Assembly: GCF_900106595.1 (NCBI RefSeq)
Contig: NZ_FNNC01000001.1
Coordinates: 372,001-436,000, forward strand
Reading direction: 5' to 3'
Source: Marinococcus luteus
GTDB taxonomy: Bacteria; Bacillota; Bacilli; Bacillales; Marinococcaceae
Length of the DNA: 64,000 nt
Part shown: positions 1-64,000 of the stretch, piece by piece
Position numbering within the stretch: the first letter of the stretch is position 1
Layout of the letters: each line of letters starts with the position of its first letter
Translations under genes and position numbers: made by a program
Notes under the pieces: generated by a model
Seen by the model: only the letters and a program-made list of their open reading frames with translations
Told to the model about the DNA's origin: nothing
The model's database searches: none

Positions 1-648
1 ATCACGTTTCTCCAGCTTCAAGAAGAAGTGGACCATGAAAAGATCGGTTTAATTGGTTGGGGAATGGGGGCTGCAAATGTAGTTTTAGCCACGCAGGAAA
101 ATGAAAATGTTTCTGCCGTGGCTTCACTGAATGGGTTCTACCATGGAGAGCGTTGGCTGAAAACGATACATTCTTACACAAACTGGAGAAAAATATTGGA
201 AGAAGTAAAAGCCGATCGTATCCATCGGGTAGTGGAAGGAAAATCGCAGTTGGCAGACCCTTTCATTCATTATCCCTTAGACCCTGCGACCAGTGATTAT
301 GTACAAAAAGAATTAAGCTCTGTCTATGGTTTCGGGCATCAGACTACCTTGCAGTTTACAGAATCCATCATCGGGCTGAATGCGGAAAAAGTGGTAGCAG
401 ATCTTGCACCAACACCGTTGTTTATAGGCCACGGCGTAGACAACCTGCTACATCCTTATGAAGAAGCATTATCACTTTATGAGCACGCGCAATCGCCAAA
501 AAAGCTCTATACGATTCAGGGGCAGCATAATGACTTTATGTTTAGCGATCATCCGGTGTTTCTTCAATTAATGCATGAACTAGTTCAATTCTTTCAACAG
601 GCTTTTCACGAACAGGAAGCGCCTCTTTATGAGGAAAAGCTTTCATGA
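1..648 (+). CDS. Alpha/beta hydrolase family protein, 5' end outside window
   Basis: The reading frame is open from base 1, so the true start lies upstream and only the C-terminal 215 residues are seen. The fold is recognisable from a nucleophile-elbow-like segment LIGWGMGAANVV, a late HGVDNLLHP segment that could carry the acid, and a GQHNDFMF segment that could carry the catalytic His. The elbow reads G-W-G-M-G, so the usual Ser nucleophile position is Gly; this may be a non-hydrolytic member. The stop overlaps the next start (ATGA), so it is translationally coupled to the DUF6282 gene and is probably part of the glycolate oxidase operon. The substrate is unknown. Confidence 0.7.
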   Translation: MTFLQLQEEVDHEKIGLIGWGMGAANVVLATQENENVSAVASLNGFYHGERWLKTIHSYTNWRKILEEVKADRIHRVVEGKSQLADPFIHYPLDPATSDYVQKELSSVYGFGHQTTLQFTESIIGLNAEKVVADLAPTPLFIGHGVDNLLHPYEEALSLYEHAQSPKKLYTIQGQHNDFMFSDHPVFLQLMHELVQFFQQAFHEQEAPLYEEKLS

Positions 649-1556
649 CAGTAAATCAAAAGCATCATCTGTTAGAAGGAGCTATGGAGCTGCATGCTCA
701 TTCTTCACCCAGTATTTTTCCCCGAAGACAAAACGATTGGGAATTAATCGAAGACGTGGTAAAAGCGAACATGCACGGGATTGTACTAAAAGCGCATGAA
801 GGAGAAACTTACAGCCGGGCAGCTCTGTTGAAAGAAAAATACCCTTCTATTGATATTACCGGTGGCCTCGTATGCAATCTGTATACCGGAGGGGTTAATT
901 CGTTCGCCGTGGATATGGCTTTGCGTATGGGAGCCAGAATTATTTGGATGCCTACGATTTCGGCTGCCCAGCACCAAAAATATTTCGCCCGGCACCATAA
1001 GCCAAACATTTTTAACAGCGAAAAGGCCCTGGATGATTCTCACCACGGTTTATCAGTGATCAATCGTCAGGGGAGCGTGAAAGATGAAGTAAAGCAGGTA
1101 CTAGTGCTTATTGCAGAGCATGAGGCTGTGCTGGCCACAGGGCATTTGCACAGCAATGAAGTACTGCCGTTAATCGAAGAAGCAAAAAGACAGGGCATCG
1201 AGCGTTTATTAATCCAGCATGTCGATTTAGGCATATCCCCTTACACGCTGGAGGAGCAAAAGCATTTGGCTGGCTTGGGCTGTCTCCTGGAAAAATGCTA
1301 TCTGGCGTGCAGTGAAGATTTCCATGATATTACTATTCAAGATATGGCTGCCTCCATTCAGCAGATTGGAGCAGAGCATTGTGCCCTGGTCACAGATTAC
1401 GGCCAGGCTCATCATATACCTGTGGTAGATGCTTTGGGTCGTTTCATCGAACAATTAATGGAAGCAGGAATGACTGAAACGGAAATAATTTCAATGGTTC
1501 AAACCAACCCTAAAGCTCTTATCAGCTATGGAAGGGAGCGCATACATGGAAGCTAA
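645..1556 (+). CDS. DUF6282 family metal-dependent hydrolase
   Basis: 303 residues with an amidohydrolase-like N-terminus: an HAHSSPSIFPRR segment supplies an H-x-H metal motif, later histidines lie in LKAHEGE and TGHLHSNE, and a late Asp lies in VTDYGQ. These are the ligands expected of a TIM-barrel metal-dependent hydrolase, and the sequence resembles the DUF6282 family, whose reaction is not established. It overlaps the upstream hydrolase by ATGA and the downstream glcD by 11 bases. The operon context suggests processing of a small hydroxy- or keto-acid precursor; this is inference. Confidence 0.75.
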   Translation: MTVNQKHHLLEGAMELHAHSSPSIFPRRQNDWELIEDVVKANMHGIVLKAHEGETYSRAALLKEKYPSIDITGGLVCNLYTGGVNSFAVDMALRMGARIIWMPTISAAQHQKYFARHHKPNIFNSEKALDDSHHGLSVINRQGSVKDEVKQVLVLIAEHEAVLATGHLHSNEVLPLIEEAKRQGIERLLIQHVDLGISPYTLEEQKHLAGLGCLLEKCYLACSEDFHDITIQDMAASIQQIGAEHCALVTDYGQAHHIPVVDALGRFIEQLMEAGMTETEIISMVQTNPKALISYGRERIHGS

Positions 1557-2952
1557 GTGGATAGACGATTTAAAAAAAACATTAGGAAAAGACCACGTGC
1601 ATACGGCCGTGGTGGATCGCCACAGTTACAGCTATGATGGATCTTTTGGGGAATATTTGCCCGAAGCTGTTGTGCAGGTGACTTCTGCCAGCCAAGTAAG
1701 TGGTGTCATGAAAATTGCTAATCACTACCGTGTACCTGTCACGCCACGAGGGCAGGGGACTTGCTTAAGCGGAGGACCCCTTCCTGTCCACGGGGGTATT
1801 GTGTTGGATACAAGTCAATGGCCTGCAAGCATCGAAGTATACGCAGACGATTTGATTGCGGAGGTATCCCCAGGGACCCTCACCTCAGCGATCCATCGGG
1901 AGGTGGAAGCTTACGGCCTGATGTATCCGCCAGATCCCAGCAGTGCGCATGTTTCGACTATAGGAGGAAATTTGGCGGAAAACTCCGGAGGTCCACGCGG
2001 ATTAAAATATGGGGTGACTAAGGATTATGTCATTGGACTGGAAGTAGTCACCCCGGAAGGAGAAATTACGCGAACAGGCGGGCGTACGATTAAAAACGTC
2101 ACCGGGTTAGACATCACAAAATTAATTGTGGGCTCTGAGGGAGTATTAGGTGTAATTACGTCCGCTACCCTAAAGCTCATTCCAAAGCCTAAAGCCGTTC
2201 AAACCATCATGGTGGCTTTTGCTTCCATGGAGATAGCCGGAAAGGCGATTTCCACCACTTTGACGTCAGGAATCCTTCCTTCAAAAATGGAATTTATTGA
2301 TCACGCCTGCGTTCAGGCCGTAGAAGAATACGAACCATCGGGACTGCCTCAAAATGCGGAAGCCGTGTTAATTATCGAACTGGATGGTCATGAAGAAACG
2401 ATCGAGAAGGAATTACAAGAAGTATTACTCATCATGAAGCAACTGGAAGCGACAGATATTCAAGTGCCGGAAACAGCTGAAGCCGCAGCGAGAATATGGA
2501 AAGCAAGGAAAATGGTATCACCGGCTATAGCGACGATTAAACCTACCAAGGTTTCGGAAGACGCAACGGTGCCCCGCAGTCAAATTCCTTTGATGATGAA
2601 AAAACTTAGCGATATACGTGAAAAGTATCAGATAAACTTAGTCGTGTTCGGCCACGCAGGTGATGGGAATCTCCATCCTAATATTCTATGTGACCAACGT
2701 GATCAAGAAGAAATGAAACGCGTCGAGAAAGCAGTAGAGGAAATTTTTCAGGCGGCCATTGATCTCGGGGGGACCTTATCCGGCGAACATGGAATAGGAA
2801 CCATGAAATCACCGTTTCTGGAAAATGAAATTGGTATCACGGGAGTTGATTTAATGAAGCGCATTAAGCAAAGTTGGGATCCAAACAACATCATGAACCC
2901 CGGAAAAATCTTTGCAGAACCGGGACAAAAGCTGGCGTTAAGTCATGAATGA
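1546..2952 (+). CDS. glcD: Glycolate oxidase FAD-binding subunit
   Basis: 468-residue FAD-linked oxidase. The N-terminal FAD-binding region has VTPRGQGTCLSGG and PPDPSSAHVSTIGGNLAENS; the C-terminal FAD-oxidase cap contains the metal-site motif VVFGHAGDGNLHPN and GGTLSGEHGIG. It oxidises glycolate (or a related 2-hydroxyacid) to glyoxylate and passes electrons to GlcF. I chose ATG 1546 because GGAAGGGAG lies 8 bases upstream; the in-frame ATG at 1528 lacks an SD and would extend the overlap with the preceding gene. The stop overlaps the glcF start. The substrate could also be D-lactate, since family members are hard to separate by eye. Confidence 0.88.
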   Translation: MEAKWIDDLKKTLGKDHVHTAVVDRHSYSYDGSFGEYLPEAVVQVTSASQVSGVMKIANHYRVPVTPRGQGTCLSGGPLPVHGGIVLDTSQWPASIEVYADDLIAEVSPGTLTSAIHREVEAYGLMYPPDPSSAHVSTIGGNLAENSGGPRGLKYGVTKDYVIGLEVVTPEGEITRTGGRTIKNVTGLDITKLIVGSEGVLGVITSATLKLIPKPKAVQTIMVAFASMEIAGKAISTTLTSGILPSKMEFIDHACVQAVEEYEPSGLPQNAEAVLIIELDGHEETIEKELQEVLLIMKQLEATDIQVPETAEAAARIWKARKMVSPAIATIKPTKVSEDATVPRSQIPLMMKKLSDIREKYQINLVVFGHAGDGNLHPNILCDQRDQEEMKRVEKAVEEIFQAAIDLGGTLSGEHGIGTMKSPFLENEIGITGVDLMKRIKQSWDPNNIMNPGKIFAEPGQKLALSHE

Positions 2953-4237
2953 GCCCGAAACATTAAAAGATATGATGAACTATGAAAAAGCATTTGACTG
3001 CGTGCAATGTGGTTACTGCCTTCCGGCATGTCCCACGTACGAGACTATGGAAACAGAAACCCACTCCCCACGAGGACGTATTCAACTTATGAAGCTGGCG
3101 GCAGAAGGGAAAATATCTCTCCACGAATTAGAAGATCCAGTAGAAAAATGCCTTGGGTGCATGGCCTGCATGACCGTATGTCCAACAAATGTCCAGTACG
3201 ATCAAATGCTCGAAGGTGCCAAACATGCCATTGAGGAAAATAAAGAGAAGCCAAAGCACCAGACGGCGATCGAAAAAGGCTTGTTTGAACATTTCGTTCC
3301 TTCATCCAAGATGATGCGCTCGGTGGGTAATTTAACATGGGTATACCAAAAAAGCGGCCTGCAAACTTTTGCCCAAAAACTTGGCATATTATCGAAAACG
3401 CCGTTGCACCTGGGAGAGTTCGCCAGTGTTTTACCGCCGATGCCCTCGCCTAAACAACGGGCTTCGCGCGAAAAGGTGCAGCCTGCCAAGCAGAAAGAAA
3501 AACTGCGTGTGGCCTTTTTTACAGGATGTGTTATGGACAGCGTGTTTTTTACCATAAATGAACAGTCAGTTGAATTATTAACCTTGGCAGGGGCTTCCGT
3601 GGTCATCCCGGAAGAGCAGACCTGCTGCGGGGCCTTACATGCCCATGCTGGCCGTCATGACGAAGCAGTAGCCCTGGCCAAGCAGAATATTCAAATGCTT
3701 GAAGACCTGAACGTCGACCGGGTTGTTAATAATGCTGGTGGCTGCGGCGCACAAATGATTCGGTATGATCATCTGTTTGAAGAAGGAAGTGACTGGCATC
3801 AGCGGGCGTTGGCTTTCGTGGAGAAAGTGGAAGATATTACGAAGGTGCTTGCCGAATTGGACGGGCTGCAGTTTACCAAGCCCCTGAATTACACGATTAC
3901 CTACCAGCCCTCTTGTCATATGACCAACGTGCAGCGGATTACAAAAGAACCGAGGCAGTTGATGAATCAATTACCGGGGGTCTCGGTGAACGAAATGAAC
4001 GATCCGGATTTTTGTTGCGGATCGGCCGGAATTTATAACATTGTACAATATGACGAATCGATGAAAATTCTCGATCGTAAAATGGGAGATGCCGAAGCCA
4101 CGAATGCCCAAGTGATTGTCACCACCAATCCAGGATGCTTATTACAAATGAAGTACGGATCGGAACGGGCTTCCACCGGCCAACGGGCAGTTCATCTCAT
4201 TGAACTATTGGCAGAAGCTCGACCAATAGCTAAATAA
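2945..4237 (+). CDS. glcF: Glycolate oxidase iron-sulfur subunit
   Basis: 430 residues. Two N-terminal 4Fe-4S motifs are visible (CVQCGYCLPACP near residue 19 and CLGCMACMTVCP near residue 61), followed by two cysteine-rich CCG domains ending in TCCGALHAHAG and FCCGSAGIYN. This is the electron-transfer partner of GlcD in the membrane-associated glycolate dehydrogenase. The start overlaps glcD by 8 bases. No separate glcE is present, as in other Bacillus-type operons. A strong terminator follows at 4294. Confidence 0.9.
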   Translation: MNEPETLKDMMNYEKAFDCVQCGYCLPACPTYETMETETHSPRGRIQLMKLAAEGKISLHELEDPVEKCLGCMACMTVCPTNVQYDQMLEGAKHAIEENKEKPKHQTAIEKGLFEHFVPSSKMMRSVGNLTWVYQKSGLQTFAQKLGILSKTPLHLGEFASVLPPMPSPKQRASREKVQPAKQKEKLRVAFFTGCVMDSVFFTINEQSVELLTLAGASVVIPEEQTCCGALHAHAGRHDEAVALAKQNIQMLEDLNVDRVVNNAGGCGAQMIRYDHLFEEGSDWHQRALAFVEKVEDITKVLAELDGLQFTKPLNYTITYQPSCHMTNVQRITKEPRQLMNQLPGVSVNEMNDPDFCCGSAGIYNIVQYDESMKILDRKMGDAEATNAQVIVTTNPGCLLQMKYGSERASTGQRAVHLIELLAEARPIAK

Positions 4238-4293
4238 AAAATAAACAAAAACCGATTATTTTAAAGTGATTTGTGAAGGCAATCAGTTACTCC

Positions 4294-4333
4294 AAGCATT
4301 TCGATTCCGATGGAATCGAAATGCTTATTTTTT
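4294..4333 (+). terminator. Rho-independent terminator of the glc operon
   Basis: A 15-bp perfect stem (4294-4308 with 4312-4326) has a 3-base loop and is followed by a T-rich tail. It lies 57 bases after the glcF stop. Confidence 0.9.
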
Positions 4334-4490
4334 AAATAAAAGACTACTGATAAGCGTCATATGTAAAGAAATCATTACTGACTAAAGAGGCAGCAGAAAG
4401 CATTTACTGCAGTAATAGATGCAGTTCAAGATAAAAAACGATTTTAATACCAACCGGTACAGCGAGCCATGTAAAGAGGAGGTAAGGAAA

Positions 4491-4713
4491 ATGAGTCTTA
4501 AACCAATATATGATGTAAAAAAAGCACTCCCACAGTCCAGAGAACGAGAATATTAAAGAACACTGGAGCCGGCCATTGATCATCGCTGTAATTTTCCACG
4601 ATCGTGCTGCCCTCAAAGAAAAAAGTGAGGGGAAAACAATTATTGCTGTAAGGAAAAGATTGTTCAGCATGATTGCCAAAGAGAAGAATTACGAAATACT
4701 AAATAAAAACTAA
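4491..4713 (+). pseudogene. Small frameshifted gene, unknown family
   Basis: A strong SD (AGAGGAGGT, about 8 bases away) precedes ATG 4491. As given, the frame stops after 21 codons. Removing one base from the A7 run at 4517-4523 restores a single 73-residue frame to the TAA at 4711. The predicted product starts MSLKPIYDVKK and has a central PLIIAVIF segment and a charged end (MIAKEKNYEILNKN). A terminator follows directly. This may be a real decay event, a sequencing error in a homopolymer, or a slippery site. No family is recognised. Confidence 0.45.
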
Positions 4714-4759
4714 GAAAGAGAGAACCATTGCGTTAGAAATGGCTCCTCTCTTTTTTTAA
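4714..4759. terminator. Terminator-like hairpin between small gene and lysR
   Basis: AAAGAGAG...CTCTCTTT stem with an inner ACCAT/ATGG pairing and a T7 run on the plus strand. It sits between the frameshifted gene and the end of the convergent LysR gene and could serve either. Confidence 0.6.
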
Positions 4760-4785
4760 TGTTAGTAAAGCGAGTTTCATCAAGA

Positions 4786-5655
4786 CTAAGAACGCAGTGA
4801 TTCGTAAATGATATCCTGAAAAGCCTGGAAGGAGCGGTGCTGTTCGCTTGCCGGGGAATAAACAAAGGAAATATCCACCCGGGCTTGGGTTGGCGGCACC
4901 GGCGTGCAGGCGATGTAATCATCCTGAAACGAACGCACGTATCGTTCTGACAGCAGGGCGATTCCCATCCCGGCCCGGACATGCCCCAATAATGATTCGA
5001 GGTTCGAAAAGGTGATTACCTGTTTCGGGATGAGGCCTTCCTGATGAATCATCTGCAGCAGGCGTTCGCGGAACATGCACCCTGGTTCCAGGACAAGAAT
5101 AGTCTGCTGATGCACGTCCTGAAGACTCTCGAGCGGGAGCACCAGCGGGTTGGAAACGAGAGTAAGGGTTTCTGTGGAAAACACGTGCTGATGAAGGACA
5201 GGGTGACGCACAGGTCCGGTGACAAAGGCTCCCTGGCATTCATGCTGCAGCACCTGCTGGACCAATTCTTCCGTAATGCCGTAGCGCAGGGTCACATCGA
5301 TGGATGGAAGGGCCTGATGAAGCGACGACATTAACGCTGGCAGGTGGGTTGCCGCCATGGAATTGATGGATCCGAGCACCAGGGGTTCATAGGGCAGTGA
5401 TGAATGGGAAACCGTATCCTGTAAATGCTCCCATGAGGCAAGCATGTCCTCCACGGAGGCAAGCACGTAGGTTCCCTGCGGGGTGAGCGTGAGGCCTCTG
5501 GAATGCCGGTGGAAAAGAGGAACGCCGAGCTCGTGCTCCAGCCGTTGCAGGTGGCCGGTCACATTCGACTGCACATAGTTCCATTTGCTCGCGACCCTGG
5601 AGATGTTTTGCTCATGTGCCAGGGCACGAAACAGCTGTAGTGTCTGAATGTTCAT
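4786..5655 (-). CDS. LysR family transcriptional regulator
   Basis: 289 residues, the usual LysR length. The N-terminal winged HTH is clear: LQLFRALAHEQNISRVASKWNY then QSNVTGHLQRLEHELG and LFHRHSRGLTLTPQG. The rest is a substrate-binding effector domain. It is transcribed divergently from a two-gene membrane operon at 5770, which is its likely target; a symmetrical ATGATA-N7-TATCAT sequence lies between them. The effector is unknown. Confidence 0.9.
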   Translation of the reverse strand: MNIQTLQLFRALAHEQNISRVASKWNYVQSNVTGHLQRLEHELGVPLFHRHSRGLTLTPQGTYVLASVEDMLASWEHLQDTVSHSSLPYEPLVLGSINSMAATHLPALMSSLHQALPSIDVTLRYGITEELVQQVLQHECQGAFVTGPVRHPVLHQHVFSTETLTLVSNPLVLPLESLQDVHQQTILVLEPGCMFRERLLQMIHQEGLIPKQVITFSNLESLLGHVRAGMGIALLSERYVRSFQDDYIACTPVPPTQARVDISFVYSPASEQHRSFQAFQDIIYESLRS

Positions 5656-5680
5656 AGCTCACCTCTTGATATCTGTTTTT

Positions 5681-5699
5681 ATGATAGCTTCTATATCAT
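5681..5699. promoter_or_regulatory. Candidate LysR operator in divergent promoter region
   Basis: ATGATA GCTTCTA TATCAT is an inverted repeat with 6-base arms, 26 bases upstream of the lysR start and 71 bases before the divergent gene. The T-N11-A pattern of LysR boxes fits; no binding data. Confidence 0.4.
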
Positions 5700-5769
5700 T
5701 TTATCATTATTCATGATCGATTGGGTGATGTATTGTAGAACCTATCATAGTAAGAGGGAGCGAAGGAGC

Positions 5770-6135
5770 ATGAATCATGAGGAAAGAATGTGCTGGATTC
5801 TTGCGGGTTTTCTGGGAGTTGGGATCGGCATCTGCTGGCCGTGGCTGTGGCAGGTGACACAGAAATTCCCGGGCTGGTGGACAGCGGCAGGGATGACGGC
5901 AGGTGGCGGAGAGATCGTAGTGCCTGTCTGCTCCTTTATCCTGGCGGCTCTGGCATTGGGCCGGCGGCCACTGGCTGCATACTGGGCCGCAGGAGTCGCG
6001 GTGCTCGGCACGATATACTTATCTGTGTTATGGGTTCTTCCAGGCGCGTTGAGCTGGACGGGATATGTGTTGTATCAGAAACGTCATAAGCTAAAAAGCA
6101 AGAAACGTTGGGAAGAGGAAACATACGATCAATAG
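5770..6135 (+). CDS. Small integral membrane protein, unknown
   Basis: 121 residues with three or four hydrophobic segments (ILAGFLGVGIGICWPWLW, then VVPVCSFILAALALG, then AAGVAVLGTIYLSVLWVLPG) and a basic tail. ATG 5770 follows an AAGGAG; a second in-frame ATG is at 5779. It is first in a two-gene unit with the DUF606 transporter at 6165 and divergent from lysR, so it may be a partner subunit of that transporter. No family is recognised. Confidence 0.6.
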   Translation: MNHEERMCWILAGFLGVGIGICWPWLWQVTQKFPGWWTAAGMTAGGGEIVVPVCSFILAALALGRRPLAAYWAAGVAVLGTIYLSVLWVLPGALSWTGYVLYQKRHKLKSKKRWEEETYDQ

Positions 6136-6164
6136 GTTTTAGAAATAAAGGGGGGAGAACGAGC

Positions 6165-6593
6165 ATGGCCTGGCTGTTAATAATACTATGCTTTACCGGA
6201 GGGGCGGCGCTCGCGTTCCAGGCCGGTGTGAACGGAGAAATCGGGAGTAAAATAGGGAGTTTGGAGGCGGCCTTTATCGCTTATTCTGTCGGGACCGTTT
6301 GCTTGTTCGTGAGCACGCTGGTGCAGGGAGGTCTCTCGTTTTCGTTGCCATCCTTCTCATTGTGGAAATGGACAGTGGGGGCACTCGGCGCTTTTTATAT
6401 TGTCTGTATCATTCTGGCGGTGCCGAGGATCGGGGCATCAGCGGCAATTACCGCTGGCATTGCCGGACAATTGCTGCTCGGCATGCTTCTGGACCATTTT
6501 GGGGCCTTTGGCACGCCGGAAATTCCGATGGACGCCTCGCGCCTGGCAGCGATCGGGTTAATTGGAGCGGCACTGTATCTGTTTTATCATTGA
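6165..6593 (+). CDS. DMT family transporter, DUF606/YdcZ type
   Basis: 142 residues with five hydrophobic helices, typical of the half-size DUF606 (YdcZ) members of the drug/metabolite transporter superfamily: it starts MAWLLIILCFTGGAALAFQ and has GVNGEIGSKIG and ITAGIAGQLLLGMLLDHFG. The ATG is 8 bases after GGGGGGAG. Such half-size proteins probably act as dimers. With the preceding gene it forms a unit likely controlled by the divergent LysR. Confidence 0.8.
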   Translation: MAWLLIILCFTGGAALAFQAGVNGEIGSKIGSLEAAFIAYSVGTVCLFVSTLVQGGLSFSLPSFSLWKWTVGALGAFYIVCIILAVPRIGASAAITAGIAGQLLLGMLLDHFGAFGTPEIPMDASRLAAIGLIGAALYLFYH

Positions 6594-6661
6594 AGAAATT
6601 TATCCGTTGGAACAGACAGCTATTCTGGTCTGATTGCTTCAAAGAATGTAGTACATAAAAA

Positions 6662-6692
6662 GGCCCCGAAGCGTTGGACGCTCGGGGCTACA
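6662..6692. terminator. Hairpin after the DUF606 gene
   Basis: GCCCCGA-A-GCG pairs with CGCTCGGGGC around a short loop. It is GC-rich with only a weak T tail, so it is a probable end of the membrane operon. Confidence 0.5.
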
Positions 6693-6809
6693 TAAGCTTA
6701 TGCGTTAGATAGCATAAAGGGGCGTATATACTGGATAAATATATACATATTGGACCTTCCTTCCATTACATAAAGTCAAACATGGTTTTGCAATAAATTA
6801 TGAATATTT

Positions 6810-7217
6810 TTATCGATCGTCCGGCGGCACAAACATACGGAGTTCATGCGGCAAGACGGCGGCGCTGAAAGGAAGCGGGCGTCCTTCGTCTCCGTCAATA
6901 TTGACGATATGCTTCTCATCGGTATGTGCCTGCAGCGTGGTGGTAGTAAAGTATTCAATATCCTGGTGATGAGAAAGATTTCCCTGCAGCAGCTCCGGGA
7001 TCATTTGGGCGACATTGGTTATCCCGAACTGCTTAACAATAAACACGTGGAAACACCCATCGTGTATTTCTGCCTGAGGAGCCAGCGACTCGATGCCTCC
7101 CACGGAGTTGGTTAAAGCGACGAGGGCAAGATAAACATCGCCCTCCCAGACGCCCTCATCGTGGGTGAGCGTCAGGGAAAACGGTGTATGGTTGCGGAAG
7201 ACCCTGGTGCCTTCCAT
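6810..7217 (-). pseudogene. C-terminal fragment of a diacylglycerol/lipid kinase
   Basis: 135 residues that match only the C-terminal half of the DagK/YegS lipid kinase family (normally about 300 residues): a VYLALVALTNSVGGIESLAPQ segment then EIHDGCFHVFIVK and a terminal HIVNIDGDEGRPLPF. The N-terminal catalytic domain with the GGDGT loop is absent, and an in-frame stop lies just upstream of the first ATG. A 14-bp inverted repeat stands where the rest of the gene should be. It is probably inactive. Confidence 0.65.
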
Positions 7218-7247
7218 ATGAAAATGGTTTCATAAAAACATAAAAAA

Positions 7248-7277
7248 CCAGAAAAAGAGAAAATTCTCTTTTTCTGG
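7248..7277. terminator. Symmetrical hairpin beside the kinase fragment
   Basis: Arms 7248-7261 and 7264-7277 are perfectly complementary (CCAGAAAAAGAGAA with its reverse complement). A-rich and T-rich flanks would allow termination in either direction. Confidence 0.55.
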
Positions 7278-7419
7278 CTGATGGCCTAGCTTTAACATCT
7301 ATCCATTGCTGCCGTATATAAGGGAAGGAGTGGTGCTTTCCTAAAAGAACCAGAGTCATTTCTTAAGTAAATTACCCGGTGGGGAAAGCGGTAAAACGTG
7401 GGAGGGGCCACTCGTTTCA

Positions 7420-7456
7420 AAATGCCGGAGCCCGAAAGGGTTTCGGCATTTTTAAA
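7420..7456. terminator. Orphan terminator-like hairpin
   Basis: AAATGCCG ... CGGCATTT with inner CCC/GGG pairing and a following TTTTT. No gene immediately upstream on the plus strand needs it. Confidence 0.5.
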
Positions 7457-7746
7457 GCCAATCGATCAAAAAGTGTGCGCGAAAGAGCGTGGTGGCTATG
7501 TTTGTTTCTGGTTCTTCCTGTGAAAGAAGAGGTTTACCACCTTCTGTAGAACAGGTAAAGGGGTATCATTAATCACAATAAGAAATACACCACCATAAAT
7601 AAAGCACACTTACTCACAGAAAAATTGGCGCTGCAGGAAGGCTGTAATCAGGGGAAGGTGCCCCGCGGTGGTTTTTACCAAATTTATGATAGTGCGTGTG
7701 TTTCTTAGCAGAGGATTATTAGAAAAATAAGCAAGGAGTAAATAAT

Positions 7747-8532
7747 ATGTCTAACGAACGTCCGTTTACCATGGTCACGGGAGCTTCCTCAGGCTTAGGG
7801 CTGGAGCTGGCAAAATTGTTCGCCCAGGATGGATATGATATCGCGATTTCAGGGTCAAGCGATCGTATTTTTGAAGCGGCAGAGACTATCAAAAGCTACG
7901 GAGTGGAGGCATATCCCCACCAGGCGGATGCATCGACGTACGAGGGTGTTGAAGCATTTTGGGAGTTTGTAAAAAGTAAGGAAAGAGAGCTGGATGCGGC
8001 TGTTTTGAATGTCGGAGTCAGCATCGGCGGTTCTTTTTTAGAAAATGATTTGGAGGAAGAGCTGAAGCTAATAGACATTAATATTGCGGGGACGGTGCAT
8101 ATGGCGAAACGCGTCGTACAGGATATGGTTCCGAATAAAAAGGGAGATATCCTTATCGTTTCTTCTGTGTCTGCGACACTGCCGACCCCTTACGAAACAG
8201 TGTACGGTCCGTCAAAGGCATTTGGATTTATGTTTGCCGAATCCTTAAGAGAAGAGTTAAGAGACACAGGCGTCAATGTAACAGCCATGCTTCCTGGTGC
8301 TACAAATACGGATTTTCACCATAATGCGGGCATGGATTCTACGTACTTTGGCGATGAGCGAAACAAAAATGACAAAGAGTTAGTAGCACAGCAAGGGTAT
8401 GAAGCGTTAAAAAATAAACTGGATCACGTGGTCTGTGGCGATGAAGCTACGAAGAAAGCAGCAGAAGACAACAGAACAACGCCTGAAGAGGTCAAAGCAG
8501 CGGAGCATGCGAAAAAAGCAAAGCCGCAGTGA
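7747..8532 (+). CDS. SDR family NAD(P)-dependent oxidoreductase
   Basis: 261-residue classical short-chain dehydrogenase. TGASSGLGLELAK is the nucleotide-binding turn, LNVGVSIGG replaces the NNAG motif, and the catalytic Ser (VSSVSA) and Y-x3-K (YGPSKAFG) are present. The C-terminus is Lys/Ala-rich (EHAKKAKPQ). ATG 7747 has AAGGAGT upstream. It stands alone between terminators. The substrate cannot be told from sequence. Confidence 0.85.
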   Translation: MSNERPFTMVTGASSGLGLELAKLFAQDGYDIAISGSSDRIFEAAETIKSYGVEAYPHQADASTYEGVEAFWEFVKSKERELDAAVLNVGVSIGGSFLENDLEEELKLIDINIAGTVHMAKRVVQDMVPNKKGDILIVSSVSATLPTPYETVYGPSKAFGFMFAESLREELRDTGVNVTAMLPGATNTDFHHNAGMDSTYFGDERNKNDKELVAQQGYEALKNKLDHVVCGDEATKKAAEDNRTTPEEVKAAEHAKKAKPQ

Positions 8533-8837
8533 AGAAAAAAAGCTTGGTGATTATTTATACCGGTCCTGGGAAAGAGCCTGGGTCCGGCTTTTTTATTGTT
8601 TCTCTCAATTGGTTTTCCTCCTTAATAACACTTTTAATATCTAAAATAAACCGAGTGAGAGTAAATTTTAGGTGTGTTTGAAGTATAGGAATATTTCTTT
8701 TAAACCATTAATACATACATATATATACTTAAAAAATATAAACAAAATTAAATATAAAAGAATTGACAATTAAAGCTTAAAATTGCAAACTACAACAAAT
8801 ATTATGATACAAAGTGGTTACAGGTGGAGGTATAAGA
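8533..8837. other. AT-rich promoter region ahead of the AraC-GH39 gene
   Basis: After the SDR terminator the DNA becomes clearly more AT-rich than the flanks, and this carries on through the AraC-GH39 gene. A TTGACA lies at 8763, but I see no convincing -10 at the right distance. The change in composition suggests acquired DNA; not computed. Confidence 0.4.
8560..8597 (+). terminator. Terminator of the SDR gene
   Basis: An 11-bp stem with one mismatch and wobble pairs (from CCGGTCCTGGG) around an AAAGAG loop, then TTTTTT. Confidence 0.75.
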
Positions 8838-11354
8838 GTGTATACATATGAACCAATAAATTATCAGCATGACTTACCAATAAATATATTCACCCAGACT
8901 ATTGAACGCTATCCCTATCACTGGCACGAGGATCCAGAATTATTATTTGTACTGGAAGGTTCGTTAGAAGTACGATTAAATGGAAAAAATTATAAGTTGA
9001 ACGCCGGCGATTTGTTTTTTATTAATAGTAATGAACTGCACTTTCTTCATTCACTTGACCCAGGCAGAAGACCGCACATATTAGTATTGCAGATCAACAG
9101 TAATTATCTGAAACAAAAAAGCATCAATGTTAATAAAAAACGATTTTTCCTCGATACACCTTATTCATCTTCGGGTGAACGCGCTAAGATTCAACGCTTA
9201 AAACAGCTTTTAGCCTTCATTTTAGACCTGCTGATTAATAAAAAAGATAATCATGCTTTGAAAATTGAAAGTCTGCTTCTCGAAATAATAATTATACTAA
9301 AGGAAAATTTTGAATACTCAAATCAAAAACTTGATCAGCATCTACTCGACGATAACCGGCTGCTTGAAATAATGAAGTATATGAATGAACATTACAGTAG
9401 AAGTTCTTTGAGCCTTCAGGAAATAGCTGATGTTTTTTCTTTAAATTCGCAATATTTATCAAAGTACTTCAAACAGAGGGCGGGAACTTCTTTAAAAACA
9501 AAACTCGATACGATTCGAATGGATAAATCCCTATTTGTATTACAGACAACAACTAAAGCTGTAACAGAAATAGCGCTGGAGTTTGGCTTTCCCGATGCTA
9601 AATCTTATTACCGGGTATTCAAAGAACATATGCTTATGACTCCCGGCCAGTACCGTAAAAAATATCAGTTCAGCATAGATTATGATATACCAAAAAACTA
9701 TTTGAGCATTAACAGCCGGGAATCATTGAAAAAGCTGTTTTCGTACATGGATATAAAAACGACGGAAGAGAAGACAGTGAACCCTGAGTTTAAAAGCATT
9801 GATTTTTCTGAACCTACTAAAATCATACATCATTCCTTTACATCTTTAGCTACCTTTGGTGATGCCACACAGGCTTTGCGAAAAGACTTTGTGGAGCAGC
9901 TTCACCAGCTTCAAAAGGATATAGGCTTTCGCTATGTACGATTTCACAACATCTTCTCGGACGAGCTGGAAGTATATAATGAAAGGCCTGATGGTTCCTG
10001 GTACGTTAATTTCTTTCATATTGAAGCACTGATTGATCAATTTCTGGCAAATAACATAAAACCATTTTTAGAAATAGGATTTATGCCAAAGAAGCTTGCC
10101 AATAGCTCACACACTATTTTTGAAGGAAAAGCAACGGTCTCGCCCCCCAAATCAATGGAGCGGTGGCTGGACCTGCTGGAATCTTTTATCAGGCATCTAT
10201 TCAACCGTTACGGCTCCGAAGAAGTAAAAAGCTGGTATTTTGAATTCTGGAATGAGCCAGAAGTTGATTATTTCTGGCCTGGTTCAAAGGAAAAATTTTT
10301 TTCCTTTTATGCTCAAAGCTACCAACGTATTAAAGCGATCGATCCCGAACTTTGTGTTGGCGGTTTCGGTACTGTTGGCTTTGGCGGGAACAGCTCCTGG
10401 CTAAACGATTTTCATGAATACGCAGTTAAGGAAAATGTGGGTATCGACTTTTTTTCGTTTCACGTGTACAACCTGATGAATAACAAGAAGAGCGATACAG
10501 CTGATCCCTCTAAAAAAACGGGCAATGGCAGTAAGGTTACAGAATATCTGAGTAAGATAACAATGATTGGAGATGAAACTAACTTTACCCGCTCAGTAGA
10601 TAATATAATTAATCACACAAAAAGCTTAAGTACAATGGATCAGGAAAAATGGATCACAGAATGGAATGCAAATAGTGACCACGGTGACCCGCTTCATGAC
10701 ACCTGCTATATGTCAGCCTTCATTGTCAAAAATGTCGTACATAATTTCCAAAAAATACGTGGGATGGGGTACTGGACCTTTACAGATATTTTCCGGGAAT
10801 TTAGTAAAGAGCCGGCTTTATATCACGGTGGATTTGGATTAATGACATATAATGGTATAAAAAAAGCCAGCTATCATGCTCTTGCTTTTTTAAGTAAATT
10901 GGGAGAGGAACTTGTAACCATAAAAGAAAACATGATCGTGACAAGGTCGGCCGACAAGTTTCAGATCCTTCTGTGGAACTACAGTCATCCGAACCGTTTA
11001 TACAGATCGTTTGACTATTCCCAGTTAACTGCCACCAGTCGTTATAACGTTTTTGATAACAGCAGCGTGCAGTCCCTGCAGTTACATTTAAGCGGGCTGC
11101 AGGGAAACTACCGAATGAAAAAGCATTTTGTTAATCAAAAACACGGATCTTCCTACGACGCATGGGTGGAACTTGGGGCGCCAGAGATTATTGACCAGGA
11201 ACTGAAAAGGTACCTTCAGTCAAAAGCAGAGCCCGGGCTCCGAACCGATTATTTTAAGGCAGAAGATTCTCCTGTACTTCAAACCACACTCGACGCTCAT
11301 GAAATTCAATTGATTGAGCTTACAAAGGATCACAAAAAATGGAACGAAAATTGA
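8838..11354 (+). CDS. AraC-type regulator fused to a GH39 beta-xylosidase-like domain
   Basis: 838 residues. The N-terminus is a cupin sensor (PYHWHEDPELLFVLEG, HFLHSLDPGRRPHIL). Around residues 180-275 there is an AraC-type double HTH (SLQEIADVFSLNSQYLSKYF, then AVTEIALEFGFPDAKSYYRVFKEH). The C-terminal two-thirds resembles GH39 beta-xylosidases, with the acid/base motif WYFEFWNEPEVDYFW and a nucleophile-type WITEWNANSDHGD. There is no signal peptide, as expected for a cytoplasmic DNA-binding protein. I chose GTG 8838 (AGGTGGAGG just upstream) over the GTG at 8814. Codon use is more AT-rich than in neighbours. It may sense xylo-oligosaccharides through the hydrolase-like domain and control the GH3 genes downstream; inference. 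Confidence 0.88.
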   Translation: MYTYEPINYQHDLPINIFTQTIERYPYHWHEDPELLFVLEGSLEVRLNGKNYKLNAGDLFFINSNELHFLHSLDPGRRPHILVLQINSNYLKQKSINVNKKRFFLDTPYSSSGERAKIQRLKQLLAFILDLLINKKDNHALKIESLLLEIIIILKENFEYSNQKLDQHLLDDNRLLEIMKYMNEHYSRSSLSLQEIADVFSLNSQYLSKYFKQRAGTSLKTKLDTIRMDKSLFVLQTTTKAVTEIALEFGFPDAKSYYRVFKEHMLMTPGQYRKKYQFSIDYDIPKNYLSINSRESLKKLFSYMDIKTTEEKTVNPEFKSIDFSEPTKIIHHSFTSLATFGDATQALRKDFVEQLHQLQKDIGFRYVRFHNIFSDELEVYNERPDGSWYVNFFHIEALIDQFLANNIKPFLEIGFMPKKLANSSHTIFEGKATVSPPKSMERWLDLLESFIRHLFNRYGSEEVKSWYFEFWNEPEVDYFWPGSKEKFFSFYAQSYQRIKAIDPELCVGGFGTVGFGGNSSWLNDFHEYAVKENVGIDFFSFHVYNLMNNKKSDTADPSKKTGNGSKVTEYLSKITMIGDETNFTRSVDNIINHTKSLSTMDQEKWITEWNANSDHGDPLHDTCYMSAFIVKNVVHNFQKIRGMGYWTFTDIFREFSKEPALYHGGFGLMTYNGIKKASYHALAFLSKLGEELVTIKENMIVTRSADKFQILLWNYSHPNRLYRSFDYSQLTATSRYNVFDNSSVQSLQLHLSGLQGNYRMKKHFVNQKHGSSYDAWVELGAPEIIDQELKRYLQSKAEPGLRTDYFKAEDSPVLQTTLDAHEIQLIELTKDHKKWNEN

Positions 11355-11403
11355 ATATGTTTTAATTTTGCCAATACTAATTGAATAAAAGGTTAATTTT
11401 TGG

Positions 11404-11438
11404 AAAAGCATTCCTCTTCAAATGGGAATGTTTTTTTT
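11404..11438 (+). terminator. Terminator after the AraC-GH39 gene
   Basis: AAAGCATTCC pairs with GGAATGTTT across a short loop, followed by a long T run. Confidence 0.8.
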
Positions 11439-11482
11439 ATTTATTCTTTATATACTAATTGCAGTTAAGACATAGATAAAAA

Positions 11483-11496
11483 TGTCAGCGCTTACA
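11483..11496. promoter_or_regulatory. Candidate cre (CcpA) site ahead of the GH3 operon
   Basis: TGTCAGCGCTTACA fits the cre consensus TGWAANCGNTNWCA at every defined position but one, 24 bases before the start of the GH3 operon. Position and operon content (sugar hydrolases) suit carbon catabolite repression. Confidence 0.6.
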
Positions 11497-11519
11497 ATCA
11501 GGGGGGAGGGTTCATAATC

Positions 11520-14297
11520 ATGGACCGGTCAACATTTAAAAAGGCAGTAAAAGAACAAAAACAAGATGCCAAAAGGAAAGTTAAAGCATTAAGGGAAGAG
11601 AAAAAGAAACGAAAACCGCTTACCAGAGAAGAAAAGAAAAATCTTCGAAAAGAGGATAAAACTAAATTAAAGCAATGGAAGCAGGATATTAAAAATACCG
11701 AGGACAAAAAGGAAAAAAAAGCGAAAAAGAAAGGCTACAAAAAATACAAGAAAATCAGGCGGCGTCCGTACATACTAATGTCGTTATTACTGGTTATTCT
11801 ATTGATAGGAGGCACCTTTCTCAACTGGTATTTAAGCGCTACAGCGCCATTAACCGATGAACAGGCAGGAGCAGCGGAGGAATCAAGGGAGGTCGCAGAG
11901 CAGATGATGGAGGAAAGCATTGTCATGCTGAAAAATGATGATATTCTTCCGCTCGAAGATAAAAAGGTAAACGTATTTGGTACTGGTTCAGCGCGGCCGG
12001 TATTCAGCGGGGGAGGCGCCGGGTCTATCGATGACACGAAGGCTGACGGACTGTTTAAAGCGTTGGACGACGAAGGCATAAGCTACAATTCCACTCTTTA
12101 TAATGTCTATAACAACTATGAAAAAGAAGAAGTAGCTTCCACAGAAGATTTCGAGCCTTCGGATCCGTCACTCCTTCAGACCCTTCTTCCAAACGCGGTT
12201 GGCTTTTTGCCGTATAACCCGGAAGAAATGCCTGTTTCAGAGCTTCCTGATGACACCCTTGAGGAAGCAGTAAACTATTCGGATACAGCCATTTATACCA
12301 TTTCAAGAGTAGGTTCTGAAGCGGTAGACTTGTCAATCGAAGACACACAGCTAAGAAAAGAAGAGGAAGAAACGATTGCAGCATTAAATGAAAACTTTGA
12401 GCATGTCATTATTCTGGCAAACACGTTTAATGCCTTTGAATTTGGGTTTATTGAGGAATACGAAAATATTGACGCCCTTCTCTGGGTGGGGGGACCAGGG
12501 CAGTACGGAACGCATGCGATTGCCCGGGTATTAAATGGAGAAACCTCTCCGTCGGGAAAACTTCCGGATACTTACGCTTATAATGTTGAAAGCAACCCTG
12601 CCATTGAAAATACGGGGGACTTTGAATATGTAAACGAAAATGGGGAGGAGACCGGCCGTCATTTTGTTAACAACGAGGAAGGTATTTACGTAGGCTACCG
12701 GTACTATGAAACCTTTCTGACAGATGAAGAATATGAAGAAACTACTCAATTTCCATTCGGCTACGGGCTTTCCTATACAGAGTTTGATTGGAACGTTGAA
12801 GAAACAAACTTTACAGATAACGAGATTTCTTTTGATGTCAATGTTACGAATACAGGTGATGCTGCCGGCAAAGACGTCGTTCAGGTCTATTTTTCTCCTC
12901 CATACAGCGAAGGGGGCCTGGAAAAGGCTGATACGGAACTGGGAGGATATGCGAAAACCTCCGAATTGGATCCAGGGGAATCAGAAGTGGTGACTGTCAG
13001 TTTCCCGGTAAAGGACATGGCTGCCTACGATCAGGAGAATGAAGAAGCCTGGGTGTTGGAGGAAGGGGATTATGAGCTGAACGTTTCTTCTCATATCCGG
13101 GATATCAAAGAGTCTTCCACATACACAGTGGAAGAAACCGCTGTTTACAATGAAGACGGGGCAACTGGCACTCCAATTCAAAACCGGTTTGAAGACGCTG
13201 AAGGTGATTTAACGTATTTATCCCGGGCGAATCCGGAGGAAACCTATCCTGAGTCTCCTGCGGAAGACGACTTATTAATTCCGGACATTGTGGAGGAAAC
13301 CGCTGATTACGAGCATGAATCAACGACGGAGGACACTCCTCCGACGGATGTAGATAATGATATTATGCTGGAGGATCTTCAGGGACTGGATTATAATGAT
13401 CCTCTTTGGGAGGACTTTCTGGATCAATTTACCGCTGAAGAAATGATTAAATTAGCAGGTGATGGCGGCTACTGGTCTGTTCCTGTTGAACGATTAGGCA
13501 TTCCGGAAACATCTATGTACGATGGGCCTTCGACGATTAAAAACTTCTTTGATTCATGGTCCTCGGTGGCTTTTCCGGCGGGCATAAATGTGGGAAGTAC
13601 ATGGAACAAATCATTAGTTGAAAATATGGGTGAGTCCATGGGGCAGGAAGCCAATGCTTATGATGTGGAAGCTGTTTATGCCCCGGCACTTAATATGCAC
13701 CGCACACCTCTGGGAGGCAGAAACTTCGAATATTACTCGGAAGATCCGCATCTTGTCGGTGAAACAGGGGCTGCCTACATTAGAGGCTTGGAGAGCACTG
13801 ATACGACCGCTGTCATGAAGCATTTTGTTGGAAACGACCAGGAAACGAACCGGGCGAATAACGGCCTGTATGTATGGTCGAATGAGCAGGCTTTACGGGA
13901 AATTTATCTTCAGCCATTTGAAACCGCGGTGAAGGAAGGGGAGCCTCACGGAGCGATGTCCTCCTTTACAAGAGTAGGTCCTACATGGTCCGGCGGCAGT
14001 GACGAATTGCTGACTGGAGTACTGCGTGAGGAATGGGGTTTTGAAGGCTTCGTTATCACCGATGCGGGCATAGGACCGCAGGGTGAACACTTTGACCCGC
14101 TGCAGGCGATCCATGCTGGAAATGATATGATGCTTGCTTTTCCGATTAACCTGCCTACGGCAAATAAATTCGAAGAAGAACTGGCAGAGCACCTGGAAGA
14201 AGATGAAACAGAAACAGTGGCAGGGCTGAGAAAAGCAGTGCACAACATCTGCTACTACATTCTTCAAACAAATGAAATGAAAAAAGATGACGAATGA
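11520..14297 (+). CDS. Membrane-anchored GH3 glycosidase with swapped domain order
   Basis: 925 residues. Residues 1-82 are very Lys-rich with no signal peptidase site, followed by a transmembrane helix at about 84-105 (ILMSLLLVILLIGGTFLNWY), so the body is probably outside the cell on a basic cytoplasmic tail. The GH3 C-terminal sandwich domain comes first (ESIVMLKNDDILPLED; LWVGGPGQYGTHAIARVLNG), then FnIII-like beta segments, then an acidic linker, then the GH3 TIM-barrel (NMHRTPLGGRNFEYYSEDP; MKHFVGNDQE). The likely nucleophile is Asp 848 in FVITDAGIG. This inverted order is known in some GH3 enzymes. It lies 27 bases before a normal-order GH3 gene; they form one operon with a cre site ahead. 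Substrate unknown (beta-glucoside or beta-xyloside). Confidence 0.88.
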   Translation: MDRSTFKKAVKEQKQDAKRKVKALREEKKKRKPLTREEKKNLRKEDKTKLKQWKQDIKNTEDKKEKKAKKKGYKKYKKIRRRPYILMSLLLVILLIGGTFLNWYLSATAPLTDEQAGAAEESREVAEQMMEESIVMLKNDDILPLEDKKVNVFGTGSARPVFSGGGAGSIDDTKADGLFKALDDEGISYNSTLYNVYNNYEKEEVASTEDFEPSDPSLLQTLLPNAVGFLPYNPEEMPVSELPDDTLEEAVNYSDTAIYTISRVGSEAVDLSIEDTQLRKEEEETIAALNENFEHVIILANTFNAFEFGFIEEYENIDALLWVGGPGQYGTHAIARVLNGETSPSGKLPDTYAYNVESNPAIENTGDFEYVNENGEETGRHFVNNEEGIYVGYRYYETFLTDEEYEETTQFPFGYGLSYTEFDWNVEETNFTDNEISFDVNVTNTGDAAGKDVVQVYFSPPYSEGGLEKADTELGGYAKTSELDPGESEVVTVSFPVKDMAAYDQENEEAWVLEEGDYELNVSSHIRDIKESSTYTVEETAVYNEDGATGTPIQNRFEDAEGDLTYLSRANPEETYPESPAEDDLLIPDIVEETADYEHESTTEDTPPTDVDNDIMLEDLQGLDYNDPLWEDFLDQFTAEEMIKLAGDGGYWSVPVERLGIPETSMYDGPSTIKNFFDSWSSVAFPAGINVGSTWNKSLVENMGESMGQEANAYDVEAVYAPALNMHRTPLGGRNFEYYSEDPHLVGETGAAYIRGLESTDTTAVMKHFVGNDQETNRANNGLYVWSNEQALREIYLQPFETAVKEGEPHGAMSSFTRVGPTWSGGSDELLTGVLREEWGFEGFVITDAGIGPQGEHFDPLQAIHAGNDMMLAFPINLPTANKFEEELAEHLEEDETETVAGLRKAVHNICYYILQTNEMKKDDE

Positions 14298-14324
14298 TAC
14301 GAATCCTACAAGGTGGTAAACAGA

Positions 14325-16673
14325 ATGCTGAAAAACCAAACAATTATTGATCAGATGACGCTGGAAGAAAAAGCTTCCATGATGTCCGGAAAAAACTTTT
14401 GGAACACGCAGGACATCGAGAGGTTGAATATTCCTTCGATCATGCTGACAGACGGGCCCCATGGTTTAAGAAAGCAGGGGGGAAAAGCCGATCATCTGGG
14501 GTTAAATAAAAGTATCCCTTCCACATGCTTTCCCACCGCTGCCACGCTGGCGAACAGCTGGGATGAAAGCCTGCTGCACGATGTTGGTCATTATATCGGC
14601 AGCGAAGCCGTTGGTGAAGATGTAAGTGTATTACTTGGGCCTGGTTTAAATATTAAGAGAAACCCACTGGGCGGCAGAAATTTTGAATACTTTTCCGAAG
14701 ACCCTTTTCTTAGCGGTAAATTGGCCGCAAGCATGACGAGAGGCATTCAGAGCAATGGTATATCAGCATGCCCAAAGCATTTTGCTGTTAACAGCCAGGA
14801 GCATTTGAGAATGACCATCGATGAAATCGTCGATGAACGGGCTCTCCATGAGATATATTTAGAAGGTTTTCGTTTAGCTGTCGAAGAGGGTAAACCGAAA
14901 ACGTTGATGAGTGCCTACAATAAAGTAAACGGTGAATACGCCAATGAGCACTTGTATTTGATGCAGGAAGTGCTGTATAACCAATGGAATTATGAGGGCG
15001 TTGTCGTTACGGATTGGGGAGGAAACAATGATCGTATCAAGGGGCTGCTGGCGGGAAACCAGCTTGAAATGCCCTCGACTGGGGGCATCACCGATCAGGA
15101 GATTGTGCGCAAAATAAAAGCGGAGGAACTTGAGGAAGAGATCCTGGACGAAAGCGTGGACCGTCTGTTAACTTTAATATTTGAAACCCAGGTTACCGGT
15201 GCGAAAAAGCCAGTGATAGATACGCAGGCTCATCACCAGGCAGCAGTAGAAGCAGCGAAGCGTTCGATGGTTTTGCTTAAGAACGAACAGGATATTCTTC
15301 CGCTTAAAAATGAACAAAAGGTTGCGGTCATCGGTGATTTTGCAGCTGTCCCGAGGTATCAGGGCGCAGGAAGTTCCCTGGTACAGCCAACCACACTGTC
15401 GAGTCCATGGGAAGCGTTGCAGAAGACAACGTTAAATCTTTCAGGCTATGCAAAAGGATTTAAGAGGTTTGGTGGAAACAGCGCAAAGCTTAGGGGGGAA
15501 GCTGTTACGCTTGCCAAAGAGTCAGACGTTGTTCTGCTGTTTCTCGGTTTAGATGAAGGAAGTGAAGCGGAAGGCATAGACAGAGCGGATATGAAGTTAA
15601 GAAACAACCAGTTAAAGCTGGCCGAGGAGCTGACGAGCACTCATGATAACGTAGTTGTCGTTCTTTCAGGCGGTTCGATTGTTGAAATGCCTTTCGCTTC
15701 GAAAGTTCAGGGTATTATCCATGCTTATCTTGGCGGTCAGGGTATGGGAGAGGCTTTGTGTGATGTGCTCCAGGGGATATATAATCCAAGTGGAAAGCTG
15801 GCGGAAACGTATCCTCTCCAATACAACGATGTACCATCAGCTCCGTACTATCCTGGCTGGGAAGCAACTGCTGAACATAAAGAAAGTATTTATATTGGCT
15901 ACCGGTATTTTGAGACCAAAGAGGTGCCAGTGCTGTTCCCGTTTGGATTTGGGCTGTCGTACACCAGCTTTGAATACAGTAATATGAAGGTTAACAATGA
16001 GACTATTTCATTGACGATAAAAAATACAGGGGCCCGGGCAGGAGAAGAAATTGCCCAGCTTTACGTTGAACCGTTGGATTCGCAAATCTTTCGGGCCCGA
16101 AAAGAATTGAAGGGATTTGTAAAAGTACATTTACAGCCCGGAGAGGCTAGAGAAGTAACCATTCCGTTTAATAATAAACAGGCTGCCTACTATAACTCAG
16201 AGATTCACGCATGGTGCCTGGAAGGTGGAAGGTACACATTAAACATTGGGAGCTCTGTGCAGGATATAAGACTGGCCCAGACTATAACGATTGAAGGAGA
16301 GGGGCACCCTCTGCCCTATAATAAAGAAAAACTGCCTTCCTATTACAGTGCAGATGTGCATCATATAAGAGATGAAGAATTTCATGCTCTTTTGGGCTAT
16401 ACACCGCCTCCACTCAAATGGAACAGAAAGCAGAGCCTGAGCCATAACGATACACTTGCTCAAATGAAATATAAAAAAGGGCTGGGCCAGCTTGCCTATC
16501 TTTTAATTGTGTCGATAAGAAAAGGGTTGAAGGCAGCTAATGAGCCGTTACAGGCAAACAATGTGATGTTCATCATGAATATGACCTTCCGGCAGATTCC
16601 ACGATTTACAAGCGGTAAAATCAGCAAAAAAGCAGTCAGCCGTGTATTGAAAGTAATTAATTTAGGACGATAA
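14325..16673 (+). CDS. GH3 beta-glucosidase/beta-xylosidase, cytoplasmic
   Basis: 782 residues with normal GH3 order: TIM-barrel first (LTDGPHGLRKQGG; IKRNPLGGRNFEYFSEDP; CPKHFAVNSQEH), nucleophile Asp near residue 230 (GVVVTDWGGNND), then the sandwich domain (AAKRSMVLLKNEQDILPL), FnIII (VPVLFPFGFGLSYTSFEY) and a C-terminal extension of about 110 residues. No signal peptide, so it likely cleaves imported oligosaccharides. I chose ATG 14325, 9 bases after AAGGTGG, over GTG 14313. It is second in the operon. Confidence 0.88.
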   Translation: MLKNQTIIDQMTLEEKASMMSGKNFWNTQDIERLNIPSIMLTDGPHGLRKQGGKADHLGLNKSIPSTCFPTAATLANSWDESLLHDVGHYIGSEAVGEDVSVLLGPGLNIKRNPLGGRNFEYFSEDPFLSGKLAASMTRGIQSNGISACPKHFAVNSQEHLRMTIDEIVDERALHEIYLEGFRLAVEEGKPKTLMSAYNKVNGEYANEHLYLMQEVLYNQWNYEGVVVTDWGGNNDRIKGLLAGNQLEMPSTGGITDQEIVRKIKAEELEEEILDESVDRLLTLIFETQVTGAKKPVIDTQAHHQAAVEAAKRSMVLLKNEQDILPLKNEQKVAVIGDFAAVPRYQGAGSSLVQPTTLSSPWEALQKTTLNLSGYAKGFKRFGGNSAKLRGEAVTLAKESDVVLLFLGLDEGSEAEGIDRADMKLRNNQLKLAEELTSTHDNVVVVLSGGSIVEMPFASKVQGIIHAYLGGQGMGEALCDVLQGIYNPSGKLAETYPLQYNDVPSAPYYPGWEATAEHKESIYIGYRYFETKEVPVLFPFGFGLSYTSFEYSNMKVNNETISLTIKNTGARAGEEIAQLYVEPLDSQIFRARKELKGFVKVHLQPGEAREVTIPFNNKQAAYYNSEIHAWCLEGGRYTLNIGSSVQDIRLAQTITIEGEGHPLPYNKEKLPSYYSADVHHIRDEEFHALLGYTPPPLKWNRKQSLSHNDTLAQMKYKKGLGQLAYLLIVSIRKGLKAANEPLQANNVMFIMNMTFRQIPRFTSGKISKKAVSRVLKVINLGR

Positions 16674-16730
16674 CCAGGTGAAAGTGCGCTATTTTTGCAT
16701 TTCCCCCTAAGGTCGAAGGTTTCTCTTTAG

Positions 16731-16756
16731 CCCAGCCGTTACGGCTGGGTTTTTTA
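16731..16756 (+). terminator. Terminator of the GH3 operon
   Basis: CCCAGCCG-TTAC-CGGCTGGG-type stem (16731-16750) followed by T6. Confidence 0.88.
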
Positions 16757-16835
16757 GGTTGTTTGCATTTATGAGGAAAAAATAAAAATATTAGCTGCTT
16801 AGCAGAACCTTCGCACAAATAATCGGTATAAGAAC

Positions 16836-16862
16836 TAAAAAACGCGGGCCAAATGGACCGCG
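16836..16862 (-). terminator. Terminator of the P450 gene
   Basis: Read on the minus strand, CGCGGTCC and GGCCCGCG form a stem around a short loop, with a T6 run following. It lies 46 bases past the P450 stop. Confidence 0.8.
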
Positions 16863-16907
16863 AAAAACAGCTTTGTTTTTTTATGGGGGTAAGAGCCCAT
16901 GGCCGAA

Positions 16908-18164
16908 TTAGAATGTAACCGGCAGGGATTCGAGTCCCTGAGAAGATAAAGTGAAACTCCACGCTATCTTGTCCTGGGGATATTTCAGCTGCAGATGTGG
17001 CATTCTTCGAAAAAGCGTCGAGAAAGCCACATCTCCTTCCACCCGTGCTAGAGGGGCGCCGAGACACATATGAAGGCCCTGCCCGAAGGCAAGGTGACGA
17101 TCAATATCACGCTGGATTTCCAGGTCTTCCGCCTGCGTAAACTTTTCTTCATCCCGATTCGCTGATTTAACGATCACAAGGACCATGTCCCCTTTAGCAA
17201 TAAACTGTCCGGCGATCTCTGTATCCTGAGTTGCATAACGCGGGCCGACACTTGTGGACGTGCCATTGAAGCGGAGTAATTCTTCTACAGCTGCCGGAAC
17301 AAGGCTGAGATCATTTTTTAATGCCTGAAGTTCTTCCGGATGATCGAACAATTCAAAAGCACCAGTCGCAATCAGGTTGGACGTCGTTTCATGACCGGCA
17401 AAAATCAGCAGGGTGATCATCGAAATCAACTCTGATTCACTAAGACGGTCTTCCTCTTCTTCGATTGTTACCAGTTTACTTATTAGATCATTCTCGGGAT
17501 TTTGCCGCTTGTTTTCCACCAGCTGTTTCACATAATTACCAAACTCCTCCAGGTGTACGGCGACGGCCGGGTCCTGTCTTCCCCAGCCCAGGCCTTTCGC
17601 AATAGCCGAAGACCATGTCTGAAGCCTTCCCCGGTCTGCCTCCGGCACTCCGAGCATTTCACAAATGACGTTAATCGGTAGAGGATAAGCGTAATCTTTC
17701 ACGAGGTCCATTTCGCCGTAAGGCTCTACGTTATCAAGCAGTTCGTCTGCAATTTCCTGCACACGTGGACGCAGGCTTTCCATGTATTTCGGGGTGAAAG
17801 CTTTAGAGACTAAGGAACGGAGGCGCCGGTGGTCGAATCCGTTGACAAAAAGCATGGATTTTCCAGTAAAAAACGTATCCGGGGCCTCGTCATCCACAGA
17901 TCCGGACATGTTTTCCCGGACTCCTTCCGCTTCGATAGAGGAAGGATCGACGGTAAAGCCTTTTTTATCTTTCAGCACCTGCAGGGCTTCATCCATCTGA
18001 GTAACGAGCCATGCCTGATGATCCTCACTCCCCATCGGATGGGGAATGGATAACACCGATCCTTGCGCCCTTGCTTCGGCAAAAACCGAAAAGGGATCCT
18101 CCACACTCTTTCCGCTGAGTATTCCTAACACTCTTGTCTGTACAGAATCGTTGGGTTGGTCCAA
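16908..18164 (-). CDS. Cytochrome P450
   Basis: 418-residue soluble bacterial P450. The oxygen-activation helix reads FAGHETTSNL, the ExxR/PERF region is present (near RYATQDTEIAG), and the heme-binding loop is FGQGLHMCLGAPLAR with the ligand Cys near residue 367. It needs an outside ferredoxin/reductase; none is in the window. The start is TTG 18164 with AAAGGA upstream. It is divergent from a TetR-type regulator at 18343, which probably controls it; GAACA/TGTTC repeats lie between them. The substrate may be a fatty acid or xenobiotic; not determinable. Confidence 0.92.
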   Translation of the reverse strand: MDQPNDSVQTRVLGILSGKSVEDPFSVFAEARAQGSVLSIPHPMGSEDHQAWLVTQMDEALQVLKDKKGFTVDPSSIEAEGVRENMSGSVDDEAPDTFFTGKSMLFVNGFDHRRLRSLVSKAFTPKYMESLRPRVQEIADELLDNVEPYGEMDLVKDYAYPLPINVICEMLGVPEADRGRLQTWSSAIAKGLGWGRQDPAVAVHLEEFGNYVKQLVENKRQNPENDLISKLVTIEEEEDRLSESELISMITLLIFAGHETTSNLIATGAFELFDHPEELQALKNDLSLVPAAVEELLRFNGTSTSVGPRYATQDTEIAGQFIAKGDMVLVIVKSANRDEEKFTQAEDLEIQRDIDRHLAFGQGLHMCLGAPLARVEGDVAFSTLFRRMPHLQLKYPQDKIAWSFTLSSQGLESLPVTF

Positions 18165-18250
18165 AGTGATCGTCCTTTCGCCATTGAGATTGTATAGGAG
18201 GGATAGATTGATACCTATAAATCAAGTATACTAACAGTATGTATGATAAT

Positions 18251-18310
18251 GAACACATTGTTCGATAGAAACTTTTAAATAACGAACAGCTGCAGACATT
18301 TGTGTTCGTT
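18251..18310. promoter_or_regulatory. GAACA/TGTTC inverted repeats between P450 and TetR genes
   Basis: GAACA-CAT-TGTTC at 18251-18263, and AACGAACA (18281-18288) with TGTTCGTT (18303-18310). Four copies of the same half-site in a divergent promoter region suggest an operator for the TetR-type protein. Confidence 0.5.
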
Positions 18311-18342
18311 AGCCATAAAAATGTCACATTCAGCAGGGAGAA

Positions 18343-18921
18343 ATGATGAAATCTATATCTAAAATTGACCGAAGAGTAAAGTATACAAAAGCAGCTCTTA
18401 GAAAAAGCTTATTTGAATTAATGCAGGAGAAATCCATTACATCGATCACGGTCACGGAGCTTTGTAAGCAGGCCGATATCAACCGTAACACCTTTTACTC
18501 TCATTATCGGTCCCCCGATGAATTACTTTCCAGTATTGAAGGGGAGTTCACCCGGGCTTTTATTCATAAAGTGGAACAGTCTCTCGACCATCCTCGATAT
18601 AACGATCTCATGTACAGGCTGTGTGCCTACCTTGAACAGAACCGGGACACATGCAGGGCCCTGGTTAGCCTTGAAAACAACCAGGAGGATGTATTTGCCC
18701 GTATTCATCATTACTTTCGTCCTCGTATCGTAAAAAAATGGGCCGCGGAAAGCGTCCTGGACTACTCAAAGGTGGATTCGTTTTATGTGTTTATTGCAGG
18801 AGGGAGCGGGGCTCTCATTAAAGAGTGGGTGGAAACGGATTTTCAGCAAAGTCCGGAAGAGATTTCGAGCATGATCGAAAATATTATGATTACCCTGCAT
18901 AAGCATATGCTTTACAATTAA
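18343..18921 (+). CDS. TetR/AcrR family transcriptional regulator
   Basis: 192 residues. The N-terminal HTH is clear (ALRKSLFELMQEKSITSITV then LCKQADINRNTFYSHY). The C-terminal part resembles the TetR_C_7 ligand domain, with a late IAGGSGALIKEWVETDFQQS. ATGATG at 18343 follows AGGGAGAA. Divergent from the cytochrome P450, so probably its regulator. Confidence 0.88.
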   Translation: MMKSISKIDRRVKYTKAALRKSLFELMQEKSITSITVTELCKQADINRNTFYSHYRSPDELLSSIEGEFTRAFIHKVEQSLDHPRYNDLMYRLCAYLEQNRDTCRALVSLENNQEDVFARIHHYFRPRIVKKWAAESVLDYSKVDSFYVFIAGGSGALIKEWVETDFQQSPEEISSMIENIMITLHKHMLYN

Positions 18922-18983
18922 TGTTTGTATTCTGATAGAAAGATAACATGGTGAAATGTGCTGTTTTAGAAAGGAGCATTCAT

Positions 18984-19457
18984 ATGGAGACAGTATACCT
19001 TGCCGGCGGCTGTTTATGGGGCGTGCAGGCGTTTATTAAAACGCTGCCTGGCGTGGAGTTTACAGAGGCGGGCAGAGCAAATGGAAGCAGTTATACACTG
19101 GACGGTGACTATGATGGCTACGCTGAATGCGTGAAAACGGGGTTTGATCCGGCGGTGATCACCATCACGGAATTGATGGAATATTTATTTGAAATCATTG
19201 ATCCGTACAGCTTGAATCAGCAGGGAGAGGATATTGGGGAGAAATACAGAACCGGTGTGTACAGTGAAAAGCCGGAACATTTAACAGAAGCTGAGGCGTT
19301 TCTTCGGGAGAGAACGGATTACGACCTTATAATGGTGGAAGTGCTGCTTCTTACTAACTACATAAAAAGCGCCGAAGAGCACCAGGACAGACTGGATAAA
19401 CACCCCGGCGATTATTGTCACATTTCAAGAGGATTATTACGTAAATATAATCGGTGA
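18984..19457 (+). CDS. msrA: Peptide-methionine (S)-S-oxide reductase, short MsrA-like
   Basis: 157 residues. The catalytic motif near the N-terminus is AGGCLWGVQAF (Cys 10), where most MsrA proteins have GCFWG; the Phe-to-Leu change is unusual. Other MsrA features are a VEFTEAGRANG turn, a DYDGYAECVKTGFDP segment, and DIGEKYRTGVY. It repairs oxidised methionine. The start is ATG 18984 with AAGGAG upstream. It stands alone. Confidence 0.82.
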   Translation: METVYLAGGCLWGVQAFIKTLPGVEFTEAGRANGSSYTLDGDYDGYAECVKTGFDPAVITITELMEYLFEIIDPYSLNQQGEDIGEKYRTGVYSEKPEHLTEAEAFLRERTDYDLIMVEVLLLTNYIKSAEEHQDRLDKHPGDYCHISRGLLRKYNR

Positions 19458-19500
19458 AATCCTTTTTCTCCCCTGATGACGCCCAGGCTGGTTAGGGAGG

Positions 19501-20088
19501 CTAGAATGTAGCGAAAAAGCCTGCCAGGAACAAAACTGCGACGACAGCAGCTATCACGGTAAAACAAAAATACGTAAAAGCGATCGTTAAGGATTTCGGT
19601 CTGCTCGTATTTGCCGCAACCTGGATCGTGCCGACGGCAACGACAAATATCCAAATGAAAGAAAGCCATTCCAGTACTCTATAGACATTCGTAAATAATG
19701 CCGGAGTGCTCCCTTGCGTTAAAAACAAAAACAATCCAATAAGCGCAACCGGCAGCAAAAAAAGAGAAGGAATAATAGTTAAAATATTTACCCAGAAAGC
19801 TTTTTGATAGGAAAGGGAATGATCATATATACTGCTCGCCCCTTTCAAAATTACGGGTAATATAAAAACAGAGATCCCGCCAAACAGGACCGCCAGCACT
19901 AAAAGCCAGGGATCGTCAGAGAAAATTTGAGATTGATTAGTACCAAGGGAAATATAATTCGTAATAAACGTATGTAGAATACTGATACTCAGGATAATGG
20001 CTGCTGCCAGTGGAAGCGGGTAATGATCTGTTAAAAAAGCGAATTGCTTCCGGGGCTTAAAAGGAAGCTGAAGGATGGATGTAAACAT
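19501..20088 (-). CDS. Yip1-like integral membrane protein
   Basis: 195 residues with five hydrophobic helices (LAAAIILSISILHTFI; LLVLAVLFGGISVFILPVIL; ILTIIPSLFLLPVALIGLFLF; LSFIWIFVVAVGTIQVAA; FTVIAAVVAVLFLAGFFA). The arrangement fits the Yip1/DUF1282 family. An AGGAGG precedes ATG on the minus strand (20093-20098). It is convergent with msrA; function unknown. Confidence 0.65.
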   Translation of the reverse strand: MFTSILQLPFKPRKQFAFLTDHYPLPLAAAIILSISILHTFITNYISLGTNQSQIFSDDPWLLVLAVLFGGISVFILPVILKGASSIYDHSLSYQKAFWVNILTIIPSLFLLPVALIGLFLFLTQGSTPALFTNVYRVLEWLSFIWIFVVAVGTIQVAANTSRPKSLTIAFTYFCFTVIAAVVAVLFLAGFFATF

Positions 20089-20260
20089 AGAAGTCCTCCT
20101 GCAATTTTTGTAATTTAATTACACTTAAAACATTAATATACATTAATTGGAGTGGCAATCCTTCATTCGGTGATCTGGATGATTTCATTACTGGATATAT
20201 TTGTTAAAATAAAAGTCCAGGAATGGTTTGAACTTTTATTATTGGGGTGCGCGGACAACT

Positions 20261-20533
20261 ATGAATAAATTCTGGGATGTTTTATATACTTCTGTCGTCA
20301 GCTTTTGGGTGTTTGGAACTGTGACTCTTATTACCTGGCTGAGTGTTACCGGTTATTTGGGCCGTGTGTATGCCAGTATGCTGTATAACGGCGTATTCGC
20401 TTTAGCGAGCTTATATTTATGTGTGGTTAACTGGGAAAATAAATTCAAAAAGAATTCTGTTATTTTCCTTGTCGGCTCCTTTTACTCCCTGACAGGGGTT
20501 ATTCTAATTTTCTACTACCGAATCCTTGCTTAA
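20261..20533 (+). CDS. Small membrane protein, unknown
   Basis: 90 residues with three hydrophobic segments (VVSFWVFGTVTLITWLSV; MLYNGVFALASLYLCVV; SVIFLVGSFYSLTGVILIFY). Only a weak GGGGTG precedes ATG 20261. No family recognised; stands alone. Confidence 0.5.
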   Translation: MNKFWDVLYTSVVSFWVFGTVTLITWLSVTGYLGRVYASMLYNGVFALASLYLCVVNWENKFKKNSVIFLVGSFYSLTGVILIFYYRILA

Positions 20534-20753
20534 ATAGTTACATAGGAGAACACTTTTAGCTTTTACGCTCGACTCGAGTTCTATATATCGTTAGCTGTGT
20601 AAAAAGTACAATAGTACAAAAGAAACGTCAATAACATTTATAGCGGGGAGACACCTCTTAAAAATCCTTTAATAAAGTTCAATTCTGACGATTTACCCGA
20701 AAGGGGGAAGGGAAGAGGAAAAAGTCAGCAATACTAACCAATGGAGGGGTTGG

Positions 20754-20945
20754 ATGAAAAGTACAAAATCCATTCTTTATTTGTATGGAATATTTTTATT
20801 CCTTTCATGGAATCTGGTGCTTTTACTGGACCAGACCCACTACGATGCAACGTACAGGATAGAAGGTATTTTATTTATGACTGCGGTGGTGGCGGTGTTA
20901 TTTATATGTAATTTCTTTTATCACAGGAAGCGGACGGCAGAGTAA
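20754..20945 (+). CDS. Small two-helix membrane protein
   Basis: 63 residues with two hydrophobic helices (ILYLYGIFLFLSWNLVLLL and ILFMTAVVAVLFICNFFY) and a basic tail RKRTAE. SD GGAGGGG lies just before the ATG. A terminator follows at 20966, supporting a real transcript. Unknown function. Confidence 0.6.
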   Translation: MKSTKSILYLYGIFLFLSWNLVLLLDQTHYDATYRIEGILFMTAVVAVLFICNFFYHRKRTAE

Positions 20946-20965
20946 CGGCGCAGCAGTGCATAACG

Positions 20966-21000
20966 ATGGTTCCCCGGGACAGGAAGGGGAACCATTTTTT
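20966..21000 (+). terminator. Terminator of the small membrane gene
   Basis: ATGGTTCCCC (20966-20975) pairs perfectly with GGGGAACCAT (20986-20995), followed by T6. Confidence 0.9.
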
Positions 21001-21089
21001 CATGTACCGACGAAATTACAAAAGAATAAATTATCAAATAAAACCGGGGTTGCGAAACATTCAGGAAAGCCTTATCATAAAGTAAATAA

Positions 21090-21114
21090 TTAATTTGTTT
21101 ACACTACAAATTAA
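21090..21114. promoter_or_regulatory. Operator-like site for the ROK repressor, copy 1
   Basis: TTAATTTGT-TTACACT-ACAAATTAA is a perfect 9-base-arm inverted repeat, 38 bases before the GH31 start. It resembles XylR/ROK operators and matches a second copy at 27576-27599 ahead of uxaC. Confidence 0.7.
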
Positions 21115-21151
21115 TTAATCGGGCAGTGATTAATCCAAAGAGGGTGAATAT

Positions 21152-23506
21152 ATGTTAACGACGAAGGACCAGTTTTATTTATCAGCGCAGGAGAATAACG
21201 TGCTGGTTTTTGAATCGCATGTGCAGGAAATGTACTTTTGTGTTTATGTACTCGAAGAGAAGTTATTCCGGGTTACGCTGACGAAGGAACGGCCCGGGAT
21301 GGATATACATACATGGGCGGTGGCGCCAGGTGACACGGAGGTGCCGTTTGAAGGACTGGACCGGAATCGTCTAACTGAGCTTTTCTCGCTGCCTGATTAT
21401 GAAATATCCGAAACGCCGGAAGATTACACGATTGAAACGGCATCGCTCAAGCTGAAAATAAACATGGTTAAACTCCACTGCAGCTGGTACGACAAAACAG
21501 GCGGCAGTGACATATTAATTGCCGAAGACCGCAACACTCAGGCCTACGCGTTCCAGATTGCAGATAATGCGCCAACGGCCCACTATTTAAAGCGTAACGA
21601 CACAGACCGTTTTTACGGCTTCGGGGAAAAAACGGGAAAGGTCAACAAGCACGGCGACCGCTTCCGGATGCTCAACATTGATGCAATGGGCTACGACGCG
21701 GAAAAAACCGATCCGCTGTACAAGCATATTCCTTACTATATTACCTATTCCCCGGAAACCAACAAGGCTTACGGACTCTATTACGATGACTATAATGAAT
21801 GCGCTTTCGACATGGGGCGGGAAAAAGACAACTACCACGGGAAGTACCGGTATTTTCAAAGTAATTCACCCTTTTTGGACTTCTATTTTATCTTCGGACC
21901 GGACGTTGCTGACGTCACACGCCGCTTTTCCTGGCTGACCGGACGCCCGGCTTTGATGCCGAAATGGAGCATCGGCTACTCCGGATCGACGATGACCTAC
22001 ACGGACGAAGAAAAATCCCAGGAGCGCCTGATGAACTTTGTGGAGGATACCGGGAAGTATGATATCCCGTGCGAGTCCTTTCATCTGTCTTCCGGGTATA
22101 CTTCGATCAACCATAAACGGTACGTCTTCAACTGGAACTACGAAAAGTTCCCGGACCCGGTAAAGTTTACCGAAGATTTTCATGCGAACGGGATTAAAAT
22201 CATCGCTAACATCAAGCCGAGCCTGCTGATCGATCATCCGAAGCACGAGGAAGTGCTTGATAACGACTATATTATCCTGGATAAAAATGAGCGGCCGCTC
22301 CTGCAGCAGTCCTGGGATGACATGGGCGTATACCTGGATTTCACGAATGAACAGACAATTGACTGGTGGAAGGAAAACGTGAAAACGGAGCTGCTTGCAA
22401 ACGGCATCGACGCCACCTGGAACGACAACAATGAATTTGAAATCTGGGACCCGGAGGCGGACATTCATTTGTTCGGCCGCGGCGGCAAATTTCAGGAGTA
22501 CCGGGCGATCTTTCCGATGCTGATGACGAAAAGCTCGCTCGAAGCACAGACCGAATTTGACCCGGAAAAACGGCCGTATCTGATCAGCCGGGCAGGGAGC
22601 GCGGGACTCAGCAGGTATGCCCAGACGTGGACTGGGGACAACTACTCCAACTGGGAAACGCTTCAGTACAACATTAAAATGGCGATCGGCTTAAGCCTTT
22701 CCGGCATATACAACTTCGGACACGACACGGGCGGCTTTTCCGGCAATGCCCCGGAGCCGGAACTGTTTCTGCGCTGGATCCAGAGCAATATTTATTATCC
22801 GCGATTTACGATTCATTCGTGGAATGACGACCAGACGGTCAATGAACCGTGGATGTACCCGGAAATTGTCGACAAGGTCTCCGAAACCATTCACTGGCAT
22901 CAGCAGCTGTCGGGCTACATATTCTCGCTGCTGCACAAGTCGTCGGCCAGCTACGAGCCCGTGATCAAGCCGACCTTCTTTGACTTTGGCAATGACGCAG
23001 CGACGCACGCCGACAACGATGAATTCATGCTAGGTGAAGAGCTGCTTGTCTGCACGATTGTACGACCGGATGAACGCGAGCGCACCGTGTATCTGCCTGA
23101 ACATCCGCACGGCTGGTACGACATGTATACCGAACAGTGGTACGCGGGAGGGCGTAAGGTGACGGTTCCGGCCCCGCTCGAGTATACGCCGGTGATGGTA
23201 AAAGGCGGCAGCCTGGTTCCTATTGAAAACAAAGCCGGGAACCGGATCGACATGTATGTGTATCCGGGGCAAAACGGCGAACAAACGTCGTTTACGTATT
23301 ATGACGACAACGACAGGCGGCACAATTCTGAAGTGCTTTCGGTTACGTGCACGATGACAGCCGATGAAAACGGCATTCATATCGAAGCCCGTCAGGAAGG
23401 ATCGTACGACAATGGCCTTACGTCCATGCAGTTCCAGCTGCCAAAGGGAGAAAGCAGGCAGGTCTTTATCAATGGAAAAGGAGGCAAGTGGTTTTCGTGG
23501 GAATGA
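21152..23506 (+). CDS. GH31 family glycosidase (alpha-glucosidase/alpha-xylosidase type)
   Basis: 784 residues. The GH31 nucleophile motif is present in an altered form, ATWNDNNEFEIWDPE (Asp in WND), and the acid/base Asp lies in FGHDTGGFSG. Other hallmarks: RFYGFGEKTG, KWSIGYSGSTMTYTD and YYPRFTIHSWNDDQTVNEPW. No signal peptide, so the substrate is imported. It leads the operon with the TRAP transporter, controlled by the ROK operator at 21090. Sharing an operon with a TRAP importer beside hexuronate genes suggests an alpha-linked uronate-containing oligosaccharide; inference. Confidence 0.88.
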   Translation: MLTTKDQFYLSAQENNVLVFESHVQEMYFCVYVLEEKLFRVTLTKERPGMDIHTWAVAPGDTEVPFEGLDRNRLTELFSLPDYEISETPEDYTIETASLKLKINMVKLHCSWYDKTGGSDILIAEDRNTQAYAFQIADNAPTAHYLKRNDTDRFYGFGEKTGKVNKHGDRFRMLNIDAMGYDAEKTDPLYKHIPYYITYSPETNKAYGLYYDDYNECAFDMGREKDNYHGKYRYFQSNSPFLDFYFIFGPDVADVTRRFSWLTGRPALMPKWSIGYSGSTMTYTDEEKSQERLMNFVEDTGKYDIPCESFHLSSGYTSINHKRYVFNWNYEKFPDPVKFTEDFHANGIKIIANIKPSLLIDHPKHEEVLDNDYIILDKNERPLLQQSWDDMGVYLDFTNEQTIDWWKENVKTELLANGIDATWNDNNEFEIWDPEADIHLFGRGGKFQEYRAIFPMLMTKSSLEAQTEFDPEKRPYLISRAGSAGLSRYAQTWTGDNYSNWETLQYNIKMAIGLSLSGIYNFGHDTGGFSGNAPEPELFLRWIQSNIYYPRFTIHSWNDDQTVNEPWMYPEIVDKVSETIHWHQQLSGYIFSLLHKSSASYEPVIKPTFFDFGNDAATHADNDEFMLGEELLVCTIVRPDERERTVYLPEHPHGWYDMYTEQWYAGGRKVTVPAPLEYTPVMVKGGSLVPIENKAGNRIDMYVYPGQNGEQTSFTYYDDNDRRHNSEVLSVTCTMTADENGIHIEARQEGSYDNGLTSMQFQLPKGESRQVFINGKGGKWFSWE

Positions 23507-23540
23507 GTGTCGCTGAAGCTATTTAAAGGAGGGAATCACT

Positions 23541-24530
23541 GTGAAGAAATGGATCAGCCTTGTCACGATTATGGTTCTGGTTGCTTTAACAGGCTGCCAG
23601 AGCGCAAGTGGTGAAGAAGAGCAGAATTTCACGCTCGCGCACAACCAGCCGACGGATCACCCGGTGCATCAGTCGCTTGCACGGTTCGCTGAGCTCGTGG
23701 AGGAAAAATCAGAGGGAGCCATGAGCATTAAGATTTACCCGAACGGAGAGCTTGGAAGCGAGCGGGAAGTCATTGAAGGCACCCAGACCGGGGCCGTTGA
23801 TTTCAGTAAGGTAAGCGGGAGCGCCCTGGAAAGCTTTGAACCGGCCTATTCCGTCTTCAGCCTGCCGTATTTGTTTGAAAGCCAGGAAAGCTTTAAGCGT
23901 GTCATGAACAATGAAGAAGTGACAAACGACATTTATATGGAATCCGCAGACAAAGGCTTCCGCGGGCTGACGTATTATGATGCCGGCGTCCGTAACGTTT
24001 ACACGAAAAGCAGAATGATCGAAACGAGCGAGGACATGAGCGGGTTAAAAACAAGAGTACAGCCGAGTCAGACGAGCGTGCAGATGATTGAAGCGATGGG
24101 AGGCACACCGACGCCGATGAGCTACGGGGAAGTATACACCGCGCTGCAGTCGGGCGTTATTGACGCTGCCGAAAACAATGCGACGGCGCTTACGAACAGC
24201 AACCACGGGGAAGTGGCGAAAAACTATTTCTACACCGAGCATGCCATTGTTCCCGACATGCTGATTGCTAATGAAAATATTATGGAAGACATGTCTGATA
24301 GTGAGTTGCAAATTATTGAAGAAGCTGCTGAAGAGTCGACCAGCTATCATGAAGACCTGTGGAACGAGACGGTGGAGGAAGCCGAAGCGACAGCCAAAGA
24401 GGAAATGAATGTAGAGTTTTATGAAGTGGACAAACAGTCGTTTAGTGATGCAGTCCAGCCGCTGCACGAAGAGTTCCAAAACGACCCGGACACCTCTGAT
24501 ATTTACAACAAAATAAAGGAGGCCGAGTAG
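23541..24530 (+). CDS. dctP: TRAP transporter substrate-binding protein (DctP family)
   Basis: 329-residue lipoprotein: the signal ends in a lipobox VALTGCQS. The mature part has DctP-family features: FTLAHNQPTDHPVHQSL, KIYPNGELGSEREVIEGTQTG, and PMSYGEVYTALQSGVIDAAEN. The start is GTG 23541 with AAAGGAGGG. Binds the substrate outside the membrane and delivers it to DctQM. Context suggests a hexuronate or uronate-bearing sugar; inference. Confidence 0.92.
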   Translation: MKKWISLVTIMVLVALTGCQSASGEEEQNFTLAHNQPTDHPVHQSLARFAELVEEKSEGAMSIKIYPNGELGSEREVIEGTQTGAVDFSKVSGSALESFEPAYSVFSLPYLFESQESFKRVMNNEEVTNDIYMESADKGFRGLTYYDAGVRNVYTKSRMIETSEDMSGLKTRVQPSQTSVQMIEAMGGTPTPMSYGEVYTALQSGVIDAAENNATALTNSNHGEVAKNYFYTEHAIVPDMLIANENIMEDMSDSELQIIEEAAEESTSYHEDLWNETVEEAEATAKEEMNVEFYEVDKQSFSDAVQPLHEEFQNDPDTSDIYNKIKEAE

Positions 24531-24531
24531 G

Positions 24532-25026
24532 ATGCAAAAGGTCAAAATGATTCTCGACCGTGCGCTTTTAATCGTGAATGCCATTTTAATTACCTGCATG
24601 GCACTGCTTTCGATCTGGCAGGTATTTACGCGGTACATCCTGGACGCACCGAGTACCACAAGCGAAGAAATCATCCGCTTTATGCTCATCTGGTTCACGC
24701 TGCTTACAGCGGCTTACGTGTTTGGACAGAAAAAGCACATTGCGATCGTGTTTCTGGTGGAAAAGTTCCGGGAACGTTCGCAGCGCCTTATCGGGCTTGC
24801 CATTAATATTTTATGGGTGTTTTTAGGAATAGTACCGATGATTATCGGCGGCATTATTCTGCTGTCTTATACATACTCGGAAACGGCTCCGGCAACGGGC
24901 TTGTCCATGCTGTTTGTTTACAGTGCCGTGCCGGTATCGGGCGTATGTATCGTGCTGTATGCACTAATTGATATGCTTCGGGGCGGCAGCCGGATCGGCA
25001 CTGCCGGTGAGGGGGAAAAAGGATGA
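24532..25026 (+). CDS. dctQ: TRAP transporter small permease (DctQ family)
   Basis: 164 residues with four hydrophobic helices (LIVNAILITCMALLSIWQVF; FMLIWFTLLTAAYVFGQ; GLAINILWVFLGIVPMIIGG; AVPVSGVCIVLYALIDM), typical of DctQ. The SD overlaps the end of dctP, and the stop overlaps the dctM start (ATGA). Confidence 0.92.
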   Translation: MQKVKMILDRALLIVNAILITCMALLSIWQVFTRYILDAPSTTSEEIIRFMLIWFTLLTAAYVFGQKKHIAIVFLVEKFRERSQRLIGLAINILWVFLGIVPMIIGGIILLSYTYSETAPATGLSMLFVYSAVPVSGVCIVLYALIDMLRGGSRIGTAGEGEKG

Positions 25027-26321
25027 CAGTTACTGCAGGGATTTTATTATTCGCATTGCTCGGTATACTGCTCGTGTTCGGCGTGCCGATTGCGCTTGCG
25101 ATTCTGCTGAGTGCGATGGTTACCATTTCGCTTGTGATTCCGTTTGATGTGAGCATCATTATTACCGCTCAGCGGCTCGCGACAGGTGTAGACAATTTCA
25201 CCATTCTGGCGATTCCGTTGTTTGTGCTTGCAGGTATTATTATGAACAACGGCGGTATTGCTTTCCGGCTTATTAACCTGGCAAAAATCATTGTCGGCAG
25301 GCTGCCCGGATCACTCGCTCATACAAACGTTGTCGGAAACATGCTGTTCGGCTCAATTTCAGGGTCAAGTGTCGCAGCGGCTGCTGCGATGGGTAAAATC
25401 ATGACACCGATGGAAATGAGACAGAAGTACTCCCTGAGCTACTCGGCCGCGACGAATATCGCATCGGCGCCGGCAGGACTGCTGATTCCGCCAAGCTCAA
25501 TGCTGATTGTGTATTCTCTCGTCAGCGGCGGTACGTCGATTGCAGCACTGTTTATGGCCGGCTACATACCGGGGATTTTATGGGGTCTTTCTGTCATGGC
25601 CGTCGCTTACGTCTATGCGAGGAAGCATAAATATCCGGTATCCGAGAAGGTCAGCTGGAAGGACAAACTGTTTATCGTGTTTGATGCGATTCCGAGTCTG
25701 CTGTTGATCATCATCGTTATCGGCGGGATCGTTGCCGGCATTTTCACCGCCACCGAAGGCGCGGCGGTTGCCGTTATTTACGCTCTGCTGCTGTCGCTTT
25801 TATACAAGCAGCTGAAAAAAGAGCAGTTTAAAAACATTTTCAAGGAAACCATCGAAATTACGGGCATGATTCTGCTTTTGATTACAGCCTCCTCGCTGTT
25901 TTCACTCGTGATGAGCTATACCGAAATTCCGGCAGGCATCAGCAGTGCGCTTCTTTCGATCAGTGCGAACACGATCGTGATTCTGCTGCTCATCAACCTG
26001 ATTCTGCTCGTGATGGGAACGTTTATGGACATTACGCCGGCTGTGCTCATTTTCACGCCGATCTTTTTCCCGGTAGTGACCGAGCTTGGCATCGACCCTG
26101 TTCACTTTGGCATCATTATTGCCTTCAACCTTTGTATCGGCAACATCACTCCCCCGGTCGGAAGCGTACTGTTTGTCGGTACAAGCGTAGCCAATGCAAG
26201 ACTCGAAAGTGTTATCAAAACGCTGGTGCCATACTTCATCGTTCTGATTGTTATGGTGCTCGCCGTCACCTTTATTCCGCAGCTCAGCCTGTTTCTGCCT
26301 CAGCTGTTTGATTTGATGTAG
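25023..26321 (+). CDS. dctM: TRAP transporter large permease (DctM family)
   Basis: 432 residues with about 12 hydrophobic segments and the DctM signatures VFGVPIALAILLSAM, LFVLAGIIMNNGGIAFRLI, FGSISGSSVAAAAAMG and NLCIGNITPPVGSVLFVG. Forms the Na+-coupled channel with DctQ. The stop lies 7 bases from the end of the convergent ROK gene. Confidence 0.93.
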   Translation: MTVTAGILLFALLGILLVFGVPIALAILLSAMVTISLVIPFDVSIIITAQRLATGVDNFTILAIPLFVLAGIIMNNGGIAFRLINLAKIIVGRLPGSLAHTNVVGNMLFGSISGSSVAAAAAMGKIMTPMEMRQKYSLSYSAATNIASAPAGLLIPPSSMLIVYSLVSGGTSIAALFMAGYIPGILWGLSVMAVAYVYARKHKYPVSEKVSWKDKLFIVFDAIPSLLLIIIVIGGIVAGIFTATEGAAVAVIYALLLSLLYKQLKKEQFKNIFKETIEITGMILLLITASSLFSLVMSYTEIPAGISSALLSISANTIVILLLINLILLVMGTFMDITPAVLIFTPIFFPVVTELGIDPVHFGIIIAFNLCIGNITPPVGSVLFVGTSVANARLESVIKTLVPYFIVLIVMVLAVTFIPQLSLFLPQLFDLM

Positions 26322-26328
26322 CTTCGTA

Positions 26329-27501
26329 TTACTGCGGGGCGGGGAAGGAGGCGGAGTGGTCCACGTGGTGAACGCCGAGAAACTTTTTAAACGCAAGCGC
26401 TGCTGCCCCGAGCGCACAGGCGTCTTCGTTCAGGCTCGAGATTTTCAGCTCCTCGTAGTTGTTAAACTTCGACTGCAGCGACGCCTCGACACGGTCCAGG
26501 AGCTCCGGCTTGGAGGCAAACAGCGGGCTGTTAATGATGATACGCCCGGGATTGAAAATGTTAATCACATTATTCACTCCGATCGACAGGTAGAAAATGT
26601 ATTCGTCAATCTCCTGCTCAGCATCCATCGTTTCAAGATGTTTACTTACCTGCTCCTGGGTATGAAACTCATCATCGTTTTCGTGAAGCAGCTTGAAAAA
26701 TGCCTTGTTGGAGGCGTACAGCTCCCAGCAGCCGTGGTTGCCGCACGGACAGGGCTTGCCGTTCGGTTCGATGATCATATGGCCGATTTCACCGGCAAAG
26801 CCCTGATGGCCGCGGTAAATGACCGAATCCTTGACCATGCCGAGGCCGATGCCCGAGTAAAGAGTCAGGCAGAACAGGTCGGACACATGTTTTGCGTAAA
26901 CGTGCTCGGCATACACCGCCAGATTGGCGCTGTTATCCACATGAACAGGAGCGTCAAACGCTTCTTCGAGACGGGTCTTCACGTCCAGGTCAATCCATTC
27001 CTGCTTCGGGGTGTAGACGATCTGGCTGTCGTTATTCACGATCCCGTGAATGCCGACCCCGATCCCGGCGAGCGGCGGGGCGGAGGTGCCGTGCTGAAAT
27101 ACATCAATTTCTGTTTGCAGCTGATGAATTAATTCGTCAAGCATGCTTTCAAAGTGGTACGTGTCCAGATGCAGCTGCTTTTGATGAAGCCGGCGGCCCT
27201 TCAGGTCGCAAAAAATGATATTGGTGCTGAGCTCGTCAATATCCACCCCGATCGTAAAGCCGGCGCGCTCGTTCATCTCAATGATAATCGGCTTCCGGCC
27301 GGGGGTGTCGAGCGCCTCGGTTCTCGTTTCAATCACGAGCCCCTGCTCAAGCAGGTCATGAATCTGCGTGGAAATGGTCGCTTTGTTTAAACCGGTAATC
27401 CTCGCGAGTTCGCTCCGGGAGAGGGAAGCATTTTTCACGATTTCTTCGAGAATCACCCGCCGGTTTAAGTTTCGTATATAGTTCCAGTCACCTTTATGCA
27501 A
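26329..27501 (-). CDS. ROK family transcriptional repressor, XylR-like
   Basis: 390 residues. An N-terminal winged HTH (IVKNASLSRSELARITGLNK then ATISTQIHDLLEQGLV) precedes a ROK sugar-kinase-like domain with FTIGVDIDELSTNIIF and the zinc motif CPCGNHGCWELYAS. The start is TTG 27501 with AGAGGGA upstream. It lies between two sugar-acid operons, each preceded by a matching operator-like repeat (21090 and 27576), so it likely represses both until a pathway sugar acid binds. The exact inducer is unknown. Confidence 0.88.
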   Translation of the reverse strand: MHKGDWNYIRNLNRRVILEEIVKNASLSRSELARITGLNKATISTQIHDLLEQGLVIETRTEALDTPGRKPIIIEMNERAGFTIGVDIDELSTNIIFCDLKGRRLHQKQLHLDTYHFESMLDELIHQLQTEIDVFQHGTSAPPLAGIGVGIHGIVNNDSQIVYTPKQEWIDLDVKTRLEEAFDAPVHVDNSANLAVYAEHVYAKHVSDLFCLTLYSGIGLGMVKDSVIYRGHQGFAGEIGHMIIEPNGKPCPCGNHGCWELYASNKAFFKLLHENDDEFHTQEQVSKHLETMDAEQEIDEYIFYLSIGVNNVINIFNPGRIIINSPLFASKPELLDRVEASLQSKFNNYEELKISSLNEDACALGAAALAFKKFLGVHHVDHSASFPAPQ

Positions 27502-27575
27502 GGAAGATCCCTCTTTCTATTCGTACTGCGTGTGGTAGTAATATGAATGCTGCTGTGTTAAAAGTATAAATTCAA

Positions 27576-27599
27576 TAGTTTGCATAGTAAACAAATTAA
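27576..27599. promoter_or_regulatory. Operator-like site for the ROK repressor, copy 2
   Basis: TAGTTTGCATAGTAAACAAA continuing TTAA; on the minus strand it begins TTAATTTGTTTAC like the copy at 21090. It lies just upstream of the uxaC SD and about 75 bases from the ROK start, so it could regulate both directions. Confidence 0.65.
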
Positions 27600-27614
27600 T
27601 TAGGAGATGACAAC

Positions 27615-29012
27615 ATGACTGCGTTTATTCACGAAGATTTTCTGCTCCAGTCGCAAGTGGCACGCACGCTGTATCATGATTACGCGAAGCATCTGCCGCT
27701 CATCGATTATCACAATCACCTGCCGCCCGGCGAAATACTTGAGGACAAAAACTTCGACAACCTGGCCGGGATCTGGCTGAGCGGCGATCATTACAAATGG
27801 AGAGCCATGCGGGCGAACGGAATTGCGGAAGAATACATTACAGGGAACAAAAGCGACTACGAAAAGTTTCTGGCGTGGGCGGAAACGGTGCCGAACACGC
27901 TCGGGAATCCGCTGTATCACTGGACGCACCTGGAGCTGTCGTCGTATTTTGGCATCGATACGCTGTTAAACAAAGACACGGCGGAAGACATCTGGAAGGA
28001 AACCCGGGAAAAGCTGCAGTCGCCGGAGTTTTCCACCCAGTCGCTGCTACGAAAAGACAACGTTGTTTTTCTCGGAACAACGGACGACCCGGCAGATGCG
28101 TTAACGACACACGAACAGCTGGGACGAAGCAGCCTGCCGTTTGACGTGTCGCCTTCCTACCGTCCGGACCAGGCGCTGCACCTGGAAAAAGACAGCTTTC
28201 CGTCCTGGGTGGGGCAGCTGGCAGGCCTGACAGAAAAAAGCATTTCCTCCTACGGGGAGCTTTTAGCCGCGCTGAATGAAAGAATCGAGGCGTTTGATGC
28301 GCTCGGCACCCGCAGCTCTGACCACGGGCTGACGGAAATGGTGTACGAACCAGCCAGCGAAGCAGAAGCGGCGGCCGTTTTCCAAAAACGGATGAACGGA
28401 GAGGCGGTGACAGCGGAGGAAGCAGCCAAATATAAAACGTATACGCTGCTGCATCTGGCTGAAAGGTACGCGGCAAAGGAGTGGGTGATGCAGCTGCACC
28501 TGCATCCGCTCCGCAACACAAATACCAAAATGTTTCAGAAGCTCGGCGGAGATTCGGGATTTGACGCCATCCACGACCAGCTGCCTGCCCGGCCTCTTGC
28601 TGCGTTTCTCGATCAGCTTGAACAAAACGGGGGGCTCCCGAAAACGGTGCTGTACAGTGTGAATGCCAATAACAATAATACGCTCGCGGCGATTGCCGGA
28701 AGCTTCCAGAACAGCGAAATCCCCGGCAAGGTACAGGTTGGCACCGCATGGTGGTTCAATGACCACATTGACGGAATGGAAAGCCAGATGACGTCTCTGG
28801 CCAACATTGGCCTGATCAGCAACTTCATCGGCATGCTGACCGATTCGAGAAGCTTTCTGTCATTTTCACGGCACGAATATTTCCGGCGCATCCTCTGCAA
28901 CCTGATTGGCACATGGGTGGAAGAAGGAAAAGCGCCGCACGACTTGAAGCTATTAAGTACGTACGTCGAAAACATCTGCTACTATAACGCGAAAAAATAT
29001 TTTTCAATTTAA
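27615..29012 (+). CDS. uxaC: Glucuronate isomerase
   Basis: 465 residues. Family motifs: PLIDYHNHLPPGEIL near residue 30 (metal-binding H-x-H), FDNLAGIWLSGDHYKWRAMR, and near the end TAWWFNDHIDGMESQM with GMLTDSRSFLSFSRHEYFRR. Converts D-glucuronate to D-fructuronate (and galacturonate to tagaturonate). First gene of the catabolic operon; SD TAGGAGATG overlaps the operator region. Confidence 0.95.
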   Translation: MTAFIHEDFLLQSQVARTLYHDYAKHLPLIDYHNHLPPGEILEDKNFDNLAGIWLSGDHYKWRAMRANGIAEEYITGNKSDYEKFLAWAETVPNTLGNPLYHWTHLELSSYFGIDTLLNKDTAEDIWKETREKLQSPEFSTQSLLRKDNVVFLGTTDDPADALTTHEQLGRSSLPFDVSPSYRPDQALHLEKDSFPSWVGQLAGLTEKSISSYGELLAALNERIEAFDALGTRSSDHGLTEMVYEPASEAEAAAVFQKRMNGEAVTAEEAAKYKTYTLLHLAERYAAKEWVMQLHLHPLRNTNTKMFQKLGGDSGFDAIHDQLPARPLAAFLDQLEQNGGLPKTVLYSVNANNNNTLAAIAGSFQNSEIPGKVQVGTAWWFNDHIDGMESQMTSLANIGLISNFIGMLTDSRSFLSFSRHEYFRRILCNLIGTWVEEGKAPHDLKLLSTYVENICYYNAKKYFSI

Positions 29013-29026
29013 AGGAGGAACAGCCG

Positions 29027-30064
29027 ATGGAGATGAGTTTTCGCTGGTACGGGACCGAAGACCCCGTCAAGCTCGAACAAATCAGACAGATTCCCGCGAT
29101 GAAGGGAATTGTATCTGCTATATATGATCTGCCGCCGGGCGAAACGTGGCCGCGGGAGACCATCAAAAGCATGAAAGCCGAAATTGAGCAGCGCGGACTG
29201 GTGTGGAATGTGGTGGAGAGCGTGCCGGTGCATGAAGATATTAAAATGGGCAAAAGCACAAGAGACAGCTGGATTGAAAAGTATCAGGAAACGATCCGCA
29301 ATCTCTCGCATGAAGGTGTTAAGACCATCTGCTATAATTTCATGCCGGTGTTTGACTGGACCCGCTCCAAGCTCGACGCGCCGCTTCCCGACGGCTCGCA
29401 TTCCCTCATGTATGATGAGGAGCTGATTCAGCAGATCGATCCGCTCGACGGGAGCCTGACGCTTCCGGGGTGGGATTTATCCTATCAGAAGGACGACCTG
29501 CGGGTCATCATGGATGAATATAAAGAAATATCGAAAGAGGACCTGATGGAGAATCTGGTTTACTTTCTGGAGCGTATTATTCCGGTTGCGGAGGAAGAGG
29601 ACGTGCTTATGGCGATTCATCCCGACGATCCACCCTGGGACATTTACGGCCTGCCGCGCATTATCACAAATGAAGCCAACGTCATGACGATGCTGAAGCG
29701 GGTCAACAGCAGGAACAACGGGATTACCTTCTGCACCGGCTCCTACGGCGCGGACCGGAACAACGATTTAATCAGCATGATTGAACATATGAAGGACCGC
29801 ATTCACTTTGTACACGCGAGAAACGTGCGGTGGACGAGCGAAAAATCGTTTCAGGAAACGTCGCATTCCGTGCACGACGGCTCACTCGACATGGTCGGCA
29901 TCATGCAGAAGCTGATCGAAGCAGGCTACGAAGGCCCGATCCGCCCGGACCACGGACGGATGATCTGGGGCGAAGAAGGCCGGCCGGGATATGGTTTGTA
30001 CGACCGCGCGCTCGGTGCGGTATATCTTAATGGCATTATAGATGCTGTGAGGGAAAGGAGATAA
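29027..30064 (+). CDS. uxuA: Mannonate dehydratase
   Basis: 345 residues, close to the usual length. Motifs: SFRWYGTEDPVKLEQIRQIP, an LMAIHPDDPPWDIYGLPRI metal-binding stretch, TFCTGSYGA, IHFVHARNVRW and IRPDHGRMIWGE. Dehydrates D-mannonate to 2-keto-3-deoxy-D-gluconate (KDG). Strong SD AAAGGAGGA; 14 bases after uxaC. Confidence 0.95.
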   Translation: MEMSFRWYGTEDPVKLEQIRQIPAMKGIVSAIYDLPPGETWPRETIKSMKAEIEQRGLVWNVVESVPVHEDIKMGKSTRDSWIEKYQETIRNLSHEGVKTICYNFMPVFDWTRSKLDAPLPDGSHSLMYDEELIQQIDPLDGSLTLPGWDLSYQKDDLRVIMDEYKEISKEDLMENLVYFLERIIPVAEEEDVLMAIHPDDPPWDIYGLPRIITNEANVMTMLKRVNSRNNGITFCTGSYGADRNNDLISMIEHMKDRIHFVHARNVRWTSEKSFQETSHSVHDGSLDMVGIMQKLIEAGYEGPIRPDHGRMIWGEEGRPGYGLYDRALGAVYLNGIIDAVRERR

Positions 30065-30067
30065 ACG

Positions 30068-30913
30068 ATGCAGACCCCATTTCAAATACCACTGGAGGAT
30101 AAAGTTGTCGTCATCACGGGCGGAAGCGGTGTGCTCGGCTCTGTGATGGCGGAGGCACTCGCCGCCAATGGAGCCAAAGTAGCGATCGTTGCCCGCAACA
30201 AAGAAAAGGTCGATCAGGTGGCCCGGCGGATCAGCGAAAACGGAGGAGAAGCCGCCGGCTACAGCGGCGATGTCACGGACAAGCAGGCCATGGAAGCAAT
30301 TTACGAGGACGTAAAGAGCCGGTTCGGGCCGTGCGACATTCTCGTAAACGGAGCGGGCGGCAACAATCCGAAGGCAACGACCGGGGAGGAATACTTCAAT
30401 CCGGAAGCGCCCGACAGCGGCGGCACCTTTTTTGACCTGGATCCTGCCGCGGTGGATCAGCTGTTTTCGCTGAATTTTCTCGGCGCGTTGATCCCGTCGC
30501 AGGTATTCACCCGGGATATGGTGTACGACCGCCCGGGCTCGATTATTAATATTTCGTCGATGAATGCGTACCGGCCGCTCACAAAAATCCCTGCCTACAG
30601 CGGGGCAAAGGCGGCCGTCAGCAACTTCACCCAGTGGCTGGCCGTCTATTTTTCCAAGTCGGGCGTGCGCGTGAACGCCATGGCGCCAGGCTTTTTCCTC
30701 ACGGACCAGAACCGGGAGCTGATGTTTTCGGAGGAGGGCGTGCTGAGTGCGAGAGCGGAAAAAATACTGTCCCAGACGCCGCAGGAGCGCTTCGGGGAGC
30801 CGGAGGAGCTGGTGGGCACCCTGCTGTGGCTCGTTGACGAAAAATCGTCAGGCTTTGTAAACGGCATTGTCGTACCGATTGACGGCGGATTTTCCGCCTA
30901 CTCTGGAGTGTAA
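30068..30913 (+). CDS. SDR-type D-mannonate oxidoreductase (fructuronate reductase)
   Basis: 281-residue SDR: cofactor turn ITGGSGVLGSVMAEALAANG, NGAGGNNP, Ser in NISSMNAY, and Y-x3-K in YSGAKAAVSN. Position between uxuA and the KDG genes, and similarity to B. subtilis YjmF, suggest it reduces fructuronate to mannonate in place of a long-chain UxuB. Only 3 bases separate it from uxuA. Confidence 0.85.
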   Translation: MQTPFQIPLEDKVVVITGGSGVLGSVMAEALAANGAKVAIVARNKEKVDQVARRISENGGEAAGYSGDVTDKQAMEAIYEDVKSRFGPCDILVNGAGGNNPKATTGEEYFNPEAPDSGGTFFDLDPAAVDQLFSLNFLGALIPSQVFTRDMVYDRPGSIINISSMNAYRPLTKIPAYSGAKAAVSNFTQWLAVYFSKSGVRVNAMAPGFFLTDQNRELMFSEEGVLSARAEKILSQTPQERFGEPEELVGTLLWLVDEKSSGFVNGIVVPIDGGFSAYSGV

Positions 30914-30924
30914 AGGAGAAAACG

Positions 30925-31554
30925 ATGAGAGTATTTCATATTCTGAATCAAATGATTGAAAACAAAGTGGCGGTCGTCATCCGGGGCGACAATCCGGATC
31001 AGGCAGTGAAGACCGCGGATGCCTGTGTAAAGGGCGGCTCCCGGACGCTCGAAGTCACCTTTACCGTGCCGGATGCCGATGACGTACTGCGGACGCTCAT
31101 TCAGAAGTACCCCGAGGCCGTGATCGGAGCGGGCACGGTGCTCGACAGCGAAACGGCCCGGCTTGCGATTATCCGGGGAGCGTCCTTTATTGTGAGCCCC
31201 TCCTTTGATCCTGACGTCGCGAAGCTGTGCAACCGCTACGCCGTCCCGTATCTTCCGGGTATCATGACCGTCCGGGAAGCAACCGAAGCGATGGCTTACG
31301 GCGCGCAGGTGGTCAAGCTCTTTCCGGGGGAAATGTACGCCCCTTCCTTTATCAAAACGCTGCGCGGCCCGCTGCCACACCTTCAGCTGATGCCGACCGG
31401 CGGGGTGGATCTCGGCAACGTCCAGGAATGGTTGCAGGCCGGTGCCGTGATGATAGGTGCCGGCGGGTCGATCACCGGATCGGCCAAGAGTGGTGATTAC
31501 GAGGAAGTTACCCGGCTCGCGGCCGAATTTCAGCGATTGGCTGAGGAGGTGTAA
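30925..31554 (+). CDS. eda: 2-keto-3-deoxy-6-phosphogluconate aldolase
   Basis: 209 residues. The Schiff-base Lys lies in VVKLFPGEMYAP, and the general Glu region in EVTFTVPDADDVL; VIGAGTVLDSETAR and LMPTGGVDLGNVQEWL complete the class I aldolase signature. Splits KDPG into pyruvate and glyceraldehyde-3-phosphate. SD AAAGGAGA. Confidence 0.94.
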   Translation: MRVFHILNQMIENKVAVVIRGDNPDQAVKTADACVKGGSRTLEVTFTVPDADDVLRTLIQKYPEAVIGAGTVLDSETARLAIIRGASFIVSPSFDPDVAKLCNRYAVPYLPGIMTVREATEAMAYGAQVVKLFPGEMYAPSFIKTLRGPLPHLQLMPTGGVDLGNVQEWLQAGAVMIGAGGSITGSAKSGDYEEVTRLAAEFQRLAEEV

Positions 31555-31557
31555 TCG

Positions 31558-32559
31558 ATGGCACGAATATTAACCATGGGCGAAATCATGATGCGGCTCA
31601 CCCCGCCGTCCCACCAGCGGCTGGTTCAGACGAACGATTTTCACGCGTATTTTGGCGGCGCGGAGGCCAACGTAGCCATGAATATGAGCCAGTTCGGGCA
31701 CGACGCTTCGTTTTTAACGGCGCTGCCGGCAAACGCGATGGGCGAGGCCGCCAAGCGCCGGCTGCGGGCGGCTGGCGTGGAAACGAATGCGATCATGAAC
31801 CAGGGTCGTCGGCTCGGGCTGTACTATTTTGAAGAAGGCTATTCGGTCAAACCGGCAGAAGTCATCTACGACCGGGCGGATTCCTCGGTATGGGAACTTA
31901 TGGATGCTGTTCTCGACTGGGACCAGCTGCTTGCCGGCGTGGAGGTGTTTCACGTCAGCGGCATTACGCCGGCCCTCGGCCCGGAGATGCATAGCCTTAC
32001 GATGACAGCCCTGAAAGAGGCTGCAAGCCGCGGGGTGCATGTGAGCTTTGACTGCAACTACCGCGCGAAGCTGTGGTCGCCAGTGGAGGCGAAAGCGTCC
32101 TTCGAAGAAATTCTTCCATACGTGGATGTGTGTTTCATCGGCCACAAGGATTTTGTCTACCTGCTCGGGGTGGACGGGGACGAAGCATTTTCCCCGGAGC
32201 AGCTGGAGCGATTCTACGAACAGGCGGCGCGCGTGTACCAGATTTCCGCGATGGCGAGCACGCACCGGACGGCGGCTTCGGCGAGCTCGAATACCCTGAC
32301 CGGCTACTACTACGACGGAAGCCGGCTTCATGCGAGCAGCACCGTTTCGTTTGATCTGCTCGAACGGGTCGGCGGCGGGGACAGCTTTGCCTCCGGCATC
32401 CTGCACGGGATGCAGCAGGACTGGGACCCGCAGGCGATCGTTGACTTTGCCACCGGCTCGAGCGTCCTGAAGCAAATGGTGTACGGCGACAGCAACCAGT
32501 TTGACGAAGCGTACGTGCTCCAGTTTGTCGAAAATCAGGGCAACGATGTGAAACGCTAA
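31558..32559 (+). CDS. kdgK: 2-keto-3-deoxygluconate kinase
   Basis: 333-residue PfkB/ribokinase-family kinase: MGEIMMRLTPPSHQR, FGGAEANVAMNMSQFG, and the anion-hole/catalytic motif ERVGGGDSFASGIL. Phosphorylates KDG for the aldolase before it. Last gene; a long terminator follows at 32631. GC content is visibly higher across this operon than around it. Confidence 0.93.
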   Translation: MARILTMGEIMMRLTPPSHQRLVQTNDFHAYFGGAEANVAMNMSQFGHDASFLTALPANAMGEAAKRRLRAAGVETNAIMNQGRRLGLYYFEEGYSVKPAEVIYDRADSSVWELMDAVLDWDQLLAGVEVFHVSGITPALGPEMHSLTMTALKEAASRGVHVSFDCNYRAKLWSPVEAKASFEEILPYVDVCFIGHKDFVYLLGVDGDEAFSPEQLERFYEQAARVYQISAMASTHRTAASASSNTLTGYYYDGSRLHASSTVSFDLLERVGGGDSFASGILHGMQQDWDPQAIVDFATGSSVLKQMVYGDSNQFDEAYVLQFVENQGNDVKR

Positions 32560-32910
32560 AAGTGATTGGGCAAATGCATTAAATACTCTTTAGTTTTCGA
32601 AGTTTTACAAATTTAAGCAATTCTTATCATAGCTTGTGCAGTGCCTGGCCTGTTGCCGGGAGCTGCGCAGGCTTTTTTTTTGGATTTCAGGAAGGCTGGT
32701 TTCAAAAGCCTGGCGATTGAAATTAATGTTTATTATGACAGCCCCTGCTTTAAAATAACCATTGTATTTAATATAGTAGTGCAGGAAGCAATAACTTTTT
32801 TCAAAATCAGCCGGCTCGCTCAAGTATAAAAACTAGAGTTATAATGGGTAATATATGAAAGAGCGATTGATCCTGAACAAAAAATCGGAATCAAAAGGGG
32901 GGATAGAATC
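32560..32910. other. Intergenic region between hexuronate operon and PTS regulator
   Basis: 351 bases. Contains the long terminator at 32631, then an AT-rich stretch with a TATAAT-like box near 32840 and an SD (AAGGGGGGA) before 32911. The small ORFs here have no SD and are not believed. Confidence 0.5.
32631..32681 (+). terminator. Long two-part terminator of the hexuronate operon
   Basis: An outer 11-bp stem (AGCTTGTGCAG with CTGCGCAGGCT, two wobbles) encloses a 6-bp inner stem (CCTGGC/GCCGGG) and is followed by T9. Confidence 0.85.
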
Positions 32911-34857
32911 ATGATCAATGAAAGACAGACAAAGCTGCTGCAGAAATTGCTGCTTCATTCGGACCTTTTCTCGCATATTCAGACGCTGGCGGAGGAGTTG
33001 CACTGCTCGGAAAAAACCGTGCGGAATGATTTGAAAACGCTGCATTATTTTCTCCGGGAGCACTCGGGGGCTGAGCTTCTGCGAAAACCCGGTCTCGGTG
33101 TTCAAGTGTCCATCACTGAGGAAGAAAAAAATCATCTTTTCGGGCTTTTACATAAAAAATCTTCACATGAAGAAACAGATCACCTGCTTGAAATAGGATA
33201 CCGTCTGCTCGTCGAGGAAAAATCCCAGACCATCCAGGGGCTGGCCGGGGAGTTCTTTATGTCTGTGAAAGAAATCAAAGAGAGCATTGCGGTCATTTCG
33301 GACTGGCTGGCAACGTTTGATCTTGAATTGATATCCAAACAGCGTCTTGGCCTCGCCATCGCAGGGGACGAATTAAAGAGACGAAGTGCTGTTGCTCATT
33401 TATCAGAGCTTGTAGCGAAGGACAAAGCGGCTTCGGACTCCCTTGTCCGTCTTTTTCCTCAGCATGAGGTTAACTTTATAAGAAAAGCCATTGCTGACCG
33501 GCTGGACGCATGGAACTGGGAGATAGCAGCCGAAAAACGGGAGAGCCTGATGATCCATGCGCTCATCATCATGAAGCGTGTGAGGCAGTCTTCGACGATT
33601 GTAATGAAGGAAAATGAGCGAAAAGAGGCGAGAGATGCCGAGGAATTTACGATGGCAGAAGAACTGGCAGTGGTTATCAAAGATAAGCTGAAACTATCGC
33701 TTCCTGAATCGGAGAAGGTATACTTTACGCTTCATTTGATCAGCTGCTCGGATTCTTACTTTTTGCGGCAGAACGATAATAAAGAAGCATTAATGAATGG
33801 CATTGTCGAACAGCTCACGACCCAGCTGCAAATTTTGACGATGACAAATTTCAAAGAGGATTTGATTCTTCTCGAGGGGCTGAAGGTGCATCTTCCTTCT
33901 ACTATTCATCGCGTCGTGCATGGATTTGCGATCAGAAATCCGATGCTTGAGGAAATAAAGAAAATGTACCCCTATATGTTCAGTATGGTGGTGATGGCGC
34001 TTGAAGAAGTGAATGACAGCTATGGCATTTACATACCGGAGGATGAAGCAGCCTATCTGGTGCTTCATTTCCAGGCGTCCGTTGAACGTCTTCAGAAAAA
34101 ACGGGAGCAGAAAAAAAGAGTGCTGATCGTTTGTGAACTGGGAGTCGGCATGTCTCAACTGCTAGAAGCGAAGCTCGAACAGAACTATAAAGGCATGGAG
34201 GTGATCGGCAGCATCGGGGCACAGAAGCTTGATGATATGCTCGAAACCTATTCGGTTGATCTCGTTTTATCCACGAGAGAGCTGACGAACCAAAGGGTGC
34301 CTGTATTGGTTATCTCTCCATTGCTCCAGGCAGAGGACCGGAGGAAATTGGATGACTACCTTCAATACGAGGAGCAAAAGCCGTTGTTTTCCAGCTCGAT
34401 GGCGGATTGGCTGAAAAAGGGTGAAACAGCGATAGGTATAGAGCCGGTGCACCGGTACGAGCTGATCGAGAAGCTCGGCCGGGAACTCGTAAAGAAGGGC
34501 ACCGTCTCAGAGGACTTTCCGCAGCGGGCGGTAATGAGAGAAAGAACGTCCTCCACGTCGCTTGGCAACGGGATAGCTATTCCGCACGCTCCTCCGGAGG
34601 AGATCTACGAGTCATCGGTGTCTCTTGCTATCTTCAATAAACCAATTGAATGGGGAAAGGAACAGGTGACGATTGTTTTTCTGCTAGCGATCGCCGAAAA
34701 GGATCAGGGAAGCATACGCCCGCTTATGCATATGATTTCGAGAATGGGAGCGGATGCGAGCGTCCTCGACCAGCTGAATCAGGCACGAACGCTCGAAGAA
34801 GTAGAGAGCATCTTTAATAATCATTCGTATTACCGGAGCAGCGGTAAAAATGAATGA
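32911..34857 (+). CDS. PRD/PTS-domain transcriptional activator, ManR/MtlR type
   Basis: 648 residues. N-terminal HTH domains (IQTLAEELHCSEKTVRNDLK; a second HTH near 115-145), then two PTS-regulation domains with phosphorylatable His (e.g. YFTLHLISCS, RVVHGFAIRN), an EIIB-like domain with Cys in LIVCELGVGMSQ, and a C-terminal EIIA (SLGNGIAIPHAPPEEIY). This is the full LicR/ManR/MtlR order. It is 58 bases upstream of an EIIBCA permease with no terminator between them, and is likely its activator, tuned by PTS phosphorylation. Confidence 0.9.
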   Translation: MINERQTKLLQKLLLHSDLFSHIQTLAEELHCSEKTVRNDLKTLHYFLREHSGAELLRKPGLGVQVSITEEEKNHLFGLLHKKSSHEETDHLLEIGYRLLVEEKSQTIQGLAGEFFMSVKEIKESIAVISDWLATFDLELISKQRLGLAIAGDELKRRSAVAHLSELVAKDKAASDSLVRLFPQHEVNFIRKAIADRLDAWNWEIAAEKRESLMIHALIIMKRVRQSSTIVMKENERKEARDAEEFTMAEELAVVIKDKLKLSLPESEKVYFTLHLISCSDSYFLRQNDNKEALMNGIVEQLTTQLQILTMTNFKEDLILLEGLKVHLPSTIHRVVHGFAIRNPMLEEIKKMYPYMFSMVVMALEEVNDSYGIYIPEDEAAYLVLHFQASVERLQKKREQKKRVLIVCELGVGMSQLLEAKLEQNYKGMEVIGSIGAQKLDDMLETYSVDLVLSTRELTNQRVPVLVISPLLQAEDRRKLDDYLQYEEQKPLFSSSMADWLKKGETAIGIEPVHRYELIEKLGRELVKKGTVSEDFPQRAVMRERTSSTSLGNGIAIPHAPPEEIYESSVSLAIFNKPIEWGKEQVTIVFLLAIAEKDQGSIRPLMHMISRMGADASVLDQLNQARTLEEVESIFNNHSYYRSSGKNE

Positions 34858-34915
34858 TTATTTTTTTTGATTTCCGTTTTATGATGAATACAGAACTTAC
34901 AGAGGAGGGAAACGG

Positions 34916-36880
34916 ATGAAGGTACTAGCGGTCACCGCCTGTCCGGTTGGCATTGCCCATACATACATGGCGGCTGAAAATTTACAAAAAGCCGGGAGCG
35001 AGTTGGGCATTGAAATCAAAGTGGAAACCCAGGGCTCCATCGGTGTGGAAAATGAACTGACAGAGCAGGACATTGCGGAAGCAGACGGCATTATTATTGC
35101 CAGTGACAAGGAAGTTTCCAAGGAACGTTTCGGCGGCAAGCCTTTACTGGTTGTAGGCGTCCAAGACGGGATACGTCAGCCGAAGGATTTAATTGAACGA
35201 ATTACGGAAGGAAATGTATCCGTTTACAAAGGCGCGATGCCGAATGCGGAAACAGTAAAAGCCAACAAAAAAGATAAGGAAAACCCTGTATATAAGCACT
35301 TAATGAACGGTGTTTCCTATATGATCCCGTTTATCGTGGTCGGGGGCCTGCTCATTGCTATTTCTTTAGCTTTGGGCGGCAATCAGACGCCTGAAGGGAT
35401 TCAAATTCCTGAAGATTCATTCTGGAAGCAGATTGAAAATCTTGGGGCAGCTTCATTCAGCTTCATGGTTCCTATACTGGCCGGCTTCATCGCTGTAAGT
35501 ATCGCGGACCGTCCGGGACTTGCGCCGGGTATTATCGGAGGCTACATTGCAGTCAATGGAAGCTTTTACGGAAGTGAAGCCGGGGCCGGCTTCATTGGTG
35601 GTATTATTGCTGGTTTTCTTGCCGGGTATATTGCCCTCGGTATTAAGAAAATCAAGGTGCCAAAAGCAGTACAGCCGGTGATGCCTATTATTTTCATTCC
35701 GATCCTTGCTTCTCTCGCGGTCGGACTGCTGTTCATCTTCATTATCGGGGCGCCGGTCGCCAGCATATTTGAAGGATTGACGCAGTGGCTTGAAGGCATG
35801 CAGGGCACCAGCTCTTTTGTACTTGCGCTGATTCTGGGCGGAATGATTGCTGTGGATATGGGTGGACCGTTCAATAAAGTAGCATTTCTATTCGGAGCTG
35901 CGATGATTGGCGAAGGAAATTACGAAATCATGGGTGCTATTGCGGTGGCCATTTGTATTCCGCCGCTCGGCATGGGACTTGCGACATTTTTGAATAAAAG
36001 GAAATACCAGCAGGCAGAACGCGAAACAGGAAAAGCCTCGTTTACGATGGGTCTGTTTGGGATCACGGAAGGGGCCATTCCATTCGCGGCCCAGGATCCG
36101 CTCCGGGTAATACCGAGTATCGTAATCGGATCGATGACTGGCTCTGTTATTGCTATGCTTTCCGGAGTCGGTGACCGGGTGGCACACGGCGGTCCTATAG
36201 TGGCAGTACTCGGTGCGGTGGATAACATACTCATGTTCTTCGTCGCTGCGATAGTCGGTACCATTGTGACAGCGCTTTTGATAAATTCCCTGAAACGGGA
36301 CGTAGCATATGCGGACGTGCCGGAGGAAAATCAATTCGGAGCAACCGCCGAACAGACAAATACAGAAGCGGAGCTTGCTCCGGAAACGGCTTCAGAAACG
36401 AGTCATAACAAGGATAAACAAATTACCCAGTTGAAAGATATTATGACGCCTGAGCTTGTAAATACAAACCTGCATGGACAGACGCGAAATGAAGTAGTGG
36501 ATGAAATGATTCACATGCTCGACAGGCAGGGGATAGTAAAATCAGAGGAAATGTTCAAAAATGCAATTCTGGCAAGAGAGGAAGAAAGCAGCACAGGACT
36601 TGGCATGGGAATTGCTATACCTCACGGAAAATCGGACACGGTGAAAGAGCCCGCGGTAGTCTTTGGAAGGCAGACGCAGGGCGTCGATTGGGACAGTGCG
36701 GATAAGACGGAAGCCAATCTCATATTCATGATTGCTGTCCCTGTAGAGAGACAGGGAGAGGATCATCTGAAAATACTTCAGATGCTGTCGAGAAAGCTGA
36801 TGGATGATTCCTTCCGTGAACAATTATTAAATACTGAATCTGATCGGGAGGCTTATGAGCTGTTAAAAACGATTCAGTGA
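34916..36880 (+). CDS. PTS fructose/mannose-family transporter, EIIBCA
   Basis: 654 residues in order B-C-A. EIIB: VTACPVGIAHTYMAAE with the phospho-Cys near residue 10. EIIC: many helices with VAFLFGAAMIGEG and GITEGAIPFAAQDPLRV. EIIA: GMGIAIPHGKSD with the phospho-His. Brings in and phosphorylates fructose or mannose; the ManR-type neighbour slightly favours mannose (ManP-like) but no manA or fruK is present to decide. Confidence 0.92.
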   Translation: MKVLAVTACPVGIAHTYMAAENLQKAGSELGIEIKVETQGSIGVENELTEQDIAEADGIIIASDKEVSKERFGGKPLLVVGVQDGIRQPKDLIERITEGNVSVYKGAMPNAETVKANKKDKENPVYKHLMNGVSYMIPFIVVGGLLIAISLALGGNQTPEGIQIPEDSFWKQIENLGAASFSFMVPILAGFIAVSIADRPGLAPGIIGGYIAVNGSFYGSEAGAGFIGGIIAGFLAGYIALGIKKIKVPKAVQPVMPIIFIPILASLAVGLLFIFIIGAPVASIFEGLTQWLEGMQGTSSFVLALILGGMIAVDMGGPFNKVAFLFGAAMIGEGNYEIMGAIAVAICIPPLGMGLATFLNKRKYQQAERETGKASFTMGLFGITEGAIPFAAQDPLRVIPSIVIGSMTGSVIAMLSGVGDRVAHGGPIVAVLGAVDNILMFFVAAIVGTIVTALLINSLKRDVAYADVPEENQFGATAEQTNTEAELAPETASETSHNKDKQITQLKDIMTPELVNTNLHGQTRNEVVDEMIHMLDRQGIVKSEEMFKNAILAREEESSTGLGMGIAIPHGKSDTVKEPAVVFGRQTQGVDWDSADKTEANLIFMIAVPVERQGEDHLKILQMLSRKLMDDSFREQLLNTESDREAYELLKTIQ

Positions 36881-36909
36881 CAACAAATCAATAACACCAA
36901 CGTGCGTAA

Positions 36910-36937
36910 AGCATCCTGGCGACAGGGTGCTTTTTTT
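36910..36937 (+). terminator. Terminator of the PTS operon
   Basis: AGCATCCTG-GCGA-CAGGGTGCT with one wobble, followed by T7. Confidence 0.9.
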
Positions 36938-36939
36938 AA

Positions 36940-37251
36940 ATGATTGTCATGTCGCTGTATTACATGGCCCGTGGCTGGCAACTCGATATTTTCAGCGCCG
37001 AGCGGGAAATGCACGACCGCACCAGCCGAATTCCGATGACGGCGAAAAATTTTATTTATGCCGGAGCCGGAGGCGTAGCATTTTCCCTTTATCTCGGCAC
37101 ACGAAGCGCTATTTTATATGCGGAAGGAACAGCACAGAGCATCAATTACTTTTTCCTTGTGGCTGTTGTAAGCCTCATGATTTATATTCCACTGTTGATC
37201 GGCCTGGCTTTTTTGATCGATGTAGTTACAAAATCAAGACATACTGAATAA
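36940..37251 (+). CDS. Membrane protein, possibly N-terminally truncated
   Basis: 103 residues. The first ATG lies 3 bases after the T-run of the PTS terminator with no SD, and a second in-frame ATG is at 36949. The protein begins abruptly in MARGWQLDIFSAEREMHDRT, then has helices (FIYAGAGGVAFSLYLG; YFFLVAVVSLMIYIPLLIGL). Such proteins usually pair with small XRE regulators and are longer; the 5' part may have been lost. Its stop lies 18 bases before the XRE start. Confidence 0.5.
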   Translation: MIVMSLYYMARGWQLDIFSAEREMHDRTSRIPMTAKNFIYAGAGGVAFSLYLGTRSAILYAEGTAQSINYFFLVAVVSLMIYIPLLIGLAFLIDVVTKSRHTE

Positions 37252-37268
37252 AAAGGACAGGAGTACAG

Positions 37269-37463
37269 ATGAAAAATTTAAAATTAAAAGCAGCGCGGGT
37301 GGAGAAAAATTTATCCCAGCAGGAGCTTGCCGAACAGATTGGCGTCTCCCGCCAGACGATTGGACTGATTGAGCTCGGCAAATACAACCCGAGCCTGCAG
37401 CTGTGCCTTGCGATTTGCAAGGCCCTGGCCAAAACGCTCGATGACTTGTTTTGGGAGGAATAA
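37269..37463 (+). CDS. Small XRE-family HTH regulator, YozG-like
   Basis: 64 residues making a single Cro/C1 HTH: KAARVEKNLSQQELAEQIGV then SRQTIGLIELGKYNPSLQL. SD AGGAG before the ATG. Likely partner of the membrane gene before it. Confidence 0.85.
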   Translation: MKNLKLKAARVEKNLSQQELAEQIGVSRQTIGLIELGKYNPSLQLCLAICKALAKTLDDLFWEE

Positions 37464-37635
37464 AGCCTCCAGCCCGGCGACTGGATAAAAGCGCAGAAAT
37501 ATTTATTAGAAAATTATGAAATTAATGTTTGGAGTGTGGAAGAAAAGGTAATAGTACAAGCAACTATGATTCTAATAGTTGGTTGTAAAGTACCCGCCCC
37601 GGAGAAACACATCCTATTAGAAAGAAGGCGGAGAA

Positions 37636-38472
37636 ATGAAAAAAGTTGTTGGATCCATGTTAACTGGTGCGCTGGTGTTTAGTTTAGCTGGCGGAGGCAC
37701 AGCGTTGGCCGACAGTCATGATACGGAAGAGGGCGCATCGGAAGACAACGGGATGGTAAGAATTGTGCATGCCTCTCCTGATGCACCCGAAGTTGATGTG
37801 TACGTTGATGGAGAAGCTGTAGTCGAAGGGGCGGCTTTCAAGGATGCAACTGATTATTTGGAAGTACCGGAAGGCGAGCGCGAGATAGAGATATTTGCTG
37901 CTGGTGAAGAAGGCGAAGGCGATCCTGTATTGTCCGGCACGCTTGATGTGGAAGAGGGCGAAGCTTATACAGCTGCAGCTACAAACACGCTGGAAGACAT
38001 TGAGCTGAGCGTACTGGAAGACAATCAGGAAGCAGCAGAGGGAATGGCGAACGTAAGGGTTGCGCACTTTTCTCCTGACGCTCCAAATGTTGATGTAGCA
38101 GTAACAGACGGAGATATTTTGTTTGAAGATGCCCCGTTCACCGGTGTGACGGATTATATGGAAGTGGAAGCCGGATCTTATGATCTCGAAGTACGGCCGA
38201 CAGGAACCGAGGATGTAGTACTCGACCTTGCCGGTACGGAGCTTGAGGAAGGCATGAATTATTCTGTACTTGCTGTTGGCTTTGCAGAAGGCGATCCTGA
38301 ACTTGATGCCATTATACTTGCTACCCCTTCCAGTGAGAGTATGCCATCTGAAATGCCGCAGACTGGAGCAGCCGGAACAGATAATACGATGATGTACGTA
38401 TTGGCTGGCCTGTTAGCAGCTGGTCTTGGGGCTGGATACTATGCACGCCGCCGCGCGGGCGCTTCTTCATAG
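37636..38472 (+). CDS. DUF4397 cell-wall protein with sortase signal
   Basis: 278 residues. Signal peptide (MKKVVGSMLTGALVFSLAGG then TALADSHD). Two DUF4397 beta-rich repeats start MVRIVHASPDAPEVDVYVDG (about residue 38) and VRVAHFSPDAPNVDVAVTDG (about residue 140). The C-terminus is a wall-sorting signal: MPQTG near residue 237, a hydrophobic helix (MYVLAGLLAAGLGAGYY) and ARRRAGASS. MPQTG deviates from LPXTG. Its tail overlaps the sortase gene. Very acidic. Confidence 0.85.
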   Translation: MKKVVGSMLTGALVFSLAGGGTALADSHDTEEGASEDNGMVRIVHASPDAPEVDVYVDGEAVVEGAAFKDATDYLEVPEGEREIEIFAAGEEGEGDPVLSGTLDVEEGEAYTAAATNTLEDIELSVLEDNQEAAEGMANVRVAHFSPDAPNVDVAVTDGDILFEDAPFTGVTDYMEVEAGSYDLEVRPTGTEDVVLDLAGTELEEGMNYSVLAVGFAEGDPELDAIILATPSSESMPSEMPQTGAAGTDNTMMYVLAGLLAAGLGAGYYARRRAGASS

Positions 38473-39076
38473 CATTCTCTTCGCTTTCCTGGTTCTTTTT
38501 TTATCCGGTAGCTCAGAGGAATTCACGGAAGCGGAAACAGCTTATTCGGAAGCGTCAATAGAAGGGGCAGAAGCTTCGGAGGTCGGGGAGCGGACAGAGA
38601 CAGAGACACAGACAGCTTCATCAACTCAGTCGATTTCACCGGCATCAATCAGGATAAGCTCGATTGGGCTGGAAGCGGCAGTGGATGATATGGGATATAC
38701 GGAAAGTGGGGGAATGGAAGTGCCGGATAACGGGGAGGATACCGGATGGTTTTCGCCGGGATTCAAGCCGGGGCAGCAGGGGAATGCGGTCATCGCAGGC
38801 CATGTGAATGACCGTTCCGGTCCTGCTGTGTTTTACCATCTGGATAAACTCAGGCAGGGAGATTTGATTGAAGTAATCGATGAATCCGGGGAATCGATTA
38901 CTTTTGAAATGGAATCTGCTGAATCTTATCCGTATGACGATGCTCCGATCCAACAGATTTTCGGTGCCTCGAGCGAACGTTCGCTGCAGCTGATTACATG
39001 CACCGGAGAGTTCGACGATGAGGCCGGCACACACCGCGAAAGGCTGGTGGTCACCGCTTCCGTAGTGGAAGAGTAA
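38441..39076 (+). CDS. Class D/F-type sortase, gene overlaps its likely substrate
   Basis: 211 residues. A short N-terminal hydrophobic segment (SILFAFLVLFLSG) and an acidic stalk lead to the sortase barrel: RISSIGLEAAVDD, catalytic His 121 in VIAGHVNDRSG, Cys 187 in LQLITCTGEF, and an Arg in HRERLVVTA. ATG 38441 lies inside the end of the DUF4397 gene, a 32-base overlap in another frame, with only a weak SD, so translation is probably coupled. The adjacent MPQTG protein is the obvious substrate. Confidence 0.85.
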   Translation: MHAAARALLHSILFAFLVLFLSGSSEEFTEAETAYSEASIEGAEASEVGERTETETQTASSTQSISPASIRISSIGLEAAVDDMGYTESGGMEVPDNGEDTGWFSPGFKPGQQGNAVIAGHVNDRSGPAVFYHLDKLRQGDLIEVIDESGESITFEMESAESYPYDDAPIQQIFGASSERSLQLITCTGEFDDEAGTHRERLVVTASVVEE

Positions 39077-39101
39077 CGAAAGCCTGCTTTGGATTGAACG
39101 A

Positions 39102-39152
39102 AAACCTGAATTCTGGACACAGAAACAAGTGTTCATGATTCAGGTTTTTCAT
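39102..39152 (+). terminator. Terminator of the sortase operon
   Basis: AAACCTGAAT (39102-39111) pairs with ATTCAGGTTT (39138-39147), with inner ACAC/TGTT pairing and a T-rich tail. Confidence 0.8.
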
Positions 39153-39384
39153 TTTTTACGACAGTTTTGCTGTTTTATTGAGGGGGCCAAGGCCGGGGAC
39201 GGCGGTAAAAGTTGAAGGGAGAAAAAGAGCAGATATAAACCTGGGTTCAATACAGCAGCTGATTAAAAAAGATAGTTAAACGGTACAGATTTTTGTATGA
39301 TGGAATAAACAGAAGGAATATTTTTCAAGTCAGAAAAAGTTTCTCAGCCGCAGTACTACCTTTTGCAGAATCGGGCGATGTGTA

Positions 39385-40713
39385 ATGACTTTTCTATCAT
39401 GGTTGATGCGGAGCATGACGCCTCCGCAGATTCTTGCCTCCGGCTTTCTTATTGTTATTACGACAGGGACGGCGCTGTTAATGCTTCCGGTGTCCGTAAC
39501 GAGCCCAATCAGTATAATTGATGCGCTGTTTACGGCGGCCTCCGCCACGACGGTGACCGGCCTGGTGACGATCAGCCCGGGAAACGGCTTCACGGTGTTC
39601 GGCCAGACAGTGATTATGGTGATGATCCAGCTCGGCGGACTCGGGTTTATGGCGGTCACGGTTTTTATTGTGCTTCTGCTCGGTAAACGTATTGGCCTGC
39701 GCAGCCGGCTTCTCGTTCAGGAGTCGCTGAATCAGCCGGCGATGGGCGGGGTCGTGAAGCTTGTAAAGATTCTGGTGATTTTTTCTTTGAGCGTGGAATC
39801 GCTTGCAGCAGCCGCACTTGCCACCCAGTGGGTGCCGGAGTACGGGTGGGGCGAGGGCCTGTTTTACAGCGTGTTTCATGCAGTCTCAGCCTTTAACAAT
39901 GCCGGGTTCTCGCTCTGGGACAGCAACCTGATGCAGTACGCCGGCAATCCGGCGGTGAATATTGCAATCTCTTCTTCGTTTATTATCGGCGGCATCGGCT
40001 TTACGGTGTTGTATGACGTGTGGGAAAAGCGGAAATTCCGAACCCTGACGCTGCATTCGAAATTGATGATCGTCGGCACGCTGGTGCTGAATGTTGCAGC
40101 CGTGACTATCGTATTTTTGTTTGAATATATTAACCCGCAGACTGTTACTGCGTTAACGCTTGGGGAACAGCTGTGGACTTCCTATTTTCAGGCGGTATCG
40201 CCGAGAACAGCCGGGTTTAACACCGTCAACATTGCTGATATGCAGATTCAGACAATTGTCTTCATTATGATGCTTATGTTCATCGGTGCCGGCAGCGCCT
40301 CGACCGCAAGCGGTATTAAGCTGACAACGTTTTTGGTGATCATTCTGGCCGCGGTTAAATACATTAAACGCGAAGAAGATTTAACTGTTTTCCACCGCCG
40401 TATCGCCCCAGCCATTATTGAACGGGCGCTCGCGATTACGGTGCTCGGATTTGCCGTCGTCTTTTCGGGGATATTTATTTTGTCGCTGACCGAGCAGGCA
40501 TCATTTGAATACATTGTATTTGAGGTGTTTTCGGCGTTCGGTACGGTCGGCCTCACGATGGGGCTCACCGAATCTCTCAGTACGATTGGAAAAGTTGTGA
40601 TCATCGGTATCATGTTTGTCGGCCGTGTCGGCTCGGTGACGCTCGCCTTTTCTCTGGCCAAACCGAAAAAAACGCACGTGCGCTATCCTCGGGGCGATAT
40701 TTTTACCGGGTAA
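39385..40713 (+). CDS. ktrB: TrkH/KtrB family K+ transporter subunit
   Basis: 442 residues with the four pore-loop repeats of the TrkH/KtrB family: SASATTVTGLVTI, SAFNNAGFSLW, SPRTAGFNTVNI and SAFGTVGLTMG. The Gly of each selectivity filter is present. No KtrA/TrkA RCK gene is adjacent; B. subtilis also keeps KtrD apart from KtrC. Start ATG 39385 has no good SD. Confidence 0.9.
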   Translation: MTFLSWLMRSMTPPQILASGFLIVITTGTALLMLPVSVTSPISIIDALFTAASATTVTGLVTISPGNGFTVFGQTVIMVMIQLGGLGFMAVTVFIVLLLGKRIGLRSRLLVQESLNQPAMGGVVKLVKILVIFSLSVESLAAAALATQWVPEYGWGEGLFYSVFHAVSAFNNAGFSLWDSNLMQYAGNPAVNIAISSSFIIGGIGFTVLYDVWEKRKFRTLTLHSKLMIVGTLVLNVAAVTIVFLFEYINPQTVTALTLGEQLWTSYFQAVSPRTAGFNTVNIADMQIQTIVFIMMLMFIGAGSASTASGIKLTTFLVIILAAVKYIKREEDLTVFHRRIAPAIIERALAITVLGFAVVFSGIFILSLTEQASFEYIVFEVFSAFGTVGLTMGLTESLSTIGKVVIIGIMFVGRVGSVTLAFSLAKPKKTHVRYPRGDIFTG

Positions 40714-40742
40714 ATCCTGCAGCCTGAAAATATAAAATAAAG

Positions 40743-40779
40743 CAGCCGTTTCCTGAAAAGCAACAGGAGCGGCTGTTTT
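40743..40779. terminator. Terminator between ktrB and the VOC gene
   Basis: CAGCCG...CGGCTG extended stem (CAGCCGTTTCCTG with CAGGAGCGGCTG) around an 8-base loop, then TTTTA; A-rich on the other side, so usable by both convergent genes. Confidence 0.8.
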
Positions 40780-40808
40780 ATTTTATTGAAAAGCTACTGT
40801 TTCATTCG

Positions 40809-41243
40809 TTAATTCGCCCGTTTTTCCTCCCAGAACCGCTTGCGCTCCTCAAAACTCACTTCCTCATACAACTGGTGCAGCATCCAGATATAGCCAAAGG
40901 GATCCATAAAAATAGCATTTGCTACGCCGTGATCAGGCAGGTTCGTGACCGGCTGTACTTCATGGCAGCCCGCGTCGATGGCTTTGGCATAGGTCTCCTC
41001 GATGTCTGGTACCGTGATGTTAAACCAGAGGGTTTTTGGGTCGTCCGGGGTGGGGGCGGTCAAGTGGAAGGCCGGGTTTTCATCCAACAGATGGAACGGG
41101 ACATCGTACAAAGTGAAGAGGACTTCATTTTCACCCCGGGAAAAGTCCGAAACCTCCACTGTTTCAATATCAAATATTTTTTCATACAGCTCCAGCGCTT
41201 TTAAACTGTCGGTAACCACCATATCGATTTCGACGCCAACCAT
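40809..41243 (-). CDS. VOC family (glyoxalase/dioxygenase fold) protein
   Basis: 144 residues with paired beta-alpha-beta-beta-beta modules: EIDMVVTDSLKALELYEKIF and LWFNITVPDIEETYAKAIDA, ending in IFMDPFGYIWMLHQL. ATG 41243 has GGAGAGGGAG 8 bases upstream; the in-frame GTG at 41252 lies inside that SD. Substrate unknown; could be a lyase or antibiotic-resistance-like binding protein. Confidence 0.85.
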   Translation of the reverse strand: MVGVEIDMVVTDSLKALELYEKIFDIETVEVSDFSRGENEVLFTLYDVPFHLLDENPAFHLTAPTPDDPKTLWFNITVPDIEETYAKAIDAGCHEVQPVTNLPDHGVANAIFMDPFGYIWMLHQLYEEVSFEERKRFWEEKRAN

Positions 41244-41440
41244 AATACACACTCCCTCTCCAGGTTAGTAAGTATCTCCTCATATGGTTAATGCAAGTGT
41301 ATTACTGGTTTCTACTTCTGGTATTAAATTTCCTTTCTCCTTCAAGTTATTCCTTGAACTCGCTATCAGCAGGGTAAATATTTTCGTCCAGTGCGCATAG
41401 CGTAATGATTATTAATTTTTATATGAAAATACTTTTGGAT

Positions 41441-41466
41441 GTTTCAAGTTGTCATGAAAAGGAAAT
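41441..41466 (+). promoter_or_regulatory. Possible SigB promoter ahead of the GSP39-type SDR
   Basis: GTTTCA, 14 bases, GGAAAT resembles the SigB consensus GTTTAA-N12-15-GGGWAT with two or three mismatches, 45 bases before the start. The homologous gsp39-type gene is a SigB gene in B. subtilis. Confidence 0.35.
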
Positions 41467-41511
41467 GAAAATGCATATAAATAAGTTATGTAAATAAAGG
41501 AGATTTTCAGC

Positions 41512-42399
41512 ATGACACAGGATCCACGCAAACAGTATTATCATGACGACTATCCAAAGCAGTACCAGGATCCGCCTGGTGTGCAGAAATATATGAATCC
41601 GCAGCCGGACTGCGGCGAAAGCAGCTATGAAGGCACCGGACAATTAAAGGGACGAAAAGCGCTCATTACCGGCGGCGATTCCGGTATCGGCCGGGCCGCG
41701 GCGATTGCGTACGCCCGCGAAGGAGCCGACGTAGCGATCAACTATCTGCCGGACGAAGAGCCGGATGCGCAGGACGTAAAAGAAATGATTGAACAGGCCG
41801 GGCGTAAAGCGGTGCTTCTGCCGGGAGATCTGAGAAGCGAAACATTCTCCCGCGAACTCGTACAGTCCGCAGTGGACGAACTCGGCGGGCTGGACATTCT
41901 CGCGCTTGTTGCCGGCAAACAGCAGGCTGTGAAAGACATTGCTGACCTTACGACCGAACAGATCGTCTCCACGTTTGAAACAAACGTATTCTCCATGTAC
42001 TGGATGACCCAGGAAGCGCTGCCGCATATGCCGGAGGGCGGTTCGATCATAACAATGACTTCCATTGAAGGCTATAATCCATCGCCGATGCTTCTGGACT
42101 ATGCCGCTACCAAAAGCACTATCATCGGGTTTACGAAAGCACTGGCCAAGCAGGTGGCCTCCCAGGGCATCCGCGTAAACTCGGTCGCACCGGGACCATT
42201 CTGGTCGCCGCTGCAGATTTCCGGCGGTCAGCCGGGCGAAAATATCCCGAAATTTGGGGAAGAAACGCCGGAGACGCCGCTCGGGCGTGCCGGCCAGCCA
42301 GTGGAGCTTTCCGGAGTATATGTATTTCTTGCCTCCGATCAGGCAAGCTACGTGACCGGCCACGTCTACAGCGCGACTGGCGGCTTAAACGCCAATTAA
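41512..42399 (+). CDS. SDR oxidoreductase, general stress protein 39 type
   Basis: 295 residues with the long N-terminal extension of the GSP39/YhxC group ([20 protein letters not shown] then [20 protein letters not shown]). Catalytic Ser is in [10 protein letters not shown] and Y-x3-K in [20 protein letters not shown]. Likely stress-related; substrate unknown. Confidence 0.88.
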
Positions 42400-42413
42400 T
42401 AAAGACAGACAAA

Positions 42414-42451
42414 AAGCACCCATTTTCCGGCTTCACGGGAAATGGGTGCTT
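42414..42451. terminator. Bidirectional terminator after the SDR
   Basis: AAGCACCCATTTTCC pairs perfectly with GGGAAATGGGTGCTT around a short loop; serves the convergent HxlR gene as well. Confidence 0.88.
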
Positions 42452-42458
42452 GATTTAT

Positions 42459-42818
42459 TTAGGACAGCTTTTCTTCCTGCGCCCCGGGCTCCTCTGCCTG
42501 CTTGCGTGCGACGTGAGAGCTTCCCCACTCGTGCATCGCTTCGAGAATCGGCTCCAGGCTCCGGCCATATTCGGTAATGGAATATTCCACTTTGGGCGGA
42601 ATCTCCGGGTAAATGACGCGCTGGATGATGTCCTCATCCTCGAGCTCGCGCAGCTGCTTGGTGAGCATGCGCTGGGTGATGCCCGGCATTTTTCGTTTTA
42701 ATACGCTGAAGCGCTGCGTGCCGTCATTAAGCAGATGCACAAGAATAACAGGCTTCCATTTGCCGACAAGTATGCCGAGTGCCTCCTGAAACTGACAGAA
42801 TTCGGGTTCTTTTTTCAA
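42459..42818 (-). CDS. HxlR family transcriptional regulator
   Basis: 119 residues. HxlR winged HTH: GILVGKWKPVILVHLLNDGT, then MPGITQRMLTKQLRELEDED and a KVEYSITEYGRSLEP wing. Cys 8 (EFCQFQEAL) is the conserved redox-sensing N-terminal Cys of YodB-like members. The start is TTG 42818, 9 bases after AAGGAG; the GTG at 42827 overlaps that SD. Divergent from the azoreductase, matching YodB-AzoR control in Bacillus. Confidence 0.88.
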   Translation of the reverse strand: MKKEPEFCQFQEALGILVGKWKPVILVHLLNDGTQRFSVLKRKMPGITQRMLTKQLRELEDEDIIQRVIYPEIPPKVEYSITEYGRSLEPILEAMHEWGSSHVARKQAEEPGAQEEKLS

Positions 42819-42881
42819 TGGTGCCACTCCTTAGTATGATTTTATAAAGCAGGTATGTAGGTCTTTGCTTACATGCAATCC

Positions 42882-42895
42882 AGTATGTACATACT
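42882..42895. promoter_or_regulatory. Palindromic operator candidate for HxlR
   Basis: AGTATGTACATACT is a perfect 14-base palindrome in the divergent region, with related GTATG half-sites nearby (42834, 42853). Probably bound by the HxlR protein. Confidence 0.55.
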
Positions 42896-43065
42896 ACCAC
42901 GTCCTGTCCGGAAAACGAATTGTTTTGCTTCTGCCCGCGGGAAGCCGCCATTGGTACCCTCGAGGGAACTATACCACTTTTATGTGCGTACTTGTTTTCG
43001 CGTCCGGAGCGGCTAAAATAAGAAGAGCAGAGAAAATTAATCATTTAAGAAAAAGAGGGATAGCT

Positions 43066-43701
43066 GTGAACGTATTACTAGTAAAAGCAAACAACCGCCC
43101 GGATGGCATTTCCACGAAAATGTACGAAACGTTTCTGGCAAACGTGCAGGACGCGGGCGCATTGAACGTGCAGACCTACGACGTGTTTGAAGAGGATACA
43201 CCGTATTTTGGCCAGGACTTCTTTGACGCCTTCGGCCGCCTTGCGACAGACGGTGAGCCAACCGAGATGGACCGCCGGGTACTTGCTGCGAAGCAGAAAG
43301 CAAAGGACGCCTTCAGCGCGGCTGATCTGGTCGTATTTGCCTTCCCGTTGTGGAACTTGACGATCCCGGCCAAGCTGCAGACCTTTATCGACTATATCGC
43401 CGAAGCCGGCTACACGTTTAAATACAGCCCGGAAGGCGCGCTTGTGCCGCTCATGCCGGAGAAAAAAGTGATCTTTCTGAACGCCCGCGGCGGCGTGTAT
43501 TCCGCTCCGGAAATGGCTGGCATGGATATGGCGCTTGCGTACATGCAGAACATTTTTGGCGGCCTGTACGGCATGGATATTGTAGATGAAGTGGTAATTG
43601 AAGGCCATAACGCCAACCCGGACCAGGCAGAGGAAATCATCGAAGCAGGTCTGAAGGAAGTTGCTGAAGCCGCTTCACGCGTGGCTTACCAAGAAGTATA
43701 A
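43066..43701 (+). CDS. azoR: FMN-dependent NADH:quinone reductase/azoreductase
   Basis: 211 residues, the normal AzoR length: NVLLVKANNRPDGISTKMYE, VVFAFPLWNLTIPAKLQTFI, and LNARGGVYS FMN contacts. GTG 43066 has AAGAGGGA upstream; the longer frame has no SD. Detoxifies quinones and azo compounds; likely induced through the divergent HxlR sensor. Confidence 0.9.
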   Translation: MNVLLVKANNRPDGISTKMYETFLANVQDAGALNVQTYDVFEEDTPYFGQDFFDAFGRLATDGEPTEMDRRVLAAKQKAKDAFSAADLVVFAFPLWNLTIPAKLQTFIDYIAEAGYTFKYSPEGALVPLMPEKKVIFLNARGGVYSAPEMAGMDMALAYMQNIFGGLYGMDIVDEVVIEGHNANPDQAEEIIEAGLKEVAEAASRVAYQEV

Positions 43702-43711
43702 TGAATCGATC

Positions 43712-43747
43712 AACCCGTTCGGCAGGAAACTGCCGGGCGGGTTTTTT
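43712..43747 (+). terminator. Terminator of azoR
   Basis: AACCCGTTCGGCAG-GAAA-CTGCCGGGCGGGTT with T6. Confidence 0.9.
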
Positions 43748-43838
43748 CATGCGGAAATATAGAAGCAGGATACATAAAAGGAAATTTATGCTAAATTGCA
43801 TTTATAATATTTTAGGTAATGGAAGGTAGGGGAAGAGC

Positions 43839-44129
43839 ATGGAAGCAGGGCGCACCCGAACGCGTACGACGCTTGTTTTCTTGTTAAACGGCCTGGTTTT
43901 TATTTGGTTGTTTATCTTCAATATTGTTGCATTCACGGGGCATATCTATCTGGGAAATACCGCCATGTCCTTCCCACTATTATTGATAGCCAACGTTCTG
44001 CTCATATGGAATTACACCGGCGGGGCGAAGGAGAGCATCAACCGGAACGAAGCGGCATTTTTCAGGATACTGGCGGCGCTTCTGCTTATGAGCACGATGA
44101 GCTTCGTGCTTGCAGAGATAATTAATTGA
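43839..44129 (+). CDS. Small membrane protein 1 of a four-gene operon
   Basis: 96 residues with three hydrophobic helices (LVFLLNGLVFIWLFIFNIVAF; MSFPLLLIANVLLIW; FRILAALLLMSTMSFVLA). SD GGTAGGGGAAG before the ATG. Unknown family; first of four consecutive tiny membrane genes. Confidence 0.6.
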   Translation: MEAGRTRTRTTLVFLLNGLVFIWLFIFNIVAFTGHIYLGNTAMSFPLLLIANVLLIWNYTGGAKESINRNEAAFFRILAALLLMSTMSFVLAEIIN

Positions 44130-44148
44130 TTCAAAGAAAGGTGATAGC

Positions 44149-44340
44149 ATGCCGGAATTTTTTCCTATCGCAGGAGTTCTTGGTCTCCTAATGAGTTTTC
44201 TGCTTAAGGTATGGATCGTCCCAAAAGAAGCAGTATTGCTGAGAGACACTAAAGGACAATATGAAGTATCAACACAACAGGTTATTTATTTTCCTGAGAG
44301 GGGGCTTTCCAATGACCATCCGGCAAATAACGGTTCTTAG
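44149..44340 (+). CDS. Small membrane protein 2 of a four-gene operon
   Basis: 63 residues with an N-terminal helix (FFPIAGVLGLLMSFLLKVWI) then a polar tail (KEAVLLRDTKGQYEVSTQQV). SD GAAAGGTGA. Its end overlaps the next gene by 29 bases. Confidence 0.55.
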   Translation: MPEFFPIAGVLGLLMSFLLKVWIVPKEAVLLRDTKGQYEVSTQQVIYFPERGLSNDHPANNGS

Positions 44341-44503
44341 TGCATTGATCATATCAATTGCTGTACTTCTTTGCATGGCCTATTTTGAAACGGAAATACT
44401 CGCCGTTATGATACCGCTGGCTATAGTGGCTGTAATCGGGGCAGGCTCTCTTACAGCTGATGTTATTAAAAATAAGCGGCAAGGGGAAAAGGAAAACTCA
44501 TGA
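44312..44503 (+). CDS. Small membrane protein 3 of a four-gene operon
   Basis: 63 residues, two helices (VLSALIISIAVLLCMAYF; ILAVMIPLAIVAVIGAGSL) and a basic tail. ATG 44312 is 8 bases after GAGAGGGGG. Stop overlaps the next start by ATGA, so the two are coupled. Confidence 0.6.
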   Translation: MTIRQITVLSALIISIAVLLCMAYFETEILAVMIPLAIVAVIGAGSLTADVIKNKRQGEKENS

Positions 44504-44790
44504 CGATATTTACCGAAGCATTGCTGATTCTGCTGTTGTTATTGATTCCGGTGGGGCTTGTATCCATCGCGTTATATGCAGTGCTTGCGCCGGTGAACTG
44601 GAAAATACATATGCTGCTCACGCTCGGATATGTGCTTATTACAGGCGTAGTCTCTCTGGTAAGTGCAGCCGTTGCGGGCTGGCGAAGCGGAGCATTTGAA
44701 GCAGGGGAAGTCATGTACACGTTTACCACGATTACAGTTTGTATGATTGTCGGCCTTGGCGGCTATTCTCTGTTTCGGCAATATTTATAG
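44500..44790 (+). CDS. Small membrane protein 4 of a four-gene operon
   Basis: 96 residues with three helices (ALLILLLLLIPVGLVSIALY; LTLGYVLITGVVSLVSAAV; FTTITVCMIVGLGGYSLF). Begins within the stop of gene 3. No family recognised for any of the four. Confidence 0.6.
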   Translation: MTIFTEALLILLLLLIPVGLVSIALYAVLAPVNWKIHMLLTLGYVLITGVVSLVSAAVAGWRSGAFEAGEVMYTFTTITVCMIVGLGGYSLFRQYL

Positions 44791-44998
44791 CTGAGCGCTC
44801 CAGCATTTAAAAATTAAAGGGAAATATCCATATTTATGTGTAAATATAGAAGCACAACAGGCATTTTATCGTGAAAATTTGTTTGAAATATTAATAGTTC
44901 GGAAAACATATATGTATGAGCAATTAATATTAAAGCAGAATTATCGATTCAGCGAACGAATGCCTACAGCTGATGGTACGATTAAAGGAGATGATTAT

Positions 44999-45277
44999 AT
45001 GGCAGAGGAAAACAAGAACAGTAAGGAAAATAAGGGCTACGGCTGGGTGGCTACAGGCAGCCTGATTGGCGGATCCCTTCCGCTTATCACACGTAAAATC
45101 AAAAAAGGCCTGACGCCGGACGGCGACGATAAAAGCAAGAAAAAAGACAAAAAGAAGAAATCGAAAAAACCGCGTTATATTTTGAACAAGAAGAGTGCGC
45201 CTAAAAAATTGGCAAAGCAGAAAAAGCGCCTGAAGAAAAAGGCGAAAGGCAAGCTGCCGAAAAAACTGAAAAAATAA
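44999..45277 (+). CDS. Small lysine-rich protein, unknown
   Basis: 92 residues. N-terminus MAEENKNSKENKGYGWVATG, a short hydrophobic part (SLIGGSLPLITRK), then more than 50 residues dominated by Lys. ATG 44999 follows AAAGGAG; the in-frame upstream ATG at 44912 has no SD. Could bind nucleic acid or sit at a membrane surface; inference. A terminator follows at 45291. Confidence 0.6.
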   Translation: MAEENKNSKENKGYGWVATGSLIGGSLPLITRKIKKGLTPDGDDKSKKKDKKKKSKKPRYILNKKSAPKKLAKQKKRLKKKAKGKLPKKLKK

Positions 45278-45290
45278 TTGCAGTACAAAG

Positions 45291-45320
45291 CCCTCCAGCT
45301 TCCTGGAGGGTTATTTTTTT
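45291..45320 (+). terminator. Terminator of the lysine-rich gene
   Basis: CCCTCCAG-CTTC-CTGGAGGG followed by TTATTTTTTT. Confidence 0.9.
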
Positions 45321-45412
45321 CGGGAATTTTACAAAAAAATTAGTTTCAACATTGAAATATGCATATATAATTAATAGTGAAAACACCATTACTTTCGAAT
45401 AAGGAGGAAAGC

Positions 45413-45853
45413 ATGATGGCAGATTTAACACCTAATCGCCGTAATCGTGGATTTTTCCCGGACCTTTCTCGTGGTTTTGGATTTGGAGATTTGCTGAATG
45501 ACCATTTCCTTGAGCCTCTGCAGGACATGAACAAGTTCAAGCTCGACGTTCGCGAAGAAGACAAAGAATATGTAGTCGAAGCGGAACTTCCGGGCTTTCA
45601 CAAAGAGGATATCCAGGTGGAGTACGGTGCACCGGTACTCTCGATAAGCGCGAAGCGGGAGGAAAAGCAGGACATCGACCATGACGACTACGTGCACCGA
45701 GAGCGCAGCTACGGCGAATTCCGCCGGCGCATAACGCTTGAGAATATTAAAGAGGACGAAATCCAGGCTTCTTTTAAAAATGGCGTATTGAAACTGCAGC
45801 TGCCAAAAGAGGACAAACGGTCTGTAACTAAAAAACAAATCGATATTCAATAG
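45413..45853 (+). CDS. Hsp20/alpha-crystallin small heat-shock protein
   Basis: 146 residues. Alpha-crystallin domain from FKLDVREEDKEYVVEAELPG to ITLENIKEDEIQASFKNGVL with the conserved end motif GVLKLQLPK. N-terminus contains FPDLSRGFGFGDLLNDHF. ATG 45413 follows AAGGAGG; the longer frame to 45377 has no SD. A holdase chaperone; no HrcA CIRCE element is seen upstream. Confidence 0.9.
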   Translation: MMADLTPNRRNRGFFPDLSRGFGFGDLLNDHFLEPLQDMNKFKLDVREEDKEYVVEAELPGFHKEDIQVEYGAPVLSISAKREEKQDIDHDDYVHRERSYGEFRRRITLENIKEDEIQASFKNGVLKLQLPKEDKRSVTKKQIDIQ

Positions 45854-46322
45854 AAATATTACAGTCAAACTGTAAAAATTCGTTTTCGTACTTGAATATG
45901 TTGAAACTACTGGTGTCAGCGTATTAGTTGCTTTGAATCAAGAGGAAATACCTGCCTTCATTTTGAAGGTGGTAATCTGATTGTAATATTTTATGGGAAA
46001 TATTGGTTGATAAACCGCTGAAAATATCCTTTTCCATTTTTGAAGCAGGCCAAACGGTCTGCTTTTTTTACATAAAAAGGAAGTTTATTAAGAGGAGATT
46101 ACAACTGAATTAATGCTGTTGATATTTTTAACCCCCCACGTCATAATCGGAAGCGTTGTGTTTGAGAGAAAACACATAAGTAATTCAGCAATCAATTACA
46201 TTTAAACAATCAACCTATCCATGCAATAGTGACGTAAAGGTAAGTAATCATATAGGCAAACAGTTCATTGGGCATCGTCATTAGGACGAAAAAAATATCT
46301 TTACCTCGGAGGTTGAATCAAT
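45854..46322. other. 469-base intergenic region with terminator and long leader
   Basis: Contains a TTACAGT-CAA-ACTGTAA repeat just after hsp20 (45858-45874), a terminator at 46044, and an AT-rich leader of about 250 bases before the 3D-domain gene. I looked for a ydaO-type c-di-AMP riboswitch, common ahead of such wall genes, and did not find its conserved motifs. No ORF with an SD. Confidence 0.5.
46044..46069 (+). terminator. Terminator downstream of hsp20
   Basis: AGCAGGCC-AAAC-GGTCTGCT with T7. It is 190 bases after the hsp20 stop, so it may end a longer 3' UTR or a small RNA. Confidence 0.75.
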
Positions 46323-46985
46323 ATGATGAAAAAAACATTATTTGGAACAGCAATTACAGCAGGCGTAGTATTCGGAGCACCACAGGCAGCGGACGCATCC
46401 ATCAGCGACCACGGCCAGTTGGACAGAGGAGACGTTAACTCTTCTGTTGCGGAGCTTCAGGACACGCTGAAAGAAAAAGGCTACTTCAGTGGAAACACCG
46501 GCTCTACTTTCGGACCTAGAACAGAAAGTGCTGTCAAAGACTTTCAGGCAGATAATGGCATTTCTTCTTCTGCCGGCAGCTACTTCGGCGTAGCAGGACC
46601 GGAAACACAGGCAGCTCTCGGTGGATCTTCCGATTCTTCCAGTGAAGAAGTTGCTGGCGAGTCAACTTCCGAGTCTTCCAATAGCACCAGTGGCGGCGAA
46701 ACCATGAACGTGGAAGCTACTGCCTACACTGCTGAATGTGCAGGATGCAGCGGCATCACGGCAACAGGCAAAAACCTGAACAACGACCGTGACGCTAACG
46801 TCATTGCCGTAGATCCGGACGTAATCCCACTCGGCTCCACAGTAAAAGTGGAAGGCATGGGCACTTACGAAGCAGCTGACACAGGCGGCGCAATTAACGG
46901 CAACCGCATCGACGTTCACGTACCAACGAACTCCGAAGCACTTTCCTTCGGCCGTCAGGACCTTGAAGTAACAGTAATCGACTAA
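46323..46985 (+). CDS. Secreted peptidoglycan-binding 3D-domain protein
   Basis: 220 residues. Signal peptide (MMKKTLFGTAITAGVVFGAP then QAADAS), a PG_binding_1 repeat (LDRGDVNSSVAELQDTLKEK and FGPRTESAVKDFQADNGISS), a Ser/Glu-rich linker, and a C-terminal 3D domain: VEATAYTAECAGCSG, VIAVDPDVIPLGSTV and YEAADTGGAINGNRIDVHVP with the three Asp. Likely a wall hydrolase of the YocH/stationary-phase type. SD GGAGG before ATGATG (46323/46326). Confidence 0.9.
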   Translation: MMKKTLFGTAITAGVVFGAPQAADASISDHGQLDRGDVNSSVAELQDTLKEKGYFSGNTGSTFGPRTESAVKDFQADNGISSSAGSYFGVAGPETQAALGGSSDSSSEEVAGESTSESSNSTSGGETMNVEATAYTAECAGCSGITATGKNLNNDRDANVIAVDPDVIPLGSTVKVEGMGTYEAADTGGAINGNRIDVHVPTNSEALSFGRQDLEVTVID

Positions 46986-47002
46986 TCAATAGCATCTAAC
47001 AA

Positions 47003-47034
47003 AAATCCTCTCCAAAGCTGGAGGGGATTTTTTT
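47003..47034 (+). terminator. Terminator of the 3D-domain gene
   Basis: AAATCCTCTCCA-AAGC-TGGAGGGGATTT with wobbles, then TTTT. Confidence 0.85.
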
Positions 47035-47133
47035 GTTTCTACATTTCACCTGGAGCATATATTAAAAAGAAGGCAAAACGTTTAAAATATGAAAGAGATA
47101 GAATGAAAATTATCGTTATGCCGGAGGGAAAAG

Positions 47134-47640
47134 ATGATACATATTGAACAGGCCGGACCGTCGCATGTTTCCGGCATCATTTCTGTCTGTACGAAAGCGA
47201 CGTGGGCAACGTACCGGGAACTGTGCAGTGACGATTATCTCGAGCGGGTGTGCCGGGAATTTTATAATGAAGCCAGGGTACTCGATGAGGTGAAGCATAC
47301 AAGCCTCGACTGGGGCGGCTATTTCACAGCCGTGGAAAATGAAACGGTGATAGGAGTTGCAGGCGGCGGTATGACGGGGGAGAAGGAATCCGAATTGTAC
47401 GTGCTGTATCTGGATCCGGTCCGCCGGAATGAAGGGATCGGGACGATGCTGCTCGGGGCGGTGACGAGCCAGCAGCAGAGCTGGGGCTCGGCGGAGCAGT
47501 GGGTTTCTGTCCAGAAGGGCAACCAGCTGGCGATTCCCTTTTATGAAGCGAAAGGCTTTACGTACGAAGGAGAGCGTATCGGATATGCAAACACTGAAGA
47601 CGAAGATTATGTATCGCTCCGGTACAGGCGTGATATTTAA
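47134..47640 (+). CDS. GNAT family N-acetyltransferase
   Basis: 168 residues with the GNAT acetyl-CoA loop in YLDPVRRNEGIGTMLLGAV and a late ENQ-like region (NQLAIPFYEAKGFTYEG). SD GGAGGGAAAAG before ATG 47134. Substrate unknown. Confidence 0.88.
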   Translation: MIHIEQAGPSHVSGIISVCTKATWATYRELCSDDYLERVCREFYNEARVLDEVKHTSLDWGGYFTAVENETVIGVAGGGMTGEKESELYVLYLDPVRRNEGIGTMLLGAVTSQQQSWGSAEQWVSVQKGNQLAIPFYEAKGFTYEGERIGYANTEDEDYVSLRYRRDI

Positions 47641-47686
47641 ATAGAAGAAAACCAGCTGCGAACCGGGCAGCTTGAGGAGGAAGAAA

Positions 47687-47830
47687 ATGCTTATCATGCT
47701 TATGGTGCTGGGCTTCGCGGGTGTGTTGACAGCGGTCAGCTTTATTCCTAACAGCCGGGTGCGAAAAATTGCCGCTTTCAGCAGCTATACGTTGTTTCTC
47801 ACAGCGCTCGCTGTTTTGACGTTAGGGTAG
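47687..47830 (+). CDS. Small membrane protein, 47 residues
   Basis: MLIMLMVLGFAGVLTAVSFI then a polar stretch (PNSRVRKIAAFSSY) and a second helix (TLFLTALAVLTLG). Strong SD GAGGAGG 6 bases before the ATG. It lies 46 bases after the GNAT gene and could be co-transcribed with it. Unknown function. Confidence 0.6.
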   Translation: MLIMLMVLGFAGVLTAVSFIPNSRVRKIAAFSSYTLFLTALAVLTLG

Positions 47831-47843
47831 CTGCAGCGAAATT

Positions 47844-47864
47844 AAAACGACAGTCGTTTTATTG
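47844..47864 (+). terminator. Weak terminator-like repeat
   Basis: AAAACGA-CAG-TCGTTTT (7-bp arms) followed by ATT, just after the 47-residue gene. Confidence 0.4.
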
Positions 47865-47918
47865 TACTACATGTAACTGTTTTGGTTATAATTAACAATA
47901 AAAATGGAGGGATGACAG

Positions 47919-48791
47919 ATGAAAGCATTAGTAACCGGAGCCACAGGCAAATTAGGATCCCAGGTGATGCAGTCGCTGCTGAAGAAGATGCCGGCGGACC
48001 AGCTGGCCGTCAGCGTCCGGAACCCGGATAAGGCAAAAGATCTGAAGGAAGCAGGGGTGGATGTGCGCCGCGGCGATTTTGACGAACCGGAAAGTCTGGA
48101 CGAAGCGTTTGCCGGCGTCGACCGCCTGCTGATTATTTCAACCGACGGGGATAATGACACGAGAATCCGCCAGCACACGAACGCAGTGGAAGCAGCGGCC
48201 CGGGCGGGTGTCTCCTTTATCGCCTACACAAGCATCGGCCATGCGGAAAGCAGCACGATGTTTTTGGCTCCGCCGCATAGAGCAGCCGAAAATGCGATTA
48301 TTGAAACCGGAATTCCACACGCGTTTCTGCGCAACAACTGGTACCTCGAAAATGAAGTGCCGGGCATTCAGGGAGCTATGAACGGGGAGCCGTGGGTTAC
48401 TGCTGCCGGAAACGGCCGGGCAGGATGGGCACTGCAGCTCGATTACGCGGAGGCCGCTGCCGCCGCTCTCGCAGGAGAGGGTGAACAGCAGTCGGTATAC
48501 GAGCTTTCCGGCCGCCCGCACACCCAGGATGAACTCGTTAGTGTACTTGGAGACGTGCTTGGAAAAGAGCTTCCGGTGCAGCACGTGGACGATGATGAAT
48601 ATGCGGAGATCATGAAGGAAGCCGGCATGCCGGAGGCAGTTGTACCAATGCTTGTCAGTATCCAGCAGGGCATCCGCAGCGGCTCCCTCGACATTGAAAG
48701 CAATGATTTTGAAAAGCTGCTCGGCCGTCCGGCCACGCCAATGCATGACGCGCTTGAACATCTCGTGCGGACGCTTCCGGCCGATTCTTAA
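47919..48791 (+). CDS. NmrA-like NAD(P)-binding protein
   Basis: 290 residues of the atypical SDR/NmrA type (QOR2-like): ALVTGATGKLGSQVM at the N-terminus, VRNPDKAKDLKEAGVDVRRG, FIAYTSIGHAESS, and LRNNWYLEN. May be a redox sensor or quinone oxidoreductase. SD GGAGGG before ATG. Stands alone. Confidence 0.85.
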   Translation: MKALVTGATGKLGSQVMQSLLKKMPADQLAVSVRNPDKAKDLKEAGVDVRRGDFDEPESLDEAFAGVDRLLIISTDGDNDTRIRQHTNAVEAAARAGVSFIAYTSIGHAESSTMFLAPPHRAAENAIIETGIPHAFLRNNWYLENEVPGIQGAMNGEPWVTAAGNGRAGWALQLDYAEAAAAALAGEGEQQSVYELSGRPHTQDELVSVLGDVLGKELPVQHVDDDEYAEIMKEAGMPEAVVPMLVSIQQGIRSGSLDIESNDFEKLLGRPATPMHDALEHLVRTLPADS

Positions 48792-48804
48792 TTATCATAA
48801 CGCC

Positions 48805-49707
48805 TCAGGCGGTACGCTTTTGAAGTGCGGGAGCTGATCGCAGCCTCCCGTGTTTTTTCGTGAGCAGGGAAAACGATACACATCCGCCGATGACGATCGC
48901 ACTGCCGGCCGCCTGCGGCCAGGTGAGGTGTTCGCCAAACAGCACAAAGGCAAGCAGGGCGGTAAACAGCGGGTTGAAGTTTAAAAACAGCCCGGAGGTC
49001 GTCGCTCCCAGATGCTTCACGCCGATACCCCAGAGCACCATACAGACAATCGTTGCAATGATGCTTAAAAACAGCATCGACCCGATAAAGGCGGCATCAA
49101 TCTGGTGCACGGGGGTTCGAAAGCCGTTAACCGGAAGCAGCAGGAGTACGCCGAACAGTCCGGAATAACAGACCGACATCATCGGAGACACCATGGTGGT
49201 CGCCCAGCGGCTGCAGATGGAGTAGAGGCCGAATACCAACACTGCCGCAAGCATCCACACATCGCCGGAGGCAAAAGAAAAGCCTGCGAGGCTCCCGTCC
49301 GTTACGACGAGCAAGACGCCGGCGGTGGAAACGAGCATGGCCGTGATCTGGACGCCACGCAGCCGTTCACGGAGAAGAAGTGCGGAAAACAGGGCGATCG
49401 ACAGCGTATTCATTGTCGAGATAATGCTTACGTTGGTAGCGCTCGACGACGTGAGCGCGGTGAACTGGAGAATATTAAACAGGGCAACGCCTGTGATTCC
49501 CATCAGAAGAAGCGGCACGATCGCTTTTCTGCCGGGGAGCAGGCGTTTTTCTGTGACCGCGATAATTGGCAGAAGGCAGAGAACGGCGATGCCGTAGCGC
49601 AGAATCGTAAGCGTCACGGGAGAAGCGTAGGTGGTCAAGCCCTCGCCGACGATAAAATTGCTTCCCCAGCACAGGCTTGCGAGCAGCAGCAGTCCGATGT
49701 ATTTCAT
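48805..49707 (-). CDS. DMT superfamily EamA transporter
   Basis: 300 residues, ten helices in two EamA repeats: LLLASLCWGSNFIVGEGLT at the start, and NPLFTALLAFVLFGEHLTWP in the second repeat. Probably an amino-acid or metabolite exporter. Divergent from the Lrp gene at 49894, a pairing common for Lrp-controlled exporters. Convergent end with the NmrA-like gene. Confidence 0.9.
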   Translation of the reverse strand: MKYIGLLLLASLCWGSNFIVGEGLTTYASPVTLTILRYGIAVLCLLPIIAVTEKRLLPGRKAIVPLLLMGITGVALFNILQFTALTSSSATNVSIISTMNTLSIALFSALLLRERLRGVQITAMLVSTAGVLLVVTDGSLAGFSFASGDVWMLAAVLVFGLYSICSRWATTMVSPMMSVCYSGLFGVLLLLPVNGFRTPVHQIDAAFIGSMLFLSIIATIVCMVLWGIGVKHLGATTSGLFLNFNPLFTALLAFVLFGEHLTWPQAAGSAIVIGGCVSFSLLTKKHGRLRSAPALQKRTA

Positions 49708-49741
49708 GCGTTTTCCCCTTCCGTAGTGTTGTACGGAATAA

Positions 49742-49765
49742 ATGTATCATGTAAAATGATTACAT
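49742..49765. promoter_or_regulatory. Inverted repeat between exporter and lrp
   Basis: ATGTATCA ... TGATTACAT with a 7-base gap, imperfect by one base. Candidate Lrp-family site; low confidence. Confidence 0.3.
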
Positions 49766-49893
49766 AAAATAAAATTCTGTATAAGTTAATTAATTCAAAA
49801 CATTATTCGTTAATATAAATTAAATCGGAATTTATTTTTGTTAAAGGTGAAAGAAGCGCGCTGAAAACGAATATTATTCGGGAGGGGAAACGC

Positions 49894-50349
49894 ATGCTTG
49901 ATGACGTGGACATACATATTCTCGATTTACTGCAGACGGAAACGAGGCTCAGCAACCTGGAGCTTTCCCAGCGGGTGAATCTTTCCGCGCCGGCTACCCA
50001 CGCACGGGTTAAACGGCTCGAACAGGAGGGCTATATTGATTCCTATACGGCGATTCTCAACCAGGAAAAGCTCGGCTATGATCTTTTGTGCACGGTATTT
50101 ATGAGCACGGGCATTCACCAGACGCAGGAGATAAACGAGCTCGAACGTCATTTATCGGCGATGCCGGAGGTGATGGAGTGCTACTGCATGACCGGGTCGT
50201 TTGATTATATGCTGAAAACCATCCACCGCAGCCGCAAGGAGCTGGAGGCGTTTATCCGGGAGCTGAATCAGCTCGGTGTCTCCCAGTTGCAGACGAGCAT
50301 TGTGCTCCGCGAGGTCAAGGCTTCGACGGTGCTTCCTTTGCGGAAGTAA
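49894..50349 (+). CDS. Lrp/AsnC family transcriptional regulator
   Basis: 151 residues. N-terminal HTH (DVDIHILDLLQTETRLSNLE then SQRVNLSAPATHARVKRLEQ EGYI) and a C-terminal RAM ligand-binding domain (CYCMTGSFDYMLKTIHRSRK). SD GGAGGGG. Probably controls the divergent EamA exporter. Confidence 0.92.
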   Translation: MLDDVDIHILDLLQTETRLSNLELSQRVNLSAPATHARVKRLEQEGYIDSYTAILNQEKLGYDLLCTVFMSTGIHQTQEINELERHLSAMPEVMECYCMTGSFDYMLKTIHRSRKELEAFIRELNQLGVSQLQTSIVLREVKASTVLPLRK

Positions 50350-50394
50350 CATTAATTTAAAAGTCAACATAACAAGAGGATGAGGAGTGGGACA

Positions 50395-51141
50395 ATGCCG
50401 GACTTAAGCAATAGCGTCATTTTAGTAACCGGGGCCAATAGAGGCCAGGGAAAAGCGATCGCCGGGCATTTATTGCAATTGGGAAGCACGGTCATCGTCG
50501 GAGCACGTGATTATACAAAAGCGTCGGAGGCAGCTGAAGCACTGCATCCGGAAAACGCGTATCCCGTCCAGCTAGATGTAACGAAGGAGGATGAATGGAA
50601 AGCGGCCGTTAAAGAAATCATTGCGACGCATGGGAGAATTGACGGTCTGGTAAACAACGCGGGGATGCTGACGCGAAAGCCGTTCGCGGAAACGTCCGCA
50701 GAGGAGTATTTTCAGTTAATCCAGGTTAACCAGGTGGGCACTTTTTTAGGTATGCAGAGCGTCATACCGTTCATGGAACAACAGCAGAAGGGCGCTATTG
50801 TGAATAATGTATCCGTGTCCGCTTTTTCCCCGATTGGTGGCTCATCTGCGTATGCGGCGAGCAAAGCTGCTGTAGTAGCCATGTCGAAAGCGGCTGCAGT
50901 TGAACTCGGGCCGAAGGGCATCCGGGTGAACATGATCCATCCGGGCGGGGTAAATACAGAAATGGCCGGCAAAAGCGAGGAAGAGCTGGATGCCTACAGC
51001 AGTGTTCCGCTGCAGCGGATCGGGGAACCGGAAGAAATCGCAAAAGCCGCCGCTTTTCTCCTGTCGGACGACAGCTCCTATTGCACCGGCGCCGAGCTCG
51101 TGGTCGACGGAGGTATGACGCTGGGAAGCGCCGATTATTGA
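50395..51141 (+). CDS. SDR family oxidoreductase
   Basis: 248 residues: LVTGANRGQGKAIAG, LVNNAGMLTRKPF, Ser in NNVSVSAFSP, Y-x3-K in YAASKAAVVAM, and the C-terminal VVDGGMTLGS. ATG 50395 follows GAGGAGTGG; the longer frame to 50380 overlaps the SD. Possibly transcribed with lrp (45 bases apart). Confidence 0.88.
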   Translation: MPDLSNSVILVTGANRGQGKAIAGHLLQLGSTVIVGARDYTKASEAAEALHPENAYPVQLDVTKEDEWKAAVKEIIATHGRIDGLVNNAGMLTRKPFAETSAEEYFQLIQVNQVGTFLGMQSVIPFMEQQQKGAIVNNVSVSAFSPIGGSSAYAASKAAVVAMSKAAAVELGPKGIRVNMIHPGGVNTEMAGKSEEELDAYSSVPLQRIGEPEEIAKAAAFLLSDDSSYCTGAELVVDGGMTLGSADY

Positions 51142-51211
51142 TTACGCGTCTTTTAAAATTTTTAAGTCATTGATTTTTTTCAAATCCATCAGCACAACGG
51201 AGGACATTCAG

Positions 51212-51649
51212 ATGCATACCGAAGATTTTATCAGTATTATGATTCACCAGACCGATTTGAAATTAACCAGCTTTATTAAAGAAGAACTGCGGATGTTTAA
51301 CCTTACCCCGGAGCAGAACCTTATCATGATGCTTCTGTGGGAGGAAGACGGCCGCACCCAGAATGATATCGCCCGGAAGCTGCAGAAGGATAAAACCAAC
51401 GTCGCCCGGATGGCCGCCCAGCTTGAAAAAAAGCAGTTGGTGCGGCGAGCGGCGGGGACCGAGGACCAGCGGGCCATGCAGCTGTTTGTGACGGAAGAAG
51501 GCAGGCATCTGCAGGAAAAGGTGCGCCCGGCAGCCGAGCGGTTCAACGCTGCTGTGACGAAAGGAATCAGTACCGAAGAGCTCAAAGCGCTTGAACAGAT
51601 GCTTGCTAAAATAAATAGAAACGTCTCCGAGAGTCTTCGGGAGGAGTAA
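51212..51649 (+). CDS. MarR family transcriptional regulator
   Basis: 145 residues. Winged HTH: EEDGRTQNDIARKLQKDKTN then VARMAAQLEKKQLVRRAAG with a TEDQRAMQLFVTEEG wing. SD CGGAGG before ATG 51212. A likely target is the pirin/nitroreductase pair downstream. Confidence 0.88.
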   Translation: MHTEDFISIMIHQTDLKLTSFIKEELRMFNLTPEQNLIMMLLWEEDGRTQNDIARKLQKDKTNVARMAAQLEKKQLVRRAAGTEDQRAMQLFVTEEGRHLQEKVRPAAERFNAAVTKGISTEELKALEQMLAKINRNVSESLREE

Positions 51650-51660
51650 AGGCTCTCGGA
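51627..51660 (+). terminator. Hairpin at the end of the marR gene
   Basis: CCGAGAGTCTT pairs with AAGGCTCTCGG (one wobble), overlapping the last codons. No T run, so a weak terminator or an mRNA-stabilising element. Confidence 0.35.
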
Positions 51661-51781
51661 GTAGATTCTTTGCAGGACCCGGAAAAATATGTTGTACTGA
51701 AGATGTAGATTAAATGAAGCGAATATATTTTTTGGGAAAATAGTTGCTACGCATACTAAATTGAAAAGCGAGGGGTTATCT

Positions 51782-52648
51782 ATGGAACATCAACAGAATT
51801 TGTTTCAACGCCGTATCCGCGATAAGTGGACGGTACAGTACGAAGAGTTCGGTTTTCCGTCCATTCAAAAGGGCTGGGTGCTGCCGGTGGACCGGTGGAA
51901 GGATTTTGATCCGTTCATTTTAATGGCCGAGGACTGGTTCAAGAAGGGCACCTTTCCGGATCATCCGCACCGCGGTTTTCAAACCGTTACGTATGTCGTG
52001 GACGGACGGCTCGAGCACATTGACAACGGTGGCGGACGCGATATTCTCGAGCCCGGCGACGTGCAGTATATGAATGCCGGCTGGGCGGCCCGCCATGCGG
52101 AGGACGGGGTGGAAAATGACATCGCCCACACGCTGCAGCTGTGGCTGAACCTGCCGAAGGACCAGCGGAACACCGATACTATTTACCAGAACGTTTACGG
52201 GGAAGAAGCGCCGACGGTGCAGATTGACGGCGGGTATTTAAAGGTCTTTTCCGGGACCATCGCGGGGAAAGAGGGGCCGCTGAACTCGCTCGTTCCAATC
52301 ACACTGACCGAAATTAATTTATCGGAGGGAGCCGAATACGTGCATCATCTGCCGGAAAACCACAATGCCTTTCTGTACACGCTCTCCGGCAGCGCCGATG
52401 TGGCGGATGGTACTGTCAATAAGCATGACGTCGCGACGCTCACGTTCGAGGAGGACGGGGACCCGGAAGCACTCTCGACGCTCCGCATCAAAGCCCATAA
52501 GCGCCGGACCCGGCTGCTCGTGTATTCCGGCGAGCCGATCCGCGAAGAGATCGTGCCGTACGGCCCATTTGTGATGAGCAGCATGGAAGAAATCAAGCAG
52601 GCGTACCGGGACTTTCACCAGGGAAAATTCGGGCCGCCCGCAGAATAA
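51782..52648 (+). CDS. Pirin family protein
   Basis: 288 residues with the N-terminal pirin cupin: FILMAEDWFKKGTFPDHPHR then GFQTVTYVVDGRLEHIDNGG, with metal-binding His residues, and YMNAGWAARHAED. C-terminal pirin domain includes EYVHHLPENHNAFLYTLSGS. Possible quercetinase or redox sensor; not decidable. SD GAGGGGTT; 42 bases before the nitroreductase. Confidence 0.88.
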   Translation: MEHQQNLFQRRIRDKWTVQYEEFGFPSIQKGWVLPVDRWKDFDPFILMAEDWFKKGTFPDHPHRGFQTVTYVVDGRLEHIDNGGGRDILEPGDVQYMNAGWAARHAEDGVENDIAHTLQLWLNLPKDQRNTDTIYQNVYGEEAPTVQIDGGYLKVFSGTIAGKEGPLNSLVPITLTEINLSEGAEYVHHLPENHNAFLYTLSGSADVADGTVNKHDVATLTFEEDGDPEALSTLRIKAHKRRTRLLVYSGEPIREEIVPYGPFVMSSMEEIKQAYRDFHQGKFGPPAE

Positions 52649-52689
52649 ATCAGACAGGCCGTCATTCAGTATGAAGGAGATGAAGCAGA

Positions 52690-53265
52690 GTGGATGCACT
52701 GACAGCAATTCATTCACGCCGCAGTAACGGACTCGTCGAAGAAACCGAAGTGCCGGAGGAGGTCATTATGCAGGTGCTTGAAGCCGGCACCTGGGCGCCT
52801 TCTCATCACAAAACGGAGCCGTGGCGGTATTTCGTCATGACCGGCGACGGGCGCAGGCAGCTCGGGGGAGCGATGGCGGCCATTGCCGCGGAAGAAATGA
52901 CGCCAGAAGAACAAGTGGAAAAGCAAAAGAATCTCGAAAAGCAAAAGCAGAAGCCGATGCGGGCACCGGTGGTAATTGCAGTGGCGGCGGAGCCATCTGA
53001 GGAAGAGCGGGTGGATACGCTTGAAGAGTACGGAGCAGTATACGCGTCGATCCAAAACATGCTGCTCGCCGCGCATGCCCTCGGGCTGGCGGCCTTCTGG
53101 CGCACCGGGATGCACTGCTATCATCCGAAAATGAACGAGCTGTTCGGCCTCAGCGGGCAGGGCAGAGTACTCGGGCTGATTTATATCGGCTATCCGGTGC
53201 GGGAAATGAAGGAAGGCAGACGGAGGCCGGTGGAGCAGGTGACCACCTGGATCACGGAAGAATAA
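52690..53265 (+). CDS. Nitroreductase family protein, YdjA-like
   Basis: 191 residues. FMN contacts in IHSRRSNGLVEETEVPEE and LEAGTWAPSHHKTEPWRYFV; late LGLIYIGYPVRE. The start is GTG with AAGGAGAT upstream. Likely reduces quinones or nitro compounds; follows the pirin gene as an operon. Confidence 0.88.
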   Translation: MDALTAIHSRRSNGLVEETEVPEEVIMQVLEAGTWAPSHHKTEPWRYFVMTGDGRRQLGGAMAAIAAEEMTPEEQVEKQKNLEKQKQKPMRAPVVIAVAAEPSEEERVDTLEEYGAVYASIQNMLLAAHALGLAAFWRTGMHCYHPKMNELFGLSGQGRVLGLIYIGYPVREMKEGRRRPVEQVTTWITEE

Positions 53266-53274
53266 CTAACCATA

Positions 53275-53313
53275 AAAAAGCAGGCAGCGGGGCGAATCCG
53301 CTGCCTGCTTTTT
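53275..53313. terminator. Bidirectional terminator after the nitroreductase
   Basis: AAAAAGCAGGCAGCGG pairs with CCGCTGCCTGCTTTTT around a 7-base loop. Confidence 0.92.
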
Positions 53314-53314
53314 G

Positions 53315-53452
53315 TTATTTTTCATCATGTTTTTTATTCAACTGCTGGCGCAGGTTCAAGCGCTGCTGTAAGTATTCCCGCAGGGAAATTTCTTTTTGGG
53401 CCCATTGCTGCTTCAAAGCGTAAAGCTGGTTTAAAAGATGATGTTTATTCAT
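53315..53452 (-). CDS. Small polar protein, 45 residues
   Basis: MNKHHLLNQLYALKQQWAQK then EISLREYLQQRLNLRQQLNK, ending in KHDEK; one predicted amphipathic helix region rich in Gln. SD GGAGG 5 bases before ATG 53452. Shares the terminator at 53275. No family recognised. Confidence 0.6.
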   Translation of the reverse strand: MNKHHLLNQLYALKQQWAQKEISLREYLQQRLNLRQQLNKKHDEK

Positions 53453-53562
53453 ACGATCCTCCTGCAACGATATTTCAATTGTACTGTATCCGGCTGGCGG
53501 CTGGTTGAAACCTCAAATTGCGTGTGAAAATGAATGAAAATTGTAAAAATTGAACTTTTTTA

Positions 53563-53589
53563 GTTTGAGTGTCAAAGCCTTTAGGGAAT
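53563..53589 (+). promoter_or_regulatory. Possible SigB promoter ahead of the usp gene
   Basis: GTTTGA, 15 bases, GGGAAT: close to GTTTAA-N12-15-GGGWAT. It is about 137 bases before the universal stress gene, with a terminator-like hairpin in between. Confidence 0.5.
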
Positions 53590-53649
53590 ATGGTAAATAA
53601 ATACAAGCCAGTACGGCGGAAATGTCAGGAATCCATAAGCCTGCACCAT

Positions 53650-53702
53650 AAGCCAAAAAGCACCGGAAAAGGGAAACCTTCGTGCTTTTTGGCTTTTATT
53701 AT
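53650..53702 (+). terminator. Strong hairpin between promoter and usp
   Basis: AAGCCAAAAAGCAC pairs perfectly with GTGCTTTTTGGCTT (53682-53695) and is followed by TTATT. It would end transcription about 30 bases before usp, so it may be an attenuator or end a small RNA of about 100 nt. Confidence 0.7.
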
Positions 53703-53725
53703 AAAATATAAGAAGGTGAAATGGA

Positions 53726-54208
53726 ATGAAACAATACACTCATATCCTGGCCGCGCTTGATGTTCTCAATAATCCCAGTGTCGATGCCTTTGACGAAGCA
53801 TGCCGCGTCGCTGTCAAACACGGAGCCGATTTAACGCTTGCCTACGTGTTTCATTATAACGAATACTCGTCGCTCGGGTGGATGGATCCGATCGGCATTA
53901 AGCGGCTGTACGCAGAGGCCGAGTACCAGCTCGAAGCGTACCGGAGACATGCCGAAGAAAAAGGTGTTTCCAAAGCAAAAGCCGTTCTGGATAACGGCGC
54001 TCCCAAAAAACGCCTGGTAAATCAGCTGTGTGAAAGAATTGAACCAGATCTTATCGTCGTCGGCCAGTCCGGCGGTAACGTGCTCGAACAGGCCATGCAG
54101 GGCAACACTGTTACCAAAAAGGTACAAAAGCATGCGCCGTGCGATGTGCATGTCGTTGATCCGGCCATAGCTTCGATCCAGCGGGCACACACCGCACCGC
54201 TCCAGTAA
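53726..54208 (+). CDS. Universal stress protein, UspA family
   Basis: 160 residues: YTHILAALDVLNNPSVDAFD at the start and the ATP-loop-like VVGQSGGNVLEQAMQGNTV near 112. The loop differs from the usual G-2x-G-9x-G(S/T), so ATP binding is uncertain. SD AGAAGGTG. A weak -35/-10 SigB match lies upstream. Confidence 0.88.
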   Translation: MKQYTHILAALDVLNNPSVDAFDEACRVAVKHGADLTLAYVFHYNEYSSLGWMDPIGIKRLYAEAEYQLEAYRRHAEEKGVSKAKAVLDNGAPKKRLVNQLCERIEPDLIVVGQSGGNVLEQAMQGNTVTKKVQKHAPCDVHVVDPAIASIQRAHTAPLQ

Positions 54209-54216
54209 TTCAAAAA

Positions 54217-54254
54217 TGCTCCGGCCGATTTTAAAAATCAGCCGGGGCGTTTTA
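54217..54254 (+). terminator. Terminator of usp
   Basis: GCTCCGGCCGATTTT and AAAATCAGCCGGGGC stem with one bulge, then TTTT. Confidence 0.8.
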
Positions 54255-54261
54255 CGGACAA

Positions 54262-54498
54262 TTATAGAGTGTAGTGGTTTTTATCGTCCCATTTTTGTTT
54301 AATCACAGGGAGTTCACTGACGGTAGTAATGATGAGCTCTTCATCCCGAAACGCGTTTAAACTGTCGAGCAGTTCATCCTCCGAACAAAAATAAACGGGC
54401 TCCTGGCTGCCGAAGCGTGAACGAATATCGGTGGCTGTTCCTATGTATACCTGATTTTTGGGGCGTTGAAGTACATATGCAAAATGGTCGATAATAAT
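54262..54498 (-). CDS. GIY-YIG-like small protein with non-ATG start
   Basis: About 76-78 residues: IDHFAYVLQRPKNQVYIGTA then TDIRSRFGSQEPVYF. FAYVL and VYIGTATDIRSRF line up with the GIY-YIG nuclease core; the rest is short. A perfect SD (AAAGGAGG, 54501-54508) is followed by ATT, ATT and ATC codons, and there is no ATG, GTG or TTG in frame between the upstream stop and the core. Start coordinate is therefore approximate (ATT 54498, ATT 54495 or ATC 54492). The short length suggests it is not an active nuclease alone. Confidence 0.6.
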   Translation of the reverse strand: MIIDHFAYVLQRPKNQVYIGTATDIRSRFGSQEPVYFCSEDELLDSLNAFRDEELIITTVSELPVIKQKWDDKNHYTL

Positions 54499-54603
54499 GA
54501 CCTCCTTTGAAGGGTCTTATAACAAGAATAGCACGGGTGGGACAATACAGAAAGCAGAATGCCTGGAATTGGAATAAAGCTGAAGTGTCATATCATGAAA
54601 ATG

Positions 54604-54640
54604 GGCTTGAATCTGGTGTGCTCCATATTCAAGCCTTTTT
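54604..54640. terminator. Hairpin ending the serine dehydratase operon
   Basis: GGCTTGAAT ... ATTCAAGCC with T-rich tails on both strands. Confidence 0.65.
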
Positions 54641-54656
54641 GAATTGCGGGAAAATT

Positions 54657-54797
54657 TCACGCCTTATCGGTTTTTGGAGGATAAAAGCAGAGAACGCCTA
54701 AAAGAAAGGCGAACACCGCTATAGCCCAGTACGTAAACAGCATGCTGACGAGAGTGAGAGTGCCGAACCAGATTTGAAAAAAGCGTCGTTCGTTCAT
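54657..54797 (-). CDS. Small membrane protein downstream of sdaAA
   Basis: 46 residues: MNERRFFQIWFGTLTLVSML then FTYWAIAVFAFLLGVLCFY, then PPKTDKA; one or two helices. SD AGAGGTGAAG before ATG 54797. It lies 36 bases after sdaAA with no terminator between them, so it belongs to the glycine-riboswitch operon. Possibly an accessory of a serine or glycine transporter; speculation. Confidence 0.6.
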   Translation of the reverse strand: MNERRFFQIWFGTLTLVSMLFTYWAIAVFAFLLGVLCFYPPKTDKA

Positions 54798-54832
54798 AGC
54801 TTCACCTCTTGGATGGAATTAGCGCGCAGTGG

Positions 54833-55717
54833 TCATAAAGTACAGGGGCGCTGATACAGCCTCCGGGCGGCTTCTTTTCCCGTCGGCGTCTGGGCAAGCC
54901 CGCCTTCAGCGGTTTCTTTCAGGCTGCCGGGCATGTCGCGGCCGATAGTGTGCATCGTCTGAATGACTTCATCACACGGAATGCGGCTGGTAATGCCCGC
55001 TAACGCCATGTCGGCTGCAGAAAACGCGATGGACGTACCGATGACGTTTCTTTTCACGCACGGCACTTCGACGAGCCCGGCGACCGGGTCACATACAAGA
55101 CCGAGGAGCGACTTCATCGCCATCGCTGTGGCGTGAGCCGCCTGCTCCGGAGTACCCTGCTGCAGCTCTGTGATCGTGCCGGCGGCCATGGCCGTCGCTG
55201 AACCGATTTCAGCCTGGCAGCCGCCGGCGGCCCCGGAAATAAAGGCATGGTTTGCGAACACGTAGCCGATGGCGCTCGCTGCAAACAGCCCCATTGTCAG
55301 GGTGTCATCATCGACGCCGCGGTTGTCCTGAAGAGAAACCATCACCCCGGGAAGAATGCCGGCAGACCCTGCCGTAGGCGTCGCTACAATAAGCCCCATT
55401 TTGGCGTTGCTCTCCGAGGTGGCCATAGCGGCTGTCATCGCCGTGCTGATCACCGGACCGGACAACGGGGCGGTGTTTTGGTTATACTGATGCATCCGGC
55501 AGGCGTCGCCGCCCGAAAGCCTGCTTTCTGTTTCCGTGATGTCACTCAATCCGTCCCGGACGGCCTGCTTCATCACATGCAGCCGCTCCTGCATGCGCCC
55601 GAAAATCTGCTCACGGGACGAACCGGAGCGATCCACTTCACGACGCAGCATCCATTCGCCGATGGATACGTCCTGGGCCATGCACTCCTGCACAATGCTC
55701 TCTATAGTATCTTTCAT
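54833..55717 (-). CDS. sdaAA: L-serine dehydratase, iron-sulfur type, alpha subunit
   Basis: 294 residues. MLRREVDRSGSSREQIFGRM and QNTAPLSGPVISTAMTAAMA then GLIVATPTAGSAGILPGVM; iron-sulfur Cys in GGCQAEIGSA, LVCDPVAGLVEVPCVKRN and later. Deaminates L-serine to pyruvate with SdaAB. Overlaps sdaAB by ATGA. Confidence 0.93.
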   Translation of the reverse strand: MKDTIESIVQECMAQDVSIGEWMLRREVDRSGSSREQIFGRMQERLHVMKQAVRDGLSDITETESRLSGGDACRMHQYNQNTAPLSGPVISTAMTAAMATSESNAKMGLIVATPTAGSAGILPGVMVSLQDNRGVDDDTLTMGLFAASAIGYVFANHAFISGAAGGCQAEIGSATAMAAGTITELQQGTPEQAAHATAMAMKSLLGLVCDPVAGLVEVPCVKRNVIGTSIAFSAADMALAGITSRIPCDEVIQTMHTIGRDMPGSLKETAEGGLAQTPTGKEAARRLYQRPCTL

Positions 55718-56211
55718 CTAAATGGAGCCTCCTTTTTTGTCCGGGCAGCGATCGAGGAAATCTCCGCCCCCGTTCCCAAATTAATGCTTGTGTGATGTCC
55801 GTTGATTTTATAAATGTAGGCAACGCCGCCCCCGATGGAGGCGCCGGATGCGTGAACATTTTCTGTGCTGGACGAGGCCTGCAGATGCACTGTGTTTGGG
55901 TGGCAGCCGCCCGGGATGTCCGTGCAGAACTGAAAATCGTAGCGGAGGCCCTTGTCCTTTGCCAGCGCGTACGCACTCCGGACGTTGATGTCGTGTGCGG
56001 ATAATCCGAGCAGGCCGCCGAGTATGGCTTTATCCGAGCCGTGTCCCTGGTAGGTGGAGGCGAGAGAGCCGTAGAACGTGATTGTTACATCGGCGACCTC
56101 TCCGAGCCAGTCGTGCACGAATTTCCCGATCGATACGACCCCCGCAGTATGCGAGCTCGAGGGGCCGACCATAATCGGGCCGATAATATCAAAACAGCTG
56201 TCAAACTCCAT
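55714..56211 (-). CDS. sdaAB: L-serine dehydratase, beta subunit, without ACT domain
   Basis: 165 residues: MEFDSCFDIIGPIMVGPSSS HTAG and SIGKFVHDW, GSLASTYQGHGSDKAILGGL, HPNTVHLQ, ASGASIGGGVAYIYK. B. subtilis SdaAB is about 220 residues with a C-terminal ACT domain; here the protein ends about where ACT would start. ATG 56211 follows GGAGGA; the longer frame crosses the riboswitch. Preceded by a tandem glycine riboswitch, a terminator and a cre site. Confidence 0.9.
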   Translation of the reverse strand: MEFDSCFDIIGPIMVGPSSSHTAGVVSIGKFVHDWLGEVADVTITFYGSLASTYQGHGSDKAILGGLLGLSAHDINVRSAYALAKDKGLRYDFQFCTDIPGGCHPNTVHLQASSSTENVHASGASIGGGVAYIYKINGHHTSINLGTGAEISSIAARTKKEAPFR

Positions 56212-56233
56212 AACGATTCCTCCATATCTGAAT

Positions 56234-56247
56234 TGAAAGCGATTACA
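56234..56247. promoter_or_regulatory. Perfect cre (CcpA) site in the sdaAB leader
   Basis: TGAAAGCGATTACA matches TGWAANCGNTNWCA at all defined positions. It lies between the riboswitch terminator and the sdaAB SD, so CcpA could block transcription as a roadblock. Confidence 0.75.
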
Positions 56248-56252
56248 AAAAT

Positions 56253-56295
56253 GAAAAAAAGACAGAGAAGCGGCCTGGGGCGCCGTTTCTCTGTC
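56253..56295 (-). terminator. Riboswitch-controlled terminator ahead of sdaAB
   Basis: On the minus strand GACAGAGAAACGG pairs with CCGCTTCTCTGTC followed by T7. Its 5' arm includes the last conserved piece of the second glycine aptamer, as expected for a switch. Confidence 0.88.
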
Positions 56296-56470
56296 TGTGT
56301 GCCTGAAAGATTTCATTCTTTGACAAGAATTTTCTTCTTCGGCAGGTACGTATACCTTCTCCAGAGGTGCATCCTGTACTGGTCCTGGTACCTGAGAGTT
56401 TTTTCTTCCCGGCTGGTGGGAAGAATTGCTCCTTCGGTGCTGTAATATATTCTACAGGCTCTCCCAATAC
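56289..56470 (-). promoter_or_regulatory. Tandem glycine riboswitch
   Basis: Minus strand. First aptamer: GGGAGAGCCTG, CACCGAAGGAGCAA (56426-56439), CTCTCAGGTACCAGGAC. Second aptamer: CACCTCTGGAGAAGG, TGCCGAAGAAGAAA, CTTTCAGGCACACAGACAGAG. The order and conserved blocks match the B. subtilis gcvT glycine riboswitch. It controls sdaAB-sdaAA through the terminator at 56261. Confidence 0.9.
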
Positions 56471-56632
56471 GTTCATCTGCAAAACCAATATTTGTGTTAC
56501 TTTCAGTTTAAACACCCCATATGGAAAAGTAAACCTATTTTTTGACAGTTGGAACCAAAACGATATACTGGATGCAGCCTGTCGGTTTGTCATCATAAAC
56601 CAATTTACGAAAAGGAAGGAAGGGATACGACT

Positions 56633-57145
56633 ATGACTGAACAAATTATTCTGCGCCCCGTGGCAGCGGAAGACGAAAAAGACATTAATATTCTCCGGCG
56701 CCAGCCCTCTGTCATGCATTATGCGCTGGGACTTCCTTCGGAACGGAGAGCTTCCAATCAGTCGTATATCGAAGGGCTGACGGAAAACGATCATGTTGTT
56801 GTCGCAGAATACGACCAGCATGTCGTCGGTATCGGCTCCCTGGAGGTGCTCGGCGGCAGGCTTCATTACTACGGCCGGACCGCCATGGCAGTACACGATG
56901 AGTTTCAGAACCAGGGAATCGGCAGCCTTCTGCTTGATCAGCTGCTGGATATCGCCGACAATTATTTAGGCTTATTGCGGCTGGAGCTGGACGTGGTGGA
57001 AGGAAACGAGCGCGCAGTTCAGCTGTATAAAAACCGGGGGTTTGAAACAGAAGGTACGCTCCGTAAAGCTCATTTTGCCCGGGGCTCGTATTACAATGTG
57101 CTGGTGATGGGCCGGCTGAACACCGCGTTATTCCCCGAAGACTGA
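56633..57145 (+). CDS. GNAT family N-acetyltransferase
   Basis: 170 residues: ILRPVAAEDEKDINILRRQP, acetyl-CoA loop in FQNQGIGSLLLDQLLDIADN, and VVEGNERAVQLYKNRGFETE. ATG 56633 has AAGGAAGGGA upstream; the longer frame to 56549 lacks one. Divergent from the serine operon. Confidence 0.88.
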   Translation: MTEQIILRPVAAEDEKDINILRRQPSVMHYALGLPSERRASNQSYIEGLTENDHVVVAEYDQHVVGIGSLEVLGGRLHYYGRTAMAVHDEFQNQGIGSLLLDQLLDIADNYLGLLRLELDVVEGNERAVQLYKNRGFETEGTLRKAHFARGSYYNVLVMGRLNTALFPED

Positions 57146-57258
57146 ACACTTCGCTGGAAAATGCAGCAGTCATCGGGATTGGTACTTCCAAAAATTAGTT
57201 TATTATGAAAAAATAGAAAACAAGAAATTATCACAACAATGACTAAAGGAGCGTTTGT

Positions 57259-57376
57259 ATGCAACAGGAACCTGCGGGGCTCGGGACCCGGCTGCTCAGT
57301 AATTCTTGTCCGGAGGGATAAACGGGCGGTGCATGATTTTCTCGCGGGCACCCGGGTGGTGAAAAAAAGCCGGTAG
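57259..57376 (+). pseudogene. RDD family membrane protein with an internal deletion
   Basis: SD AAAGGAG and ATG 57259 begin with MQQEPAGLGTRLL, which resembles the RDD N-terminus. From about 57297, in a different frame, SVILVRRDKRAVHDFLAGTR VVKKSR matches the RDD C-terminus and ends at TAG 57374. The transmembrane middle is missing. Unlikely to be functional. Confidence 0.55.
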
Positions 57377-57432
57377 CTTTACTATTAGAACGACAACGGT
57401 AACGTCAATCATGGGAGCGGAGGAAATACATA

Positions 57433-57996
57433 ATGAAAAAGATTTTTCCTGCCGGAGCGGCCGGTATGTTTATCCTTTTAAGTGCTTGTTCCGTTCCTGT
57501 TTACTACACGGAGGAAGAGGAAAATGTTCCCGGAAATATAGAAGCGGAATGGGGAGAAGAAGTGCCTCTTCCATCTTTTAGCGAGTCATCGATTTCGAGG
57601 GCGCAGATCAACGAGGATGATGAAGGAGAGCCCGAAGATTTGGAAATTTGGTACAGCGAAGAAGAAGAGGAGGAGCTTTTGCCTCATTTTCAGGACGCCG
57701 GCAACCGGCACCGGTATGAAGAAGACTACAGTACGCGCCTGGTGTACGGAATTTACAGCAGTGACATTCACATTATTTTAAATTACGAAGCGGGCGACCA
57801 GATGGTCTTCGGAGCTCATGATGATGTGCTCAGTATTGGCGGACGCCCGGTGGGACGGGACATTCAAAGCGGTCCTATGATTTATACGTTTCATGCGAAT
57901 GGGGGCACCTATTCCATTTCATACTCGGAGGAGGCGAGGGCGGACACCGACGCCCACCGCGAACAGATTAAAGTCTTTTTACAGAACAGCGGGTAG
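57433..57996 (+). CDS. Acidic lipoprotein, unknown
   Basis: 187 residues with lipobox FILLSACS (Cys 19). The mature part is very acidic (a WYSEEEEEELLPHF stretch) with a beta-rich end (MIYTFHANGGTYSISYSEEA). SD GGAGGAAA before ATG 57433. No family recognised; with the next small gene it may form a unit. Confidence 0.7.
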   Translation: MKKIFPAGAAGMFILLSACSVPVYYTEEEENVPGNIEAEWGEEVPLPSFSESSISRAQINEDDEGEPEDLEIWYSEEEEEELLPHFQDAGNRHRYEEDYSTRLVYGIYSSDIHIILNYEAGDQMVFGAHDDVLSIGGRPVGRDIQSGPMIYTFHANGGTYSISYSEEARADTDAHREQIKVFLQNSG

Positions 57997-58029
57997 ATAG
58001 AAAGCACATAGTCCCAAGGAGGAAAAACC

Positions 58030-58203
58030 ATGGCCGTGTTTATGGATCTGTTGATATTCGGCGCTCTTTTGATGATTGCTTTTAACATGAAAGCACTTGG
58101 CGAACGGATGAACCACGCAAACAAAGAACAGCTGGATGAACGTGCGTACGAGCGGCTGAAGGCCGAAATCAAAGAAGAGCTGAAAAGTGAACGGGAGCAT
58201 TAA
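58030..58203 (+). CDS. Small protein with one membrane helix, 57 residues
   Basis: MAVFMDLLIFGALLMIAFNM then a charged amphipathic part (KALGERMNHANKEQLDERAY; LKAEIKEELKSEREH). Strong SD AAGGAGG 8 bases before the ATG. 33 bases after the lipoprotein gene. Unknown function. Confidence 0.6.
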   Translation: MAVFMDLLIFGALLMIAFNMKALGERMNHANKEQLDERAYERLKAEIKEELKSEREH

Positions 58204-58204
58204 C

Positions 58205-58234
58205 AAGGGCAGGGACCTCCGGGTGCCTGCCCTT
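58205..58234. other. Hairpin after the 57-residue gene
   Basis: AAGGGCAGG pairs with CCTGCCCTT around a 12-base loop; no T run. May stabilise the mRNA. Confidence 0.4.
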
Positions 58235-58381
58235 ATGGTGCTGCCTGTTTACTGCTGCAGGCGTTAGTCTGTTTTTACAAAAAGGTGCGGTACGGGCTTT
58301 TCTTTTAAGCGGTTATGGTTCATGATTTATGAGAGAGAGATTGAACACTTTGTAAGTTCACGGAGAAAGAAGGAAGGATTT

Positions 58382-60115
58382 ATGCCCCGGAGAATTAAAA
58401 ATATATTAAGCATACCGCAGGAGTACAACAATCAGTCGCTGAAAAAGGATATGGCTGCGGGCTTTACGATTTTTATTTTGATCGTTCCGCAGGGAATGGC
58501 CTACGCCGTACTCGCCGGCCTGCCGCCGGTGATGGGGCTGTATGCTTCGCTGCTTCCGCTTTTAATCTACGCCCTGTTCGGGGGATCGAAGCATCTGGCT
58601 ATCGGGCCGGTGGCGATGGCGTCCATTCTTGTTTTTTCCGGTGTGTCGCTGTATGCGGAGCCGGGGACGCCGGATTATGTGGCGCTCGTGCTGCTGCTTA
58701 CGGTCATGGTCGGGGTGATGCAGGTGGCGCTCGGCCTGCTGAATGCAGCCGCGTTTGTAAAATTCATTTCGCCGAACGTGATCAGCGGTTTTACATCGGC
58801 GGTGGCGATCGCGATAGGCATGAGCCAGCTCGGCCAGTTTATGGGCATCAGCGTAGGCAGCCAGACACAGATTATCCCGCTGCTTCGGGATGTGATCGTC
58901 CATCTCCCGCAGGTACATATCCCGACCCTGCTCGTAGGAATCTTGAGCCTTCTGGTGCTGATCGGGGGCCGGAAAGTAAAACGGAATCTTCCGGTTTCCC
59001 TTATTGTTGTGGTGCTGAGCATTGCGGCGGTCGGTCTTTTCCGCCTCGACAACCAGGGCGTGAGCGTCGTCGGGGATGTGCCCCAGGGCCTTCCGGATTT
59101 TACCGTGCCGGGCTTTAACCTTGCGGATGTGCAGGTGTTAATTCCGACAGCGCTGACGATTGCGCTGATTGCGATGATGGAGACGCTTGCGATTACGAAA
59201 ACGCTGAGCGACAAAAACGATACCGGTGTCGACCTGAACAAAGAGATCCGGGCAATTGGGTATGCAAATATTGCCGGTCCGTTCTTTTCCTCCTATGCGG
59301 TCACCGGAAGCTTTTCAAGAAGTGCCATCAGCTACCGTTCAGGAGCAGCCTCGCAGGCGGCGATGATTATTACCGCTGCCGGGGTGCTCGTCACGCTCCT
59401 TTTTTTCACGTCCTTATTCTACTTTCTGCCATACGCGGTGCTCGCAGCGATTATTCTCGTTTCGGTCACCGGCCTGATCAACACTCGGTCGCTGAAGGAC
59501 GCCTTCCGGGTTAAGCCGGAGGACGGCTGGGTATGGATCGTGACGTTTGCGGCGACGCTTCTCGTCGGCATCCAGTGGGGGCTTTTGATCGGCATCGGCT
59601 TTTCCATCCTGCTGCTTTTGCGCCACATTTCCCGGCCGAACATTGTGGAGATCGGCTATGAGGAGGATACCCACAGCTATCTTGATCTGCAGCGGTTCCC
59701 GCATGCGAAGCGGGTGCCGGGCACGGTGCTCGTCCGGGCGGATACGCGCATTCATTTTTCGAACGTCGGCTATTTTGTGAAAATGGTGGAAAAAACGATT
59801 CAGGATCGCCGCAAAACGGAGGGTGGCGGGCTGAAGGCCGCGATTGACATGTCCGGGGTGAACGACATTGACACCACCGGCATCGGCGCTCTCGAACAGA
59901 TTATTGAAATGTTCCGCCGGGACCCGGACGTGCAGGTATGGTTTGTCGAGCTGAAAGGCCCGGTCCGGGATCTGCTGCTTAGGGCCGGATGGGATGAAAA
60001 ATACGCCGAAGCGATTAAATACCAGACCCTCGAAGGCTTTCTTGAACACGAGGGCAACGGCCCGTTTAAAACGCCCACAGAGCCGAAGCAGGACTCCTGG
60101 GACTATATGATTTAA
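58382..60115 (+). CDS. SulP family anion transporter with STAS domain
   Basis: 577 residues. SulP signature FILIVPQGMAYAVLAGLPPV near the N-terminus, FGGSKHLAIGPVAMASIL, and 10-12 helices; C-terminal STAS domain with DMSGVNDIDTTGIGALEQ. ATG 58382 follows AAGGAAGGA; the ATG at 58322 has no SD. Transports sulfate, bicarbonate or another anion. Confidence 0.92.
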   Translation: MPRRIKNILSIPQEYNNQSLKKDMAAGFTIFILIVPQGMAYAVLAGLPPVMGLYASLLPLLIYALFGGSKHLAIGPVAMASILVFSGVSLYAEPGTPDYVALVLLLTVMVGVMQVALGLLNAAAFVKFISPNVISGFTSAVAIAIGMSQLGQFMGISVGSQTQIIPLLRDVIVHLPQVHIPTLLVGILSLLVLIGGRKVKRNLPVSLIVVVLSIAAVGLFRLDNQGVSVVGDVPQGLPDFTVPGFNLADVQVLIPTALTIALIAMMETLAITKTLSDKNDTGVDLNKEIRAIGYANIAGPFFSSYAVTGSFSRSAISYRSGAASQAAMIITAAGVLVTLLFFTSLFYFLPYAVLAAIILVSVTGLINTRSLKDAFRVKPEDGWVWIVTFAATLLVGIQWGLLIGIGFSILLLLRHISRPNIVEIGYEEDTHSYLDLQRFPHAKRVPGTVLVRADTRIHFSNVGYFVKMVEKTIQDRRKTEGGGLKAAIDMSGVNDIDTTGIGALEQIIEMFRRDPDVQVWFVELKGPVRDLLLRAGWDEKYAEAIKYQTLEGFLEHEGNGPFKTPTEPKQDSWDYMI

Positions 60116-60136
60116 CATGCGTACAGCAACGAACCA

Positions 60137-60162
60137 GGCCGGCAGGGAATCCCCCGCCGGCT
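60137..60162. terminator. GC-rich hairpin after sulP
   Basis: GCCGGC-AGGG ... CCCC-GCCGGC stem with a weak T tail. Confidence 0.55.
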
Positions 60163-60216
60163 TGTTCTGTGTTCCCATAGTATCAAAGGCACAACCTTTG
60201 TAAGACTGATATGACA

Positions 60217-60222
60217 GGGTAT
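60217..60222 (+). promoter_or_regulatory. SigB-like -10 ahead of the catalase
   Basis: GGGTAT matches the SigB -10 exactly; a -35 at the right distance (TTTGTA) is poor. B. subtilis katE and katX are stress genes under SigB, so the match is worth noting. Confidence 0.3.
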
Positions 60223-60322
60223 ATAGCTATGTACTTTAAATTTAAAAAATTCAGAATTATCGTTTTAACCATTATCAACCCGGGTAAAAATGAGTAGATT
60301 TTCTAAAGGAGGTATAATTACA

Positions 60323-61966
<1,644 letters not shown>

Positions 61967-61989
61967 TCCGAAGAACTCTGAAAAACAAT

Positions 61990-62032
61990 AAAAGCTGAAG
62001 CTGGAGAATAATCTCCGGCTTCAGCTTTTTAC
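61990..62032 (+). terminator. Terminator of katX
   Basis: AAAAGCTGAAGCTGGAGA pairs with TCTCCGGCTTCAGCTTTT (one wobble) around ATAA. Confidence 0.92.
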
Positions 62033-62058
62033 TTGCCGCTGGACTTCGAAAAGTCATA

Positions 62059-62358
62059 TTATTTTCCGAAAGCCTGTTGGTCGTCATCCCTGTTAAAAGC
62101 GTTGCGCGTGTGAAAGCATGGCGGCTGAGGGCGGTGGCTTAAATCATAGGAAGCCCACGGAGCCTTCAACACACGGGCGTCAGCCAAAAAGCATATGGAG
62201 GTGCCGTTCACCGCGAACGGATGAAGAGTCTGAAACAATTTGTCGATGCTTTCGAACATTTTTGCTTTTTGTCCCTGAAGATACGGTTCTAAGCTGGCCG
62301 CTGTCCCGACGAGCAGTTCTTTATCATAAAAAGTATAGCCAAACACGATGGAAGACAT
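62059..62358 (-). CDS. Hypothetical protein, 99 residues
   Basis: Starts MSSIVFGYTFYDKELLVGTA and contains a LQGQKAKMFESIDKLFQTLH helix. AAAGGAG lies 11 bases before ATG 62358; an in-frame ATG at 62388 lies upstream of that SD. Convergent with katX. No family recognised. Confidence 0.55.
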   Translation of the reverse strand: MSSIVFGYTFYDKELLVGTAASLEPYLQGQKAKMFESIDKLFQTLHPFAVNGTSICFLADARVLKAPWASYDLSHRPQPPCFHTRNAFNRDDDQQAFGK

Positions 62359-62590
62359 AAAATTAAATACTCCTTTAAATGCAAACAAAAAGGCAGTTTC
62401 TACCCGGAAGACAGAAACCTCCTGAAAGCATTTTTCCTAAATCAGACGTATATAAAGCTTGTTCAGCTGGCTGTGATAACAAAAGTTTAAAGAGAAGGGT
62501 CAATACCCATATCTGTATGTATACCCCTTTTTTCCAATAATTACTCATGCTAAAAGACCTAATATAAAGGAGCAGGCTGTAAGCTTGGTG

Positions 62591-63151
62591 CTAAGCAGTA
62601 ATTGAATACACTGCTGAATGTATTAAATGAGTTCCGTCCGCGGATCGTTCGTCATTTTTCAGGATACCGTCCAGCTGAAAGCCGGCCCTGGCAAGCATTG
62701 CCGTGCCTGGATAGTTTCGTTCGTCTGTCCAGGCTTCGATTCGGTTCATTCCCAGCTCCTCCAAGGCGTAACGGACGACTTCCGTGACAGCTTCGAGTGC
62801 AAATCCTCTGCGCTGGAAAGGGTCCAGTATCCAGTAGCCCAGCTCACAGCGTGGCACGTGCCAGGCAATTTCCTGAATAACTATGCTTCCAACGAAGGTG
62901 CCATACTGCTTTTCAAACAGTAAATAGCGGAGCTTCTGCCTGGTTGAAAATTGCTCACAGGCTTTCGTTAAAAAGGCTTCAGTGCCCGCAAGCGTGGGCT
63001 GGTCCTGAAAGGCGCTCATCCATGTTTTCAGGCTGGAATGGGAGAGCTTGATCCCCTGAAAAACGGTGCCTGTATCCTGAATAACGTCTGGAATTCTCAA
63101 CCGGAGACGCCCGGTTTCTAATTTCTCCTTCACGGAGTTTTCCTCAAACAT
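62591..63151 (-). CDS. GNAT acetyltransferase, RimJ/RimL type
   Basis: 186 residues: LETGRLRLRIPDVIQDTG, ELGYWILDPFQRRGFALEAV and GMNRIEAWTDERNYPGTAML then LARAGFQLDGILKNDER. Typical of ribosomal-protein N-acetyltransferases. SD CAGGAGG before ATG 63151. Confidence 0.9.
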   Translation of the reverse strand: MFEENSVKEKLETGRLRLRIPDVIQDTGTVFQGIKLSHSSLKTWMSAFQDQPTLAGTEAFLTKACEQFSTRQKLRYLLFEKQYGTFVGSIVIQEIAWHVPRCELGYWILDPFQRRGFALEAVTEVVRYALEELGMNRIEAWTDERNYPGTAMLARAGFQLDGILKNDERSADGTHLIHSAVYSITA

Positions 63152-63383
63152 AATGCGACCTCCTGCACCGTGGTATTTAAACCAATTTTATCCAATAAAA
63201 GGAAATTGAATAAAATTATATCATGAAAATGAGTGCAATGGGTGAAAAGCTGAACAATATTAAAAAGTATTCATTTACAAATGTTTGCAGAAAAATCATT
63301 CAAGGAATTAGAACAAAGGAATTGATATAACAGACGGTGACCGGACAGCCAGAGGAATTTTTAACACACAGGGGGCTTTAACA

Positions 63384-64000
63384 ATGGAATATGTTTATTT
63401 AGGAAACTCCGGACTGCGCGTGCCGAAGTATATACTTGGGACCATTCCCTTCAGCGGCACGAACGGATTTGAAGCAACAGGAAATATCGATGAAAACGAC
63501 GCCCGGCGCATAGTGGATATATCACTTGAAGCAGGTATGAACATGTTTGATACAGCGAACCTGTATTCGAAGGGCGATGCTGAACGCGTGTTGGGCTCCG
63601 CGATTAAAGGACGCCGGAACGAAGTGCTTCTGACGTCCAAAACCGGCTTTCATTTTGACAACGACCCGAACGCTCTCGGCGCATCCCGCAGCAACATCGA
63701 AGCGTCCATTGACCGGACGCTCGAGCGGCTCGGCACCGATCACCTGGACGTATATTTTGTGCATCTGTGGGACGGGCGCACACCTATAGAAGAAACCGTG
63801 GAAACAATGACCAATCTGGTGAAATCCGGAAAAATCCGGTACTGGGGCGTCTCCAACTACAGCGGCTGGGCGCTCGCAAGAACATTTTCGGTCGCGGAGC
63901 GTCCGGGCTACATCCCGCCGGTTACCCAGCAGATCTACTACACGCCGGAGGCAAGGGAAGCAGAATACGAGCTGCTGCCGGCAGGCCGTGAGCTTGGCGT
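63384..64000 (+). CDS. Aldo/keto reductase, 3' end outside window
   Basis: 205 residues seen, open to the window end. Motifs: MEYVYLGNSGLRVPKYILGT, catalytic-tetrad region FDTANLYSKGDAERVLGSAI (Asp, Tyr), TSKTGFHF (Lys) and YFVHLWDGRTPIEETVETM (His). Then GKIRYWGVSNYSGW. SD GGGGGC is weak. NADPH-dependent reductase; substrate unknown. Confidence 0.92.
   Translation, partial: MEYVYLGNSGLRVPKYILGTIPFSGTNGFEATGNIDENDARRIVDISLEAGMNMFDTANLYSKGDAERVLGSAIKGRRNEVLLTSKTGFHFDNDPNALGASRSNIEASIDRTLERLGTDHLDVYFVHLWDGRTPIEETVETMTNLVKSGKIRYWGVSNYSGWALARTFSVAERPGYIPPVTQQIYYTPEAREAEYELLPAGRELG

Follow-up and report, generated by a model that had tools for sequence, protein, structure and literature searches.

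Does the sortase gene that begins inside the end of a DUF4397 protein gene in the salt-loving bacterium Marinococcus luteus form, with that gene, a dedicated system in which the enzyme serves a single client? We addressed this question in a window of 64,000 nucleotides (C8:372001-436000 of genome G000, which comprises 15 contigs); coordinates below are those of the window, and all features lie on the + strand, unless a contig or locus is named. We consider it likely that the two genes form a unit in which a secreted DUF4397 client would be cleaved at its MPQTG motif and joined to the wall by its own sortase, with coupled translation and restriction of the enzyme to this one client.

The DUF4397 client and its overlapping sortase gene

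The client gene (37636..38472), recovered from the ORF list and by profile matches, encodes a 278-aa DUF4397 protein with an apparent signal peptide. The latter (37636..37710, read in the sequence) ends in ALA at its presumed cleavage site and is followed by two DUF4397 repeats (37753..38325; profile matches at C8:409753-410100 and C8:410047-410325), with the PF14344 profile matching at E 4.4e-56 and 189 bits, above its gathering score of 30.6. Further downstream, reading of the sequence and a motif scan both located the sorting motif MPQTG (38353..38367), after which come a hydrophobic segment (hydropathy maximum, 1.58) and a basic tail, RRRAGASS, that opens with RRR (38368..38469 together). 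The client C-terminus has the three parts of an LPXTG-type signal, namely a motif in which M replaces L, a hydrophobic segment, and a basic end. The LPXTG anchor model TIGR01167 (cut-off, 15.9 bits) scored it at 18.6 bits in the genome scan and 14.8 bits in the protein scan, and the residues after the motif are AAG, not xGG as in the family consensus. A profile search found DUF4397 in this one gene of the genome only, a sequence search for a related solved structure returned none at E up to 1, and the defence-system search gave no match.

The second gene (38441..39076), detected as an ORF with Sortase and class F profile matches, encodes a class-F-like sortase of 211 aa whose Sortase domain (PF04203) matched at E 8.5e-22 and 77.7 bits, above the gathering score of 26.6. 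An alignment of relatives placed the catalytic residues at His121 (38801..38803), Cys187 (38999..39001), and Arg201 (39041..39043), which are invariant in all 183 aligned relatives. Class F (NF033748) was the best class model at 134.4 bits, with class E next at 41.6 bits; we file the enzyme as class-F-like only, because its score falls under the curated cut-off of 166. It resembles class F sortases in its best match and in the retained His, Cys, and Arg, whereas it and its relatives stay below that cut-off in every genome searched (0/397, 0/200, 0/98, and 0/39, in samples that share genomes). The class F model nevertheless matched all 22 relatives tried, with a best E of 3e-46 vs 1.9e-12 for class E. 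The nearest named relatives come from Marinococcus (85% identity) and Sinobaca (80%). The best matches to solved structures were 4d70, a sortase-family protein, at E 2.1e-5 with the single sequence, and the 9m/9i sortase series as the best hits of a profile search, at E 4.3e-7. Judged by these searches, the solved structures contain nothing close to the window sortase. A structure prediction from five sequences (mean pLDDT, 42) was set aside.

A lipobox-like pattern near the N-terminus was seen in 35/49 DUF4397-linked, 21/53 repeat-protein-linked, and 2/14 other sortases. At the place where many relatives carry this putative lipobox (LxGC/LAAC), comparison with those relatives shows LSGS in the window enzyme (38501..38512), and it and five relatives read LSGSS or LTGSS there, so a lipidated ancestor is likely; the lipidation cysteine has probably been lost from the window sortase. 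Behind the sortase gene, a hairpin followed by a T run (39100..39149; -25 kcal/mol, z -5.15), which is absent from the output of a simple terminator pattern scan, is the probable terminator of the two-gene unit.

The two genes share 32 nt (38441..38472), which are read in different frames and cover the basic tail of the client. Only two sortase starts, ATG 38441 and TTG 38426, are possible before the hydrophobic N-terminus; the ATG yields the 32-nt overlap, and no further start codon lies between it and that N-terminus. The ATG, the TAG, and the overlap are kept in every one of the six distinct sequences from Marinococcus/Sinobaca, among them that of the window. The original prediction, that the sortase starts in another frame within the last 32 bases of the client gene, over its basic tail, thus agrees with both the ORFs and the close sequences. 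The conservation of the overlap is narrower and confined to Marinococcus and Sinobaca; the wider family keeps close linkage alone. More specifically, we sorted the junctions of 44 other DUF4397 pairs according to which possible start codons precede the hydrophobic segment. Eleven necessarily overlap, with candidate lengths from 8 to 62 nt, 9 can begin on the last base of the client stop codon, 13 can begin 1 to 8 nt after it, 10 begin 20 to 24 nt after it, and 1 begins farther away, so that candidate sortase starts across the family fall mostly between -62 and +24 nt relative to the client end. On these candidate starts, close gene linkage is conserved in the wider family and overlap length is not, the 32 nt being specific to the Marinococcus/Sinobaca lineage.

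Before the window sortase start, which lies inside the client end, there is no SD-like match of at least 4 and no recognisable ribosome-binding site; ribosomes that have just completed the client probably translate the sortase. It is this geometry that suggests translational coupling. The overlap could instead be a by-product of compaction, without coupling, the sortase having a start signal of its own, as the wide range of candidate starts would allow and as is seen in g32 relatives with a spaced start and a good SD. We find this rather unlikely, given the bare start in the window, the 32-nt overlap retained in 6/6 close sequences, and the general lack of SD at overlapping or abutting junctions. 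An SD-like stretch of at least 5 occurs in 3/33 of these vs 11/11 loci with a gap of at least 20 nt, a contrast that counts as one evolutionary case, since all 11 spaced-start loci belong to a single genus, g32 of f21.

Under the coupled two-gene reading, the client would be exported via its signal peptide and retained by its C-terminal hydrophobic segment and basic tail. The enzyme, presumably held by its N-terminal helix, would read MPQTG (family consensus, MPxTGxGG), cut the T-G bond through Cys187, and link the client to peptidoglycan. Ribosomes finishing the client would probably go on to the sortase start, and the dose of the enzyme would be tied to that of the client.

Co-occurrence and co-inheritance of sortase and client

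We surveyed 397 genomes of the order, of which 226 contain DUF4397 and 179 show a class F match with E no higher than 1e-25, and we read 110 (30 loci and 80 stretches) of at least about 150 class F places. Within 700 nt upstream of these 110 places, we found DUF4397 in 44 cases, an LSEH repeat protein of the type encoded on C6 (see below) in 53, and neither in 13. Client tails read MPx[T/A]GxGG in 44/44 DUF4397 and 51/53 repeat-protein clients, counted without limits on motif positions 6-8. The two repeat-protein clients counted without GG, L111 and L115, both matched at a later site, and the L111 gene reads MPKTGMGG further upstream (L273, same place). The presence of MPQTG in place of LPXTG had been thought peculiar to the window pair; we rejected it as a special mark, MPxTG being the family norm in this survey.

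The reverse survey began from 70 DUF4397 loci (30 best and 40 fetched), which are best-scoring and not random, and yielded 71 distinct proteins. All 19 of these that bear a complete MPxTG signal have a class-F-like sortase downstream, whereas among the 52 without a complete signal, by the test used, the sortase is present in 2 and absent in 50. In the two exceptions, L231 (near 2856) and L248 (near 2922), the protein reads PKTGLGG, a stop codon follows five residues later, and the sortase gene comes next. Both loci are from genus g82, in which genome G142 also encodes a pair whose client is fully tailed (L173).

Sortase phylogeny provides a second line of evidence. In the main tree of 116 sortases, built by a quick method, 102 rows carry a client label, and among these, the DUF4397/repeat-protein label changes 4 times. 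The DUF4397 group requires 4 changes, a number as low as which none of 500 shuffles gave (their mean, 37.3), and the repeat-protein group requires 13 vs 38.6, its higher number arising because client-less rows sit among the repeat-protein rows. In a smaller first tree, from which 23 of 115 rows are absent, the window row falls within a supported set of 13, all of them DUF4397-linked; near the window, the starred set of the main tree is the Marinococcus/Sinobaca set of 5 only. The sortase tree follows client family. The surveys and the tree make a dedicated sortase-client pair, as originally predicted, a well-supported reading of these sequences.

Other sortases and sorting signals of the M. 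luteus genome

The genome encodes three PF04203 sortases, in the window and on C9 and C12, with class F the best model for two of them and class D for one. PF04203 and the class models found no class A housekeeping sortase, which speaks against the alternative, raised with the original prediction, that such an enzyme anchors the client. The C12 enzyme passes the cut-off for class D SrtD (223.6 vs 140 bits). Like the window sortase, it is encoded beside a surface-protein gene, but that neighbour is a DUF6612 protein ending in MPETA, without GG.

Sorting-signal searches of the genome gave 20 and 15 matches, and all but the weakest five of each were read. Among those read, a motif is borne by the window protein, an MPQTG frame on C6, the MPETA protein, and an MPETS protein on C13; the others are membrane segments without a motif, and no LPXTG protein is among them. 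Two anchor matches on C10 that exceed the cut-off were likewise rejected as sorting signals, being membrane segments without a motif. In addition, the pattern ATGCCNNNNACNGG matched the genome 36 times. One match has a stop within the motif, and the other 35, read in frame, include two sorting signals, those of the window and C6 proteins. A flagged MPxTG match at C14:181144, which we take to resemble the conserved end of FtsW/RodA, was dropped.

The search for other MPQTG proteins in the genome, which the original prediction had called for, therefore produced one, from a family that elsewhere is paired with another class-F-like branch. This C6 protein has a 474-codon open frame (L105:7609-9033) with LSEH-type repeats, an apparent signal peptide, and a tail, features on which we rejected the idea of a scanning artefact, and no Pfam or NCBIfam family matched it over its cut-off. 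As read from the sequence, its gene adjoins apparent ECF sigma factor and anti-sigma factor genes.

With two MPQTG proteins and two class-F-like sortases, the second of the latter on C9 (class F best, 141.3 bits vs a cut-off of 166), cross-activity is possible in this genome. Both enzymes might share both clients, such that the window pair would be a matter of neighbourhood and not an exclusive enzyme-substrate pair. The identical five letters in the two proteins, the shared best model of the two sortases, and the lack of an MPxTG client beside the C9 sortase in the 18 kb read would all fit such sharing. However, across the order, each sortase branch stays with its own client family, and in G012 and G014, of the same genus, the sortases close to that of C9 in the tree are encoded immediately downstream of a repeat-protein client. 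The C9 sortase pairs in the tree with L137, a row from the same genus beside which no client turned up; a starred set of 6 joins it to 4 repeat-protein rows, and its nearest repeat-protein rows by path, L088 and L085, are from the same genus and sit directly behind a repeat-protein client. Owing to this position, the C6 protein is most likely the client of the C9 enzyme, although both clients of the genome carry MPQTG. We therefore judge sharing of the clients to be unlikely, and a single substrate for the window sortase, as first proposed, remains likely, yet it has to be read alongside the one other MPQTG protein.

At L107:4558-9761 in the congeneric genome G014, the other class-F-like sortase is surrounded by two repeat proteins (MPQTGMGG and MPKTGMGG) and a CHRD protein (MPQTGMGG), and may therefore serve several clients.

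That the client simply stays in the membrane by means of its tail, with the sortase acting elsewhere or inactive, is very improbable: passages of a 2026 paper call the physiological role of class F unknown (PMC13251363), but signal and sortase co-occur in 19/19 cases, the catalytic residues are invariant, and every one of the 44 DUF4397 clients keeps the motif.

Clients without a membrane tail and the place of the family

We also surveyed 200 genomes of the class, 41 of which have a class F match, and pooled these with further loci to obtain 177 distinct sortases. Upstream of them lie 69 tailed repeat proteins, 55 tailed DUF4397 proteins (spanning 24 genera and 16 families), 1 other tailed protein, and 36 tail-less motif proteins, with no motif protein in 16 cases. 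The 36 tail-less proteins end in [ML]PxTGxGG plus 3-6 residues and a stop, with no membrane tail; the search pattern fixed P, G, and G at positions 2, 5, and 7 and limited positions 1, 4, and 8, so that their shared letters are no proof of an extended motif. The motif is followed by 3 residues in 20 cases, 4 in 2, 5 in 7, and 6 in 7 (L289, L290, L293-L295, L302-L308, L312-L318, L321-L323, L325-L331, L333-L337, L340, and L341). Most of these clients, which come from 14 genera and 3 families, have an apparent signal peptide, are His/Lys-rich, and have open frames 65-198 codons long; a few others are rich in Gly/Gln, and two have longer frames, of 365 and 411 codons, one of which encodes a CBM9-like domain.

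As a control, we examined 9,988 complete ORFs of at least 40 aa, drawn from loci chosen around sortases, and found that 40 end tail-less, all of them partnered with a sortase. Scanning 12 genomes with tail-less clients for P-K-T-G-x-G-G gave 14 matches, comprising 12 tail-less proteins and 2 chance ones, vs 2 for the reversed control pattern. By coordinates, 11 of the 12 tail-less proteins adjoin a class F match; that of G577 does not. This protein (L344, near 1501), a second client elsewhere in its genome, reads MPKTGLGG, and its 3-kb locus contains no sortase. Counting L231/L248, tail-less clients occupy three places in the sortase tree, in which the long branches and the quick method make the number of tail-less origins uncertain.

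We tentatively propose, with slightly less than even confidence, that the branch of class-F-like sortases in Bacilli to which the window enzyme belongs reads MPxTGxGG, each sortase mostly serving one adjoining client family, and that in three other families of the class the signal works without a membrane tail (e.g., MPKTGMGGASN, then a stop), so that the sortases would act on soluble exported proteins.

A dedicated sortase beside its substrate is familiar from class B and pilin (class C) sortases, which are encoded with their clients; unlike the window pair, those systems belong to other classes, use other motifs, and usually lie in larger islands. As cited in passages of two papers, the first work on class F concerned Cutibacterium/Propionibacterium acnes (Di Girolamo 2019), where the enzyme is a housekeeping sortase according to the title of that study and reads LPXTG (PMC13251363, PMC13257024), whereas window-type sortases sit with one MPxTGxGG client family. 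A passage of PMC13251363 reports no change in a quadruple class F mutant of Actinoplanes missouriensis. The five letters MPQTG recur in CnbB of Lactobacillus paracasei, but this is a collagen-binding protein from another group, for which the passages of PMC3716772 name no dedicated sortase. We found no description of DUF4397-sortase pairing, or of longer MPxTGxGG-type motif forms, in the open-access literature searched, a scope that leaves subscription papers mostly outside; the pairing is likewise not described in passages of PMC13251363, PMC13257024, PMC12843939, and PMC3716772.

We conclude that the window genes are a genuine, conserved pairing of sortase and client and that within their family they are ordinary; this family of class-F-like sortases with adjoining clients seems to be undescribed so far. 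Its most unusual aspect is not the window pair but the relatives with tail-less clients. If true, the tail-less signal would break the rule that a sorting signal consists of a motif, a hydrophobic segment, and a charged end. Class F relatives in Bacilli gain candidate clients, in the form of two main protein families and a tail-less set, together with a motif that can be put to the test. The usual view that a membrane tail is required is called into question by the tail-less clients, which also point to enzymes that could ligate soluble proteins by a short tag.
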